Positions 1 through 43,991 of a stretch of 43,991 nt of DNA are shown here, piece by piece. The number at the start of each line of letters is the position of its first letter. The first letter of the stretch is position 1. This stretch comes from Bacteroidales bacterium. Its GTDB lineage: Bacteria > Bacteroidota > Bacteroidia > Bacteroidales > UBA932. The notes under the pieces are model-generated. The model worked only from the letters and a program-made list of their open reading frames with translations. It did no database searches and was not told where the DNA came from. The stretch spans positions 1 to 43,991 of the forward strand of contig JAKSKO010000009.1 of the NCBI GenBank assembly GCA_024401715.1, read 5' to 3'. The position numbers were made by a program, and so were the translations under genes.

Positions 1-23
1 TTTTTACCGTAATTTACGATGAT

Positions 24-95
24 TCAATCAGCTACTTTTCGGACAGTCTCCCCCAGATTGGAGGAAGAAGAGAATTTAGTATTATATGTTTCCAT
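24..95 (-). CDS. possible 23-aa peptide
   Basis: A short reading frame starts with ATG at 95 and ends with TGA at 24. It lies about 10 bases downstream of the expected start site of a good Bacteroidetes-type promoter (112-143), which is the main reason to list it. The product would begin METYNT and end VRKVAD; the middle is serine-rich and no domain is recognisable. It could be a leader peptide or chance. A short palindrome (8-18) lies just beyond the stop. Low confidence. Confidence 0.25.
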   Translation of the reverse strand: METYNTKFSSSSNLGETVRKVAD

Positions 96-111
96 CGTAA
101 GCATTGCGTCG

Positions 112-143
112 CAAAGTTACTTTTTTGTCGGCTAAATATCAAA
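112..143 (-). promoter_or_regulatory. Bacteroidetes-type promoter, leftward
   Basis: On the minus strand TTTG (143-140) is followed by a 20-base spacer and the -7 box TAACTTTG (119-112). It points off the left edge of the window, toward the 23-aa frame. Confidence 0.5.
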
Positions 144-242
144 TATTCGGTCACATATTTGTTTGTGACAGTTGCCACGCTTACCGATAATGGGGCAATG
201 CGAAATGGCCGATGGAACTCTGATAAATTTCCAATGGAAACG

Positions 243-271
243 AAAATGCCGGCATCGATATCGACGCCGGC
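243..271 (-). terminator. terminator after tRNA-Pro
   Basis: A near-perfect 24-base palindrome (248-271, GCCGGC arms) is followed on the minus strand by ATTTTCG. It lies ten bases beyond the 3' end of tRNA-Pro. Confidence 0.75.
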
Positions 272-280
272 TTTCTGATG

Positions 281-353
281 TCGAGAAGAGGCGACTCGAA
301 CGCCCGACCCCCACGTCCCGAACGTGGTACGCTACCAACTGCGCTACTTCTCG
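281..353 (-). tRNA. tRNA-Pro (CGG)
   Basis: A 73-nt cloverleaf on the minus strand. The 7-bp acceptor stem is CGAGAAG/CTTCTCG with discriminator A, and CCA is not encoded. The anticodon stem CCACG/CGTGG closes the loop TTCGGGA, giving anticodon CGG (Pro, codon CCG). The T loop TTCGAGT is standard. A promoter lies just upstream and a terminator hairpin just downstream. Confidence 0.95.
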
Positions 354-363
354 TTATCAAAGA

Positions 364-398
364 CAAAGATAAGCAAATTTTCCTATTTCAGCACCAAA
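364..398 (-). promoter_or_regulatory. promoter of tRNA-Pro
   Basis: Minus strand: TATCTTTG at 371-364 matches the -7 consensus TAnnTTTG, with TTTG at 398-395 (spacer 23, slightly long). The expected start is a few bases before the tRNA 5' end. Confidence 0.5.
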
Positions 399-412
399 GT
401 TGAAAATTAGTG

Positions 413-988
413 TTAAGACAGATGGTCCATGAGCTCGCTTAGGCGGTTGTGAACCTCGTCAATGGTTCCAACGCCATCGGCCTGATGGTATTTGCCCTGA
501 TTGTCATAGAACTGTATAAGCGGTTCTGTCTTTTTGTGATAGGTCTGTATGCGGTTCTGAATCACTTCCGGGTCTGCATCGTCGGCACGGCCCTCAATTG
601 CGGCGCGGTGAGTGATCCTTTCCGCGATAACGGCATCGGGGATCATTATGCTTATCACTCCGTCCACCTTCTCTCCTTTCTTCTGCAGGATTACATCAAG
701 GTCTTCTGCCTGTGAGAGGTTGCGCGGAAAGCCGTCCAGAAGGAAGCCGGCAGTGTCTTTTGCAGATGCGAAAAGCCCTTCCAACATGCCTTCAACCACG
801 GCATCGGGAACGAAGTTGCCCGCATCGATAAGGGTTTTGGCCTGTTTGCCCAACTCTGTGCCCGCTGCAATCTCTGCGCGCAGAAGGGCGCCTGTGCTTA
901 CATGGGTAAGATTATATTTCTTGGCAATAGAGCCGGCCTGGGTACCTTTTCCCGCACCCGGAGGGCCAAAAAGAATGTAGTATTTCAT
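413..988 (-). CDS. adk: adenylate kinase
   Basis: Interconverts ATP + AMP and 2 ADP in the cytoplasm, balancing adenylate pools. The 191-aa protein has the P-loop GPPGAGKGT at residues 8-16, the NMP-binding segment (STGALLRAE), DGFPRN, and the motif R-RADD-. It is the short form: the zinc-type LID insertion is absent, matching the usual length in Bacteroidetes. The ATG at 988 was chosen because MKYYILFGPPG is the family N-terminus; the frame stays open further upstream but that part overlaps hpt and has no homology. It lies 19 bases downstream of hpt in the same orientation, so the two purine-metabolism genes probably form an operon. Confidence 0.95.
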   Translation of the reverse strand: MKYYILFGPPGAGKGTQAGSIAKKYNLTHVSTGALLRAEIAAGTELGKQAKTLIDAGNFVPDAVVEGMLEGLFASAKDTAGFLLDGFPRNLSQAEDLDVILQKKGEKVDGVISIMIPDAVIAERITHRAAIEGRADDADPEVIQNRIQTYHKKTEPLIQFYDNQGKYHQADGVGTIDEVHNRLSELMDHLS

Positions 989-1007
989 TATATTAAAGTA
1001 TAGATCT

Positions 1008-1574
1008 TCAGTCTTCCAATACGTATATGTCTTTGAGGCAGCGGAAACTTTCATTGTAATCCAAGCCGTACCCCAGGATGAATGCGTCCGGAATCTCTTT
1101 TCCCACAAATTCCGGCAGAATCATGCTGCCGCTCTTTTTCTCCTCTGCGTGGAACTTGCCAGGTTTGAAAAGCAGGGTGCATACCTTTGCGCTTTTCGCT
1201 CCCATCTCATCCATTATCCTGCGCAGGTTCCTTAACGATATGCCTGTGTCCACGATGTCCTCCACGATAATCACGTTGCGGCCCTCCACAGATGTTGTGG
1301 GGCCTATCAGTTTATTTATTTTTCCTGTGCTTTCAGTGCCTTCGTAAGTGGATACCTTGATGCTGGCGATATCGGGGTCAAAATTGATGTGCATCATAAG
1401 CTCTCCGCAGAAAGGGAGGGCTCCGTTAAGCGTGCAGAGCAGAAGAGGTTTCTCTTCACAGTCCCTATAGGCTTCATTAAGCTTGGCAGCAACTCCCTTC
1501 ACAATCTCCACAATCTCCTGATGACGGAACATCGGAACGAAATTCATGCCGTTTACTTCTATTTTTTCCATCAA
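1008..1574 (-). CDS. hpt: hypoxanthine phosphoribosyltransferase
   Basis: Salvages hypoxanthine (and probably guanine) with PRPP to give IMP/GMP. The 188-aa protein carries the type I PRTase PRPP-binding loop VIIVEDIVDTG around residues 100-110 and an N-terminal segment (LLLCTLNGALPF) with the flexible-loop region after it (STYEGTESTG). Length is normal. Start is either of two adjacent ATGs (1574 or 1571). First gene of a likely hpt-adk operon. An AT-rich region upstream separates it from the divergent outer-membrane gene; a sequence resembling a -7 box (TAATTTG) is present but not convincing. Confidence 0.93.
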   Translation of the reverse strand: MMEKIEVNGMNFVPMFRHQEIVEIVKGVAAKLNEAYRDCEEKPLLLCTLNGALPFCGELMMHINFDPDIASIKVSTYEGTESTGKINKLIGPTTSVEGRNVIIVEDIVDTGISLRNLRRIMDEMGAKSAKVCTLLFKPGKFHAEEKKSGSMILPEFVGKEIPDAFILGYGLDYNESFRCLKDIYVLED

Positions 1575-1656
1575 TTTTGCAAAATTTGGCGCGAATTTAC
1601 AAATTATTTTCTAAATTTACAATTGAACGATTTAGGTATTGCTACATTTATTTGCG

Positions 1657-3459
1657 ATGCCTGTTTTTTTGTTTTTAAACCTCTTTCTTGCGCTGCAAAT
1701 CACAGATTTTCAAGAGGCGGTTCTCTACCTCAGCGGCGCTTCGGACATTTCCGAAATCAACCAGGGCGATTATGAAAACTATGAGTATTACTATCGCCAT
1801 CCTCTTGCCCTTAACAGGTGCAACCGCCAGCGTCTGAACGCCAGCGGACTCTTCTCTTCCTATCAGACGGAAGTCATTCTGGACTACCGCAGCCGCAACG
1901 GGGACATTTTATCTGTGAATGAGCTGGGACTACTGGATGGTTTCGGTTCCGATGCCGCACTGTATCTGGGCCTGTTCCTCTCCTTCGATGCTTCCGGCCT
2001 TTCTCCCGGTTCCGGTGCAGGCTCGGATGCTCCTCCCGGTTCCGGGCGAAAGCCGCGCATGGTTACGGCCGATGGCGAAGCGGCCTCTTATATATATGGA
2101 AAGGCGGCGGACTTGAAGGATATCGGCGGTAGCTGGCAGGCAAAATGGGCCGCGCGTGCGCACAACGATTTCAACACCCCCTGGGGTGATGCAGGGGCGC
2201 ATTTCGGTGCAAAGGCGGAATGGGGCAAGAAGCCGGAGCTGGCCTATAACCTAAGCTATAGCGGCAACCGTTACCTCAGCACTGTGGTTGCCGGCCATTT
2301 CAATGCCCGATTCGCACAGGGATTAACCCAATGGAGTGGGGCGGTGATAGATTCCTGGGCCAACCCTTCGTCGCTTATGCGCAGGGCCTCCGGGGTATCG
2401 GCCTACAAGGGATGGTCTCCGTTCTACGCAAAGTTCGGGGCGGCTCTGCGTGTGGATGTAGACCGCTTCAGCCTAAGCGCTTTTCTGGACACCACGAAAC
2501 TTACTTTGGGCGGGAATCTGGCCTGGAACCACCGCAACGGCAGCATCGGCCTAACTGCAACGGGGACCTTAAGGGATAATGCAGCTCCGGCCCCCAAGGC
2601 CCCGGATGGGAACAAGGTTCTGTCCAGGATGAATTTTTCGGCCGATTTCCAGCATACCTTCAGGGGCGGCAGGGTTTTGTACGGAGAGTTTGCCTGGGCC
2701 GAAAACGTCTTCAAGGCAATTGCCGGCACGCGCATGTCTTTCGGGGATTTTGACCTTGCACTGCGCACCTCCTACACGCCCTACGAACACAATGTGGTTG
2801 GGGTTGCGGGGCTGCAGCGCTATGGAAGGCATTCCACCTATAACGCCTCGCTGGCGCTTTCCGCTTCGTATTTCCAGCGGCCGAAGGGGCAGACTCCGCA
2901 CGGGGCTTTGCAGTACAGGCTTCAGGGAAACTACAATCTTTCCAGGGACGATGGCTGGGCTTTTGCCACCCGTGCCAATGTGAAACTCAGACGCCTTTCC
3001 TCCTTTGCAGACAGTACGGCCAAGTATGCGAAGTCATGGTCCCTGTCCAAGTATGAGCTGAGGCAGGACGTGAAATGGACCGATGGCTCCTGGCTGGCAA
3101 ATCTTCGCCTCCAGGGGCTTTCCGGGAATACTTTTGCCAGGCTGGGGGCTCTGGAAGGCGGGTACCTGCTGGCACCGAACAGTTTCAGCTGCAATACATA
3201 TCTGCAGCTGTCTTTCTTTCGCGTGGATGATTGGGATGACAGAATCTATCTTTATCAGCGCGATGCCCCCGGGAACTACAATGTTCCGGCGATGTACGGC
3301 CGCGGCTATATGCTTTCGGCCTACAGCAATTTCAAGTTCGGCCGCTATCTGAAATTGTACTTCCGCATCTCATATCTGTCCTATCCCTGGGCCCGCCCCA
3401 CAGATACGCGAAAAAAAGACAGCCTGGAATCCAGGCTGCAACTTGTTGTTAATTGGTAG
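1657..3459 (+). CDS. helix-hairpin-helix outer-membrane protein
   Basis: About 600 aa. A short hydrophobic N-terminus (MPVFLFLNLFLAL) looks like a signal sequence. It is followed within the first 110 residues by a helix-hairpin-helix-like region (LNASGLFSSYQ ... GDILSVNELGLLDGF) of the kind found in Bacteroidetes proteins annotated simply as HHH-domain proteins. The rest is rich in alternating aromatic/polar strands (LALRTSY, YRLQGNYNLS, LYFRISYLSY) and ends in W, as beta-barrel proteins do. Function is unknown; HHH folds usually bind DNA, but a barrel suggests the envelope. The ATG at 1657 is preferred over an upstream in-frame TTG (1639) because it places the hydrophobic stretch at the N-terminus. 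Monocistronic and divergent from hpt. Confidence 0.8.
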   Translation: MPVFLFLNLFLALQITDFQEAVLYLSGASDISEINQGDYENYEYYYRHPLALNRCNRQRLNASGLFSSYQTEVILDYRSRNGDILSVNELGLLDGFGSDAALYLGLFLSFDASGLSPGSGAGSDAPPGSGRKPRMVTADGEAASYIYGKAADLKDIGGSWQAKWAARAHNDFNTPWGDAGAHFGAKAEWGKKPELAYNLSYSGNRYLSTVVAGHFNARFAQGLTQWSGAVIDSWANPSSLMRRASGVSAYKGWSPFYAKFGAALRVDVDRFSLSAFLDTTKLTLGGNLAWNHRNGSIGLTATGTLRDNAAPAPKAPDGNKVLSRMNFSADFQHTFRGGRVLYGEFAWAENVFKAIAGTRMSFGDFDLALRTSYTPYEHNVVGVAGLQRYGRHSTYNASLALSASYFQRPKGQTPHGALQYRLQGNYNLSRDDGWAFATRANVKLRRLSSFADSTAKYAKSWSLSKYELRQDVKWTDGSWLANLRLQGLSGNTFARLGALEGGYLLAPNSFSCNTYLQLSFFRVDDWDDRIYLYQRDAPGNYNVPAMYGRGYMLSAYSNFKFGRYLKLYFRISYLSYPWARPTDTRKKDSLESRLQLVVNW

Positions 3460-3482
3460 AAACTGTTTTGATAAGAAGAGGC

Positions 3483-4130
3483 TTAGTTATTCTTTAGCCA
3501 TTCCAGACGGCGCAGGTCCGGCAGATGCTTAACCTGGAAGTTCTCGAATTTGGCTTTGAAACCGTTGCCATCGGGACAGGCTGCAACAGGACCAACCATC
3601 ACCGGGCAGTTGTCCTGCATCCAGAGGGTGCGCATCATAACGTATTCCTTGTCGTCAAAAGAGTAGAACAGCTCTATGGCATCCTTGCGGCGCAGTGCCT
3701 TCACCCAGATGTAATCCACAGGTTTGTCCAGGGTTATCACGCTCCAGTCCGATGTGTGGTGTGTTACCACGGTGCTGATGTTGTATTTGCCGTCCACGTA
3801 TTCGATGCCGAACTTCACATAGTTCTCATGGTCTATGCGTATCATCATGCCGGCCTGGTCGAAACGGGTTTTGTACTCTCCGGACACTTTCACCTTGGCC
3901 TCGAATTCTCCGCCATAGGTTGTGTAGAGGAACGGGCCGTCATCAACGGTGAAACCGTAGTGAGCGATGCGCCAGTAATCTGTCTGGGCGGGAACGTCCA
4001 TTACCAGAGTGTTACCCTTGATAGTGTACGATTCGGGTTCGTTGAACCACTGCATCTTGTCCAGGGACTGTGCCATGGACGATGCCGATGCTGCAAGAAT
4101 GGCAGCCAGAATAACTGTAAACTTTTTCAT
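3483..4130 (-). CDS. exported DUF1349-family protein
   Basis: A 215-aa protein with a clear signal peptide (MKKFTVILAAILAASASSMAQ). The mature part resembles the DUF1349 / concanavalin-A-like fold: YWRIAHYGFTVDDGPFLY, QAGMMIRIDHENYVKFGIEY, and a late W-x-x-x(6)-GPVAACPDG segment. Members are annotated as 'regulation of enolase 1-like'; most have no proven activity and a carbohydrate-binding role is only inferred from the fold. It follows the peptide deformylase gene by 26 bases in the same direction, so the two are probably co-transcribed. Starts at the ATG directly before the signal peptide. Confidence 0.8.
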   Translation of the reverse strand: MKKFTVILAAILAASASSMAQSLDKMQWFNEPESYTIKGNTLVMDVPAQTDYWRIAHYGFTVDDGPFLYTTYGGEFEAKVKVSGEYKTRFDQAGMMIRIDHENYVKFGIEYVDGKYNISTVVTHHTSDWSVITLDKPVDYIWVKALRRKDAIELFYSFDDKEYVMMRTLWMQDNCPVMVGPVAACPDGNGFKAKFENFQVKHLPDLRRLEWLKNN

Positions 4131-4156
4131 GATATTTATAACCTTTAACCAATTGT

Positions 4157-4771
4157 TTATTCTATCGCTTTGTCTATGTAGAGAGTGCCGTCCAGATGAT
4201 CTGTCTCGTGCTGGAAGATTACGGCTGTGAAGTCCTGGACAACTTCTGTGGTGTCGTTGAGGCTTGACGGTGAAGTGTAGCTGATGGTGATGTCGCGGCT
4301 GCGCAAGACATCCCCGCGGCGTCCCGGAACAGACAGACATCCTTCAGGACCTGCCTGCATCTGTCCGCGCATCTCCGTAATGCGTATGTTCGGGTATACC
4401 TCGAAAGGTTCGCCCTCCTTGTCCAGACGTTGCACTGCCACAATGCGGCGTAGTATGCCCACCTGTGGTCCGGCTATGCCCACGCCATCCTGCTCCGGAG
4501 AAGTTACGGTGGCAATCATGGCATCGGCCAGTTTAGCGTATTCCGGGCTTTGCAGCATTGCTTTGCCAAGATCCTTCGATTTGCTGCGCAGCAACAGGGA
4601 ATCGGCCTGGTCTGCAATTGTATACACTTTCACTGTGGGGTTGGCGCTTTCAATTATCTCCAATTCCTCTTTTGTCCATTTTCCGTCCTCTGTCACGTTG
4701 CAGCAGGCTGAAGCCATTGCCGTTGCGATTGCGCACATCATTGCGTATCTGCCGAATTTCAAACCGTTCAT
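4157..4771 (-). CDS. exported peptide deformylase-like protein
   Basis: Carries all three peptide deformylase motifs: GVGIAGPQVG (motif I), EGCLSVPG (motif II, metal-binding Cys) and HETDHLDG (motif III, HExxH-type metal site), so it should be an active metallohydrolase. Unlike the housekeeping enzyme (about 170-185 aa), this 204-aa version has an extra N-terminus with a hydrophobic run ending MASACC, which reads as a signal or lipoprotein signal (lipobox weak: A-S-A-C). That would put it in the periplasm, where formyl-methionine removal has no ribosomal partner. The start at 4771 is chosen because the -7 box (4799-4806) predicts transcription starting near 4792, so the upstream in-frame ATGs at 4792/4786 leave no leader. 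A second, cytosolic deformylase is expected elsewhere in the genome. Confidence 0.85.
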   Translation of the reverse strand: MNGLKFGRYAMMCAIATAMASACCNVTEDGKWTKEELEIIESANPTVKVYTIADQADSLLLRSKSKDLGKAMLQSPEYAKLADAMIATVTSPEQDGVGIAGPQVGILRRIVAVQRLDKEGEPFEVYPNIRITEMRGQMQAGPEGCLSVPGRRGDVLRSRDITISYTSPSSLNDTTEVVQDFTAVIFQHETDHLDGTLYIDKAIE

Positions 4772-4798
4772 AATTGCGTCTTGCATAATCATATATGG

Positions 4799-4829
4799 CA
4801 AAGTTAGCTTGTTTTCCCCTTGCATCAAA
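4799..4829 (-). promoter_or_regulatory. promoter of the deformylase operon
   Basis: Minus strand: TTTG (4829-4826), spacer 19, -7 box TAACTTTG (4806-4799). Confidence 0.65.
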
Positions 4830-4850
4830 ATTTTGTTGATTCACCGCTTT

Positions 4851-4936
4851 CCCGTTCTGTCCACGTAGAGGGCCGTTTTTGTGGAAACGAGGCATCAAAT
4901 CCCCGTTCTGTCCACGTAAAAGGCCGTTTTTGTGGA
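4851..4936. repeat. two direct 35-bp repeats
   Basis: Copies at 4851-4885 and 4902-4936 differ at two positions; both begin CCCGTTCTGTCCACGTA and end GGCCGTTTTTGTGGA. The period is 51 bases. On the minus strand both are open and encode the repeated peptide HKNG(P/L)LRGQNG. Confidence 0.85.
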
Positions 4937-5025
4937 TAGAAACCGATACCAAGGCGGCTTCAGCCGCCGTGGCGGAGCGTCAGCGAGACTTTCAAAGAAA
5001 GTTGAAGCAGCGCAGCCACCCGACA

Positions 5026-5140
5026 GGCTAAAGCCCTGTTACTCATGAATCGAAAGACTGCCTTAACAAGGCCGCATCAGCGGCCCGGCGGAGGCCGTGT
5101 ATTTTGCGAAGCGAAATACGAAAGGCCGGGAGCCGCGGGG
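5026..5140. repeat. dispersed intergenic repeat, copy 1
   Basis: Chromosomal intergenic DNA (about 4937-5200) without a credible gene. Two modules recur at 33573-33730: GGCTAAAGCCCT-..-CTCA (5026-5045, same orientation there) and a hairpin module (5085-5140) found there in inverted orientation. The hairpin arms are GTATTT and AAATAC around a GC-rich loop, flanked by CCGGCGGAG and GGGAGCCGC. Confidence 0.7.
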
Positions 5141-5175
5141 GTAGCGAAACGGAACGTAAGTGGAGTGAGCGGGTA

Positions 5176-5192
5176 AGGGGGCAGCGCCCCCT
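5176..5192. repeat. GC hairpin
   Basis: AGGGGGC-AGC-GCCCCCT, a 7-bp stem with a three-base loop, between the dispersed repeat and the tRNA terminator. Confidence 0.5.
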
Positions 5193-5231
5193 CAAAACGA
5201 AAGAAGCTCCAGACGAATGTCTGAAGCTTCT
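5193..5231 (-). terminator. displaced original terminator of tRNA-fMet
   Basis: A strong stem-loop (5202-5231: AGAAGCT.CAGAC / GTCTG.AGCTTCT, loop of four, one G-T wobble on the minus strand) followed on the minus strand by TTCGTTTTG. It stands one base from the TAGTAG at 5233. If the element were removed, this hairpin would lie immediately after the 3' end of the initiator tRNA gene, as tRNA terminators do. Inference: it is the ancestral terminator, pushed 9.5 kb away by the insertion. Confidence 0.65.
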
Positions 5232-5232
5232 G

Positions 5233-5238
5233 TAGTAG
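5233..5238. other. attL core of the integrated element
   Basis: TAGTAG, matching TAGTAG at 14790-14795. Flanks differ as expected for serine-integrase products: the left flank fits the tRNA terminator and the right flank continues the integrase reading frame. A six-base match alone is weak; the context makes the case. Confidence 0.6.
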
Positions 5239-5351
5239 AAGAACTGATACAATTATCGAACCCTTTTCTGGATGGGTTCAAGGCAATTGTGGGGTATCTG
5301 CAAGCTGTGGGAAAGTGTACATTACCATATAACTCCTTATCAAAGAAATGA
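5235..5351 (+). pseudogene. detached 3' end of the large serine recombinase gene
   Basis: Joining the codons TTA GTA at 14789-14794 to the matching GTA at 5235-5237 keeps the recombinase frame open for 37 more codons to TGA at 5349-5351. The added tail reads EELIQLSNPFLDGFKAIV... and ends NSLSKK. A terminator-like hairpin follows at 5395-5430. In the excised circle this would be the natural C-terminus; in the integrated state it is an orphan with no start codon of its own. An open run of 37 codons can occur by chance (roughly one in six), so the supporting points are its exact placement at the core and the terminator. Confidence 0.5.
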
Positions 5352-5394
5352 TGCGTGTGCAATGTGGCTATCCTATGGGCTACGCCCCAGTGGG

Positions 5395-5430
5395 GAGGGC
5401 TTTTTATAAGTGTAACTGCCCTCAATTTTT
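5395..5430 (+). terminator. terminator downstream of the detached integrase 3' end
   Basis: GAGGGC (5395-5400) pairs with GCCCTC (5418-5423), followed by AATTTTT. The loop is 17 bases. A second small hairpin, CCCC-AGT-GGGG, overlaps its left side. It lies 44 bases past the TGA of the detached integrase tail. Confidence 0.5.
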
Positions 5431-5433
5431 GTC

Positions 5434-5515
5434 ATGGTAGAGGTAAATACAATAGGCGTATGACAGTTTGGAACAGGGGCCTCAACTTTACCTCAGATGA
5501 AAAAATTTCTACCAT
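5434..5515. repeat. nested inverted repeats, possible origin
   Basis: Two perfect 8-bp inverted repeats are nested: ATGGTAGA (5434-5441) with TCTACCAT (5508-5515), and GAGGTAAA (5440-5447) with TTTACCTC (5487-5494). The left arms overlap by two bases, so the pairings compete at their junction. The region 5352-5580 has no convincing gene and lies upstream of the Rep-like gene, the usual place for a rolling-circle origin. Confidence 0.4.
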
Positions 5516-5580
5516 ACTTAGAACTTTTTCCTCTATTGCCATATTTATATACAGAGGCACATTAACGCCCAGTATAAAAT

Positions 5581-5772
5581 ATGAAACACAAAAGACAATA
5601 CAGAGAGCTTGACGATGATGTAAAAGCGAAGATTGGTCAAGCTCACAGGAACAAACCGAAATCGGAAAGCCACAAGCAGCATCTGAGCCAGTCACTGACC
5701 AGATACTGGCAAACCGTACCCCACAAACCGTCTGGTGAAACACCTTCAATAACCAATGGCGGAATCGTATAA
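5581..5772 (+). CDS. small basic protein, NUMOD3-like
   Basis: A 63-aa protein, strongly basic in its first half. The stretch KIGQAHRNKPKSESHKQHLSQ resembles the NUMOD3-type DNA-binding motif (short basic helix, S-x-E/H pattern) found with homing endonucleases, but no nuclease domain is attached. It lies 60 bases upstream of the Rep-like gene in the same direction and may be co-expressed. The product is probably a DNA-binding accessory protein of replication or of the origin; this is inference. No Shine-Dalgarno sequence, as is normal for the phylum. Confidence 0.5.
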   Translation: MKHKRQYRELDDDVKAKIGQAHRNKPKSESHKQHLSQSLTRYWQTVPHKPSGETPSITNGGIV

Positions 5773-5832
5773 ATCCCCCACTTATCAAGGGGAAGAAGAA
5801 GGAAAAAATAAAGCAAGTAAAATGAAAATTAA

Positions 5833-6762
5833 ATGCAATTATTCGACAAGTTGATGCTTGTTGCTGACTTGGATTCAATCAGAATCATTGATGAGTCTGC
5901 ATTTAGCAAGCAGGTAAAGGAAAACAAAACAACATCGCTGAGGTACTGTCAGGAAAAACCTTACTTCCTCAGCATCAAAATTGACTATGAAGAACGAGAA
6001 GCCGTAGTAGAATTCAGTGGAAAGGTTCTTCTTAACGATTACCCAAAACTTATTTCAAAAGAGACAATAGAGCAATGCTTCCGAAGTATAAATGCCCTAG
6101 GTTTTTGCGAGATAGACATTGAGGCAATGATGGGTGCAGATGTTACAAAGTGTGATGTCACTAAAGATTTGCCGTACGGGGATGTTCCTAGATTAACATC
6201 CTACATTAAGAGCCACATAACAAACTACAATACTTATGTGTGCACCCGAAAGAGAAATAACAATCTCGTTCTAGAGAAGAACGTCACAACCAGAAAATGC
6301 AAGAAAAGGATGACGGTTTATGATAAGGGCGAGGAGATGTCCAGAGCGGAGAATCTGGATTTCATAAAGCAGAACAACCTTGAAGGGGCTTTTGATGGCA
6401 TCTGCCGATTTGAACTAAACCTTAACTCCAAACAGCAGATACGGGATTCACTAGGCGTTACAAACACAAAACTCAATACGGTGCTGGCATCTACGGCTAA
6501 TCCTATCTATGATTTTGTTGAGGCCGCCGTAAAGACTCAATCGGAGGATGATAAACTCAATGACCGAAAGGAATACATTACGATGCTGGTGTTGAAAGAC
6601 TGCGACTATGATTTGGAGAAGGTGGAGGCTACGTTGCGAAGCCTCTACAAACGAGGTACAAAATTTTCAGAAGTCATGAAGCCATACCGCAAGGCTATTG
6701 ACAAGCTCCATTTTCAGAATGACGCCGACACCCTTCCAAAACTTCTGGATATGCTGAGGTGA
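5833..6762 (+). CDS. Rep-like protein (phage/plasmid gene II/X type)
   Basis: A 309-aa protein. The segment EFSGKVLLNDYPKLI, the later KCKKRMTVYDKGEEM, and GICRFELNLNSKQQIRDSL follow the layout of rolling-circle replication proteins of the filamentous-phage gene II/X (Phage_CRI) group, in which a conserved Y-D-K precedes a strand with R-x-E-x-x-L. A clear HUH metal site is not visible, so the assignment rests on overall pattern. It is the only replication-type protein in the element and sits next to inverted repeats that could be its origin. It is convergent with the operon to its right, and a shared terminator separates them. Confidence 0.5.
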   Translation: MQLFDKLMLVADLDSIRIIDESAFSKQVKENKTTSLRYCQEKPYFLSIKIDYEEREAVVEFSGKVLLNDYPKLISKETIEQCFRSINALGFCEIDIEAMMGADVTKCDVTKDLPYGDVPRLTSYIKSHITNYNTYVCTRKRNNNLVLEKNVTTRKCKKRMTVYDKGEEMSRAENLDFIKQNNLEGAFDGICRFELNLNSKQQIRDSLGVTNTKLNTVLASTANPIYDFVEAAVKTQSEDDKLNDRKEYITMLVLKDCDYDLEKVEATLRSLYKRGTKFSEVMKPYRKAIDKLHFQNDADTLPKLLDMLR

Positions 6763-6804
6763 GGTAAATGTGTCAAATCTTGAAATGTGTCATTTTAAGG
6801 TTTC

Positions 6805-6852
6805 AAAAAAGGTGATACAGACCGAAATCTTGTATCACCTTATTTTTTTATC
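6805..6852. terminator. bidirectional terminator
   Basis: Perfect 11-bp stem AAGGTGATACA (6809-6819) / TGTATCACCTT (6831-6841). It is followed by a T-run on the plus strand and preceded by an A-run that gives a T-run on the minus strand. It serves the convergent Rep-like gene and Sel1-gene operon. Confidence 0.85.
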
Positions 6853-7189
6853 TTTTTTTGAATAATCCGAAGAGGCCTTTACCTTGGAGGTGGCGCAAAG
6901 ATTGCTTTGAAAGTGCATAACCTTGATTTGCCGCAAGGGTGTGCCATTCGATGGCTTTGTCCTTGTTCATCTCGACACCCATGCCCATTTCGTACAATTT
7001 GGCAAGACTCCACTGGGCTTCTGGTATGCCTTGTTTTGCGGCTGCTTCGTACCACTGGGCAGCCTTTACATAATCTTTTGCAATTCCATGTTCAAACTGG
7101 TAACAGCTGCCTAATAGGAATTGAGCTACTGCATCTCCGCTCTCAGCGGCAGATACTAATTCATTACTGTAGTTTACGTTGTTGTCCAT
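6848..7189 (-). CDS. Sel1-like repeat protein
   Basis: A 113-aa protein with about two and a half Sel1 (TPR-like) repeats: AQFLLGSCYQFEHGIAKDYV, then AAQWYEAAAKQG-PEAQWSLAKLYEMGMGV, then KAIEWHTLAANQGYALSKQS. Sel1 repeats make alpha-solenoids that hold protein partners together. No signal peptide, so cytoplasmic. Last gene of the leftward SPFH/zinc-ribbon operon, 17 bases after the preceding stop. Its first residues (MDNNVNYSNELV) are copied at the start of the 48-aa ORF at 8133-8279, which shows this gene's 5' end lay at a duplication junction. The tail GLFGLFKKR is basic-hydrophobic. Confidence 0.8.
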   Translation of the reverse strand: MDNNVNYSNELVSAAESGDAVAQFLLGSCYQFEHGIAKDYVKAAQWYEAAAKQGIPEAQWSLAKLYEMGMGVEMNKDKAIEWHTLAANQGYALSKQSLRHLQGKGLFGLFKKR

Positions 7190-7206
7190 TGTTATATTTA
7201 AAAGTA

Positions 7207-8127
7207 TTAAAGACCTATTAAGTCAAATATTATCCGAAATACAAGCCAAATAGCTCTGCCTATTCCAGCAAATATTCTATAAAATATATTGCCTTCTAAT
7301 TTCTCCCTAGCCTCCTTTTTCATCTTCTCTTCTTCCTCTTCCTTCTTTCTCTTCTCCTCCTCAGCAAAAAATTCATTGTACAATGAAAGGAAACTTTCTA
7401 GTGAGACTCCGTCGTATTTTTCTTCTAGCATAGCGTGAAAGTGCTCTAGGCCATCGAGTTTCCTAATAAGAGACCAGCTTTTTGTCTCGTATATGCCTAC
7501 TTCCGCTAGAGTCTCTTTGTTTCTGTCTGCCGTTTTGCGACCAACATAGCAATAGAGACCTTTGGCAATCAGTATATTAAAGCGAACACTGGTTTTAGTG
7601 ATAAGGTTATAGTAGACAAATTCAGCGTTGCGCCTAAATAATACGCTGTTGTTATAGTCAGGTAAAAGGGAATAGTCTTTTGGTGTCAGGACTCCCATGT
7701 CTTGGGGGGCATGCAACAGGTCTCCATCTCCATTTACTTTGATTAGATAACTATTATATTTACCTATTTCTTCTTTCCTTACACTTATCAGAATATAGCG
7801 ACGATTGGCTTCTACATATTTACTGTCTGATTCTATAATAATGCTAGAATATTCAATAGGTAAGACTAAATCTCCGTTTAAGTTTATCACACCTTTCAGA
7901 TTGCCTATCCTTACTTGTGCGACAACACTTATGAAATTATCAACGCTGTGAAAAATTGAAATCTTCTTTGCAAATTCTACCGAAGAGATGGTACGACGCT
8001 GTGGGATAAGCTCGTTGCAGACAGTGCTGTTGTCTTTCGCTTCGATGTGAGCACCGCAGAACTCGCAGTTTGCTCCGATTTCTCCCATTGCACCACACTG
8101 AGGGCATGTTGTAAACTGTTTACTCAT
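7207..8127 (-). CDS. zinc-ribbon protein with C-terminal membrane helix (copy B)
   Basis: 306 aa. N-terminal zinc ribbon with C8, C11, C21 and C24 (TTCPQC ... CEFC). A middle domain includes a WG/KWG-like strand (GVINLNGDLVLPIEY), a charged coiled coil follows (EEEKRKKEEEEEKMKKEAREK), and a final hydrophobic segment (AIWLVFRIIFDLIGL) is probably one membrane helix or an amphipathic anchor. No known enzyme motif. Paralogue of the gene at 8276-9229; the first 50 or so residues are almost identical and the rest diverged. Zinc-ribbon proteins accompany SPFH proteins in bacterial membrane-stress operons such as B. subtilis ydj, hence a guess at membrane surveillance. Five bases separate it from the upstream 48-aa ORF. 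Confidence 0.7.
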   Translation of the reverse strand: MSKQFTTCPQCGAMGEIGANCEFCGAHIEAKDNSTVCNELIPQRRTISSVEFAKKISIFHSVDNFISVVAQVRIGNLKGVINLNGDLVLPIEYSSIIIESDSKYVEANRRYILISVRKEEIGKYNSYLIKVNGDGDLLHAPQDMGVLTPKDYSLLPDYNNSVLFRRNAEFVYYNLITKTSVRFNILIAKGLYCYVGRKTADRNKETLAEVGIYETKSWSLIRKLDGLEHFHAMLEEKYDGVSLESFLSLYNEFFAEEEKRKKEEEEEKMKKEAREKLEGNIFYRIFAGIGRAIWLVFRIIFDLIGL

Positions 8128-8132
8128 AATGG

Positions 8133-8279
8133 CTATTCTTGGTTGTTGTATGATGTGTTTATAACAGGTGGCGCAATACGCTCCAAAATAGGTTCTGTGA
8201 ACTCATTGATTGTATTCTCATTTATGTTACAAAGGCTCTTTACCTTTACTAATTCATTACTGTAATTTACGTTGTTCAT
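8133..8279 (-). CDS. 48-aa chimeric small protein at the duplication junction
   Basis: Not an ordinary gene: residues 2-11 (NNVNYSNELV) match the start of the Sel1 protein (7189), and the last 36 residues match the C-terminus of the 111-aa protein (22 of 36 identical, ending APPVINTS-NNQE). It was therefore formed when the block between those genes was duplicated. Its ATG overlaps the TGA of the upstream zinc-ribbon gene (ATGA, 8279-8276), and it ends five bases before the next zinc-ribbon gene. That makes it well placed for translation by re-initiation; it may do no more than keep ribosomes moving to the next gene. No domain is recognisable. Confidence 0.6.
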   Translation of the reverse strand: MNNVNYSNELVKVKSLCNINENTINEFTEPILERIAPPVINTSYNNQE

Positions 8280-9229
8280 GATAATCCCAACCACATAAAA
8301 TATGAAACGATTAAAACGAAAAGTATTCCAAAAAGCATGTAAAAAGAGAGTGGACTAGGGAGCTCTGATTTTCTTCTATTTTCTTTCCATTCTTCAAACT
8401 CGGCATGGACTTGTGCGATGCGTTCTTGCTCAGCAATGAGCTCATCGTATCTTGAGAGAAATTTATCAACAGATTCCTTGTCAGAATTATAAATTCTCTT
8501 TAATATTTTATCTTCTAACTCTTTACTCGACTTTAGTATTGTATCTTCTATACATAACTTTTTAACAAGTGACCATGTTTTGATGTCGTAAATACCAGGT
8601 TCGGTTAACAATTCTTTATTTCTTTCGGAATTTAGTTTCGCATGGCGAGGACTAACATAACATTGATGGTCACTTTCAAATAGAAAAGTAAAGTATATCA
8701 CTGTATTAGTTACAAAATTGCAGTAATCATACTCGGTCCTATCCCAGCCATTATATCGTAATATACTATTGTCATAATCAGGCATAAAACTATAATTGCT
8801 ACTATCAACAAGGTAATGTGACCCCGATGGAATTGATATCATTCTTCTATCATTCAAGAAGACCAGATGGCATTCCCATCTTCCTAAGTATTTTATTGCA
8901 TCTATGAGAAGATATCTTTTACCCCAATCAGTGTCAATCTTAATTTCATTATATTCTAAAGGGAGAACCAAATCTCCATTCAGATTTATCACTCCGTTCA
9001 ATTGTCCTATTCTAGCAACTGCCAGACCCTCTATGAAATTGCCAACGTTATGAAAAATAGAAACCTTTTTCGCAAACTCAGCCGAAGATATGGTTCGATG
9101 CTGTGGGATAAGCTCGTTGCAGACAGTGCTGTTGTCTTTCGCTTCGATGTGAGCACCGCAGAATTCGCAGTTTGCTCCGATTTCTCCCATTGCACCACAC
9201 TGAGGGCATGTTGTGAACTGTTTACTCAT
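8276..9229 (-). CDS. zinc-ribbon protein with C-terminal membrane helix (copy A)
   Basis: 317 aa. Same plan as the 7207-8127 copy: zinc ribbon (C8, C11, C21, C24), a WG-like strand (GVINLNGDLVLPLEY), a helical charged region (ELIAEQERIAQVHAEFEEW), and a stronger C-terminal membrane segment (FYMLFGILFVLIVSYFMWL). The zinc ribbon would be cytoplasmic. The final codons overlap the ATG of the 48-aa ORF. Five bases separate it from the 111-aa gene upstream. No catalytic motif. Role unknown; the context suggests a membrane-associated complex with the SPFH protein. Confidence 0.7.
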   Translation of the reverse strand: MSKQFTTCPQCGAMGEIGANCEFCGAHIEAKDNSTVCNELIPQHRTISSAEFAKKVSIFHNVGNFIEGLAVARIGQLNGVINLNGDLVLPLEYNEIKIDTDWGKRYLLIDAIKYLGRWECHLVFLNDRRMISIPSGSHYLVDSSNYSFMPDYDNSILRYNGWDRTEYDYCNFVTNTVIYFTFLFESDHQCYVSPRHAKLNSERNKELLTEPGIYDIKTWSLVKKLCIEDTILKSSKELEDKILKRIYNSDKESVDKFLSRYDELIAEQERIAQVHAEFEEWKENRRKSELPSPLSFYMLFGILFVLIVSYFMWLGLS

Positions 9230-9234
9230 AATGG

Positions 9235-9570
9235 CTATTCTTGGTTGTTGTCTGATGTGTTTATAACAGGTGGGGCAATTGCTTTAAGGCATTCATGTAC
9301 GAAACTTTCTATTTTATCCTCGTTAAAACTGCACAAACGCTTCACATCGTCAATAAAAGCTTTGTGTTTGTCAAAACAATACATATGCCCCTCCAATGCA
9401 ATAAGACGCTTGTTAAACAAGGCTGCTAATGCTTCTATGAGAATTTCTGTATTTCTCTCTTTTGTGTTGTCTTTAGATAAAAACAAGCCCTTAAGGTTCT
9501 CGCCGACAATTAGGTGAATGTCTTTTTCTAGGCACTTATTTTCATCGTTACTTTTCTTTACCTCTTCCAT
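9235..9570 (-). CDS. 111-aa protein of unknown function
   Basis: A largely helical, charged protein (KKSNDENKCLEKDIHLI ..., ILIEALAALFNKRLIALEG ...). No signal peptide, membrane segment or recognised domain. The C-terminal 36 residues are the source of the chimeric ORF at 8133-8279. Sits between the 37-aa gene (11-base gap) and zinc-ribbon copy A (5-base gap), so it is part of the same transcript. It resembles small helical adaptor proteins in overall character only; no family is claimed. Confidence 0.65.
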   Translation of the reverse strand: MEEVKKSNDENKCLEKDIHLIVGENLKGLFLSKDNTKERNTEILIEALAALFNKRLIALEGHMYCFDKHKAFIDDVKRLCSFNEDKIESFVHECLKAIAPPVINTSDNNQE

Positions 9571-9581
9571 GTTTTGTGTTT

Positions 9582-9695
9582 TTAGTCGTTAAGTGGACCT
9601 TTTTCCTTTGTAGGCTGAGGTGTCTCTTTCTTTGGAAGGATGTCTGGGTCTTCATTTCCCCTAGGGATAATGTCTGAGTCTAAGAATGTTTTCAT
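9582..9695 (-). CDS. 37-aa proline/acid-rich small protein
   Basis: ATG at 9695, TAA at 9582. The product reads MKTFLDSDIIPRGNEDPDIL and then a Lys/Pro/Thr-rich tail ending GPLND. No domain, no membrane segment; likely disordered. Supported by position: two bases after the 4-TM gene's stop and 11 bases before the 111-aa gene, in a gapless operon, with gaps that would otherwise be too long. Pro-rich tails can bind GYF domains, and the SPFH protein of this operon has a GYF_2 domain, so a binding role is conceivable but unproven. Confidence 0.5.
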   Translation of the reverse strand: MKTFLDSDIIPRGNEDPDILPKKETPQPTKEKGPLND

Positions 9696-9697
9696 TT

Positions 9698-10039
9698 TTA
9701 TATCTTTTTAGAAGTTAAATTACAGATGAGGAGTATTGAGATTTCAAATGCCAGCAGGATAAGGGCGGCAACAAGGTAACCATTGTCTGTTACTGTATCT
9801 GGAGAACAGCAGCCCAAGATGAACTGCACCAATCCCAGAAAAGAGAACAGGAAGCTCAGTGAAATGGCGAATGCGTCCTTGAGTTTGACCGTGCTGAGAA
9901 GGCATATCAGAACCGCAGTGACAATAATCGCTGCGCTGGAGAAGCAGACCTTGAAAGGGGTATAGGCAGTAATGATAAACCCGAATGCTACATTGAGCAC
10001 CAAAAACAATGATGCTATTATCAGAGTGACTTTTTTCAT
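9698..10039 (-). CDS. four-helix membrane protein
   Basis: 113 aa from the ATG at 10039. Four hydrophobic segments: LIIASLFLVLNVAFGFII, CFSSAAIIVTAVLICLL, AISLSFLFSFLGLVQFIL and LVAALILLAFEISILLI. It ends in TSKKI. No recognised family. The frame extends upstream of 10039, but those codons overlap the SPFH gene's 3' end. The start follows the SPFH stop by five bases. Inner membrane is implied. Probably a membrane anchor or partner for the SPFH protein, by analogy with membrane partners in other SPFH operons. Confidence 0.65.
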   Translation of the reverse strand: MKKVTLIIASLFLVLNVAFGFIITAYTPFKVCFSSAAIIVTAVLICLLSTVKLKDAFAISLSFLFSFLGLVQFILGCCSPDTVTDNGYLVAALILLAFEISILLICNLTSKKI

Positions 10040-10044
10040 GGGTG

Positions 10045-11145
10045 TTACATTTGAGGTGGAACTGGAGGTACTGGTGGAGGGCAAGGGGATGCGAGGACCG
10101 GGACGGATTTGATAGGCGTCCAGTTAGCCATTCCAGCAGTCCAGACCAAGGTCTCGTCATTGACTATTCCTTGAGCCTTCATGGATGCTATCTGAGCTGC
10201 GGTCTGACCTCCAATCTGCTGCCCGTTTACATAGACAAAGTATGTTGTCTCTTGCGGAATCGGAGGCGGTGTTGGCTGTGGGTTGGTGTTGAGGCTAGTG
10301 TTCGCTACTCCTCCCATTACATTGCCGATTCCCATGCCTACACCGAATCCCATCATCTGAGCTCCAGCCCCAGTGTTTCCAGCAGCTTTATCCAGAACGT
10401 CAAAGCTGCGCTCCATCTGGTAAACATCACGACCAGCAAGGTTCATCCTTGCTACTGTTGTTTTAGTTTCTTTGAGTTTAACAAAGCTTGGGTCGTCTTG
10501 AGGAACGTTGATAGACATGATGGAGAAGTCTTCAAGGGAGATTCCGTATTTCTCAAAATACTTGTTGATTTCTCCCATGCAGAATTCAGATATCTCCATC
10601 AGGTATAGGTTGATGTCAAGTATCGAGATTTTGTCACTGATGATTTTCTTAGCCAGAATACTGTTAAGGGCAGAAGTCATCTTTCCTTTGAAATATGCGT
10701 CAATGGAATCAGCGGTAAAGCTGTCCATGTTCCCGATGAGGGTTTCAAGGAATAAGCGTGGGTTTGATATCCTTATGCCGTACTGACCGTATGCGCGTAC
10801 TGGCACAATGATTCCATATTTAGGGTCTTCCAGCTGTATTGGATTAGGCGTGCCCCATTTAAGGTCAAGCTTGGATATCTGGTTGATGAACCATACTTCC
10901 GCTTGAAAAGGAGAATCACCTCCGAACGGAAGGTTGATTACCTTGTTGAGAAGTGGAAGGTTCTCGCTTTTGAGGGTATATGTGCCAGATGTAAACTCGT
11001 CAAGAATCTGACCGCCCTTAACGAAAAACGCTGTCTGAGCTGTGTAAACAACAAGCTGAGAACCCAGTCTAAGGTCGTCAGATTGAAATTTTCGGCAGAA
11101 TTCGCGGTTGTTGGCTTCCCACTTTACGACGTCGATTATTGCCAT
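10045..11145 (-). CDS. SPFH-domain protein with C-terminal GYF_2 domain
   Basis: 366 aa. The N-terminal two thirds match the SPFH/'virion core protein' type (YdjI-like): IIDVVKWEANN at the start, SQLVVYTAQTAFFVKGGQI, YGIIVPVRAYGQYGIRI, and a helical part SEFCMGEINKYFEKYGISL. A glycine-rich linker (GFGVGMGIGNVMGG) and a proline-rich stretch lead to a GYF_2/DUF4339 domain (YFVYVNGQQIGGQTAAQIA ... WTAGMANWTPI). SPFH proteins organise membrane microdomains; YdjI in B. subtilis acts in a membrane-protection complex with PspA. Start at 11145 because MAIIDVVKWE is the family N-terminus; the upstream in-frame codons lie in the structured leader. First gene of the leftward operon. Confidence 0.8.
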   Translation of the reverse strand: MAIIDVVKWEANNREFCRKFQSDDLRLGSQLVVYTAQTAFFVKGGQILDEFTSGTYTLKSENLPLLNKVINLPFGGDSPFQAEVWFINQISKLDLKWGTPNPIQLEDPKYGIIVPVRAYGQYGIRISNPRLFLETLIGNMDSFTADSIDAYFKGKMTSALNSILAKKIISDKISILDINLYLMEISEFCMGEINKYFEKYGISLEDFSIMSINVPQDDPSFVKLKETKTTVARMNLAGRDVYQMERSFDVLDKAAGNTGAGAQMMGFGVGMGIGNVMGGVANTSLNTNPQPTPPPIPQETTYFVYVNGQQIGGQTAAQIASMKAQGIVNDETLVWTAGMANWTPIKSVPVLASPCPPPVPPVPPQM

Positions 11146-11187
11146 CTGTCTGAATGCTTTGCATGACCCCAAGATGCCCACTGTTAT

Positions 11188-11272
11188 ACAAAACAAAAGT
11201 GTGGAGCCAATTTCGTATTATCTAGAGGAGGCTCTGCAAAACCTTGATGGATAACCTACTGACACTCCACAC
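11188..11272 (-). promoter_or_regulatory. possible conditional terminator in the SPFH leader
   Basis: On the minus strand GTGTGGAG (11272-11265) can pair with CTCCACAC (11206-11199), which is followed by TTTTGTTTTGT. The same GTGTGGAG is one arm of the local hairpin at 11262-11290, so the two pairings exclude each other, as in attenuators. Inference only. Confidence 0.3.
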
Positions 11273-11381
11273 TCGGCTGGTATGGAGTGTTCGCTGCAAG
11301 ACGCAGCTATCCCATAGACAAAGCACGAGCGTATAAGAGTTTGCGCAGCCCCATCATTTGAAATTTTGCAGATTTCCTCTA
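11223..11381 (-). ncRNA. structured RNA in the SPFH operon leader
   Basis: Unexplained 305-base gap (11146-11450) with dense pairing. Closing stem: TAGAGGA (11381-11375) with TCCTCTA (11229-11223) and CTGCAAAA (11371-11364) with TTTTGCAG (11241-11234). Inside it are TGATGG/CCATCA, GGATAGC/GTTATCC, and an 11-bp hairpin ACACTCCATAC/GTGTGGAGTGT (11290-11262, one G-U). That is five stacked or branched helices in 159 bases. Orientation follows the promoter-like TATATTTG at 11445-11438. It may be a regulatory leader, an independent small RNA, or a DNA-level structure such as a single-strand origin. Confidence 0.5.
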
Positions 11382-11437
11382 AGGACACGAAAACACTTTC
11401 GCTAATATGTAATTGTCGGCTTATCTCAGCCAACACG

Positions 11438-11445
11438 CAAATATA
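11438..11445 (-). promoter_or_regulatory. -7 box of the SPFH operon
   Basis: TATATTTG on the minus strand; no clear -33 TTTG. Expected start near 11431, giving a leader of about 285 bases. Confidence 0.45.
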
Positions 11446-11450
11446 ATAAA

Positions 11451-11699
11451 TTATTGGTCCTTTGCCACTTTTTGAGTGACAACTCTGGACGTTGTGACAA
11501 TTATTCCTTTTCTGATGATGCACATCTTTCCGATGAACGGTCTTTCTGGCTCTATGCCGTAGTTGCGGAGGTAATTGTAGGTTACCCCAATGTCCTCCTT
11601 GCTCCAGTGTTCACACAGGGCTTTCAGATTGCCATAATAGTAGTGCTGCCCATTCAATTCCAGATGGACAACAGTCCTTTCTTGCTTCTTCTCTTCCAT
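11451..11699 (-). CDS. 82-aa protein, possible regulator
   Basis: Starts at the ATG at 11699 (MEEKKQERTVV), because the -7 box TACTTTTG at 11725-11718 predicts transcription starting near 11712 and rules out the TTG further upstream. Features: VHLELNGQHYYYGNLKALCEHWSK, then DIGVTYNYLRNYGI, then a basic tail ending SRVVTQKVAKDQ. The pattern 'short strand, helix, D-I-G-V-T-Y-x-Y-L-R' is seen in small proteins of Bacteroidetes mobile elements, with no defined function. It is divergent from the WYL_2-like gene, and the shared intergenic region holds palindromes, so one of the two may regulate the pair. Confidence 0.55.
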   Translation of the reverse strand: MEEKKQERTVVHLELNGQHYYYGNLKALCEHWSKEDIGVTYNYLRNYGIEPERPFIGKMCIIRKGIIVTTSRVVTQKVAKDQ

Positions 11700-11717
11700 T
11701 TTGATGCTTTTATCTGG

Positions 11718-11725
11718 CAAAAGTA
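11718..11725 (-). promoter_or_regulatory. -7 box of the 82-aa gene
   Basis: TACTTTTG on the minus strand, matching TAnnTTTG. The -33 region is poor. Confidence 0.4.
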
Positions 11726-11734
11726 AATAAAAGA

Positions 11735-11796
11735 TTGCATATAATGAAAATAATCCTTATTTAACTTGCATATATTAAAAATATGCACTATATTTG
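11735..11796 (+). promoter_or_regulatory. promoter with an operator-like palindrome
   Basis: TTG (11766-11768), spacer 20, -7 box TATATTTG (11789-11796). The spacer holds the inverted repeat TGCATAT-ATTAAAA-ATATGCA (11767-11787). A half-site repeat TTGCATATAAT lies upstream near 11735. A protein bound here would block both divergent promoters. The likely regulator is one of the two flanking gene products. Confidence 0.6.
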
Positions 11797-11818
11797 TATA
11801 AACAAAAACGGAACAGAT

Positions 11819-12154
11819 ATGGAAAATATGGCAATCGTAGCAATGAGTAGCAAGGATATTAGAAAAGCAATGGTAATCAATTCAAGGATAGGTAATCAGT
11901 TCCTTACTGGCTATCTTCTCAGCCTCGGTAACGAGCTTCGCAAGCGCATGTCAGAAGGCGTTATAGAGGTGTGGTTTACAAAGAAGTCAGGTGAGGTCGC
12001 TCATAGGTTTGCCACAACCAAATCTTCTCTGGTAAAGAATCATATCAATGGACGCGGTATTTCTGGTGAGCAGAGGAACGTTATAACATTCTGGGATGTA
12101 GAGAAAGGGGCATGGCGCAGTATGCAGATTCAGAGCATCCTCAAAGTTTGCTAG
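11819..12154 (+). CDS. WYL_2/DUF2693-like protein
   Basis: 111 aa from the ATG at 11819, which follows a well-formed promoter by 22 bases. The core VIEVWFTKKSGEVAHRFATT and the later VITFWDVEKGAWRSMQI look like the small SH3-like beta-barrel family DUF2693 (WYL_2), common in Bacteroidetes mobile elements. The N-terminal part (SSKDIRKAMVINSRIGNQF) is helical and may help bind DNA. It overlaps no other gene and ends four bases before the serine resolvase, so they form a two-gene unit. A role in control of the element is likely, not shown. Confidence 0.5.
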   Translation: MENMAIVAMSSKDIRKAMVINSRIGNQFLTGYLLSLGNELRKRMSEGVIEVWFTKKSGEVAHRFATTKSSLVKNHINGRGISGEQRNVITFWDVEKGAWRSMQIQSILKVC

Positions 12155-12158
12155 CGTT

Positions 12159-12794
12159 ATGGAGAAGGTCGTAATCATTGCCAGGGTCAGCACAGACAAG
12201 CAGGAGTATCAGAGGCAGCTGATTGAACTTCGTGAGTATTGCGCGAGGATGCAATGGGAGGTTGTGAAGGAGTTCGCAAACAAGGTCTCTGGAGCATCCA
12301 AGATTGAGGATAGGGAAGAAATCCTTGGTCTGGTCGAGTATGTCAAGAAGAACGATGTTAAGCGCGTTGTATGCCTTGAAATCAGCAGACTTGGACGTAA
12401 TACCCTTGAAGCCCTCAAAATCATTCAGACCCTCAATGAAAACAAGGTGAGCCTTCATGTAAAGAACTACAACCTTGACACCCTTACTTCTGATGGTAAG
12501 GTCAATCCAGTAGCCAGCCTAATATGCACCATTCTTCTGGAGATAGCCCAGATGGAACGCTTGACCATCAAAGAACGCATGACCAGCGGACGAAACCAGT
12601 ATATTGCCAACTGCAAAGCCAATGGTATCAAAATGGGTCGTCCATCATCTTACCGCAAGACCGATGAGTCATACAAGGCTCAGTATGCCAAAGAAATCAG
12701 TCTGTTGAAGAAAGGAATAAGTCTCAGAAACGTTTCTGAGCTTACTGGAACAAGCGTCAACACCCTCCGCAAGTTGAAGCGATTTTGTTTTTAA
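12159..12794 (+). CDS. small serine recombinase (resolvase/invertase)
   Basis: 211 aa. The N-terminal catalytic domain has the active serine in IIARVSTDKQEYQRQL (Ser around residue 11) and the second signature EISRLGRN. The long helix QMERLTIKERMTSGR joins it to a C-terminal helix-turn-helix (LLKKGISLRNVSELTGTSVNTLRKLKR). This is the normal architecture of Tn3-type resolvases and DNA invertases; length is typical. It acts on short paired sites by DNA double-strand cleavage through the serine. In this element it may resolve multimers or invert a segment. It follows the WYL_2-like gene by four bases. Not the integrase: that is the large recombinase downstream. Confidence 0.9.
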   Translation: MEKVVIIARVSTDKQEYQRQLIELREYCARMQWEVVKEFANKVSGASKIEDREEILGLVEYVKKNDVKRVVCLEISRLGRNTLEALKIIQTLNENKVSLHVKNYNLDTLTSDGKVNPVASLICTILLEIAQMERLTIKERMTSGRNQYIANCKANGIKMGRPSSYRKTDESYKAQYAKEISLLKKGISLRNVSELTGTSVNTLRKLKRFCF

Positions 12795-12814
12795 TTTTCA
12801 AAAATATATATTTG
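12784..12814 (+). promoter_or_regulatory. promoter of the integrase unit
   Basis: TTTG (12784-12787), spacer 19, -7 box TATATTTG (12807-12814). Start expected near 12821. Confidence 0.65.
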
Positions 12815-12821
12815 CATTAGA

Positions 12822-13018
12822 AGCGCAGCCTTCTTTGATAAGGCAGAATTTCTAAATTCAAGCTATGCGTTTTCGCTGGTTACAGAGTTACCAGCAATAA
12901 TAAGCCGAAAGGCATTCTAAGTTTATTTTTCACGATATAACAACAAATTTGAACCAGCTGTAAGTGCTGGAAGGGTGACGTGTCCCTTGGACGACCAGAA
13001 GACAGTGCAAAGTGCGCT
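12822..13018 (+). ncRNA. structured leader upstream of the integrase unit
   Basis: Non-coding stretch of about 240 bases between promoter and the 53-aa gene. AGCGCA (12822-12827) can pair with TGCGCT (13013-13018) to close the region. Inside are GAATTT/AAATTC (12846-12859), GCTGGT/ACCAGC (12875-12895), a GNRA-capped hairpin GCC-GAAA-GGC (12904-12913) and CCAGC/GCTGG (12954-12970). The density suggests a folded leader; no known riboswitch class is recognised. Confidence 0.35.
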
Positions 13019-13058
13019 GAGTCTCAATACACAAATAAGAGTTTAAAATGGCTCTTCA

Positions 13059-13220
13059 ATGGTTTTAACTGAAAATTTAAAAGAAGACGTAAAAGACGAA
13101 TTTAAAAAACTAGGCATCGAAAATATAGATGACATGCTCTCAATCTGTAACGGCTTGGATGCTATTGCTGAGATTGGATATACAATTTACAAAAATAAAA
13201 GGCTTAAAAATTCACGATAA
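13059..13220 (+). CDS. 53-aa protein coupled to the integrase
   Basis: ATG at 13059, TAA at 13218-13220. The stop overlaps the integrase ATG (TAATG), which points to translational coupling. The sequence is acidic-basic helical: MVLTENLKEDVKDEFKKLGI, then NIDDMLSICNGLDAIAEIGY, then a basic end KNKRLKNSR. No recognised domain. Small proteins next to a serine integrase are candidates for the recombination directionality factor, which controls excision; that is inference from position only. Confidence 0.6.
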   Translation: MVLTENLKEDVKDEFKKLGIENIDDMLSICNGLDAIAEIGYTIYKNKRLKNSR

Positions 13221-14833
13221 TGATAAGGAAAAAGAAATACTTGACAAAAGATGAAAAAATAGTTGCCAAGAGATATGAATTGGCAAAGAAAGAAAAGGTA
13301 GCGGCTATATGGACAAGGGTGTCTTCCGCAGACCAGTTTAAAAAGAACTGTTCAATAGACACACAGTTAGATGCTTGTCGTAAATACTGCAAGGATAATG
13401 GTTATCGCATCAAAAAGGAATTTGGCGGCACGAATGAGTCTGCAAAGGTGGCTGGCGAGTTGTTTCTGGATATGATAAGCGAGGTTGGGAACGACCCAGA
13501 GTATAACATAATTGTGGTGTTTGATTTTGACAGATTCTCAAGAAATTCAAATGATGGAATCATATATAAGACTGCCATCAAGAGGAAGGGAGTATGTGTG
13601 AAGTCAGTGAATCAGATGATAGATGAAAACAGTGTTGTTGCAGAGCAGATGGAAAACATCTTTATCGTATTGGCTGATTTTGAAAATGCTATGCGTAGGC
13701 ATAAATGTCATGATGGAATGGTGGCTTGCGTCAGGAGAGGAGAATTGTATTCACGTCCACCATTTGGGTATGATTCCAAGAAGGTGGGGAAACATCATGT
13801 GATAACGGTCAATGAGCAAGGAAAGCTTCTAAAACTGGCGTTTCAGTGGATTGCAGATGAACCAAACATTTCCCAAGCGGAAGTGCGAAGGAGGCTTAAG
13901 GTTTTGGGGCTGGATATGTCAAAACAAAAGTTGTCTCAGTGCTTGCATAATTGTTTTTATTGCGGTCTTTTTGAACATAAATATCTGGATGGGGAAGTCA
14001 TCAAAGGCAAGCAAGAGCAGTTGGTTTCAAGGGAACTGTTTGACAAGGTGCAAAGTATCCTTGATGGGAACAATAAGGATTACCAGCATTCAGAAATAAC
14101 TCCAGATTTCCCCTTGAAGCAGCATGTCTTCTGTGCTAAGGATAAACATGCCCTCAGTGGTTACACGGTAAAGGCAAAAGGAATAAACTATTACAAGTGT
14201 GGAGTGAAAGGGTGTAGAACCAATGTGTCGGCAAAGGAAATGCACAAAAAATACTCTGATGTCTTGAATGGTCTATCAATACCATCAGAACTTAGACCGA
14301 TACTGGAGTTCGTAATCCGACTTAAATTTGAACAGAAGGAAGGGCAGGATATAGAACTTATGAAAATGATAGAGAAGAATATCAAGACCACGGAGACAAA
14401 GCTTAAAAACGCCAAGATAAAATATGTTACAGACAATGTTATAAGTGAGTCTGATTATATTGAGGTCAAGACAGAACTGGAGTCGCAGATACGCGAATAC
14501 AAGAAAGAGCTTGCAAGATACTCAGAATATCAATCGAACCTTGCGGATTATACTGCTGAGGTGCTAAAATTCGCCTCTACAATAGGTTCAGAGTGGGATA
14601 AAGGCAATTTTGAGGTATGTCAGCAAATACAAGCTCTGGTCTTTCCTCAGGGAGTGTTGTGGGATGGTGAAACACGTAGCTATCGAACCGATGGGATGAA
14701 CCAATTTTTCTCACAAATCGTCAATCTACGCAGCTGTGTTGAGGCTAGTGGTAAAAAAGAAACGGACAACGATTACTCATTGTCCGTCTTAGTAGCGGGT
14801 GAAGGACTCGAACCTCCGGCCTCCGGGTTATGA
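13220..14833 (+). CDS. large serine recombinase (integrase)
   Basis: 537 aa in the integrated state. Catalytic domain: AAIWTRVSSADQ with the active Ser near residue 35, then VVFDFDRFSRN. A recombinase domain follows (SRPPFGYDSKK ..., ISQAEVRRRLKVLG), then a zinc-ribbon region with cysteines in FCAKDKHALSG and YKCGVKGC, and a coiled coil (MIEKNIKTTETKLKNAKIKY ...). This is the large serine integrase layout. The last 12 codons (AGEGLEPPASGL) are read from the initiator tRNA gene on the other strand, so the natural C-terminus must lie on the other side of the att site: see 5235-5351. The gene sits at the right end of the element, next to attR. Confidence 0.92.
   Translation: MIRKKKYLTKDEKIVAKRYELAKKEKVAAIWTRVSSADQFKKNCSIDTQLDACRKYCKDNGYRIKKEFGGTNESAKVAGELFLDMISEVGNDPEYNIIVVFDFDRFSRNSNDGIIYKTAIKRKGVCVKSVNQMIDENSVVAEQMENIFIVLADFENAMRRHKCHDGMVACVRRGELYSRPPFGYDSKKVGKHHVITVNEQGKLLKLAFQWIADEPNISQAEVRRRLKVLGLDMSKQKLSQCLHNCFYCGLFEHKYLDGEVIKGKQEQLVSRELFDKVQSILDGNNKDYQHSEITPDFPLKQHVFCAKDKHALSGYTVKAKGINYYKCGVKGCRTNVSAKEMHKKYSDVLNGLSIPSELRPILEFVIRLKFEQKEGQDIELMKMIEKNIKTTETKLKNAKIKYVTDNVISESDYIEVKTELESQIREYKKELARYSEYQSNLADYTAEVLKFASTIGSEWDKGNFEVCQQIQALVFPQGVLWDGETRSYRTDGMNQFFSQIVNLRSCVEASGKKETDNDYSLSVLVAGEGLEPPASGL
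14751..14787 (-). terminator. element-supplied terminator of tRNA-fMet
   Basis: On the minus strand ACGGACAA (14787-14780) pairs with TTGTCCGT (14769-14762), followed by TTCTTTTTT. It begins five bases after the tRNA 3' end and lies inside the integrase coding sequence on the opposite strand. It replaces the chromosomal terminator now at 5193-5231. Confidence 0.75.
14790..14795. other. attR core
   Basis: TAGTAG. It overlaps the last three bases of the tRNA (C71, position 72 and discriminator A73), so integration leaves the tRNA sequence whole. Confidence 0.6.
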
Positions 14834-14865
14834 GCCCGACGAGCTACCAACTGCTCTAACCCGCG
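14793..14865 (-). tRNA. initiator tRNA-fMet (CAT)
   Basis: A 73-nt cloverleaf on the minus strand. Anticodon loop CTCATAA gives CAU. Initiator hallmarks are all present: no Watson-Crick pair at 1-72 (C1 against U72), three G-C pairs next to the anticodon loop (GGG/CCC), and A11-U24 in the D stem. T loop TTCGAGT. CCA is not encoded. The mobile element is joined at its 3' end. Confidence 0.93.
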
Positions 14866-14875
14866 ATGTTGAGTG

Positions 14876-14907
14876 CAAAGGTAGGACAAATTTTCTAAAC
14901 TTCCAAA
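14876..14907 (-). promoter_or_regulatory. promoter of tRNA-fMet
   Basis: Minus strand: TTTG (14907-14904), spacer 20, -7 box TACCTTTG (14883-14876), with the start expected about five bases before the tRNA. Confidence 0.75.
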
Positions 14908-14914
14908 TTTTTAG

Positions 14915-14922
14915 TATATTTG
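14915..14922 (+). promoter_or_regulatory. -7 box of pgi
   Basis: TATATTTG, 46 bases before the pgi ATG. The -33 region is TTTTC (14891-14895), imperfect. Confidence 0.6.
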
Positions 14923-14968
14923 CTATTCTGATATACGATTAAAACGACAATCAATAAAAATTCATATT

Positions 14969-16309
14969 ATGCTTACACTTAATCTTAAAGGTTGTGATAC
15001 CTTTGTGAAAAATGCTGAATATCAGCAGTATGTGCAGAAAGCACTTGCCGCTTACGACACTCTGGACAAAGAGGACGGCGCTGGTAATGATTTCCTTGGC
15101 TGGAAACATCTCCCATCAGAGACACTTGCAGGTCCTATCCTTGCGCAGTGCAAGGATATCCAGGAGTGCTGGAAGGCAAAAGGCGTGGACCTTGTTCTGG
15201 TTCTTGGCATCGGCGGTTCATACCTTGGTGCAAAATGTGCCATCGAGGCTTTGAACCACACTTTTGACGCCATCCTCCGCAACAACGGCGCCCCTCAGGT
15301 TGTTTTCGGCGGCCAGAACCTTGGCGAGGATTACCTCTGCGAGATGATGGACCTCATGAACGTACGCAACGTGGCTTGCATCTGTATTTCAAAATCCGGT
15401 ACAACCACAGAGACTGCAGTTGCATTCCGCATCGTAAAGCAGTACATTGAAAAGAAATATGGCAAGAAAGAGGCATCGGAGCGTATTGTTGCCGTTACAG
15501 ACAAGGCACGCGGCGCACTCAAGAGCCTAAGCACACAGGAGGGTTACAAGACTTTCGTGATTCCAGATAATGTGGGCGGCCGTTTCAGCGTCCTCACTCC
15601 GGTAGGCGTTCTTCCTATCCTCATTGCAGGTTTCGATGTTGAGGCCATCCTTAAGGGTGCCCTGGACATGGAGCAGAAGATGGCCGTTAAATCGGAGGAG
15701 AACATTGCCGTTCAATATGCTGCAATGCGTAACCTTCTCTACAGCGAGTACGGCAAGAAAATTGAGATTCTCATCAACTTCGTTCCGAAGCTTACATACT
15801 TTGCCGAGTGGTGGAAACAGCTTTACGGCGAAAGCGAGGGCAAGGACCAGAAGGGTATCTTCCCTGCAGCCTGCAGCTTCACAACTGACCTCCATTCCAT
15901 GGGACAGTTCATCCAGGAGGGTGACCGCGTTATGTTCGAGACCCTTGTAAGCGTGCAGAAACCTCAGCGCAGCCTTGTCATCGAGGCCGATGAGCAGAAC
16001 CTTGACGGCCTGAACTTCCTTGCTGGCAAGAGCGTGGACTACTGCAATCACATGGCACAGCTGGGCACCAAACTGGCCCACATTGACGGCGGCGTGCCAC
16101 AGCTTGAGGTGGAGATTGAGAAACTTGACGAGTTCAACCTCGGCCAGCTGTTCTACTTCTTCGAGTTCGCTTGCGGCGTAAGTGCATACACCCTTGGCGT
16201 GAACCCATTCAACCAGCCTGGTGTTGAGGCCTACAAGAAGAACATGTTCGCCCTTCTTGAAAAACCGGGCTACGAGGAAGCAACAAAAGAAATTCGCAAA
16301 CGAATCTAA
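14969..16309 (+). CDS. pgi: glucose-6-phosphate isomerase
   Basis: Interconverts glucose-6-phosphate and fructose-6-phosphate in glycolysis and gluconeogenesis. 446 aa, the usual length for this bacterial subgroup. Visible: the SIS-domain sugar-phosphate loop SKSGTTTETAVAFR, the N-terminal LGIGGSYLGAKCAIEAL, GGRFSVLTPVGVLPI, and the C-terminal signature region GIFPAACSFTTDLHSMGQFIQEG with the catalytic Glu/His zone. ATG at 14969 gives the standard N-terminus and follows its own promoter. The downstream addB-like gene begins two bases after the stop, so the two are probably co-transcribed. Confidence 0.96.
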   Translation: MLTLNLKGCDTFVKNAEYQQYVQKALAAYDTLDKEDGAGNDFLGWKHLPSETLAGPILAQCKDIQECWKAKGVDLVLVLGIGGSYLGAKCAIEALNHTFDAILRNNGAPQVVFGGQNLGEDYLCEMMDLMNVRNVACICISKSGTTTETAVAFRIVKQYIEKKYGKKEASERIVAVTDKARGALKSLSTQEGYKTFVIPDNVGGRFSVLTPVGVLPILIAGFDVEAILKGALDMEQKMAVKSEENIAVQYAAMRNLLYSEYGKKIEILINFVPKLTYFAEWWKQLYGESEGKDQKGIFPAACSFTTDLHSMGQFIQEGDRVMFETLVSVQKPQRSLVIEADEQNLDGLNFLAGKSVDYCNHMAQLGTKLAHIDGGVPQLEVEIEKLDEFNLGQLFYFFEFACGVSAYTLGVNPFNQPGVEAYKKNMFALLEKPGYEEATKEIRKRI

Positions 16310-16310
16310 C

Positions 16311-19169
16311 GTGACTCCGTTTCTAAAGCAGATAGCAAAACATTACATCGGGACGGCTGAAGATATCAGCCGTCTTGTGTTTGTGTTCCCAAGCCACCGC
16401 GCCCTCGTATTCTTCCGCAAGTATCTGGCCGATGTTGTGAAGGAAGAAGGCCACAAGGCAATTATCGCCCCTCAGCTGCTTTCCATTGATGATTTTATCA
16501 CATCGCTTAGCGGAGGCAGGAAGGCCGATAACCTAAGCCTGGTGCTGCGCTTGTATGACTGTTACTCTGCCATCTGCAAGGAAAAGGGGATAGCGTGTGA
16601 GAGTCTTGACGAGTTTGTGTTCTGGGGAAACGTCATCATCAGGGACTTCGATGATGTGGACAAGTATCTTATTGATGCAAAGGATATCTTCCGTAACGTA
16701 AGTGATATCAAGGATATGGGCGGGGACCTCAGCTATCTGTCTGAAACCCAGAAGGAAGCCATAAAATCCTTCCTGGGCCATTTCCAGGAGGAAGGGGAGT
16801 TCAAACTGCGTTTCGCCCGCTTGTGGAACATCCTTGGCGAACTGTATGTCCGCTTCAATGAAAACCTGGACAGCGATGGCCTGTGCTATGGCGGCAGAAT
16901 GGTTCGTGATCTGGCCTGCCGTATGAAGGCCGAAGGCGGAGAAAGCCTTTTCAAACAGGCCTTCCCCTTTGCGGAAAAAGTTGTCTTCTGTGGCCTTAAC
17001 GTGCTTTGTGAAGCGGAAAAGACTATTCTTACTCGTTTGAAAAACGTGGAGATGGCAGAATTCTGCTGGGATTGGCAAAGCCCGTGGATAAGGGACAGCC
17101 ACAACAAGTCCTCCCTCTTCATGAAGGACAATCTTGCCGCTTTTCCGCAGTCTTTCAAACTTGAACCATGCAGCGATGCGCCGCAGATTGAGGTGGTGAG
17201 CGTGCCGTCGGCAGTTGGGCAGACAAAGGTGGTAAGCGAAATGCTGGGCCGGAAGGATATACATGCCGATGAGCGCACGGCCATCATCCTGCCCGATGAG
17301 AGCCTTTTGCAGCCTCTTCTCAATTCAATTCCGGAAAGGGTGAATGAGGTGAATGTGACCATGGGCTATTCCATGGGGGCAAGTTCGTTCTTCACGCTGA
17401 TGAACGATATTGCGCAGCTGCAGCTTAGGCTCAGGAAAAAGGAGGACTGCTATCTGTTTTATCACCGCCCGTTCTGGAACATCGTAAGCAACAATCTCTT
17501 TGATGCCTTGCTGGACCAGCCGGGAAGGGACAGGCTTGCCGCAATAAAGGCCGAACGCAACTATTTCATAGCCTGTGATGACACCGGCGATTCCGAATTG
17601 CTGAAAGTCATTTTCCGCCCGGTGCTAAAGGACGACAAGAGTACAGATGCCTCGCAGATAGCCTCTATTGAGGCATACCAGCTTGATGTCCTGAATTATA
17701 TCGGCCGCAGTATTGCCGCCGATGAGGAGCTGAAGACGCGCTTTGCGCTGGAAATGGATTTTGCCATGGAATACAGCAAGGCCGTGAACCTTCTTGCCGG
17801 CAAAAGTCTGGGCATACTCCCAAGGACTTATTTCGCACTTCTGGACAGCAGCATACGAAGCAGAGCGGTGCCTATCAAGGGAGAACCGCTAACCGGTTTG
17901 CAGATAATGGGACCTCTGGAGACCAGGGGCCTGGATTTCCACACAATCTTCATCCTCAGCAGCAATGAGGGCGTATTTCCGCGTTCAAGCTTCAATCCTT
18001 CGTTCATACCTCCGCTGCTCAGAAGTGGCTTCGGCCTGCCTTCCGTGGAATATCAGGATGCCGTTTGGGCCTATTATTTCTATCGCATGATACAGCGCCC
18101 CGCAAGAGTGGTGATGCTTATGGACTCACGCTCTGAAGGAATGCGCTCCGGAGAGGAGAGCCGTTATATCAAGCAGCTCCGTTATCATTTCGGCGCGAAG
18201 GTGAAAAAGATGGTGGCGGGTGCCAGTCCAAAGCCGGTGGAGGAACCTGATTTCGTTGTGAAGACCGACGAACACATACGCAAGATACATTCGAAGGAAC
18301 TTTCGCCAACCAGTCTGCAGATGTACATCTCGTGCAGCATGCAGTTCTACTATTCCTTTGTGCTGGAGCTGAAAGGCGAGGAGGAAATAAGCGACACTAT
18401 GGACTCCGGCATCATAGGCAATGTGTATCACAAGGTGATGGAGACCCTTTACAAGAGGGTTGAAAACAAGGTGGTGACCAGGCAGTATCTCCTTACCCTG
18501 CTGGCGGACAAAAAGGGAATAGCCTCCATGGTTGAGGCCGAAACAATGGCCCAGATGCGCTCTGACAGTATCCAGGGCCGCGATATTGTTTTCTGCACCA
18601 TGATAAGCAAGTATGTGCTGAAGACCCTGGAGCGCGACCTTGAGTTCATGAGGGACGAGGGCGTGGACGCTTTCACCATACTTGGCCTGGAGCGTACGCT
18701 AAGGGGCGAATTCGGAGGCTTCAGATTCAAGGGAACCGTGGACAGGCTGGACAGCTTTGTTCCAGGCAGGATAAGGCTTGTGGATTACAAGACGGGCAAG
18801 GTGCTCCCGGACGATGTGAACATTAATGATGACAATGCAGACGAAATTGCACTGAAGGCATTCGATGCAAGTCTCAGGGAAAGGCCAAAAATCGCCCTGC
18901 AATTCCATATTTATGATATGCTGCTGCGTCAGAACTCTCTGGCAAAAGGCAAGACCATATACAATTCCGTGTATTCCACACGCTCTATAATGCAAGAGGC
19001 TCCCAAGAACGTGATGTTCAACGAGACCTTTGCCGATGAGATGGACGCATGTCTGAGGGAACTGCTAAAAACCATTGACAACAAGGAATTTGCCTTTGTC
19101 CGCAAGAAACCCGATTATCAGGACAAGACCTGCGAATTCTGTGACTTTAAAACCATTTGCGGCCGATGA
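16311..19169 (+). CDS. addB: AddB-like helicase-nuclease subunit
   Basis: Partner of the downstream AddA in double-strand-break end processing before RecA loading. 952 aa from the GTG at 16311, two bases after the pgi stop; no ATG gives a better N-terminus. The start VFVFPSHRALVFFRKYL resembles an AddB-type inactivated helicase. The C-terminal third has PD-(D/E)XK nuclease features: IGNVYHKVMETLY, then GTVDRLDSF and RLVDYKTGK (D-x(n)-D-Y-K). Cysteines in YISCSMQFYYSF and the final CEFCDFKTIC match the AddB iron-sulphur cluster arrangement. Bacteroidetes members are often named only 'PD-(D/E)XK nuclease family'. Confidence 0.88.
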   Translation: MTPFLKQIAKHYIGTAEDISRLVFVFPSHRALVFFRKYLADVVKEEGHKAIIAPQLLSIDDFITSLSGGRKADNLSLVLRLYDCYSAICKEKGIACESLDEFVFWGNVIIRDFDDVDKYLIDAKDIFRNVSDIKDMGGDLSYLSETQKEAIKSFLGHFQEEGEFKLRFARLWNILGELYVRFNENLDSDGLCYGGRMVRDLACRMKAEGGESLFKQAFPFAEKVVFCGLNVLCEAEKTILTRLKNVEMAEFCWDWQSPWIRDSHNKSSLFMKDNLAAFPQSFKLEPCSDAPQIEVVSVPSAVGQTKVVSEMLGRKDIHADERTAIILPDESLLQPLLNSIPERVNEVNVTMGYSMGASSFFTLMNDIAQLQLRLRKKEDCYLFYHRPFWNIVSNNLFDALLDQPGRDRLAAIKAERNYFIACDDTGDSELLKVIFRPVLKDDKSTDASQIASIEAYQLDVLNYIGRSIAADEELKTRFALEMDFAMEYSKAVNLLAGKSLGILPRTYFALLDSSIRSRAVPIKGEPLTGLQIMGPLETRGLDFHTIFILSSNEGVFPRSSFNPSFIPPLLRSGFGLPSVEYQDAVWAYYFYRMIQRPARVVMLMDSRSEGMRSGEESRYIKQLRYHFGAKVKKMVAGASPKPVEEPDFVVKTDEHIRKIHSKELSPTSLQMYISCSMQFYYSFVLELKGEEEISDTMDSGIIGNVYHKVMETLYKRVENKVVTRQYLLTLLADKKGIASMVEAETMAQMRSDSIQGRDIVFCTMISKYVLKTLERDLEFMRDEGVDAFTILGLERTLRGEFGGFRFKGTVDRLDSFVPGRIRLVDYKTGKVLPDDVNINDDNADEIALKAFDASLRERPKIALQFHIYDMLLRQNSLAKGKTIYNSVYSTRSIMQEAPKNVMFNETFADEMDACLRELLKTIDNKEFAFVRKKPDYQDKTCEFCDFKTICGR

Positions 19170-22100
19170 TAACAGTAATGAAAGCTTCTGCCGGCAGTGG
19201 CAAGACCTATGCGCTGGCACAGAACTATATAAATATGCTGCTCCGGAGCGATGACCCGAAGGAGTATCGCCACATTCTTGCCGTGACCTTCACCAACAAG
19301 GCCACCGACGAGATGAAAAGCCGTATCATAGAGGAACTGGCAAAGCACAAGGATCCCAAGGCCCAGCGCATTCTAAGCGATATCCTGCACGACTACAGCG
19401 CCTTTGCGGTGAGCACCATAGACAAGTTCTTCCAGCAGACCCTTCGTGCCTTCGCACGCGAATTGGGCCAGTTCGGCCGCTATCAGGTGGAGCTGGACAA
19501 GAACGCCCTTGTGGACGAAACGGTTGACACTATCCTGAACGAACTGGATGTTAGCAAGGCCGAAGACAGGCAGATGGTGGATTTCATAGTGGAGCACATG
19601 GAAGAGCGTCTGGCCGATGGCAAGACCCTGAACGTGGACGACGGACTGAAATCCATGGCAAGGCAGCTGAAGAGCGAATCCTTCGGAAAAAAGGCAAAGG
19701 AAATTGAACTTGACAGGGAGAAGGCCTATGGCAGGGAAGAGCTTTCAAAGCTGAAAGATAGCTGCCATCGTGCAATGAAGGGCTTTGAAGAAAGCGTGCA
19801 TGCGCTTGCAAACGAAATAATTGCGGCCAATACCGGTGCGGGATTCGACTTCCAGTCCTACAACAGAGGCTGGCTGAAGTTCATAGAAAAATACAGCACC
19901 ATGCGTGCCGGGGAACTGGAGCCCCCAAGCGAGGCCAATATGAAGAAAATCCTTGACCCATCGGCCGAAACATGGTTCGCGAAGGCAAAGCAGGGACTGT
20001 TCCCGCGCGCATACGAAGCGGTGGGGGAGAAGTTGGAGCGTTTCGCACAACTGTGGACAGGTGATGCCTTCAGGGAGTTTCATACCGCTCAGATGCTTTT
20101 GCCGCAGGTTTACGGCCTGGGAGTTGCCGCCCGCCTTTTCCGTACCTTCGACAGGGTGGTGAAGGAAAAAAACGTCGTTTGCCCGGACGAGAGCAACAGT
20201 CTTCTCCGGGACATAATAGACGGAAGTGACGCTCCTTTCGTTTACGAGAAGACAGGTGTGAGGTTCAAGACTTTCCTGCTGGACGAGTTCCAGGATACAA
20301 GCAGCACGCAGTGGGAGAATTTCCTGCCGCTGCTGAAGGAAAGCGAGGCGAACAAAGATCCTGAAGCAAAGGACCATGTGTTTGACAATCTGATAGTTGG
20401 CGACGTCAAGCAGAGCATTTACCGCTGGAGGGAAAGTGACTGGGGACTTCTGGACCATCAGGTTGAGGCCAGTTTTCCCGGCCATATCCATAATGACCCT
20501 CTGGGATGCAACTGGCGCAGTCTCAAGGAGATAGTGGATTTCAACAATGAACTATACCCCTACATTGCTGCCAGTGTGGACAGCCAGAATCCCGTGCCGG
20601 AAGGAATGAACAGCGTTTCCTCCATTTATGCCGGGTGTCATCAGGAGCTTGGCAAGCCGGATGAACAGCAGGGCGGCAGCGTGGATATCAATTTCGTGAG
20701 TGGTGAATTTGTGCAGCTGCACCGGGTGTGGGAGATGATAGACAACCTTGTGAAGAATCACGGTGCAAGATACAGCGATATTGCAATCATGGTGCGCAAG
20801 AAAGCACCCGGAACCCTTATTGCCCAGCATCTCATAGGCCTTGGCGTGCCTGTTGTCACCGATGCATCCCTGCGTTTGAAAAACTCGCTTTCCGTACGCA
20901 GGCTGGTGGCCATGATGGGCTATGTGGATAATCCTAAGGACAGCGTTTCGGCCTATATTGCGCAGCAATACAATATTTCCCGGGAACATGCTTCGTATCA
21001 CAGTCTGCCAGATCTTGTGGAGGGCCTTTACCGCGATCTGTGCAGCGACGAGCAGCTCAGGCTCAACTGTGAAGACGAGGTTATGTACATCACCAGTTTC
21101 ATGGACTTCGTGATGGACTACAGCAATAATACCGGCAACAACCTTCACGAGTTCCTCCAGTACTGGAAAGAGAAGGATCCGGTTGTGAACTCGGCATCGG
21201 GCAGTGATGCAGTGCGCATCATCACCATTCACAAGAGCAAGGGACTGGCTTTCCCGTTTGTGATTGTACCTTTCCTGGAGACCATAAGTCTATACGATTC
21301 CATGAAAACTAGTGTCTGGGCAGCTCCGGAGCACTCCCGCGGCCCGCTTAAGGATTTCTCGGCCAGGCTGTATTACGTACCGCTCACAGCCAAGATGGCG
21401 GGCAACAGCTTTTTCCGTGACGCTTTCCAGATGGAACGTTTCAACCAGGGCGTGGATGCCGTGAACCTTCTGTACGTTGCCACAACAAGGGCCCAGAAGG
21501 GTATGCTGCTCACTGCCGATACTTCGTCAAGAAGTTATGGCGGAAGCATTGCCAAACTCCTGTATGAATTCTGCGGGAAGAATGACCTGCACCGTGGGGA
21601 ATATGCCGATTTTTCCGCTGACCGCAGCCAGGATGGCCAGGATGCGGAAGTTGGCACCGTAATGCTTTCATACCCTTTCTATAATATAGGCAAGCGCCTT
21701 GCAATTCGCCCGTATGCGGCCGATTTTTTCACTGAAGCGGACAACAGTTACGAGGGACTGGACTACAGGACGCGCGGAATAGTGCTCCACGATATCCTAA
21801 GCCGTGTTTTCAGGGCATCGGACCTTGAGGCATCGGTGGATACGGCCATTGCCGAAGGCGCTTTGTCGGCCGAAAGCAAAGACAGGGTGATGAAGTTCCT
21901 GGGGCGGAGAATAGCTTCGCATCCGGAGTTCTTCCCATCGGCGGAAAGCGGCGTAAAGGTGCTTGCGGAGACGGAACTTATTGACGGCGACGGCACATCG
22001 CACCGTCCGGACAGGATTATTTTCCACCCGGACGGCAAGGTTGTGGTTGTGGACTACAAGTTCGGCCGGCCGAAGGAGGAATACAACGCCCAGATTGAAG

Positions 22101-22180
22101 GCTACAGGCGCATTCTTGGCGAAATGGGATATAAGCATGTTTTTGCCCATCTTTGGTTTGTGTATCAGAACATTATTTAG
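19166..22180 (+). CDS. addA: AddA-like UvrD-family helicase-nuclease
   Basis: ATP-driven helicase with a C-terminal nuclease, unwinding and trimming DNA ends with AddB. 1,004 aa. Helicase motifs in order: Walker A KASAGSGKTYALA, motif Ia TFTNKATDEMK, DEFQDTSSTQW (II), VGDVKQSIYRWR (III), a late TIHKSKGLAFPFV (V) and LYVATTRAQKG (VI). The nuclease end has RGIVLHDILSRVF and HRPDRIIFHPDGKVVVVDYKFG. Its ATG overlaps the addB stop (ATGA). The TTG frame extension upstream lies inside addB and was not used. Confidence 0.92.
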   Translation: MITVMKASAGSGKTYALAQNYINMLLRSDDPKEYRHILAVTFTNKATDEMKSRIIEELAKHKDPKAQRILSDILHDYSAFAVSTIDKFFQQTLRAFARELGQFGRYQVELDKNALVDETVDTILNELDVSKAEDRQMVDFIVEHMEERLADGKTLNVDDGLKSMARQLKSESFGKKAKEIELDREKAYGREELSKLKDSCHRAMKGFEESVHALANEIIAANTGAGFDFQSYNRGWLKFIEKYSTMRAGELEPPSEANMKKILDPSAETWFAKAKQGLFPRAYEAVGEKLERFAQLWTGDAFREFHTAQMLLPQVYGLGVAARLFRTFDRVVKEKNVVCPDESNSLLRDIIDGSDAPFVYEKTGVRFKTFLLDEFQDTSSTQWENFLPLLKESEANKDPEAKDHVFDNLIVGDVKQSIYRWRESDWGLLDHQVEASFPGHIHNDPLGCNWRSLKEIVDFNNELYPYIAASVDSQNPVPEGMNSVSSIYAGCHQELGKPDEQQGGSVDINFVSGEFVQLHRVWEMIDNLVKNHGARYSDIAIMVRKKAPGTLIAQHLIGLGVPVVTDASLRLKNSLSVRRLVAMMGYVDNPKDSVSAYIAQQYNISREHASYHSLPDLVEGLYRDLCSDEQLRLNCEDEVMYITSFMDFVMDYSNNTGNNLHEFLQYWKEKDPVVNSASGSDAVRIITIHKSKGLAFPFVIVPFLETISLYDSMKTSVWAAPEHSRGPLKDFSARLYYVPLTAKMAGNSFFRDAFQMERFNQGVDAVNLLYVATTRAQKGMLLTADTSSRSYGGSIAKLLYEFCGKNDLHRGEYADFSADRSQDGQDAEVGTVMLSYPFYNIGKRLAIRPYAADFFTEADNSYEGLDYRTRGIVLHDILSRVFRASDLEASVDTAIAEGALSAESKDRVMKFLGRRIASHPEFFPSAESGVKVLAETELIDGDGTSHRPDRIIFHPDGKVVVVDYKFGRPKEEYNAQIEGYRRILGEMGYKHVFAHLWFVYQNII

Positions 22181-22188
22181 TAATTTTG
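22157..22188 (+). promoter_or_regulatory. promoter inside the 3' end of addA
   Basis: TTTG (22157-22160), spacer 20, -7 box TAATTTTG (22181-22188). Only about eight bases precede the next ATG, so transcripts would be almost leaderless. Confidence 0.45.
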
Positions 22189-22195
22189 GTACGAT

Positions 22196-22894
22196 ATGTT
22201 GTTGAGGCTGCTCATAGAACTGCTGTTCCTGGTGATTTTTGTTGCCGGGGTGCGCATGATGACTCTTCGCAGCAAGAAGAAAAACATGTTTTTCAAGCAC
22301 CTCAGCGGCCTTCTTCTTATACTGGCCGATGTCCTGGTCCTGCTGTGCATATGCTATTTCGCCAGGCATTCCGTAAGGGTCATAAACATTCCGGAAGGGG
22401 AAATCCACTGGAGCACCAGCAGGCCCGAAAATGCCCGGCTGTGCGTTCCCGCAGCATACAGCACCAAAGAAAACGAAGTCCTGGGCCAGTATATCCTGGA
22501 CGATGAGGTACACGGTTCGCTGTCTCCGGGAAAGGCCAGGGTGTCTATCAAGAACGGCATATTCTACGTTGAATACAAATGGTTCTCCGGAGAAGGATTC
22601 CAGCAGCATTCGCTGGTGGTGGATTCTGTTCCGCGCCATTTCACGGACAAGCGCTATACCATACGCAGGGCCCTGTGCAAGAAGGGCTCCAAGCTGTTCA
22701 TCCTGCAAAGCCATCTGCCCATGAGCCTGAATTCCTTCGCCCGGGTTTGCGCACGCAAGGCCACGAATGCAGTGAATCTGGATATGGGAGACTATGCCTA
22801 TGGATATCACAGGGTTGCGGGCGTGAAAGTTCCTCTCACGCTTTGGGCCTGGTTCAATAAAGATGCCCAGTCCAACTGGTTGTTCGTGGAATAA
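22196..22894 (+). CDS. membrane-anchored protein, phosphodiester glycosidase-like
   Basis: 232 aa with two N-terminal hydrophobic segments (MLLRLLIELLFLVIFVAGV and HLSGLLLILADVLVLLCICY), then a periplasmic domain. The stretch TNAVNLDMGDYAYGY near the end and the earlier IKNGIFYVEY resemble NAGPA-type phosphodiester glycosidases (family motif N-L-D-G-G), but the canonical second glycine is replaced, so activity is uncertain. It lies 15 bases after addA with its own possible promoter. Alternative: a membrane protein of unknown function. Confidence 0.5.
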   Translation: MLLRLLIELLFLVIFVAGVRMMTLRSKKKNMFFKHLSGLLLILADVLVLLCICYFARHSVRVINIPEGEIHWSTSRPENARLCVPAAYSTKENEVLGQYILDDEVHGSLSPGKARVSIKNGIFYVEYKWFSGEGFQQHSLVVDSVPRHFTDKRYTIRRALCKKGSKLFILQSHLPMSLNSFARVCARKATNAVNLDMGDYAYGYHRVAGVKVPLTLWAWFNKDAQSNWLFVE

Positions 22895-22908
22895 TCCAAT
22901 AAATTGAT

Positions 22909-22916
22909 TAACTTTG
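22909..22916 (+). promoter_or_regulatory. -7 box before the DUF4290 gene
   Basis: TAACTTTG; no good -33. Distance to the ATG at 22923 is seven bases. Confidence 0.45.
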
Positions 22917-22922
22917 CCTGTT

Positions 22923-23603
22923 ATGGAAATGATTGACAATAAAGAGAATTTTGTGAGTATTCTGGAATACAATACTCATCGTGAAAAAATGACTCTTCCG
23001 GAGTACGGACGCCTTGTGCAGAAACTGGTTGAGGACGTAAAGAAAATTGAGGACAGACAGAAGCGCAGCCAGCAGGCAAAGGCAGTAGTGCGCGTGATGG
23101 AGATTCTTAACCCTGCCATTCACCAGCAGGAGAACTGGGAGCGCACACTTTGGGACAACCTCTTTGTGATTGCAGATTACGATCTGGATATTGATGCCCC
23201 TTATCCTATGCCGCAGAAAGCGGTGCTGGAGGCAGCTCCGTCGCCTGTTCCGGTTCAGAAAAAACCTATCAAGGCCACACATTACGGCAGAAATATAGAA
23301 AGTATCATAGACCTCATTGCAGAGAAGGAGGATGGCGAGGAGAAGACGGCAATGCTGCGTGACCTTGCAATCTATATGCGTACGCAATACCTTATATGGA
23401 ACAAGGACAGCGTAAGCGACCAGACCATATTTAATGATATCCAGAAGCTTTCCGACGGACGCATTGTGGTTCCGGAGGGTCTGGAGCTGTCCGAGCTTTC
23501 ACGCAAGGCAACATTCAACCGTCCGGGCATGAATATCCAGGGCCAGCAGAATGCCCGCGGACGCAATCAGAAACGTTCCGGACGCCGTAACGGCAGACGT
23601 TAA
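22923..23603 (+). CDS. DUF4290 protein
   Basis: 226 aa. A conserved Bacteroidetes protein of unknown function. It begins MEMIDNKENFVSILEYNTHR and has YGRNIESIIDLIAEKED and LAIYMRTQYLIWNKDSVSD in the second half. The C-terminal 25 residues are Arg/Gln/Gly-rich (ARGRNQKRSGRRNGRR), likely disordered and nucleic-acid binding. The TAA overlaps the ATG of ftsK (TAATG), suggesting coupling with the chromosome-segregation gene. The ATG at 22929 is an alternative start. Confidence 0.8.
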   Translation: MEMIDNKENFVSILEYNTHREKMTLPEYGRLVQKLVEDVKKIEDRQKRSQQAKAVVRVMEILNPAIHQQENWERTLWDNLFVIADYDLDIDAPYPMPQKAVLEAAPSPVPVQKKPIKATHYGRNIESIIDLIAEKEDGEEKTAMLRDLAIYMRTQYLIWNKDSVSDQTIFNDIQKLSDGRIVVPEGLELSELSRKATFNRPGMNIQGQQNARGRNQKRSGRRNGRR

Positions 23604-25987
23604 TGCATATGAAGAGATTAAAGGAAATGTTGAAGGACGGGACGCTTACTTCTGTAGGCGGCCTCGCTCTTGGTGTTTTTTCCATATACGGCCTGTTTGC
23701 TTCGGTGTCCTATATGCTGGATTGGAAGCAGGACCAGAGCCTTCGCTTTGCCCAGTCTTTCTTTGACGGCAATGTGAAGGTTGCCAACCATGCGGGTGGC
23801 CTTGGTTTCAAGCTGGGTCATTTCCTTGTTGCGGACTGCTTCGGACTTGCGGCAATTTTCCTTTGCGCAGCCCTTGCCTTCCTTGCCTACAAGCTTCTTC
23901 TGAACCGAAAGGTGGAGTGGGGCAGAACAGTGATCTACACAGTGTTCGGAACTTTCACCATTGCGCTTGCACTTGCCTGGGTCAGCAGCTTTTTCCCCTC
24001 TTCTCTCTCCAGCCTCTTTGACGGAGGCCTGGGCGGAAAAGCATGCTCTCATATTGTTGCCACGCTGGATGTCCTTGTTGGCGGAGTTTTCACAATTGTG
24101 CTCATTGCAGTCATTCCAATCCTTTGTGCAATAATTCTTTACGAGAGGCCGAAGGCGGACGTGGACTCTGCCGCTACAGAACCTGCAGCTGTCCCTTCAC
24201 CGTCCCTTGAGGAAAATGAGGACGATTTTCTCTCAAACGTCAATGACGTTGCCATTCCGGAGCCGGAACCTGTGCCGGAGGAGGAACCCGTAATTGACAA
24301 TGATATCCTGGATGACGTGCCGCAAAGCATTGTGGAGCCGTCCCGTGAGGACGAGGATGCAAAAGTAACCATCAACGGCCCCGTGGATGTCCTCACAACC
24401 AAAGATCTGGAGGAACTTCCGCAGCTGGACATACGCAGCGATGTGGACCGTTATGTTTTCCCTTCGCTGGACCTTCTGAAAGACTATGCGGACAAGCGCT
24501 TCACCATTCCGCGTTCGGAGATAGAGCGCAATACAGAGAAAATCAAGGCCACTCTTGCATCCTTCAAGATACCTGTGGAGAGCATAGAGGCATCGGTGGG
24601 ATACACCGTAACACTCTACAGCATTGTGCTAGGCACGGGTGTGAGGGTGAATCAGGTTAAGAACATAGAAGAGGATATAGCAATAAAGATAGGTATCAAG
24701 GGCGTGCGCGTTGTTATTCTTGCAAGCGCCGTGGGTATAGAGGTTCCTAACGACAGGCCTTCCGTAGTGCCTTTGAAAGCCATTCTGAACAGTGATGCCT
24801 TCCGCAATTCCAAGGCCGAGCTTCCTATTGCGGTGGGATACACCATCACAACCAAAGCCAAGGTGTTCGACCTTGCCGAGGCTCCGCACCTTCTTGTTGC
24901 GGGCGCCACAAAGCAGGGCAAATCCGTTGGCCTTAACGCCATAATCTCATCTCTGCTGTACAGCAAGCATCCTACAGAGCTGAAGTTCGTGTTCATAGAC
25001 CCTAAGATGGTGGAGTTCCAGCAGTACAGCAAGTTGCTGGACCACTACCTTGCCCTTCTTCCTGTTAGCGGTGACGACAGCCAGGAGGCGAAGTCGGCGA
25101 TTGTAACTGATCCAAAGAATGCCGAGGCCGTGCTGAACTCTCTCTGCGTGGAGATGGACAAACGCTATAAGCTTATGAGCGAGGCCGGTGTGAACAAGAT
25201 TACGGACTATAACGAGAAATACCGCAACCGTCATCTGCTTCCTACCGATGGCCACGATTTCATGCCATACCTGGTGGTTGTGGTGGATGAGTATGCAGAC
25301 CTAACCAAGAGTCTGTTCGGATCGGACCGCAACCTTGCGCGCAGCATAGAGAACAGCATAAACCGTCTTGCCGCCAAGGGCCGTGCCGCCGGTCTGCATG
25401 TAATCATTGCCACCCAGCGTCCTTCCGTGGATGTAATTACAGGTACAATCAAGGGTAACTTCCCAACCCGAATGGCCTTCCGTACAGCCCAGAGGCAGGA
25501 TTCGCAGACTATCCTGGGTATCCCGGGCGCCGAAAGGCTTATCGGTAAGGGCGATATGCTCTTCTTCACCGGTGCCGAGGCGGAGCGTGTGCAGTGCGCC
25601 CTTGTGGATACCGATGAAATAGAGGCAATCACAGGCTTCATTGCCGACCAGCAGGGCTATCACCAGCGTTGCACCACTCCATACTATCTGCCGGAGCCGG
25701 TGAACCCGGACGGCACTCCTATGGGGGGCGGCGAATCGCCTCTTGTGGATATGAAGAATCTGGACCCTATGTTTGAGGAGGCTGCCCGTCTTGCCGTAAT
25801 GAACCAGCAGATTTCCACATCCTTCCTGCAGCGTAAGATGCAGCTGGGTTTTGCCCGCGCCGGACGCGTTATGGATCAGCTGGAATCGGCCGGAATAGTT
25901 GGCCCGCAGAACGGCTCCAAGAGCAGGGAAGTGCTTGTTCCGGATCTGGCCACATTGCAGCCTATACTTGATGCTTTCGTGAAATAA
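23603..25987 (+). CDS. ftsK: FtsK/SpoIIIE-type DNA translocase
   Basis: Pumps chromosomal DNA through the closing septum and aids dimer resolution. 794 aa. Four hydrophobic segments in the first 180 residues, an acidic linker (EPEPVPEEEPVIDN), then the motor: Walker A VAGATKQGKSVGLN, Walker B LVVVVDEYADL, and the conserved stretch ATQRPSVDVITGTIKGNFPTR. The last 70 residues form the gamma winged-helix domain (FLQRKMQLGFARAGRVMDQL) that reads polar sequences. It starts one base inside the DUF4290 stop. Normal length for the phylum. Confidence 0.95.
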   Translation: MHMKRLKEMLKDGTLTSVGGLALGVFSIYGLFASVSYMLDWKQDQSLRFAQSFFDGNVKVANHAGGLGFKLGHFLVADCFGLAAIFLCAALAFLAYKLLLNRKVEWGRTVIYTVFGTFTIALALAWVSSFFPSSLSSLFDGGLGGKACSHIVATLDVLVGGVFTIVLIAVIPILCAIILYERPKADVDSAATEPAAVPSPSLEENEDDFLSNVNDVAIPEPEPVPEEEPVIDNDILDDVPQSIVEPSREDEDAKVTINGPVDVLTTKDLEELPQLDIRSDVDRYVFPSLDLLKDYADKRFTIPRSEIERNTEKIKATLASFKIPVESIEASVGYTVTLYSIVLGTGVRVNQVKNIEEDIAIKIGIKGVRVVILASAVGIEVPNDRPSVVPLKAILNSDAFRNSKAELPIAVGYTITTKAKVFDLAEAPHLLVAGATKQGKSVGLNAIISSLLYSKHPTELKFVFIDPKMVEFQQYSKLLDHYLALLPVSGDDSQEAKSAIVTDPKNAEAVLNSLCVEMDKRYKLMSEAGVNKITDYNEKYRNRHLLPTDGHDFMPYLVVVVDEYADLTKSLFGSDRNLARSIENSINRLAAKGRAAGLHVIIATQRPSVDVITGTIKGNFPTRMAFRTAQRQDSQTILGIPGAERLIGKGDMLFFTGAEAERVQCALVDTDEIEAITGFIADQQGYHQRCTTPYYLPEPVNPDGTPMGGGESPLVDMKNLDPMFEEAARLAVMNQQISTSFLQRKMQLGFARAGRVMDQLESAGIVGPQNGSKSREVLVPDLATLQPILDAFVK

Positions 25988-25989
25988 TC

Positions 25990-26529
25990 ATGCTTAGAAA
26001 AATCTTTTCACTGATACTGTGCATGGGACTTTTCCTGTCCCTGGACGCGCAGGATACCTATCACAGGCGCTTTGCTTCCATTATCGAGGGAAAGCTTCTG
26101 GAGATGTCCTTCACTTATAAGATGGCGTGGAACGGCCAGGAATTTTCCGGCGCCGGAAAACTGCGGTATCAGGACGGCATGTTCGTGCTTCAGACAGCGG
26201 ATGTTTGCGTATACAACGACGGCATCGTGTCATGGACCTTGATGCAGGACAGTATGGAGGCCCTGGTGGAGAATGCCTTGAAGGTGGACTTGTCCGCCAG
26301 TCCGCGCAGCATATTCGAGATGCTGGGACACAATCTGGGGAATTCCGAAGTGTCCGCCTCCTACAGAAAGGATGGCATGCTTTCGTCCCTTAATGCAGAC
26401 CTTGGCAACCGCAATTCCATAAGCGTGAAGGTGGACGATGCAAGGGTGAAGGCCCCTGTGGACAAGGGCATTTTTTCTTATTCTGGTCCGGAAAACAGGG
26501 GGGATTGGGTGATAACCGATCTCCGATAA
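25990..26529 (+). CDS. LolA-like outer-membrane lipoprotein carrier
   Basis: 179 aa with a signal peptide (MLRKIFSLILCMGLFLSLDAQ). The mature part has the LolA-type half-barrel pattern: LEMSFTYKMAWNGQEFSGAGKL, QDGMFVLQTADVCVYNDG, SWTLM. LolA carries lipoproteins across the periplasm. It follows ftsK by two bases, and ftsK-lolA pairs are common in Bacteroidetes. It lacks a clear C-terminal signature, so 'LolA-like' is the safe name. Confidence 0.75.
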   Translation: MLRKIFSLILCMGLFLSLDAQDTYHRRFASIIEGKLLEMSFTYKMAWNGQEFSGAGKLRYQDGMFVLQTADVCVYNDGIVSWTLMQDSMEALVENALKVDLSASPRSIFEMLGHNLGNSEVSASYRKDGMLSSLNADLGNRNSISVKVDDARVKAPVDKGIFSYSGPENRGDWVITDLR

Positions 26530-26532
26530 TGG

Positions 26533-26565
26533 TTTCAGACGCGGGGTTCTACTCTGCGTCTGAAA
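26533..26565. terminator. hairpin between convergent genes
   Basis: Perfect 10-bp inverted repeat TTTCAGACGC/GCGTCTGAAA with a 13-base loop. It overlaps the apbE stop. No T-run, so terminator function is uncertain. Confidence 0.4.
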
Positions 26566-27517
26566 GTTTCAATCCTGCACTGCACCAGGTTTCTTCCGAT
26601 GAAATGAGGCAGGCTTCAAGGTCTTCGCGGCTGTTTATGAATTCTTTTGCCGCGTCCATTCCAATCACCATGCAATATGTCGCCAATGCATCGGCCAGGG
26701 CTGAAGTTGGTGCTATGATTGTGGCACTCAGGAGATTATGGGTTACGGGAGCGGCAGTGCGCGGGTCTATGGTGTGGGAGTATTTCACCCCGTCCCTAAT
26801 ATAGAATTTGCGGTAGTTTCCGGAAGTTACAACGCCGTAAGGCTTGTCTTTCGGAACTGTGAAAATGCCCTGGATGTTTTCTCCCGGATTCATGTTTCCG
26901 TCTATAGGAGTGTCTATGGCAATTGTCCAGCCCTTTCCTGCGGGGTTCGTTCCGCAGCAGTACATCTCTCCGCCTACGTCCACAAGCATATCGGTGACTC
27001 CCTGCTCCCTAAGGTATCCGGCCACCTTGTCTGCACTGTAGCCCTGGGCCACTGCATTGAAATTCATGCGGCTTCTGTTGGCTGCGGCCTGCGCCACCTC
27101 TGCGGAATCCGGCATCTCCCCGCTGTGAAACCCGAAGCCCCAGACGTCGAAAAGTGCTGCTGCACGCGTGTCCAGTGCCCCGTCGGTAGCAATGTAAAGG
27201 GAATCGCAATAGTCTGTGATTTCGCACAGCACCCTGTATTCTGCACTGCCGTCATCGGTTATGCTTTCCCCGGCGTTCAGGCGCGAAAGCAATGATGCCT
27301 TGTTATAGCCGGATATGGAATTGTCTATGCAGAAGAGTATGCTGTCCACGGCACCTTTTGTCTTTGCTCCCCAGATTCCGTTCTCACCTTTGGGCAGTTT
27401 GCACTTGATGCTGTAGGTTCCTCCCTGTGCGAAACCTTTGATCTGTATGTAATACTGTTCCTGACATCCTGTTAGAAGGAGCATGGATAAAATAATGGCT
27501 GAAATGTGTTTTTTCAT
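26549..27517 (-). CDS. apbE: FAD:protein FMN transferase (lipoprotein)
   Basis: Attaches FMN to threonines of membrane redox proteins such as Rnf/Nqr subunits. 322 aa from the ATG at 27517: MKKHISAIILSMLLLTGC gives a lipoprotein signal (LLTGC), so it is membrane-anchored on the periplasmic side. ApbE motifs: DTRAAALFDVWGFG, VDVGGEMYCCG, HTIDPRTAAPV, and the late ALADALATYCMVIG with the metal-binding T/D. A longer in-frame upstream extension is not supported. Convergent with the lolA-like gene. A poor -7 box (TACTTTG) lies about 20 bases before the ATG. Confidence 0.92.
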   Translation of the reverse strand: MKKHISAIILSMLLLTGCQEQYYIQIKGFAQGGTYSIKCKLPKGENGIWGAKTKGAVDSILFCIDNSISGYNKASLLSRLNAGESITDDGSAEYRVLCEITDYCDSLYIATDGALDTRAAALFDVWGFGFHSGEMPDSAEVAQAAANRSRMNFNAVAQGYSADKVAGYLREQGVTDMLVDVGGEMYCCGTNPAGKGWTIAIDTPIDGNMNPGENIQGIFTVPKDKPYGVVTSGNYRKFYIRDGVKYSHTIDPRTAAPVTHNLLSATIIAPTSALADALATYCMVIGMDAAKEFINSREDLEACLISSEETWCSAGLKLSDAE

Positions 27518-27591
27518 CGCTTGACGGCAAAGTATTTGTACAAAAATAAGGGAAATTCGTGGAATTTTAGCATCTTTGCAAGATAATGTGT

Positions 27592-28611
27592 ATGAAAGTG
27601 AAAGTAAATAATATTTTTCGCGCGGTTGCCATATCGGCAATTGTTCTGGCTTGCTTCTCCTGCAAGAAAAAAACTGAAGAGACGACAAAAAGTTTCATGT
27701 CCGGTTCGGTGGAATTCACCTCTGCTCCGGAATATGGTTTGACAGGTGAAATCCTGCATTTTGAGGCTAAGGGTGTAAGCCATCCGAAGGGTGGCAAACT
27801 TTTGGCTACATGCTCTTTCAATAAGGAAGTCGACACCCTTTCCACAGATTACAATCCAGAAATCGGTGTAAGTTTTGATATCATTCTTCCGGATTCCCTT
27901 GCAACCTATACCCTCATAGTAAGCATTCTTCCGGTGGACGGCAAGGACTATTATTCCACTTCGGGCGTAAAATACATTACTGCCGTGGATCCTATTTCCT
28001 CCATGCCGGAAAATATCATAAACGAGAACGACGAGATATTTGTGGATCTCCGTGACGGAGAAGTATATCCATACAGGAATATAGGCGGCACAGACTGGAT
28101 GAGGCATAATCTGGCCTATGCAGAGGCGGGAGAGTCTTTCGGCAATCCTATCATGGATCAGTTCTTCGGCCGTTTCTATACTTATGAAGAGGCTGTGCAT
28201 GTATGTCCCGAGGGCTGGCGCCTTCCTTCAGATGAGGATTTCAGGGCTATGCTCTCCTATCTGATTCCCGGAGCGTCTTTCCAGCCTTACTGTGATTTCC
28301 CGAAAGCCGCAAGCCCGCTTTTGTGCAAGGTTCATTTCAATGGCACATTGCTGTGGGAATATAACCCTAATGTCACAATCCCAAGTGAGCCGTGCTTCAG
28401 CGCGCTTCCTTTGGGCTATTCCATGCCTGAGCAGGACTCTTTGACAGGTTATAGGGAGTATGCCTGCTTCTGGACCTCGGACCTTAATCCTATGAACTGG
28501 GAAGAGGCATGTTTCAGATATATGCATGTGGATTTTTCCGATGTAAAGTTCGGAACTGCAGACAGGACGTCCATTGCCTTGAACGTGCGCTGCGTCCGTG
28601 ATAATTATTAA
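27592..28611 (+). CDS. Fib_succ_major-domain lipoprotein
   Basis: 339 aa. Lipoprotein signal ending LACFSC, so exported and lipid-anchored. The second half carries the Fibrobacter-succinogenes-major-paralogous pattern: IGGTDWMRHNLAYAEAG, YTYEEAVHVCPEGWRLPSDED, and the closing TSIALNVRCVRDN. The family is abundant on Bacteroidetes surfaces; function unproven. Six bases upstream an in-frame ATG (27586) is an alternative start. Divergent from apbE. Confidence 0.8.
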   Translation: MKVKVNNIFRAVAISAIVLACFSCKKKTEETTKSFMSGSVEFTSAPEYGLTGEILHFEAKGVSHPKGGKLLATCSFNKEVDTLSTDYNPEIGVSFDIILPDSLATYTLIVSILPVDGKDYYSTSGVKYITAVDPISSMPENIINENDEIFVDLRDGEVYPYRNIGGTDWMRHNLAYAEAGESFGNPIMDQFFGRFYTYEEAVHVCPEGWRLPSDEDFRAMLSYLIPGASFQPYCDFPKAASPLLCKVHFNGTLLWEYNPNVTIPSEPCFSALPLGYSMPEQDSLTGYREYACFWTSDLNPMNWEEACFRYMHVDFSDVKFGTADRTSIALNVRCVRDNY

Positions 28612-28623
28612 TTTGTATTGATC

Positions 28624-29217
28624 ATGAAAAAAGGATTTTCAACTATTCTTATTGTTGTTGCCGTTGTTGCGGTACTTGTAATGTGGTGCGCTGGCAAATA
28701 TAACGGCCTTGTGAAGAGCGAGGAGGCTGTAACGGCACAGTGGGGCCAGGTGGAGAACGTATATCAGCGTCGTGCCGACCTTATCCCTAACCTAGTCCAG
28801 ACCGTAAAAGGCTATGCAAAACACGAGGAAAGCACCCTTACAGAAGTTGTTGAGGCACGTGCGAAGGCCACATCGGTGAATGTGGACCCAAGCAAGCTGA
28901 ATGCCGAGACTCTGGAGCAGTTCCAGAACGCACAGGCCGGTCTTACCGCCGCCCTTGGCAAACTCCTTGTTGTACGTGAGGCTTATCCGGAGCTCAAGGC
29001 CGATAAGATGTTCCTGGAGCTGCAGGCACAGCTGGAAGGCACAGAGAACCGCATCAATGTGGAGCGCAACAAGTATAACGAGGTTGCGAAGGAATATAAC
29101 ACTGCCATGCGTCAGTTCCCTACAAATATTGTTGCCGCAGTGTTCGGTTTCGAGACCAAGGCCTATTTCAAGGCTGACGAGAGCGCATCAAAAGCTCCTG
29201 CCGTTTCATTTGAATGA
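28624..29217 (+). CDS. lemA: LemA family protein
   Basis: 197 aa. One N-terminal membrane segment (ILIVVAVVAVLVMWC) and the LemA helical domain: YNGLVKSEEAVTAQWGQVENVYQRR, ADLIPNLVQTVKGYAKHE, GTENRINVERNKYNEVAKEYN, and FPTNIVAAVFGF. LemA proteins are membrane-tethered helical bundles, usually next to TPM-domain genes as here; biochemical role unclear. The TGA overlaps the ATG of the next gene (ATGA). Start at 28624 places the membrane segment at the N-terminus. Confidence 0.93.
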   Translation: MKKGFSTILIVVAVVAVLVMWCAGKYNGLVKSEEAVTAQWGQVENVYQRRADLIPNLVQTVKGYAKHEESTLTEVVEARAKATSVNVDPSKLNAETLEQFQNAQAGLTAALGKLLVVREAYPELKADKMFLELQAQLEGTENRINVERNKYNEVAKEYNTAMRQFPTNIVAAVFGFETKAYFKADESASKAPAVSFE

Positions 29218-30005
29218 GAAAACTGATTATTTCAATCATTCTGGGATGCTCTTGCCTTCTGGCAGGGGCATTTCCGCAAAAACCGGCCGTTGAAGGCCCG
29301 GTTAACGACCTTGCGTCCCTGCTGTCACATGCGCAGGTTCTGGAATTGCAGCACATGCTGGTGGATTTTGCAGATTCTACTTCCAACCAGATATGTGTTG
29401 TTACCGTGAACAGTCTGGAGGGCATGAGCGCCAGCCAGTTTGCAATACAGATAGGTCTTGAATGGAAGGTTGGCTCTGCCGATTTCAACAATGGCGTGGT
29501 GTTCCTTGTGAAGCCGCGTATTGGCAGCGAGGGCGGTGAAGTGTTCATTGCCGTTGGAAGAGGCCTTGAAGGCGCCATCCCCGATATCTATTGCCACCGT
29601 ATCGTAAACGATGTGGTTATCCCTTATCTTGCACAGGGAGACTATTATGGCGGCATCAAGGCAGGATGCGAAAAGCTGATGGCCTATGCCAGCGGAGAAT
29701 ACAAGGAGGCTTTGGATTATGATGAGGATGATGAGATTGCCGGTATCATTGCTTTTCTGGTGATTCTCTTCTTTGTGGTTCTTGTCATAATGGCAAAGAA
29801 TCGGAATAACAGAGGCAACGGAGGCAATGGCGGTTCCGGCGGAAGGCGCGGTCCCGATATCATTTTCATTCCCGGCAGCGGTTTAGGCCGAAGCGGAGGC
29901 TTCGGCGGTGGTTTCGGAAGCTCTTCAGGCGGATTCAGCGGTGGATTCCATGGCGGCTTCGGAGGCGGATCTTTCGGAGGCGGCGGTGCCGGCGGCAGAT
30001 TCTGA
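29214..30005 (+). CDS. TPM-domain protein with Gly-rich tail
   Basis: 263 aa. Signal peptide, then a TPM (YgcG/repair-of-photosystem-type) domain: VNDLASLLSHAQVLELQHML, QICVVTVNSLEGMSASQFA, VGRGLEGAIPD. One membrane segment (GIIAFLVILFFVVLVIM) follows, then a low-complexity Gly/Ser/Phe tail (GGFGGGFGSSSGG). The typical LemA partner; TPM domains are periplasmic and in some species have phosphatase activity. Overlaps lemA by four bases. Ends directly against the comEC stop on the other strand. Confidence 0.92.
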   Translation: MRKLIISIILGCSCLLAGAFPQKPAVEGPVNDLASLLSHAQVLELQHMLVDFADSTSNQICVVTVNSLEGMSASQFAIQIGLEWKVGSADFNNGVVFLVKPRIGSEGGEVFIAVGRGLEGAIPDIYCHRIVNDVVIPYLAQGDYYGGIKAGCEKLMAYASGEYKEALDYDEDDEIAGIIAFLVILFFVVLVIMAKNRNNRGNGGNGGSGGRRGPDIIFIPGSGLGRSGGFGGGFGSSSGGFSGGFHGGFGGGSFGGGGAGGRF

Positions 30006-31217
30006 TTATCCCTGTGACATTCCCGCAATTGTGGCAATTAGGGAGCGCAGAAGATTGAACGGCATTTCCAGAAACGGGATAAGCAGCGCTTCAAGCTGGA
30101 CAACTGCCCCCGATTCCACAGAGCAGGCAGGGGCGTGAATGGCAAGGCTGGCCAGTCCGCATAACATCACCAGGGTCATAAGTGGCGCGGCAAACAGGTT
30201 CGATATAAGGAAGAATTTAGGGAAGGTCCCGAAGTAGAAATAACTAAGCGGGCCTGTGAACATCTGGCAGCATATCGTCAGACTGGCACCCTGCCATGTT
30301 TTCCAGGCAATGTTCTGCCATATATTCCATAGAGAGCCCTGCCATATATTCCAAAAACCGGAAGCATCGGGCCGCGGATACCAGTTCCGTACCTTCGGCC
30401 AGATGAAAACAATCCCAACCATTGCAAGATAGCTAAGCTGGAAGCCTATGCTGCTTATGGCCATAGGCTTTGCAATTAGATGCAGCATCAGGGCCAGGCA
30501 GAATATCTGCCCCGGCGGCTGCGGCCTGTTCACAAGCTTTGCCGTTTCATTAAGGCAGATGAAAAGACAGGCCCTCACAAGCGATGACCCGGCCCCGCAC
30601 ATTAGCGTGTAGGCTGTGCATACCGCCATTATGCAAATGCTTCTGAGGCGCCTTGCAGCAAAACTGTTCCCAATAAGCTTAAGAATCTGATTGATAATAA
30701 TATAGATTATCCCCAGGTGCATTCCGCTAAGGGCCAGCAAGTGGGCTGCTCCGCTTGCCCTGAAGGCCTGCACTTCGGCCCGTGGAAGGGAAGTCCTGTC
30801 TCCAAGGATAAGGGCGCCCAGAAGGGCATTGTTCCCCTCGTCGGCAAAGGGGATTCCGGCAATAAGATTCCGTATTTCCAGGGATAAGTAATTCAGTCTC
30901 GTCTGCAATGCCCCGGAATTGCTGCCACCGGCGGCCGCCATGGAAACTGGCGCTGCATTGGCACGCATCACGGCGGTGAAGCAGCATACTGCTCCAAGCA
31001 TGAAAAATAGGGCCCACCACACAAAGCGCTCCCGCATCGGGGAATAATTCCCGCCGCTGCGGGTTCTTGCCATCAAAAGGGCCAGCAGGGCGCAAAGTAT
31101 CAGCGCCGAGCTGCCGCACAGCGCGTATACAGCCAACGGGCTATGTGTGTAGGTGCTTGTCCACGCTGCAACGGCAACCCCGGCCGTCAGCGGTACAGAG
31201 ATATTTGCAATTTCCAT
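30006..31217 (-). CDS. comEC: minimal ComEC/Rec2 competence protein
   Basis: 403 aa. It holds only the central Competence membrane domain: GALILGDRTSLPRAEVQAFRASGAAHLLALSGMHLG is the diagnostic region, followed by many hydrophobic helices. The usual N-terminal OB-type domain is mostly missing and the C-terminal metallo-beta-lactamase domain is absent. Bacteroidetes forms are often short, so this may be functional as the DNA-uptake channel. Odd: a short tandem repeat in one loop (FWNIWQGSLWNIWQNIAWKTWQG, from the DNA repeat CTGCCATATATTCCA at about 30314 and 30340). Function in natural transformation here is inferred. Confidence 0.85.
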   Translation of the reverse strand: MEIANISVPLTAGVAVAAWTSTYTHSPLAVYALCGSSALILCALLALLMARTRSGGNYSPMRERFVWWALFFMLGAVCCFTAVMRANAAPVSMAAAGGSNSGALQTRLNYLSLEIRNLIAGIPFADEGNNALLGALILGDRTSLPRAEVQAFRASGAAHLLALSGMHLGIIYIIINQILKLIGNSFAARRLRSICIMAVCTAYTLMCGAGSSLVRACLFICLNETAKLVNRPQPPGQIFCLALMLHLIAKPMAISSIGFQLSYLAMVGIVFIWPKVRNWYPRPDASGFWNIWQGSLWNIWQNIAWKTWQGASLTICCQMFTGPLSYFYFGTFPKFFLISNLFAAPLMTLVMLCGLASLAIHAPACSVESGAVVQLEALLIPFLEMPFNLLRSLIATIAGMSQG

Positions 31218-31272
31218 CCATTCATCATTCCTCCCACCCCAAATAATTTGCTAAAAGTAGCGAAAAATTTTA

Positions 31273-31280
31273 TATATTTG
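31273..31280 (+). promoter_or_regulatory. -7 box of ackA-pta
   Basis: TATATTTG, 28 bases before the ackA ATG; TTTG at 31247-31250 with a 22-base spacer. Confidence 0.65.
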
Positions 31281-31308
31281 TTTGATTGGACAATAAAACG
31301 AACAATAT

Positions 31309-32523
31309 ATGATAGTACTTGTAGTAAACTGCGGCAGTTCTTCACTGAAATACCAGCTGATGGACATGAAGAACGACAACGTATATGACCTTCTTGCCAA
31401 AGGTCTGGTAGAGCGTATAGGAATGGAGGAGGGTCACCTCAAACACACTCCTACAGGCCGTGATTCATTCGAACTCACTTGCCCTATTCCGGATCATACA
31501 GCCGGCATCAAATATGTTCTTGAGGCTCTTGTAGACCCGGATCACGGCGTGCTTAAGAGTCTGGAAGACATCGAGGCTGTAGGCCACCGTGTCCTGCATG
31601 GCGGAGACAAGCTTTACCGCAGCACCCTCATCACTCCGGAGGTTGTAGACCAGATTACCGTCTGCTGTGACCTTGGTCCTCTTCATAACCCTGCAAACCT
31701 CATGGGTATTGACGCTGTAACAAAGAACCTTCCTACAGTGCCTCAGGTTGCTGTTTTCGATACAGCTTTCCACCAGACAATGCCTGATTACAACTATATC
31801 TACGGCATTCCGTACGAGTATTACGAGAAATACCGCATCCGCCGTTACGGTTTCCACGGAACATCCCACAAATATGTAAGCCAGAGAGGCGCAGAGTTTG
31901 CCGGCGTGGACCTTAATAACAGCAAGATCATCACCTGCCACCTTGGCAACGGCAGCTCCATTGCAGCTGTGGAGAACGGCAAATGCGTAATGACCTCAAT
32001 GGGCCTCACTCCGCTTGAGGGCCTTCTCATGGGTACACGTTGCGGTACCATCGATCCTATGGTTATGTGCTACCTCATGGACAAAGAGGGACTCACAAGC
32101 CAGGAGATGAACAATATCATGAACAAGAAATCCGGCCTGCTGGGTATCAGCGGCATCAGCAGCGACTGCCGTGACTGCGGTGATGCTGCAACTGCCGGCA
32201 ATCCTCGCGCAAAACTGGCTCTGAAGAAACTCAGCCACGACATCATCCAGACCATCGGCGCATATGTTGCAGAGATGAACGGTGTGGACCTTATCGTCTT
32301 CACAGGCGGTATCGGAGAGAACAACGGTCATATCCGCCGCCGCGTTTGCGACAACCTGGGTTATCTGGGTGTAAAATTCGATGCAGAGGCGAACGATTGC
32401 CGCGGCATAGAGCGCATGATTTCCGCTGCGGATTCCAAGGTGAAGGTTGCCATCATCCCTACAAATGAAGAGCTGATGATCGCACGCGACACCATGAATA
32501 TTGTAAACTCACTTAACGAATAA
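31309..32523 (+). CDS. ackA: acetate kinase
   Basis: Makes ATP and acetate from acetyl phosphate in fermentation. 404 aa. Begins MIVLVVNCGSSSLKYQL, the family signature 1, and has HRVLHGG, FHQTMP, YGFHGTSHKYVSQR (signature 2), CHLGNGSSIAAVENG, and FTGGIGENN near the end. Length is standard. Own promoter; pta follows by four bases, giving the classic pair for acetyl-CoA to acetate. Confidence 0.97.
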   Translation: MIVLVVNCGSSSLKYQLMDMKNDNVYDLLAKGLVERIGMEEGHLKHTPTGRDSFELTCPIPDHTAGIKYVLEALVDPDHGVLKSLEDIEAVGHRVLHGGDKLYRSTLITPEVVDQITVCCDLGPLHNPANLMGIDAVTKNLPTVPQVAVFDTAFHQTMPDYNYIYGIPYEYYEKYRIRRYGFHGTSHKYVSQRGAEFAGVDLNNSKIITCHLGNGSSIAAVENGKCVMTSMGLTPLEGLLMGTRCGTIDPMVMCYLMDKEGLTSQEMNNIMNKKSGLLGISGISSDCRDCGDAATAGNPRAKLALKKLSHDIIQTIGAYVAEMNGVDLIVFTGGIGENNGHIRRRVCDNLGYLGVKFDAEANDCRGIERMISAADSKVKVAIIPTNEELMIARDTMNIVNSLNE

Positions 32524-32527
32524 TACT

Positions 32528-33535
32528 ATGGCACTTATTGATCAGATTATTGCGCGTGCACAGAGCAACAAGCAGCGCATCGTGCTTCCTGAGTCTATGG
32601 AAGAGCGTACAATCAAAGCTGCAGACAAGGCTATCGCCGATAATCTTGCAGAGATTTTCCTTATCGGTAACAAAGAGGAGATTCTTGCGTATGCAAAGGA
32701 GCTTGGCCTCCAGCATATAGACAAGGCTACCATCATAGATCCTGCCACCAGCGAGAAAACAGCAGAGTATACCCAGCTTCTTTACGAGCTTCGCAAGAGC
32801 AAGGGCATGACCGAGGAGCAGGCTGCAAAACTGGTTCAGAATCCTCTTTACTTCGGCTGCCTCATCATCAAGAGCGGTGACGCAGACGGCCAGATAAGCG
32901 GTGCCCTTTCAACTACTGGCGATACACTTCGTCCGGCCCTCCAGATCATCAAATGTGCCCCTGGCATCTCATGCGTAAGCGGTGCAATGCTTCTTATCAC
33001 CGATAAGAAAGAGTATGGCGAGGATGGCGTTCTTGTTATGGGTGACGTTGCCGTTACACCTATGCCGGATGCAAATCAGCTTGCGCAGATTGCAGTTTGT
33101 ACAGCACAGACAGCGAAGAGCGTGGCAGGTTTCGCAGAGCCTAAGGTTGCAATGCTAAGCTTCTCTACAAAGGGTTCTGCAAAGCATGAGGTTGTGGACA
33201 AGGTTGTGGAGGCTACAAAGATTGCCAAAGAGCTTAATCCGGAGCTTATGATTGACGGTGAGCTTCAGGCCGATGCAGCTCTCGTTGCCAGCGTTGGCGA
33301 GAAGAAATGTCCGGGCAGCCCTATCGCAGGCCATGCAAATGTGCTTATCGCACCTTGCCTTGAGGTTGGTAACATCGGCTACAAGCTTGTTCAGCGCCTT
33401 GCCGGTGCCGATGCCATCGGTCCTATCCTCCAGGGTATTGCACGTCCTGTAAATGACCTTTCCCGCGGCTGTAGCGTTGATGATATCTACAAGATGGTAG
33501 CAATCACCGCGTGTCAAGCCATGGATGCGAAATAG
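32528..33535 (+). CDS. pta: phosphate acetyltransferase
   Basis: Converts acetyl-CoA and phosphate to acetyl phosphate. 335 aa, the short single-domain form. N-terminus RIVLPESMEERTIKAAD, then DADGQISGALSTTGDTLRPAL, DVAVTPMPDANQLAQIA, and GCSVDDIYKMVAITACQAM at the end. Four bases after ackA. Second gene of the operon; no terminator is evident before the repeat-rich region. Confidence 0.96.
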   Translation: MALIDQIIARAQSNKQRIVLPESMEERTIKAADKAIADNLAEIFLIGNKEEILAYAKELGLQHIDKATIIDPATSEKTAEYTQLLYELRKSKGMTEEQAAKLVQNPLYFGCLIIKSGDADGQISGALSTTGDTLRPALQIIKCAPGISCVSGAMLLITDKKEYGEDGVLVMGDVAVTPMPDANQLAQIAVCTAQTAKSVAGFAEPKVAMLSFSTKGSAKHEVVDKVVEATKIAKELNPELMIDGELQADAALVASVGEKKCPGSPIAGHANVLIAPCLEVGNIGYKLVQRLAGADAIGPILQGIARPVNDLSRGCSVDDIYKMVAITACQAMDAK

Positions 33536-33572
33536 CTGCCGCTATTTCGTCTATGCCTAGGGGCTCCCGGCG

Positions 33573-33730
33573 GGCTAAAGCCCTACTGCTCAGGCCGCAA
33601 GCATAAAGATGCTTGCTGTAAACACCTTCGCGACCTTAATACCCTGCGGCTCCCGACCTTTCGTATTTTACATTTTACGTTGAAGCAGTTCGACTGTTAT
33701 TACTTCTGTAAAATACACGGTCTCCGCCGG
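33573..33730. repeat. dispersed intergenic repeat, copy 2
   Basis: Shares two modules with 5026-5140: GGCTAAAGCCCT (33573-33592 segment, same orientation) and, inverted, the block GCGGCTCCCG-..-CCTTTCGTATTTT ... AAAATACACGG-..-CTCCGCCGG (33642-33730). Here the hairpin carries a longer loop insertion of about 30 bases. No gene seen between 33536 and 33935. Confidence 0.7.
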
Positions 33731-33760
33731 CGCTCTGCAGAGCGCATGATTATATGAAAT

Positions 33761-33916
33761 AATTCGGACCTGACATTCTCAAGGCCTGCGCGCCCCCGCT
33801 GCGGTAAAGGGGGAGGGGCCCGACGGAGACAAGTTATCACACAGTGATGACGCAGGAAACGTTGGGAAGGGTTGAGCCACGACCGTGGCGAATACTTGAG
33901 AAGTCAGGTCCGAATT
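33761..33916. repeat. 156-bp inverted-repeat unit
   Basis: A 23-base left arm (33761-33783) pairs with a 22-base right arm (33895-33916), one bulged A: AATTCGGACCTGAC ... CTTGAGAAGTCAGG. The 111 bases between contain further hairpins: CCCCC/GGGGG, ATCAC-ACA-GTGAT and GCCACG-AC-CGTGGC. It could be a structural RNA or a miniature mobile element; neither is recognised. Confidence 0.6.
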
Positions 33917-33935
33917 AAGTCAAATACAATATTTT

Positions 33936-35723
33936 ATGGCATCGTATTTACAGGTAGAGAATCTGTCAAAATCTTACGGACCAAAAATCCTTTTTGACGG
34001 AATCGGATTCAATATCAATGAGGGCGACAAAATCGCCCTCATTGCGCCTAATGGCACAGGCAAAACCTCTCTCATGCGTATTCTGGCAGGGGAGGATAAG
34101 AGTGACAGCGGCGGCAAGATAATGTTCCTTAGGGAGATAAGGATTGCCTTCCTCACCCAGGAATACGATTTCGATCCGGACAAGACCATGTTCCAGCAGG
34201 CCCTGGACCATGCCCATCCGCTCATATCCAAATTCACTCCCGAAGAACTGGAAGACTTCCAGCAGAGGCTGCACGAACAGCTTAGCAACTTCCTGCTTAA
34301 AGACCACAACCAGAAGATGAGCCAGCTTAGCGGCGGCGAGATCAAAAGGGTGGCCCTTGCGGAAATGCTTGCCACCAACGCGGATTTCTTCATAATGGAC
34401 GAGCCCACCAACCACCTGGACATAGACGCCATAGAATATCTGGAATCCTTCCTGAAACGCAGCCGCTGCACCCTCCTTATGGTTACCCACGACCGTTACT
34501 TCCTGGACAGGGTGTGCAACACGGTGTGGGAGATAGACCACGGGGACCTCTATACCTACAGGGGAAACTATCAGAACTTCCTGGAAAAGAGGGACGAGCG
34601 CATTGCGAACTACAATGCCCAGACAGACAAGGTGCGTAACCTGCTGCGCCGCGAACTTGAGTGGATACATGCAACGCCTTGTGCGCGCACGGGAAAGGCC
34701 CAGTACAGAATAAACGCCTTCTATGAACTGAAGGACCGCGCGGAAGCCGTGTACCGCAGCCGCCAGGTTAGCCTGGACGAGGTTCAGGGTTCCGGCCGCC
34801 TGGGCAACAAGATTATAGACTGCAGCCACCTAAGCCTGTATTACGGCAACGACTGCTATCTGAAGGACTTCAACTACAAATTCCAGCGTTGCGACAAAGT
34901 GGGCATAGTGGGCCGCAACGGCATAGGCAAAAGCTCCTTCATAAACCTTCTCACCGGCAATCTTCCGGCCGATGCGCGCGTGGAGGGCGGAATGGAGCAT
35001 GGAACATCGCTTAACATTGCATATTACCGTCAGCAGGGTATGGAATTCAATCCATCGGACACGGTGATGGACATCGTGGACGACATCCGCCTTCTGGAAC
35101 AGTTCCTTTTTCCGCGCGACATGTGGAACACCCGCATTGAAAAGCTAAGCGGCGGAGAAAAGCGCAGGCTGTATCTGCTTACAGTCCTGAAGCAGCAGCC
35201 CAATATGCTTATAATGGACGAGCCCACCAACGATCTTGATATCGTAACCCTGAATATCCTGGAAGAATACCTCAAAGAATTCAAGGGCTCGCTTATGATA
35301 GTCAGCCACGACCGCCACTTTCTGGACCGCATCGTGGACCATCTGCTTGTGTTCTGCGGCGAGGGCGTAGTGAAGGACTTCATAGGCAATTTCAGCGAAT
35401 ACCGCGCCTACATCAAGGATTATGAGGCCGAAAAGGCAGCTGCACAGAAGGCCGCCGACAAGGCAGCGGCGCTTGCCAGCGGATCGGCCGTAAAGGAGAA
35501 GACCAACACAAAGCGCAAACTCTCCTACAAGGAGCAGCGGGAACTGGAGGCCATAGAAAAACGCCTCCCCGAACTTGCGTCCGAAAAGGCGTCTCTGGAA
35601 GCTTCCATCGCCGAAGGGAAGCTGGATTATATGGCCATTCAGCAGGCATCGGAGCGTATCGGCGCCATAATTGCCGAAACCGACGATCTGGAGATGCGCT
35701 GGCTGGAACTCTCTGAAATCTAA
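33936..35723 (+). CDS. uup: ABC-F ATPase, Uup type
   Basis: 595 aa. Two ABC domains: Walker A GTGKTSLM and NGIGKSSF, signatures LSGGEIKR and LSGGEKRR, Walker B ADFFIMDEPTNHL and MLIMDEPTNDL. No membrane segment, so the ABC-F class that acts on ribosomes or branched DNA rather than transport. ELEWIHATPCARTGKAQYRI is typical of Uup, as is the C-terminal coiled coil after a linker (KLSYKEQRELEAIEKRLPEL). Start at ATG 33936. Its last four bases overlap the 3' end of the convergent pnuT. Confidence 0.92.
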   Translation: MASYLQVENLSKSYGPKILFDGIGFNINEGDKIALIAPNGTGKTSLMRILAGEDKSDSGGKIMFLREIRIAFLTQEYDFDPDKTMFQQALDHAHPLISKFTPEELEDFQQRLHEQLSNFLLKDHNQKMSQLSGGEIKRVALAEMLATNADFFIMDEPTNHLDIDAIEYLESFLKRSRCTLLMVTHDRYFLDRVCNTVWEIDHGDLYTYRGNYQNFLEKRDERIANYNAQTDKVRNLLRRELEWIHATPCARTGKAQYRINAFYELKDRAEAVYRSRQVSLDEVQGSGRLGNKIIDCSHLSLYYGNDCYLKDFNYKFQRCDKVGIVGRNGIGKSSFINLLTGNLPADARVEGGMEHGTSLNIAYYRQQGMEFNPSDTVMDIVDDIRLLEQFLFPRDMWNTRIEKLSGGEKRRLYLLTVLKQQPNMLIMDEPTNDLDIVTLNILEEYLKEFKGSLMIVSHDRHFLDRIVDHLLVFCGEGVVKDFIGNFSEYRAYIKDYEAEKAAAQKAADKAAALASGSAVKEKTNTKRKLSYKEQRELEAIEKRLPELASEKASLEASIAEGKLDYMAIQQASERIGAIIAETDDLEMRWLELSEI

Positions 35724-36313
35724 GCCATTTTCCTGGCCCAGCGGGCATAGCCGTAGAAGGCCAGAACGGTGTACACGGCATACAGGCCGGCGTAACCGTA
35801 GATTCCTTTGTAGATATACAGGCAGGTGCTTGCCGCATCCACAACGGCCCAGAACCACCATTGCTCTATCCATTTGCGGGACAGCATCACCATGGCCACA
35901 ATGCTTAGTGTTGTGGTGAAACTGTCGGCGTTGGGCACGGTGCTGTTGGTGAAGCTCACAAGTATCCAGCGTATGGCAAAGAATATCACCACGCAGGCGG
36001 CCGCAATCCATGGCCAGGCCTTTGCCGGAGTCTTTGTTATAGGCAGTTCCGTCTGTTTGCCCTTATCGGCTTTGCCGCCCCATTTCCAGGCCCAGAAGCC
36101 GTAGATGGCAATAATCACATAGTAGATGTCTATGCCGAAATCGGCATACAGCCCGGCCCTGAAATATACGAACAGCGATATCACCGGCATGATGATGCTG
36201 CTTAGCCACATCCAGCTGCTGGCCTTTATCTCCTGCACCAGGTATACCACTCCGATTACCGTTCCCAGAATCTGCAGCGGGTTCTCTGTGATATATGCCA
36301 GAATGCTTTCCAT
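35720..36313 (-). CDS. pnuT: PnuT-type thiamine transporter (PnuC family)
   Basis: A 197-aa membrane protein of the PnuC family (seven or so helices: ILGTVIGVVYLVQEIKASSWMWL, YYVIIAIYGFWAWKWG, IEQWWFWAVVDAAS, YTVLAFYGYARW). PnuC moves nicotinamide riboside by facilitated diffusion, but PnuC-family members placed under TPP riboswitches behind a TonB receptor are thiamine transporters (PnuT). Here it is the second gene after a TPP-riboswitch-controlled receptor, whose stop overlaps its ATG (TAATG). The inner-membrane step of thiamine import is therefore inferred. Confidence 0.85.
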   Translation of the reverse strand: MESILAYITENPLQILGTVIGVVYLVQEIKASSWMWLSSIIMPVISLFVYFRAGLYADFGIDIYYVIIAIYGFWAWKWGGKADKGKQTELPITKTPAKAWPWIAAACVVIFFAIRWILVSFTNSTVPNADSFTTTLSIVAMVMLSRKWIEQWWFWAVVDAASTCLYIYKGIYGYAGLYAVYTVLAFYGYARWARKMA

Positions 36314-38790
36314 TAGAAATGAAGTGCTATGCTGCCCATGCAGGTGAAGCCTGCGGCAGGGATGAAACCAATCTGGGTGTAGCGGTTCTCGTTGGTGTGG
36401 CCATAGCTGCCGGCAACAGCTGAATATACCCAGCCGCTCTGTGCGTAATGGCTGTTGAAGATATTGCCGAATGTGAGGCCGAAGTCCACGCTCCTGATGC
36501 CTTTCTTCAGAACTTCAAGCGTGTATCCCAGTTTGATGTCTGTGAAAGTGTAGCCCGGGAGGCTGCGCTCCAGGTTCTGGGTGTTGTCCAGATACTGGCG
36601 GCCCACATAGCTTGTGTGCCATGATGCGCTTGCGCCCTTCAGGAAGCGGAAGGTGGCCTCCACGTTTGCAACTACCGATGGCGAGAAGGCCAGGGTGCTG
36701 CTGTTATATTTGAACGAGATTGTCTCGCTGCCGTCAAAAGGCTGTCCGTTCACGTTTTTGCCGCCGTTCCAGTCGTTGCCTTCCCAGTTGTCCCAGTCTT
36801 CCACAATCTCTGTGAAATCCAGGATGCGGTTGCGGCTTAGGGCAAGGTTACCGTCAATGGTGAACCATTTCACAGGGGTGTAGGCAGCCGCAAGCTCGAT
36901 ACCCATGCGGTATGATCTAGCAATGTTGGTGGTGAGGGCTTCTCCGATGTCGCTAACAAGGCCTGTCTGCACAAACTGGTTCTTGTAATCCATATAGTAG
37001 AGGGTGACACCTGCCTCCACCTTTCTGCCGGTGTAGGTGTAACCGGCCTCATAGTCCAGCAGCATCTCCGGTTTAGGTGCAGGGTAGCTGCCGTTGTCGG
37101 TGAAGTTGTTGCGCTCCGGCTCGCGGTTGCTCATTGCAAAAGATGCAAAGGCGTTATGGCCGCCCATGTGGAAGCTTACGCCGGCCTTAGGGTTCACAAA
37201 ATTGTAGTTCTGGTCTATGTTCAGGCTCTGGTTAACCCACGGACCTGTCTTGCTGCTGCCGCCCTCTTTCTTCACGAATTTGTCGTTGATGCCCCAGGTC
37301 TTGAAGTGCACGAAACGGTACTGCACATCGGCAAAGGCGCTAAGGAACGAAGTGAAGTTATATGTGAGTTTGGCGTATGCGCTGATGTCTGTCTTTACCG
37401 CATCAGAGTTGTAGTACTGCAGCTTGCTGTTCTTGGCGTCATACCACGCGGTTGTCTGCGGCAGGGCAGTCTGAACCTCGCTGTTGGCAATGTATGTAAG
37501 GTAGCCGAAGTGGTTGCCGTTGAAATTCTGGGCGTTTGCGCCTATGATAAGGTCCACCTTGTCTTTGGTGTACTGCACGTTTGCAATGGCGCCGTATGTG
37601 TGCTGGCTCAGGCCTTTCTGGCGTACAAAATCGGTGACGGTCTTGCCCTTGGCGTTCCAGATGTCCTGGATGCCGAATTTCTTCAGCTTGTTGTCAGGAC
37701 GGAACTCGTCGTAGTAGCCGTAGCCGTAGGTGTAGTGCAGCGAAGCGTTGAACTTCCACCAGTCATTGATCTTCCATGCCAGAGAAAGGATGTTGTGGTC
37801 CTGCAGGAAGTTATCCGTGGTCTGCCTCCAGAAGCTGCCGTCGTTCATCTTGTAGCGTTCTGTCACATAATTGCCGTTTGCGTCTTTTTTGAAAGAGCCG
37901 TTCTCGTCATACACAAGGCGCTCGTAAAGGTTGTTGAAGCGGCCCAGACCTGCCTTATACATGTCGGCATAGGTTCTGATGCCGGTTTTGTCTCCGTATG
38001 TGCCGTCAAAGATGCTTAGGGCGTTGTCGCCGGTGACCACACCGTGCCATGCCTGTGCTGTTTTCTCCACGTTGCCTATATTACGGTAGCGTATCACAAG
38101 ATTGTCATTGGCAAGGATATGAAGGCCAAGCATCCAGTTGCCTCCGTTGCCACCGGTTCCGTGCACATAACCGTCTGTCCTTGAAAAGGCCGCGCCACCG
38201 TCAATAATAAGGTGTTTGCCGATGAGGCCGCTATTGAAAGAGACGGTGGTCTTTGCGCTGTTGTACGAGCCGTAGCTTACGCTGAAATCGGCCGATGGCG
38301 CAAAGGACGGAGTTTTGGTACTTAGGGCAACAGTGCCGCCGAAGGCACCGTCACCGTTGCTGGAAGAGCCAACGCCACGCTGGATCTGCACTCCGCCAAG
38401 AAGGCTGGCATAACTGTTCATATTGGCCCAGAAGACGCACTGATCCTCCGGAGAGTTGAGAGGCACGCCATCAAGAGTTACATTGATGCGGCTGTCGCCC
38501 GCACCCCTTATTCTAAGGTAAGAGGTTCCTGTTCCCAGACCATTCTCACCCCAGGCCACAACGCCGGGAGTCTTGGTGAACAGATAGGGGAGTTCCTTTA
38601 CATCCTTGCTGAATTCCTTCAGCTGTTTCTTGCTGATCTCGCTTATTGCAAAAGGAGCGTTAGCCGGTGCTTTCGCAGCGGTTACGATAGATTCGCTAAG
38701 TTTGTAGACCATTGTTGAGTCTTGGGCTTTGCCCGATGCAGCCATGCCCACGAACAGGGCAAGCGCAAAATAGAATTTTGCTTTTCTCAT
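36313..38790 (-). CDS. TonB-dependent receptor, probably for thiamine
   Basis: 825 aa. Signal peptide (KFYFALALFVGMAASGKAQ), plug domain (KELPYLFTKTPGVVAWGENG, RINVTLDGVPLNSPEDQ, GGVQIQRGVGSSSNG), then an outer-membrane barrel ending in F (SIALHF). No N-terminal CarboxypepD_reg domain, so it is of the non-Sus, vitamin/metal type. The TPP riboswitch directly before its start and pnuT behind it identify thiamine or a phosphorylated form as the substrate; this is inference from regulation. Energised by TonB/ExbBD elsewhere. Confidence 0.92.
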   Translation of the reverse strand: MRKAKFYFALALFVGMAASGKAQDSTMVYKLSESIVTAAKAPANAPFAISEISKKQLKEFSKDVKELPYLFTKTPGVVAWGENGLGTGTSYLRIRGAGDSRINVTLDGVPLNSPEDQCVFWANMNSYASLLGGVQIQRGVGSSSNGDGAFGGTVALSTKTPSFAPSADFSVSYGSYNSAKTTVSFNSGLIGKHLIIDGGAAFSRTDGYVHGTGGNGGNWMLGLHILANDNLVIRYRNIGNVEKTAQAWHGVVTGDNALSIFDGTYGDKTGIRTYADMYKAGLGRFNNLYERLVYDENGSFKKDANGNYVTERYKMNDGSFWRQTTDNFLQDHNILSLAWKINDWWKFNASLHYTYGYGYYDEFRPDNKLKKFGIQDIWNAKGKTVTDFVRQKGLSQHTYGAIANVQYTKDKVDLIIGANAQNFNGNHFGYLTYIANSEVQTALPQTTAWYDAKNSKLQYYNSDAVKTDISAYAKLTYNFTSFLSAFADVQYRFVHFKTWGINDKFVKKEGGSSKTGPWVNQSLNIDQNYNFVNPKAGVSFHMGGHNAFASFAMSNREPERNNFTDNGSYPAPKPEMLLDYEAGYTYTGRKVEAGVTLYYMDYKNQFVQTGLVSDIGEALTTNIARSYRMGIELAAAYTPVKWFTIDGNLALSRNRILDFTEIVEDWDNWEGNDWNGGKNVNGQPFDGSETISFKYNSSTLAFSPSVVANVEATFRFLKGASASWHTSYVGRQYLDNTQNLERSLPGYTFTDIKLGYTLEVLKKGIRSVDFGLTFGNIFNSHYAQSGWVYSAVAGSYGHTNENRYTQIGFIPAAGFTCMGSIALHF

Positions 38791-38866
38791 GATTCCTACG
38801 CCGGTATTATCCGTTTCAGGTTCCAGGGTATTATCTCAGCCTAGCACTCTTTGGACACCCGCCGCA
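38791..38866 (-). promoter_or_regulatory. TPP riboswitch (THI box)
   Basis: Minus strand, directly before the receptor ATG. The conserved elements are in order: GGGTGTCC, then GGCTGAGAT, ATACCC, GAACCTGA, CGGATAATACCGGCG and AGGAAT. The aptamer's 3' end touches the start codon, so control is probably by blocking translation initiation when TPP is bound. Confidence 0.93.
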
Positions 38867-38901
38867 GAGCTTTCAGCACCCCTTCTATGTTAATAATCGT
38901 G

Positions 38902-38909
38902 CAAATATA
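38902..38909 (-). promoter_or_regulatory. -7 box of the thiamine operon
   Basis: Minus strand TATATTTG; start near 38895, just upstream of the TPP aptamer. No clear -33. Confidence 0.6.
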
Positions 38910-38933
38910 GCATATAAATTCGGATTTATCCAT

Positions 38934-38941
38934 TATCTTTG
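38934..38941 (+). promoter_or_regulatory. -7 box of thiL
   Basis: TATCTTTG, five bases before the thiL ATG, so the transcript would be almost leaderless. No -33 motif visible. Confidence 0.5.
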
Positions 38942-38946
38942 ATGTT

Positions 38947-39942
38947 ATGAATGAAACACAGAAACTTGGGGAGTTCGGTCTGATAGAACTCATTAAAGAT
39001 AATTTCAAGGCGCCTGAAGGGGTGATTGGCATTGGCGACGACTGTGCCGTCATTCCGCAGGAAAGCGGCCTGGAGACCGTTGTAAGCACGGATATGCTTA
39101 TTGAAGGCGTGCATTTTCTGCGCGAGGACATCACCCCGTTCCAGCTGGGATGGAAAAGCGCGGCCGTAAATTTCAGCGACATTGCGGCCATGGGAGCCCT
39201 TCCCGTTGGCTCTTTCCTTGCCATAGCCCTGCCGGAATTTGACGGCGACAGGGACGAATGGGCATCGGAGTTCATACGCGGATACAAGCTGATTTCGGAC
39301 CGATACGAGTTTCCTCTGCTTGGCGGAGACACCACCTCTTCAAAGGGGGGCATCAGCATATGCGTCACGGTTATGGGCAAATGCGACAAGGGTAGGGCGA
39401 AACTTCGCAGCGCCGCCAAAGCTGGCCAGCTGATATGCGTCACCGGCACACTTGGAGATTCCGCACTGGGCCTTGATGCAATCCTTAGGCGAAATGCCGG
39501 CGATCAGGACCTGCCTTTTGCGGCCGATAACCTCATAGAACGCCACTACAAGCCTGTTCCACGCATAAACGAGGGTCTTGTGCTGGTGGATACCGACGGC
39601 GTTGGAGCCATGATGGATATTTCCGACGGCGTGGCTTCGGACCTGCGTCACATTCTGGAGGAATCGCACTGCGATGCCGCTGTGGATATGAGCCGCCTGC
39701 CCCTGTCCATGGAGTCTTTCGCCTATTGCCAGCGCCTTAGGCTGCCGGCTGAAAAGTTTGCCGTCTGTGGGGGAGAGGACTATGAACTTCTTTTCACAGT
39801 GGACCCCGATGCAGAGCCGGATCTGGATGTTCCCCACACTGTCATAGGCCGCATCCTGCCGTATTCGGAGGGCACAATCCACTGGGAAAACGTCCCGGAA
39901 TCCCTGGATGCTTCCACCCTTGAGGGCTTCCGTCATTTTTAA
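38947..39942 (+). CDS. thiL: thiamine-monophosphate kinase
   Basis: Phosphorylates thiamine monophosphate to TPP, the final step of the pathway. 331 aa, normal length. Motifs: GIGDDCAVIP, STDMLIEGVHFL, SAAVNFSDIAAMGALP, LLGGDTTSSKGG, MMDISDGVASDL and GGEDYELLFTV. ATP and metal sites of the PurM/ThiL fold are intact. Divergent from the riboswitch-controlled thiamine uptake operon, so import and activation are neighbours; thiL itself has no visible riboswitch. Confidence 0.95.
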   Translation: MNETQKLGEFGLIELIKDNFKAPEGVIGIGDDCAVIPQESGLETVVSTDMLIEGVHFLREDITPFQLGWKSAAVNFSDIAAMGALPVGSFLAIALPEFDGDRDEWASEFIRGYKLISDRYEFPLLGGDTTSSKGGISICVTVMGKCDKGRAKLRSAAKAGQLICVTGTLGDSALGLDAILRRNAGDQDLPFAADNLIERHYKPVPRINEGLVLVDTDGVGAMMDISDGVASDLRHILEESHCDAAVDMSRLPLSMESFAYCQRLRLPAEKFAVCGGEDYELLFTVDPDAEPDLDVPHTVIGRILPYSEGTIHWENVPESLDASTLEGFRHF

Positions 39943-39979
39943 GAAATTGCCCCAAATTCCGCTTTTCCGGAAAAAGTTG

Positions 39980-39987
39980 TATATTTG
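39980..39987 (+). promoter_or_regulatory. -7 box of the queuosine operon
   Basis: TATATTTG; predicted start about 39993, the first base of the pseudoknot below. Confidence 0.6.
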
Positions 39988-39992
39988 CAACC

Positions 39993-40023
39993 GAGTGTGC
40001 TTGTTAACCACTTTAAAAACAAG
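39993..40023 (+). promoter_or_regulatory. candidate preQ1-I riboswitch
   Basis: An H-type pseudoknot fits exactly. P1 is GAGTG (39993-39997) with CACTT (40009-40013). The 11-base loop ends in AAC and includes CTTGTT (40000-40005), which pairs with AACAAG (40018-40023) as P2. The intervening tail is A-rich. This is the layout of class I preQ1 aptamers, and the tail AAAACAAG resembles that of the known thermophile aptamer. It ends three bases before the ATG of a queuosine-precursor transporter. No exact consensus match was tested. Confidence 0.45.
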
Positions 40024-40026
40024 AAA

Positions 40027-40752
40027 ATGAAAAATAATCCCAACCCATCAGGGCAGCACGGGCTGTCCATCACCTTTGTCTGGCTTGCAGTTACTTTCTG
40101 CGTCTGCCTCATCATCTCAAACATCTTCGTGCCAAGAACCTGGCAGCTTTGGGGCCTTCCCATACAGCTTACCGGCGGCATTGTCATCTTTCCTGTGTCT
40201 TATATCATAAATGACTGCCTCACAGAGGTTTACGGATACAGAAAAGCCCGTCTGGTAATTTGGATGGGCTTCCTGCTAAGCGTGTTTGTGGCCCTGGTAA
40301 GCGCTCTTGTGTGCAGCCTTCCGGCCCCTTTGTATGAAGAGAACAGGGCCGTTGCGGAAAGCTTCAACAGTTTCTTCGGCCTGGTGCCAAGAACAACCAT
40401 AGCATCGCTGCTTGCCTTTTTCTTCGGCTCTACAGCCAATGCCTGGGTTATGAGCAAGATGAAACTAGCCTCCGACAAGGGCAGGGGATTCGGCTGGCGC
40501 GCAATCGTTTCGTCCGTGGTGGGCGAGACCTGCGATTCGCTTATCTTCTTCCCGGTTGTTTTCCTTGGAGTGATGCCCATTACCGGCATACTTGGAATCA
40601 TGCTTACGCAGATTATAGCCAAGACACTGTACGAGGTAATCATTCTTCCTGTCACAAGCCTTATAGTGCGCTATCTGAAGAAGAGGGAGGGCCTGGATAC
40701 CTACGATTACAACATTTCATACAATCCTTTCAATATAGCCGATGTCGAATAA
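40027..40752 (+). CDS. queuosine precursor transporter (YhhQ family)
   Basis: 241 aa. A six-helix VUT-1/YhhQ membrane protein: [37 protein letters not shown] (family hallmark), [18 protein letters not shown], and [19 protein letters not shown]. coli YhhQ imports preQ0/preQ1. Starts at ATG 40027 because upstream in-frame TTG lies within the promoter. The pairing with queC supports the substrate. Overlaps queC by 11 bases if queC starts at 40742. Confidence 0.92.
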
Positions 40753-41422
40753 AGTTAACATGCAGATGAAAGATTCTGCTGCGCTGGTGGTTTTCAGCGG
40801 AGGCCAGGACAGTACAACCTGCCTTTTCTGGGCTTTGAAGAATTTCAAGGAGGTTCATACCATAACTTTCAGCTATGGCCAGAAACACAGCCAGGAAATT
40901 GAAGTTGCAAGACGTATCGCAATGAAAGCGGGCGTGGATTTCTTCCTGCAGGACGCTTCTTTCATAAGCCAGATAGGCACAAGTTCCCTCACCGACTCTT
41001 CCATCACGATGGATGACGAGAAGCCGGAGGGCGGTTTCCCCAACACCTTCGTCCCGGGCAGGAACATGTTCTTCCTAAGCGTTGCGGCCGTATATGCCAG
41101 AGAGCATGGCATACATCATCTTGTTACGGGCGTGTCACAGACAGATTTCAGCGGCTATCCGGACTGCCGGGACGGATTCATCAAGAGCATGAATCTCACA
41201 ATAAATCTTGCCATGGACGAGCAGTTTGTAATCCATACCCCTCTTATGTGGCTGGATAAGGCCGAAACCTGGGCTCTGGCAGACCAGCTGGGCGTTCTGG
41301 ATCTTGTGCGCTATGAAACCCTCACCTGCTATAACGGCATACAGGGCGAGGGCTGCGGCCATTGCCCGGCATGCAGGCTTCGTGCCGCCGGTCTGAAAAA
41401 GTATCTTGAAAGCAGGAAATAA
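40742..41422 (+). CDS. queC: 7-cyano-7-deazaguanine synthase
   Basis: Makes preQ0 from 7-carboxy-7-deazaguanine, ATP and ammonia in queuosine synthesis. 226 aa from 40742. PP-loop [44 protein letters not shown], and the zinc site with four cysteines (TCYNG ... GCGHCPAC). Family members usually begin MKDSA-VVFSGG, so the internal ATG at 40766 is a good alternative start, 13 bases past the transporter stop. Converges on the next gene, stops adjacent. Confidence 0.95.
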
Positions 41423-42010
41423 CTATTCCTCTATCTGGCTGATGATGTCGTCACAGGTGTCCATCACCTTGCGGAAGAGCCTGTAGCCTATGATGGCACC
41501 GGTGACTGCGGCCAGAAGCATAAGACCCAGGGTGAGGTAGCGCACGGCCTGCTCTTCAGAGTTGTGAATCCATATCTGATATCCCAGGACCGAAACCCAG
41601 ATTATCATAAGGACGTAGCCTATCCTCTCCCAGTTTATCATGTTGCGGCGGAATCTTTTTATGCTCTGGGAGTACTCCAGAAGGCTTTTTGTGAAAAGGT
41701 GACTGGCATCCACCCTGCCGTAGAGCACGAATGAGACAATGGCGCAGACGGCCATCATTGCCGCGGTGGCATATACGAACCACCAGTCGGCACCGAAGCT
41801 GTAGTGAAAACTTGGGCAGCAGGTGAAGGCAAGTGCGGCGCACATGATTTCTGTGAACTTCACCTTTCTGATATCGCCAGCCTTTCGGCCTACAATGTGC
41901 ACAAGCTTGTTTTCGTTAACTATCTGCTGCTTTTCCAATTCGGACTTAAGTTCTTGATAATCAGCTTTCAGCTGTGCCATTTCGGCCATTATTTCCCTCT
42001 CGTTCTCCAT
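41423..42010 (-). CDS. membrane protein downstream of the sigma factor
   Basis: 195 aa from the ATG at 42010. An N-terminal coiled coil (EREIMAEMAQLKADYQELKSELEKQQ), then two hydrophobic segments (TEIMCAALAFTCCPSF and FVYATAAMMAVCAIVSFVLYG), and two more near the end (IGYVLMIIWVSVLGYQIW, YLTLGLMLLAAVTGAIIGY). No recognised family. It follows the ECF sigma gene by eight bases, the position normally held by an anti-sigma factor, so it may sequester the sigma at the membrane. The anti-sigma ASD motif is not visible. Confidence 0.7.
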   Translation of the reverse strand: MENEREIMAEMAQLKADYQELKSELEKQQIVNENKLVHIVGRKAGDIRKVKFTEIMCAALAFTCCPSFHYSFGADWWFVYATAAMMAVCAIVSFVLYGRVDASHLFTKSLLEYSQSIKRFRRNMINWERIGYVLMIIWVSVLGYQIWIHNSEEQAVRYLTLGLMLLAAVTGAIIGYRLFRKVMDTCDDIISQIEE

Positions 42011-42018
42011 AATGGATA

Positions 42019-42498
42019 TTAATTTTTCATTTGTTTCAATTGTTCTCTTATGCGTACCAGCTTCACAGAGAGATTCTTCGGCGTGATGCCTATGATGTCT
42101 GCAATCTCCTCGTAACTTAGGCCCTCCAGCCAAAGCAGTATTATACCCCTGTCCACAAGTCCCAGCCGGTTTATCCTTTTATACAACTGGCCAACCTGCA
42201 GGTTCTTGCTGTCCTGCTCGTCGTAAAGATTGATGTTCACATCCAGCTGTATCCTCTCGCCCTTGCGCTTTTCCTTCTTGTCGAAATTCAGGCATACGTT
42301 AAGGGCAATTCTGTATATCCAGGTTTTGATGTCGCTCTGGCCTTTGAAGGATTCCAGGCCGTTCCATATCTTTATACACACATCCTGGAACAGGTCGTTC
42401 ACCTGCTCCTGATCCTTGCTGAACATATAGCACACGGTGTATATCATGCGCTTGTGATCCCGAATCAGCTGTGTAAAGAATTTCTCGTCGGCCTTCAT
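42019..42498 (-). CDS. ECF-type RNA polymerase sigma factor
   Basis: 159 aa from the ATG at 42498. Region 2: MIYTVCYMFSKDQEQVNDLFQDVCIKIWNGLESFKGQSDIKTWIYRIALNVCLNF, the standard ECF core-binding and -10 helix pattern. Region 4: LGLVDRGIILLWLEGLSYEEIADIIGITPKNLSVKLVRIREQL, a helix-turn-helix for the -35. No N-terminal or C-terminal extension. It directs RNA polymerase to a small regulon, probably including its own operon. The membrane gene behind it is the likely controller. Confidence 0.92.
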   Translation of the reverse strand: MKADEKFFTQLIRDHKRMIYTVCYMFSKDQEQVNDLFQDVCIKIWNGLESFKGQSDIKTWIYRIALNVCLNFDKKEKRKGERIQLDVNINLYDEQDSKNLQVGQLYKRINRLGLVDRGIILLWLEGLSYEEIADIIGITPKNLSVKLVRIREQLKQMKN

Positions 42499-42577
42499 TT
42501 GAATTCTGCTACATCCATTAGACCGCAAAATAGAGAAATTACTACATGAAAACCAAAAATTAATTGCCGAAAATACC

Positions 42578-42585
42578 TATATTTG
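42578..42585 (+). promoter_or_regulatory. -7 box of upp
   Basis: TATATTTG, 22 bases before the upp ATG. No -33 TTTG at the right distance. Confidence 0.6.
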
Positions 42586-42607
42586 TATGATTTAAAAGGA
42601 ACGAACC

Positions 42608-43237
42608 ATGAGCACAGTTCACATCATTGACCATCCACTGGTCCAGCACAAATTAACAATACTCCGAGACAAGAATACAGGCACCAAGGACTTCAGGGAG
42701 AACCTGAACGAGATTGCAATGCTTATGGGATATGAGGTAACCAGAGACCTTCCCCTTTCAGACAAGCCTATAGAGACACCAATCTGCCCGATGATTGCAA
42801 AGGAGGTGTCCGGAAAGAAACTGGCCATCGTGCCCATTCTGCGTGCAGGTCTGGGTCTTGTGGACGGCCTCATAAAGCTGCTTCCGGTTGCGCGCGTGGG
42901 CCATATCGGTCTTTACAGGGATGAGGAAAGCCACCAGCCTGTAGAGTATTTCTGCAAACTCCCGAAGGATATCACGGAACGCCTTGTGATTCTCACAGAC
43001 CCTATGCTGGCAACGGGAGGAAGTGCCTGCGATGCTCTGGTGATGCTTAAGCGCAAAGGCGTGGATAATATACGCCTGATGTGCCTTGTAGCCGCTCCGG
43101 AGGGCATTGCCAAGGTGCAGCAGGAGCATCCGGACATTGATATATATGTTGCGGCTGTGGATGAGAAATTGAACGAAAACGCCTATATAGTTCCCGGTCT
43201 TGGAGACTGCGGAGACCGCATTTTCGGCACAAAATAA
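42608..43237 (+). CDS. upp: uracil phosphoribosyltransferase
   Basis: Salvages uracil with PRPP to UMP. 209 aa. Contains [33 protein letters not shown], the PRPP loop [14 protein letters not shown], and the C-terminal [18 protein letters not shown] uracil-binding region. Standard length; second ribosyltransferase of the window besides hpt. clpP follows by six bases. Confidence 0.97.
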
Positions 43238-43243
43238 AACGAG

Positions 43244-43912
43244 ATGGATAAGGAATTCTTGAAATACGCAAGCCTGGACAGGGGCATAAGCAGCATGACC
43301 ATGCACCGCTACGGCTCTTTCATGGACAATTACATCAATCCCACAATCATAGAGGAGCGCAAACTTAACGTTGCGTCCATGGATGTGTTCTCGCGCCTTC
43401 TGATGGATCGCGTGATTTTTCTGGGCGTGCCCATCGATGACGACGTTGCGAACATCGTTCAGGCGCAGCTTCTTTTCCTCAGCTCCACAGATGACAAGGC
43501 CGATATTTCCCTGTATCTGAATACTCCGGGCGGCCAGGTTAGCAGCGGTCTGGGCATTTATGACACCATGCAGTACATAGATCCCGATGTCGCAACCATA
43601 TGCACTGGCATGGCGGCTTCCATGGGTTCCGTCCTGCTGTGTGCCGGAGCCAAAGGCAAAAGATCTGCCCTCCCGCATTCAAAAGTGATGATACACCAGC
43701 CTCTGGGCGGGGTTCGCGGCCAGGCATCGGACATCCTTATTGAAGCGAAAGAGATTGAAAAGTGCCGCGCCGAGCTTTGCGGCATCATAGCCACCCACAG
43801 CGGCAAACCATACGACGAGGTGTTCAAGGATATGGACAGGAACTTCTGGATGACATCGGCCGAAGCCAAGGCCTACGGCATGATAGACCAGGTTCTCGAA
43901 AGGAAGAAATAA
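43244..43912 (+). CDS. clpP: ATP-dependent Clp protease proteolytic subunit
   Basis: Serine protease that forms tetradecamers and degrades proteins fed by ClpX or ClpA/C. 222 aa. The catalytic triad is intact: Ser126 in GMAASMGSV, His151 in MIHQPLGG, and the Asp in DMDRNFWMT. The N-terminus is longer than in E. coli by a short lead, normal for the phylum. Six bases after upp; the next gene starts 30 bases later and is cut off. Confidence 0.96.
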   Translation: MDKEFLKYASLDRGISSMTMHRYGSFMDNYINPTIIEERKLNVASMDVFSRLLMDRVIFLGVPIDDDVANIVQAQLLFLSSTDDKADISLYLNTPGGQVSSGLGIYDTMQYIDPDVATICTGMAASMGSVLLCAGAKGKRSALPHSKVMIHQPLGGVRGQASDILIEAKEIEKCRAELCGIIATHSGKPYDEVFKDMDRNFWMTSAEAKAYGMIDQVLERKK

Positions 43913-43942
43913 CAACTATCTGAAACTCTAAACACCAAAAAA

Positions 43943-43991
43943 ATGTTCCAGCTTGATAAAGAAAACAAACTTACAGTAGAGGAGCTTATCC
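43943..43991 (+). CDS. start of a gene cut by the window edge
   Basis: ATG at 43943 and 16 codons to the edge: MFQLDKENKLTVEELI. Same direction as clpP, 30 bases downstream. Too short to identify; it does not look like the start of ClpX. Confidence 0.45.
   Translation, partial: MFQLDKENKLTVEELI

Follow-up and report, generated by a model that had tools for sequence, protein, structure and literature searches.

The attP site of a tRNA-targeting serine integrase from Bacteroidales appears to lie within its own gene, from which integration would detach a conserved C-terminal tail

Does a serine integrase keep the same C-terminus once it has integrated the element that encodes it? The question is raised by a mobile element of a gut bacterium that is inserted in a tRNA-Met gene and carries a TAGTAG core at either end (attL core, 5233-5238; attR core, 14790-14795; both without strand and recognized by sequence comparison of the two ends). 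Positions refer to the window, i.e. the whole stretch of 43,991 nucleotides that was analysed (contig JAKSKO010000009.1, GCA_024401715.1, Bacteroidales bacterium).

Two forms of the integrase gene

The large serine integrase of the element (13220-14833, plus strand; 537 aa in the integrated form) possesses, according to Pfam, an N-terminal catalytic Resolvase domain (PF00239, 4.4e-19, residues 29-175), a Recombinase domain (PF07508, 2.6e-8, residues 199-284) and a long C-terminal part, and residues 11-470 match phrog_95 (integrase; 1.4e-52). Both domains and a short shared core are found likewise in the large serine integrases of the Listeria A118 (LI integrase), Bxb1 and phiC31 type. On the same strand, a small serine recombinase with a Resolvase domain alone (12159-12794; PF00239, 3.2e-28) is the upstream neighbour, and a 53-aa ORF (13059-13220) that overlaps the integrase start (TAATG) is a candidate directionality partner, a function that we infer. 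A scan of eight cargo proteins for defence families gave one weak match only, to PtuA (6.8e-5, a Sel1-repeat protein).

The integrase frame crosses the attR core and enters the antisense strand of the target gene, tRNA-Met(CAT) (14792-14865, minus strand, ARAGORN), so that the protein ends in AGEGLEPPASGL, read from the tRNA. When the two cores were joined in silico, the same frame continued for exactly 37 codons to a TGA at 5349-5351, giving a protein of 562 aa. A preliminary description of this locus had claimed both of these features, and both were reproduced; the terminator hairpin that it placed 44 bases past the TGA is a weak point, its fold being no more stable than those of shuffled sequences (z 0.10). 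The comparison of the two ends shows two forms of the integrase gene, one in the predicted circle and one in the integrated element. The detached 3' end, comprising the 37-codon circle-form tail EELIQLSNPFLDGFKAIVGYLQAVGKCTLPYNSLSKK and its stop, lies on the plus strand at 5239-5351 (the 37 residues at 5239-5348) and is recognized by the in-phase continuation, by related tails and by codon-position bias.

The sequences next to both cores were folded. On the minus strand, 5185-5238 forms a tRNA-type terminator fold (-21.2 kcal/mol, z -4.24), of which 5185-5232 is likely the original tRNA-Met terminator hairpin in host DNA at attL, and empty tRNA-Met sites in related genomes (e.g. L059) show, by eye, hairpin-like sequence in the same place; together these support the left boundary of the element. 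Just before the right core, 14752-14795 on the minus strand folds far better than the segment past the TGA (-18.4 kcal/mol, z -5.87) and is followed by UUUCUUUUUU; this hairpin, located within integrase codons (14760-14789, minus strand), could be a replacement terminator of tRNA-Met.

Left ends and junctions in related elements

In the window, the motif TCGAAC occurs in the tRNA T-loop (14808-14813, antisense, no strand), where offset comparison with attP assigns it to the attB half-site, and at 5256-5261 (plus strand), where motif comparison and a spacing scan assign it to the P' half-site. Its offset from the core start is 18 in attB and 23 in attP, i.e. 5 bp further out in attP. The outer motif of LI integrase is displaced in the same manner, its zinc-domain motif being shifted 5 bp between attP and attB (PMC3783163).

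From 13 hand-curated element pairs, a rule for left ends was derived: a 4-bp core at the tRNA end, with a second copy of the T-loop motif of the tRNA displaced outward by exactly 5 bp. Among these pairs, 12/13 cross the core and continue in phase and the integrase frame of the 13th is broken before the core; printed motif offsets differ by 5 in 11/13, the exceptions being L002, with a one-base variant of the motif, and L019, where the pattern matched an earlier stretch, and the shortest cores are GTAG. At a spacing of 21, the rule located a left end in 32/46 Bacteroidales elements, window included, 14 of the 32 being the founding pairs or their companions (L082, L083) and some being near copies of each other (e.g. 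L118/L120 and L108/L110), and the frame stays open in phase for 24 codons or more in 32/32. Other spacings scanned (11-34) gave any match in 3 to 11 elements and a run of at least 24 codons in 1 to 9, and exact motif copies numbered 23 at spacing 21 vs at most 2 elsewhere; the scan left out L019 (broken integrase frame) and L009 (tRNA not found, unclear core). As a frame control, 42/43 matches, false ones included, stayed free of stops for 23 codons or more in the integrase phase vs 11 and 11 in the other phases. A chance open frame was rejected by these frame and spacing controls.

In a search of 34 pairs, 31 of 40 fetched upstream regions were used; an earlier search with a looser pattern had given no match for L007, L011 and L013 among these pairs. 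Eight of the other nine regions were run later (L253 was unused), and the seven that were searchable, searched last with the rule, gave two matches, both in phase, for a total of 34/34. Left ends were not found by the rule in 14/46 and 5/7 elements, upstream sequence exceeding 10 kb being available for seven of these 19 (L175, L181, L183, L114, L007, L289 and L291). The 34 in-phase left ends strongly support the earlier proposal that attP lies inside the integrase gene and that two C-terminal forms exist.

At the tRNA end, integrase frames run into antisense tRNA in 23/30, 27/30 and 16/28 loci of three overlapping sets. Frames close before the tRNA in L010 (by 74 bases), L019 (55), L174 (78) and L179 (104); the last three are broken integrase copies, whereas L010 is without an inner stop and may therefore be a relative whose integrase ends before the core.

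The preliminary description had proposed a search for uninterrupted copies in genomes. Ten junctions in real DNA, picked by eye, do carry the frame in its joined state, and at four of them the integrase is present as a short remnant only; L283 and a stretch at 5234 in L034 were not counted, these also matching the model just before the core, in a part judged to be host terminator. A contiguous full-length long form, on the other hand, was not found in the genome searches. Within 398 family genomes, matches starting before model position 200 all stop at or before position 527 of 559, the core lying at about 524, and in the genus search one match reached 533, through a stop codon (G169). No complete long form was present among the best matches listed from plasmid, phage and viral searches, and neither an excised circle nor a read or excision product was encountered. 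Possible circles were sought in nine human-gut phage records: their ends overlap in 0/9, their integrase matches end at or before model position 514, before the tail, and in 2/9 the integrase runs into other tRNA genes. A viral contig ending inside an integrase (L122) was rejected as a circle, its other end being without the continuation.

Conservation of the tail as protein

None of the 32 recovered elements has lost the tail, the listed lengths being 25-45 codons; the list excluded two recognized false peptides and matches of fewer than 20 or more than 69 codons, and where there were several attL the one nearest the integrase was taken. Past the att motif, codon positions 1/2/3 differ 25/19/54 times (p 7.7e-6; seven chosen independent pairs, 12 codons), whereas a control just after the stop gives 62/62/61. 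Tail similarity follows the similarity of the integrase core (r 0.88; 0/2000 permutations as high). Between groups, whole-tail scores in the integrase phase average 24.6 vs 16.2 for shuffled tails, the other phases being slightly raised too (17.5 vs 15.2 and 16.1 vs 14.7). In the tRNA-Leu gag/tag group, a different phase is used for the motif (YRT, not LSN), and the later residues still align with those of the Met and Asn groups. W-type tails resemble those of the other groups only weakly past the motif (z 0.26 to 1.33), so that their common origin with the others is uncertain; their own codon bias is clear (47/24/72, all pairs). These substitution patterns show protein-level selection on a segment that would be joined to the integrase gene only in the circle.

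A proposed role of the tail and its alternatives

The explanation that we consider probable is that this large serine integrase, which targets a tRNA gene, has its attP in the terminal portion of the gene that encodes it. That gene would be complete in the excised circle and would encode the 562-aa enzyme with the conserved tail; recombination with the tRNA gene would separate the tail codons and leave a 537-aa enzyme ending in tRNA-antisense residues. Since gene and tail would be joined only in the circle, we infer that the tail matters at that stage. It would most likely help attP x attB recombination or hinder the reverse reaction straight afterwards; excision would then fall to the enzyme without a tail that the integrated gene encodes, possibly together with another protein, e.g. 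the 53-aa product of the ORF just upstream. On this reasoning, the tail would act at the integration stage and its loss would contribute to directionality. Such an influence on the balance of integration and excision would agree with the stage at which either form is made, and with a synthetic precedent in which fusing a recombination directionality factor (RDF) to a serine integrase shifts the preferred direction (PMC5737554); unlike the tail of the window integrase, what is added in those engineered fusions is an entire RDF protein.

The swap might instead be real but neutral, the tail being selected for the folding of the circle form or for its activity in general, with its loss tolerated in the integrated form and direction set only by a separate RDF. 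This is rather unlikely in our estimation. The reverse reaction of serine integrases does involve a separate RDF (PMC5737554), and 12/17 inspected loci have a small ORF just upstream of the integrase, which by eye is alike within groups; but the tail persists in every recovered element though the integrated copy never has it, and it can be argued that a purely general role would more easily shift to the integrase side of the core. Alternatively, the tail could have to do with stability and not with direction, in that either the tail itself or the residues read from the tRNA would be a degradation signal comparable to the ssrA-like tag of mycobacteriophages (PMC9262239 and PMC4557955). In spite of this repressor precedent we regard such a switch as improbable, as 0/32 tails end, by eye, in LAA or a close variant and tails resemble each other in the middle, not at the ends.

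Two further readings are very improbable. Conservation of the left end might reflect the P' DNA half-site only, with an incidental open frame, and a DNA motif (TCGAAC/TTGAAC) does stand at a fixed distance; this is disfavoured by the third-position excess beyond the motif, by the Leu group, which reads the motif in a different phase and yet has similar downstream residues, and by the length of the tails, which reach well past a half-site. Equally hard to sustain is the idea that the tail is a small gene of its own, expressed from the left end in integrated elements: an ATG in host DNA of the window opens a 44-codon frame, but the phase matches the integrase in recovered elements and no start is conserved, 8/32 tails lacking ATG, GTG or TTG in the first 12 codons and positions varying in the rest.

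The closest parallel to the preferred arrangement, a tail lost by integration within the gene, is the integration-dependent immunity of BPs and related mycobacteriophages, in which attP is inside the repressor gene, the target is a tRNA gene and a C-terminal segment of the repressor (33 residues in BPs), carrying an ssrA-like degradation tag, is lost on integration (PMC4557955 and PMC9262239). The window and its relatives likewise have attP within a coding sequence, that of a regulatory gene, a tRNA target and a C-terminal segment lost on integration. Unlike in BPs, where a repressor is switched and the integrase is a tyrosine enzyme, the switched gene here is the integrase itself, a serine recombinase by Pfam, with tail ends that differ by eye from LAA. 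In mycobacteriophage Giles, with a tyrosine integrase, attP reportedly overlaps int. In the literature searched, attP-in-gene switches are published for mycobacteriophage repressors and none was found for serine integrases. The family also departs from other large serine integrases in having attP inside int with a conserved tail beyond it, and in targeting tRNA genes, apparently through the T-loop; serine-recombinase integrative and mobilizable elements are described in a review as disrupting dispensable genes (PMC5704250).

The recurrence of this layout in related elements suggests that integration itself changes the abilities of the enzyme. Tentatively, there may be an order-wide family of serine integrases with a self-editing directionality switch, in which the integrating enzyme would contain a C-terminal module encoded across attP, integration would delete this module from the integrase's own gene, only the short form would be made afterwards and the gene would thereby remember the state of the element. 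What keeps serine integrases one-way is of central interest both to phage biology and to their use as genome tools, and a natural, repeatedly conserved segment that would be joined to the gene only before integration is a part of the enzyme to examine for stage-specific function; the T-loop rule, in turn, suggests why these integrases can use so many tRNA genes.

The integrase gene at both ends of the element

TAGTAG cores at 5233-5238 (attL) and 14790-14795 (attR) bound a 9.6-kb element in the window, and the last gene of this element (13220-14833) encodes a large serine integrase with Resolvase and Recombinase domains. As the preliminary description had proposed, the integrase frame crosses the right core and enters the tRNA-Met gene, from which its C-terminal end AGEGLEPPASGL is read, and joining the cores as in the excised circle produces a frame of 562 codons, the final 37 of which (the tail) come in phase from beyond the left core and end at the TGA at 5349-5351. 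The terminator hairpin proposed to follow this joined stop folds no better than a shuffled control (z 0.10). To the left of attL, the flanking DNA can form a terminator hairpin of the tRNA type (z -4.24) and, by eye, empty tRNA-Met sites of related genomes carry hairpin-like sequence at the corresponding place; the left boundary was therefore very probably created by insertion. A strong hairpin (z -5.87) is located inside the integrase codons directly before the right core, on the opposite strand, and could serve the tRNA as a terminator after integration.

For a 309-amino acid protein elsewhere in the element (5833-6762), 10 of the 20 upstream regions contained relatives at 39-57% identity; searches of Pfam, NCBIfam and PHROGs gave no match, PDB matches were at chance level, and the protein perhaps acts in replication or mobilisation. 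The genes at 7207-8127 and 8276-9229 are tandem paralogues sharing the cysteine-rich start CPQCGAMGEIGANCEFCGAHIEAKDN; neither had an NCBIfam or PADLOC match, and the former also had no Pfam match.

Integrase ends and left ends in related genomes

Counting the window's own genome throughout, relatives were matched in 39 of 200 genomes in a genus search, in 48 of 398 in a family search (9 of 25 genera) and in 33 of 393 in an order search (31 of 206 genera); a larger genus draw, with a looser limit that admitted small recombinases too, matched 79 of 400. The integrase frame enters an antisense tRNA in 23 of the 30 distinct frames at loci of the 200-genome search, in 27 of 30 from the family search and in 16 of 28 from the order search, these frame sets overlapping, and the tRNAs entered are those for Met, Leu, Asn, Arg, Ala, His and Lys. 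Relatives whose integrase normally ends before the core had been named as evidence against a swapped C-terminus; most frames enter a tRNA, whereas four (L010, L019, L174 and L179) end 55 to 104 bases short of one. For the remaining frames no tRNA was found nearby, some lying at contig ends and some belonging to distant relatives. At L010 (G091:C72) the frame closes 74 bases short of tRNA-Arg and contains no inner stop, which points to one of two things: a nonsense change late in the gene, or a relative with an integrase that stops ahead of the core. More distant serine integrases in human-gut phage records (L202, L203) and IMG/VR (L123) enter tRNA-Leu, tRNA-Glu and tRNA-Arg, and at three loci (L215, L216, L217) orphan integrase 3' ends enter tRNA-Met sequence, the remainder of the gene being unmatched nearby.

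The proposed search for uninterrupted or differently integrated copies yielded copies in other tRNA genes but, in the genomes searched, no full-length gene with its tail. With a joined-form profile of 559 positions, in which the core lies at about 524, matches beginning before position 200 reached at most 527 in the family genomes and 525 in the order genomes, and one match in the larger genus draw extended to 533, through a stop codon (G169). As matches stop at about the core, no tail was seen adjoining a full-length integrase gene in the genus, family or order genomes.

When the window tail was used as a tblastn query, it retrieved left ends of relatives, in phase from the core onward. Among 13 curated pairs, all integrases but one cross the core, and each of these 12 runs on in phase into a related tail; the exception is broken before the core. 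In these pairs the core G and the tRNA T-loop motif (TCGAAC, or TTGAAC for tRNA-Asn) are 16 bases apart in the tRNA and 21 apart in the element; this 5-bp shift has also been published for the LI integrase (PMC3783163). A left-end rule built from this geometry was applied to 34 further pairs and recovered 18 left ends, each with an in-phase tail judged by eye to be related, plus two false hits; 14 left ends were not found (in nine of these cases the upstream sequence was shorter than 7 kb) and two pairs fell outside the search. In a spacing scan of 46 usable elements, 32 had hits at spacing 21, 14 of these being the rule's own founding pairs or their companions, versus 3 to 11 at other spacings; exact motif copies numbered 23 versus at most two, and in-phase runs of at least 24 codons occurred in 32 of 32 versus 1 to 9 elements. 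Of seven additional searchable elements, two yielded a hit, each with a W-type tail in phase. Judged by sequence, the tail is a real feature of these elements.

Integrase 3' sequence is fused in phase to a tail at ten sites, which are probably what is left of tandem arrays. At six of them (L032, L277, L278, L279, L280, L281) the integrase part reaches back from the core by 27 to 113 positions of the model, the tail at L278 being shortened, and at four (L033, two at L035, L282) by only 13 to 21. At L035 (G071:C6, 11125-15505) four left-end remnants lie at a single tRNA-Met gene and represent successive insertions at the same site.

Constraint on the tail and its possible role

Seven hand-picked independent pairs were compared over the 12 codons past the motif, and differences at codon positions 1, 2 and 3 numbered 25, 19 and 54 of 84 sites each (p 7.7e-6); in the control, right after the stop in the same pairs, they numbered 62, 62 and 61. 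In the tRNA-Leu gag/tag group the phase in which the integrase crosses the core differs, giving YRT instead of LSN at the motif, and the residues after it are still similar to their Met- and Asn-group counterparts (z 2.67 and 3.60); W-type tails show weak likeness to other groups (z 0.26 to 1.33). Tail similarity tracks that of the integrases (r 0.88), a value that none of 2000 permutations reached. No conserved start codon was found, 8 of 32 tails lacking one in their first 12 codons.

Shortening of a protein by integration at an attP within its gene is described for mycobacteriophage repressors (PMC9262239, PMC4557955); there the protein is a repressor, whereas here it is a serine integrase. 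Integrase-RDF fusions that alter serine-integrase direction are known as engineered proteins (PMC5737554). Among the best-ranked papers, consulted in part and from a collection that includes few subscription titles, none was seen to describe a conserved tail spanning attP in a serine integrase. A 53-amino acid ORF (13059-13220) overlaps the integrase start codon (TAATG), and small ORFs, alike within groups by eye, occupy the corresponding place at 12 of 17 loci; this ORF is a candidate partner of the integrase, as a recombination directionality factor.

The swap is possibly a neutral by-product, or possibly a stability switch. The circle would be the sole state in which gene and tail are united, yet the tail codons are kept under selection, and because of this the tail should serve the circle or the stage shortly after entry, while the long form would still be produced. 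As an integrated copy can make the short form alone, any excision would have to be carried out by that form. On the simplest interpretation, the tail would favour integration or block its reversal, and integration would strip it from the gene.
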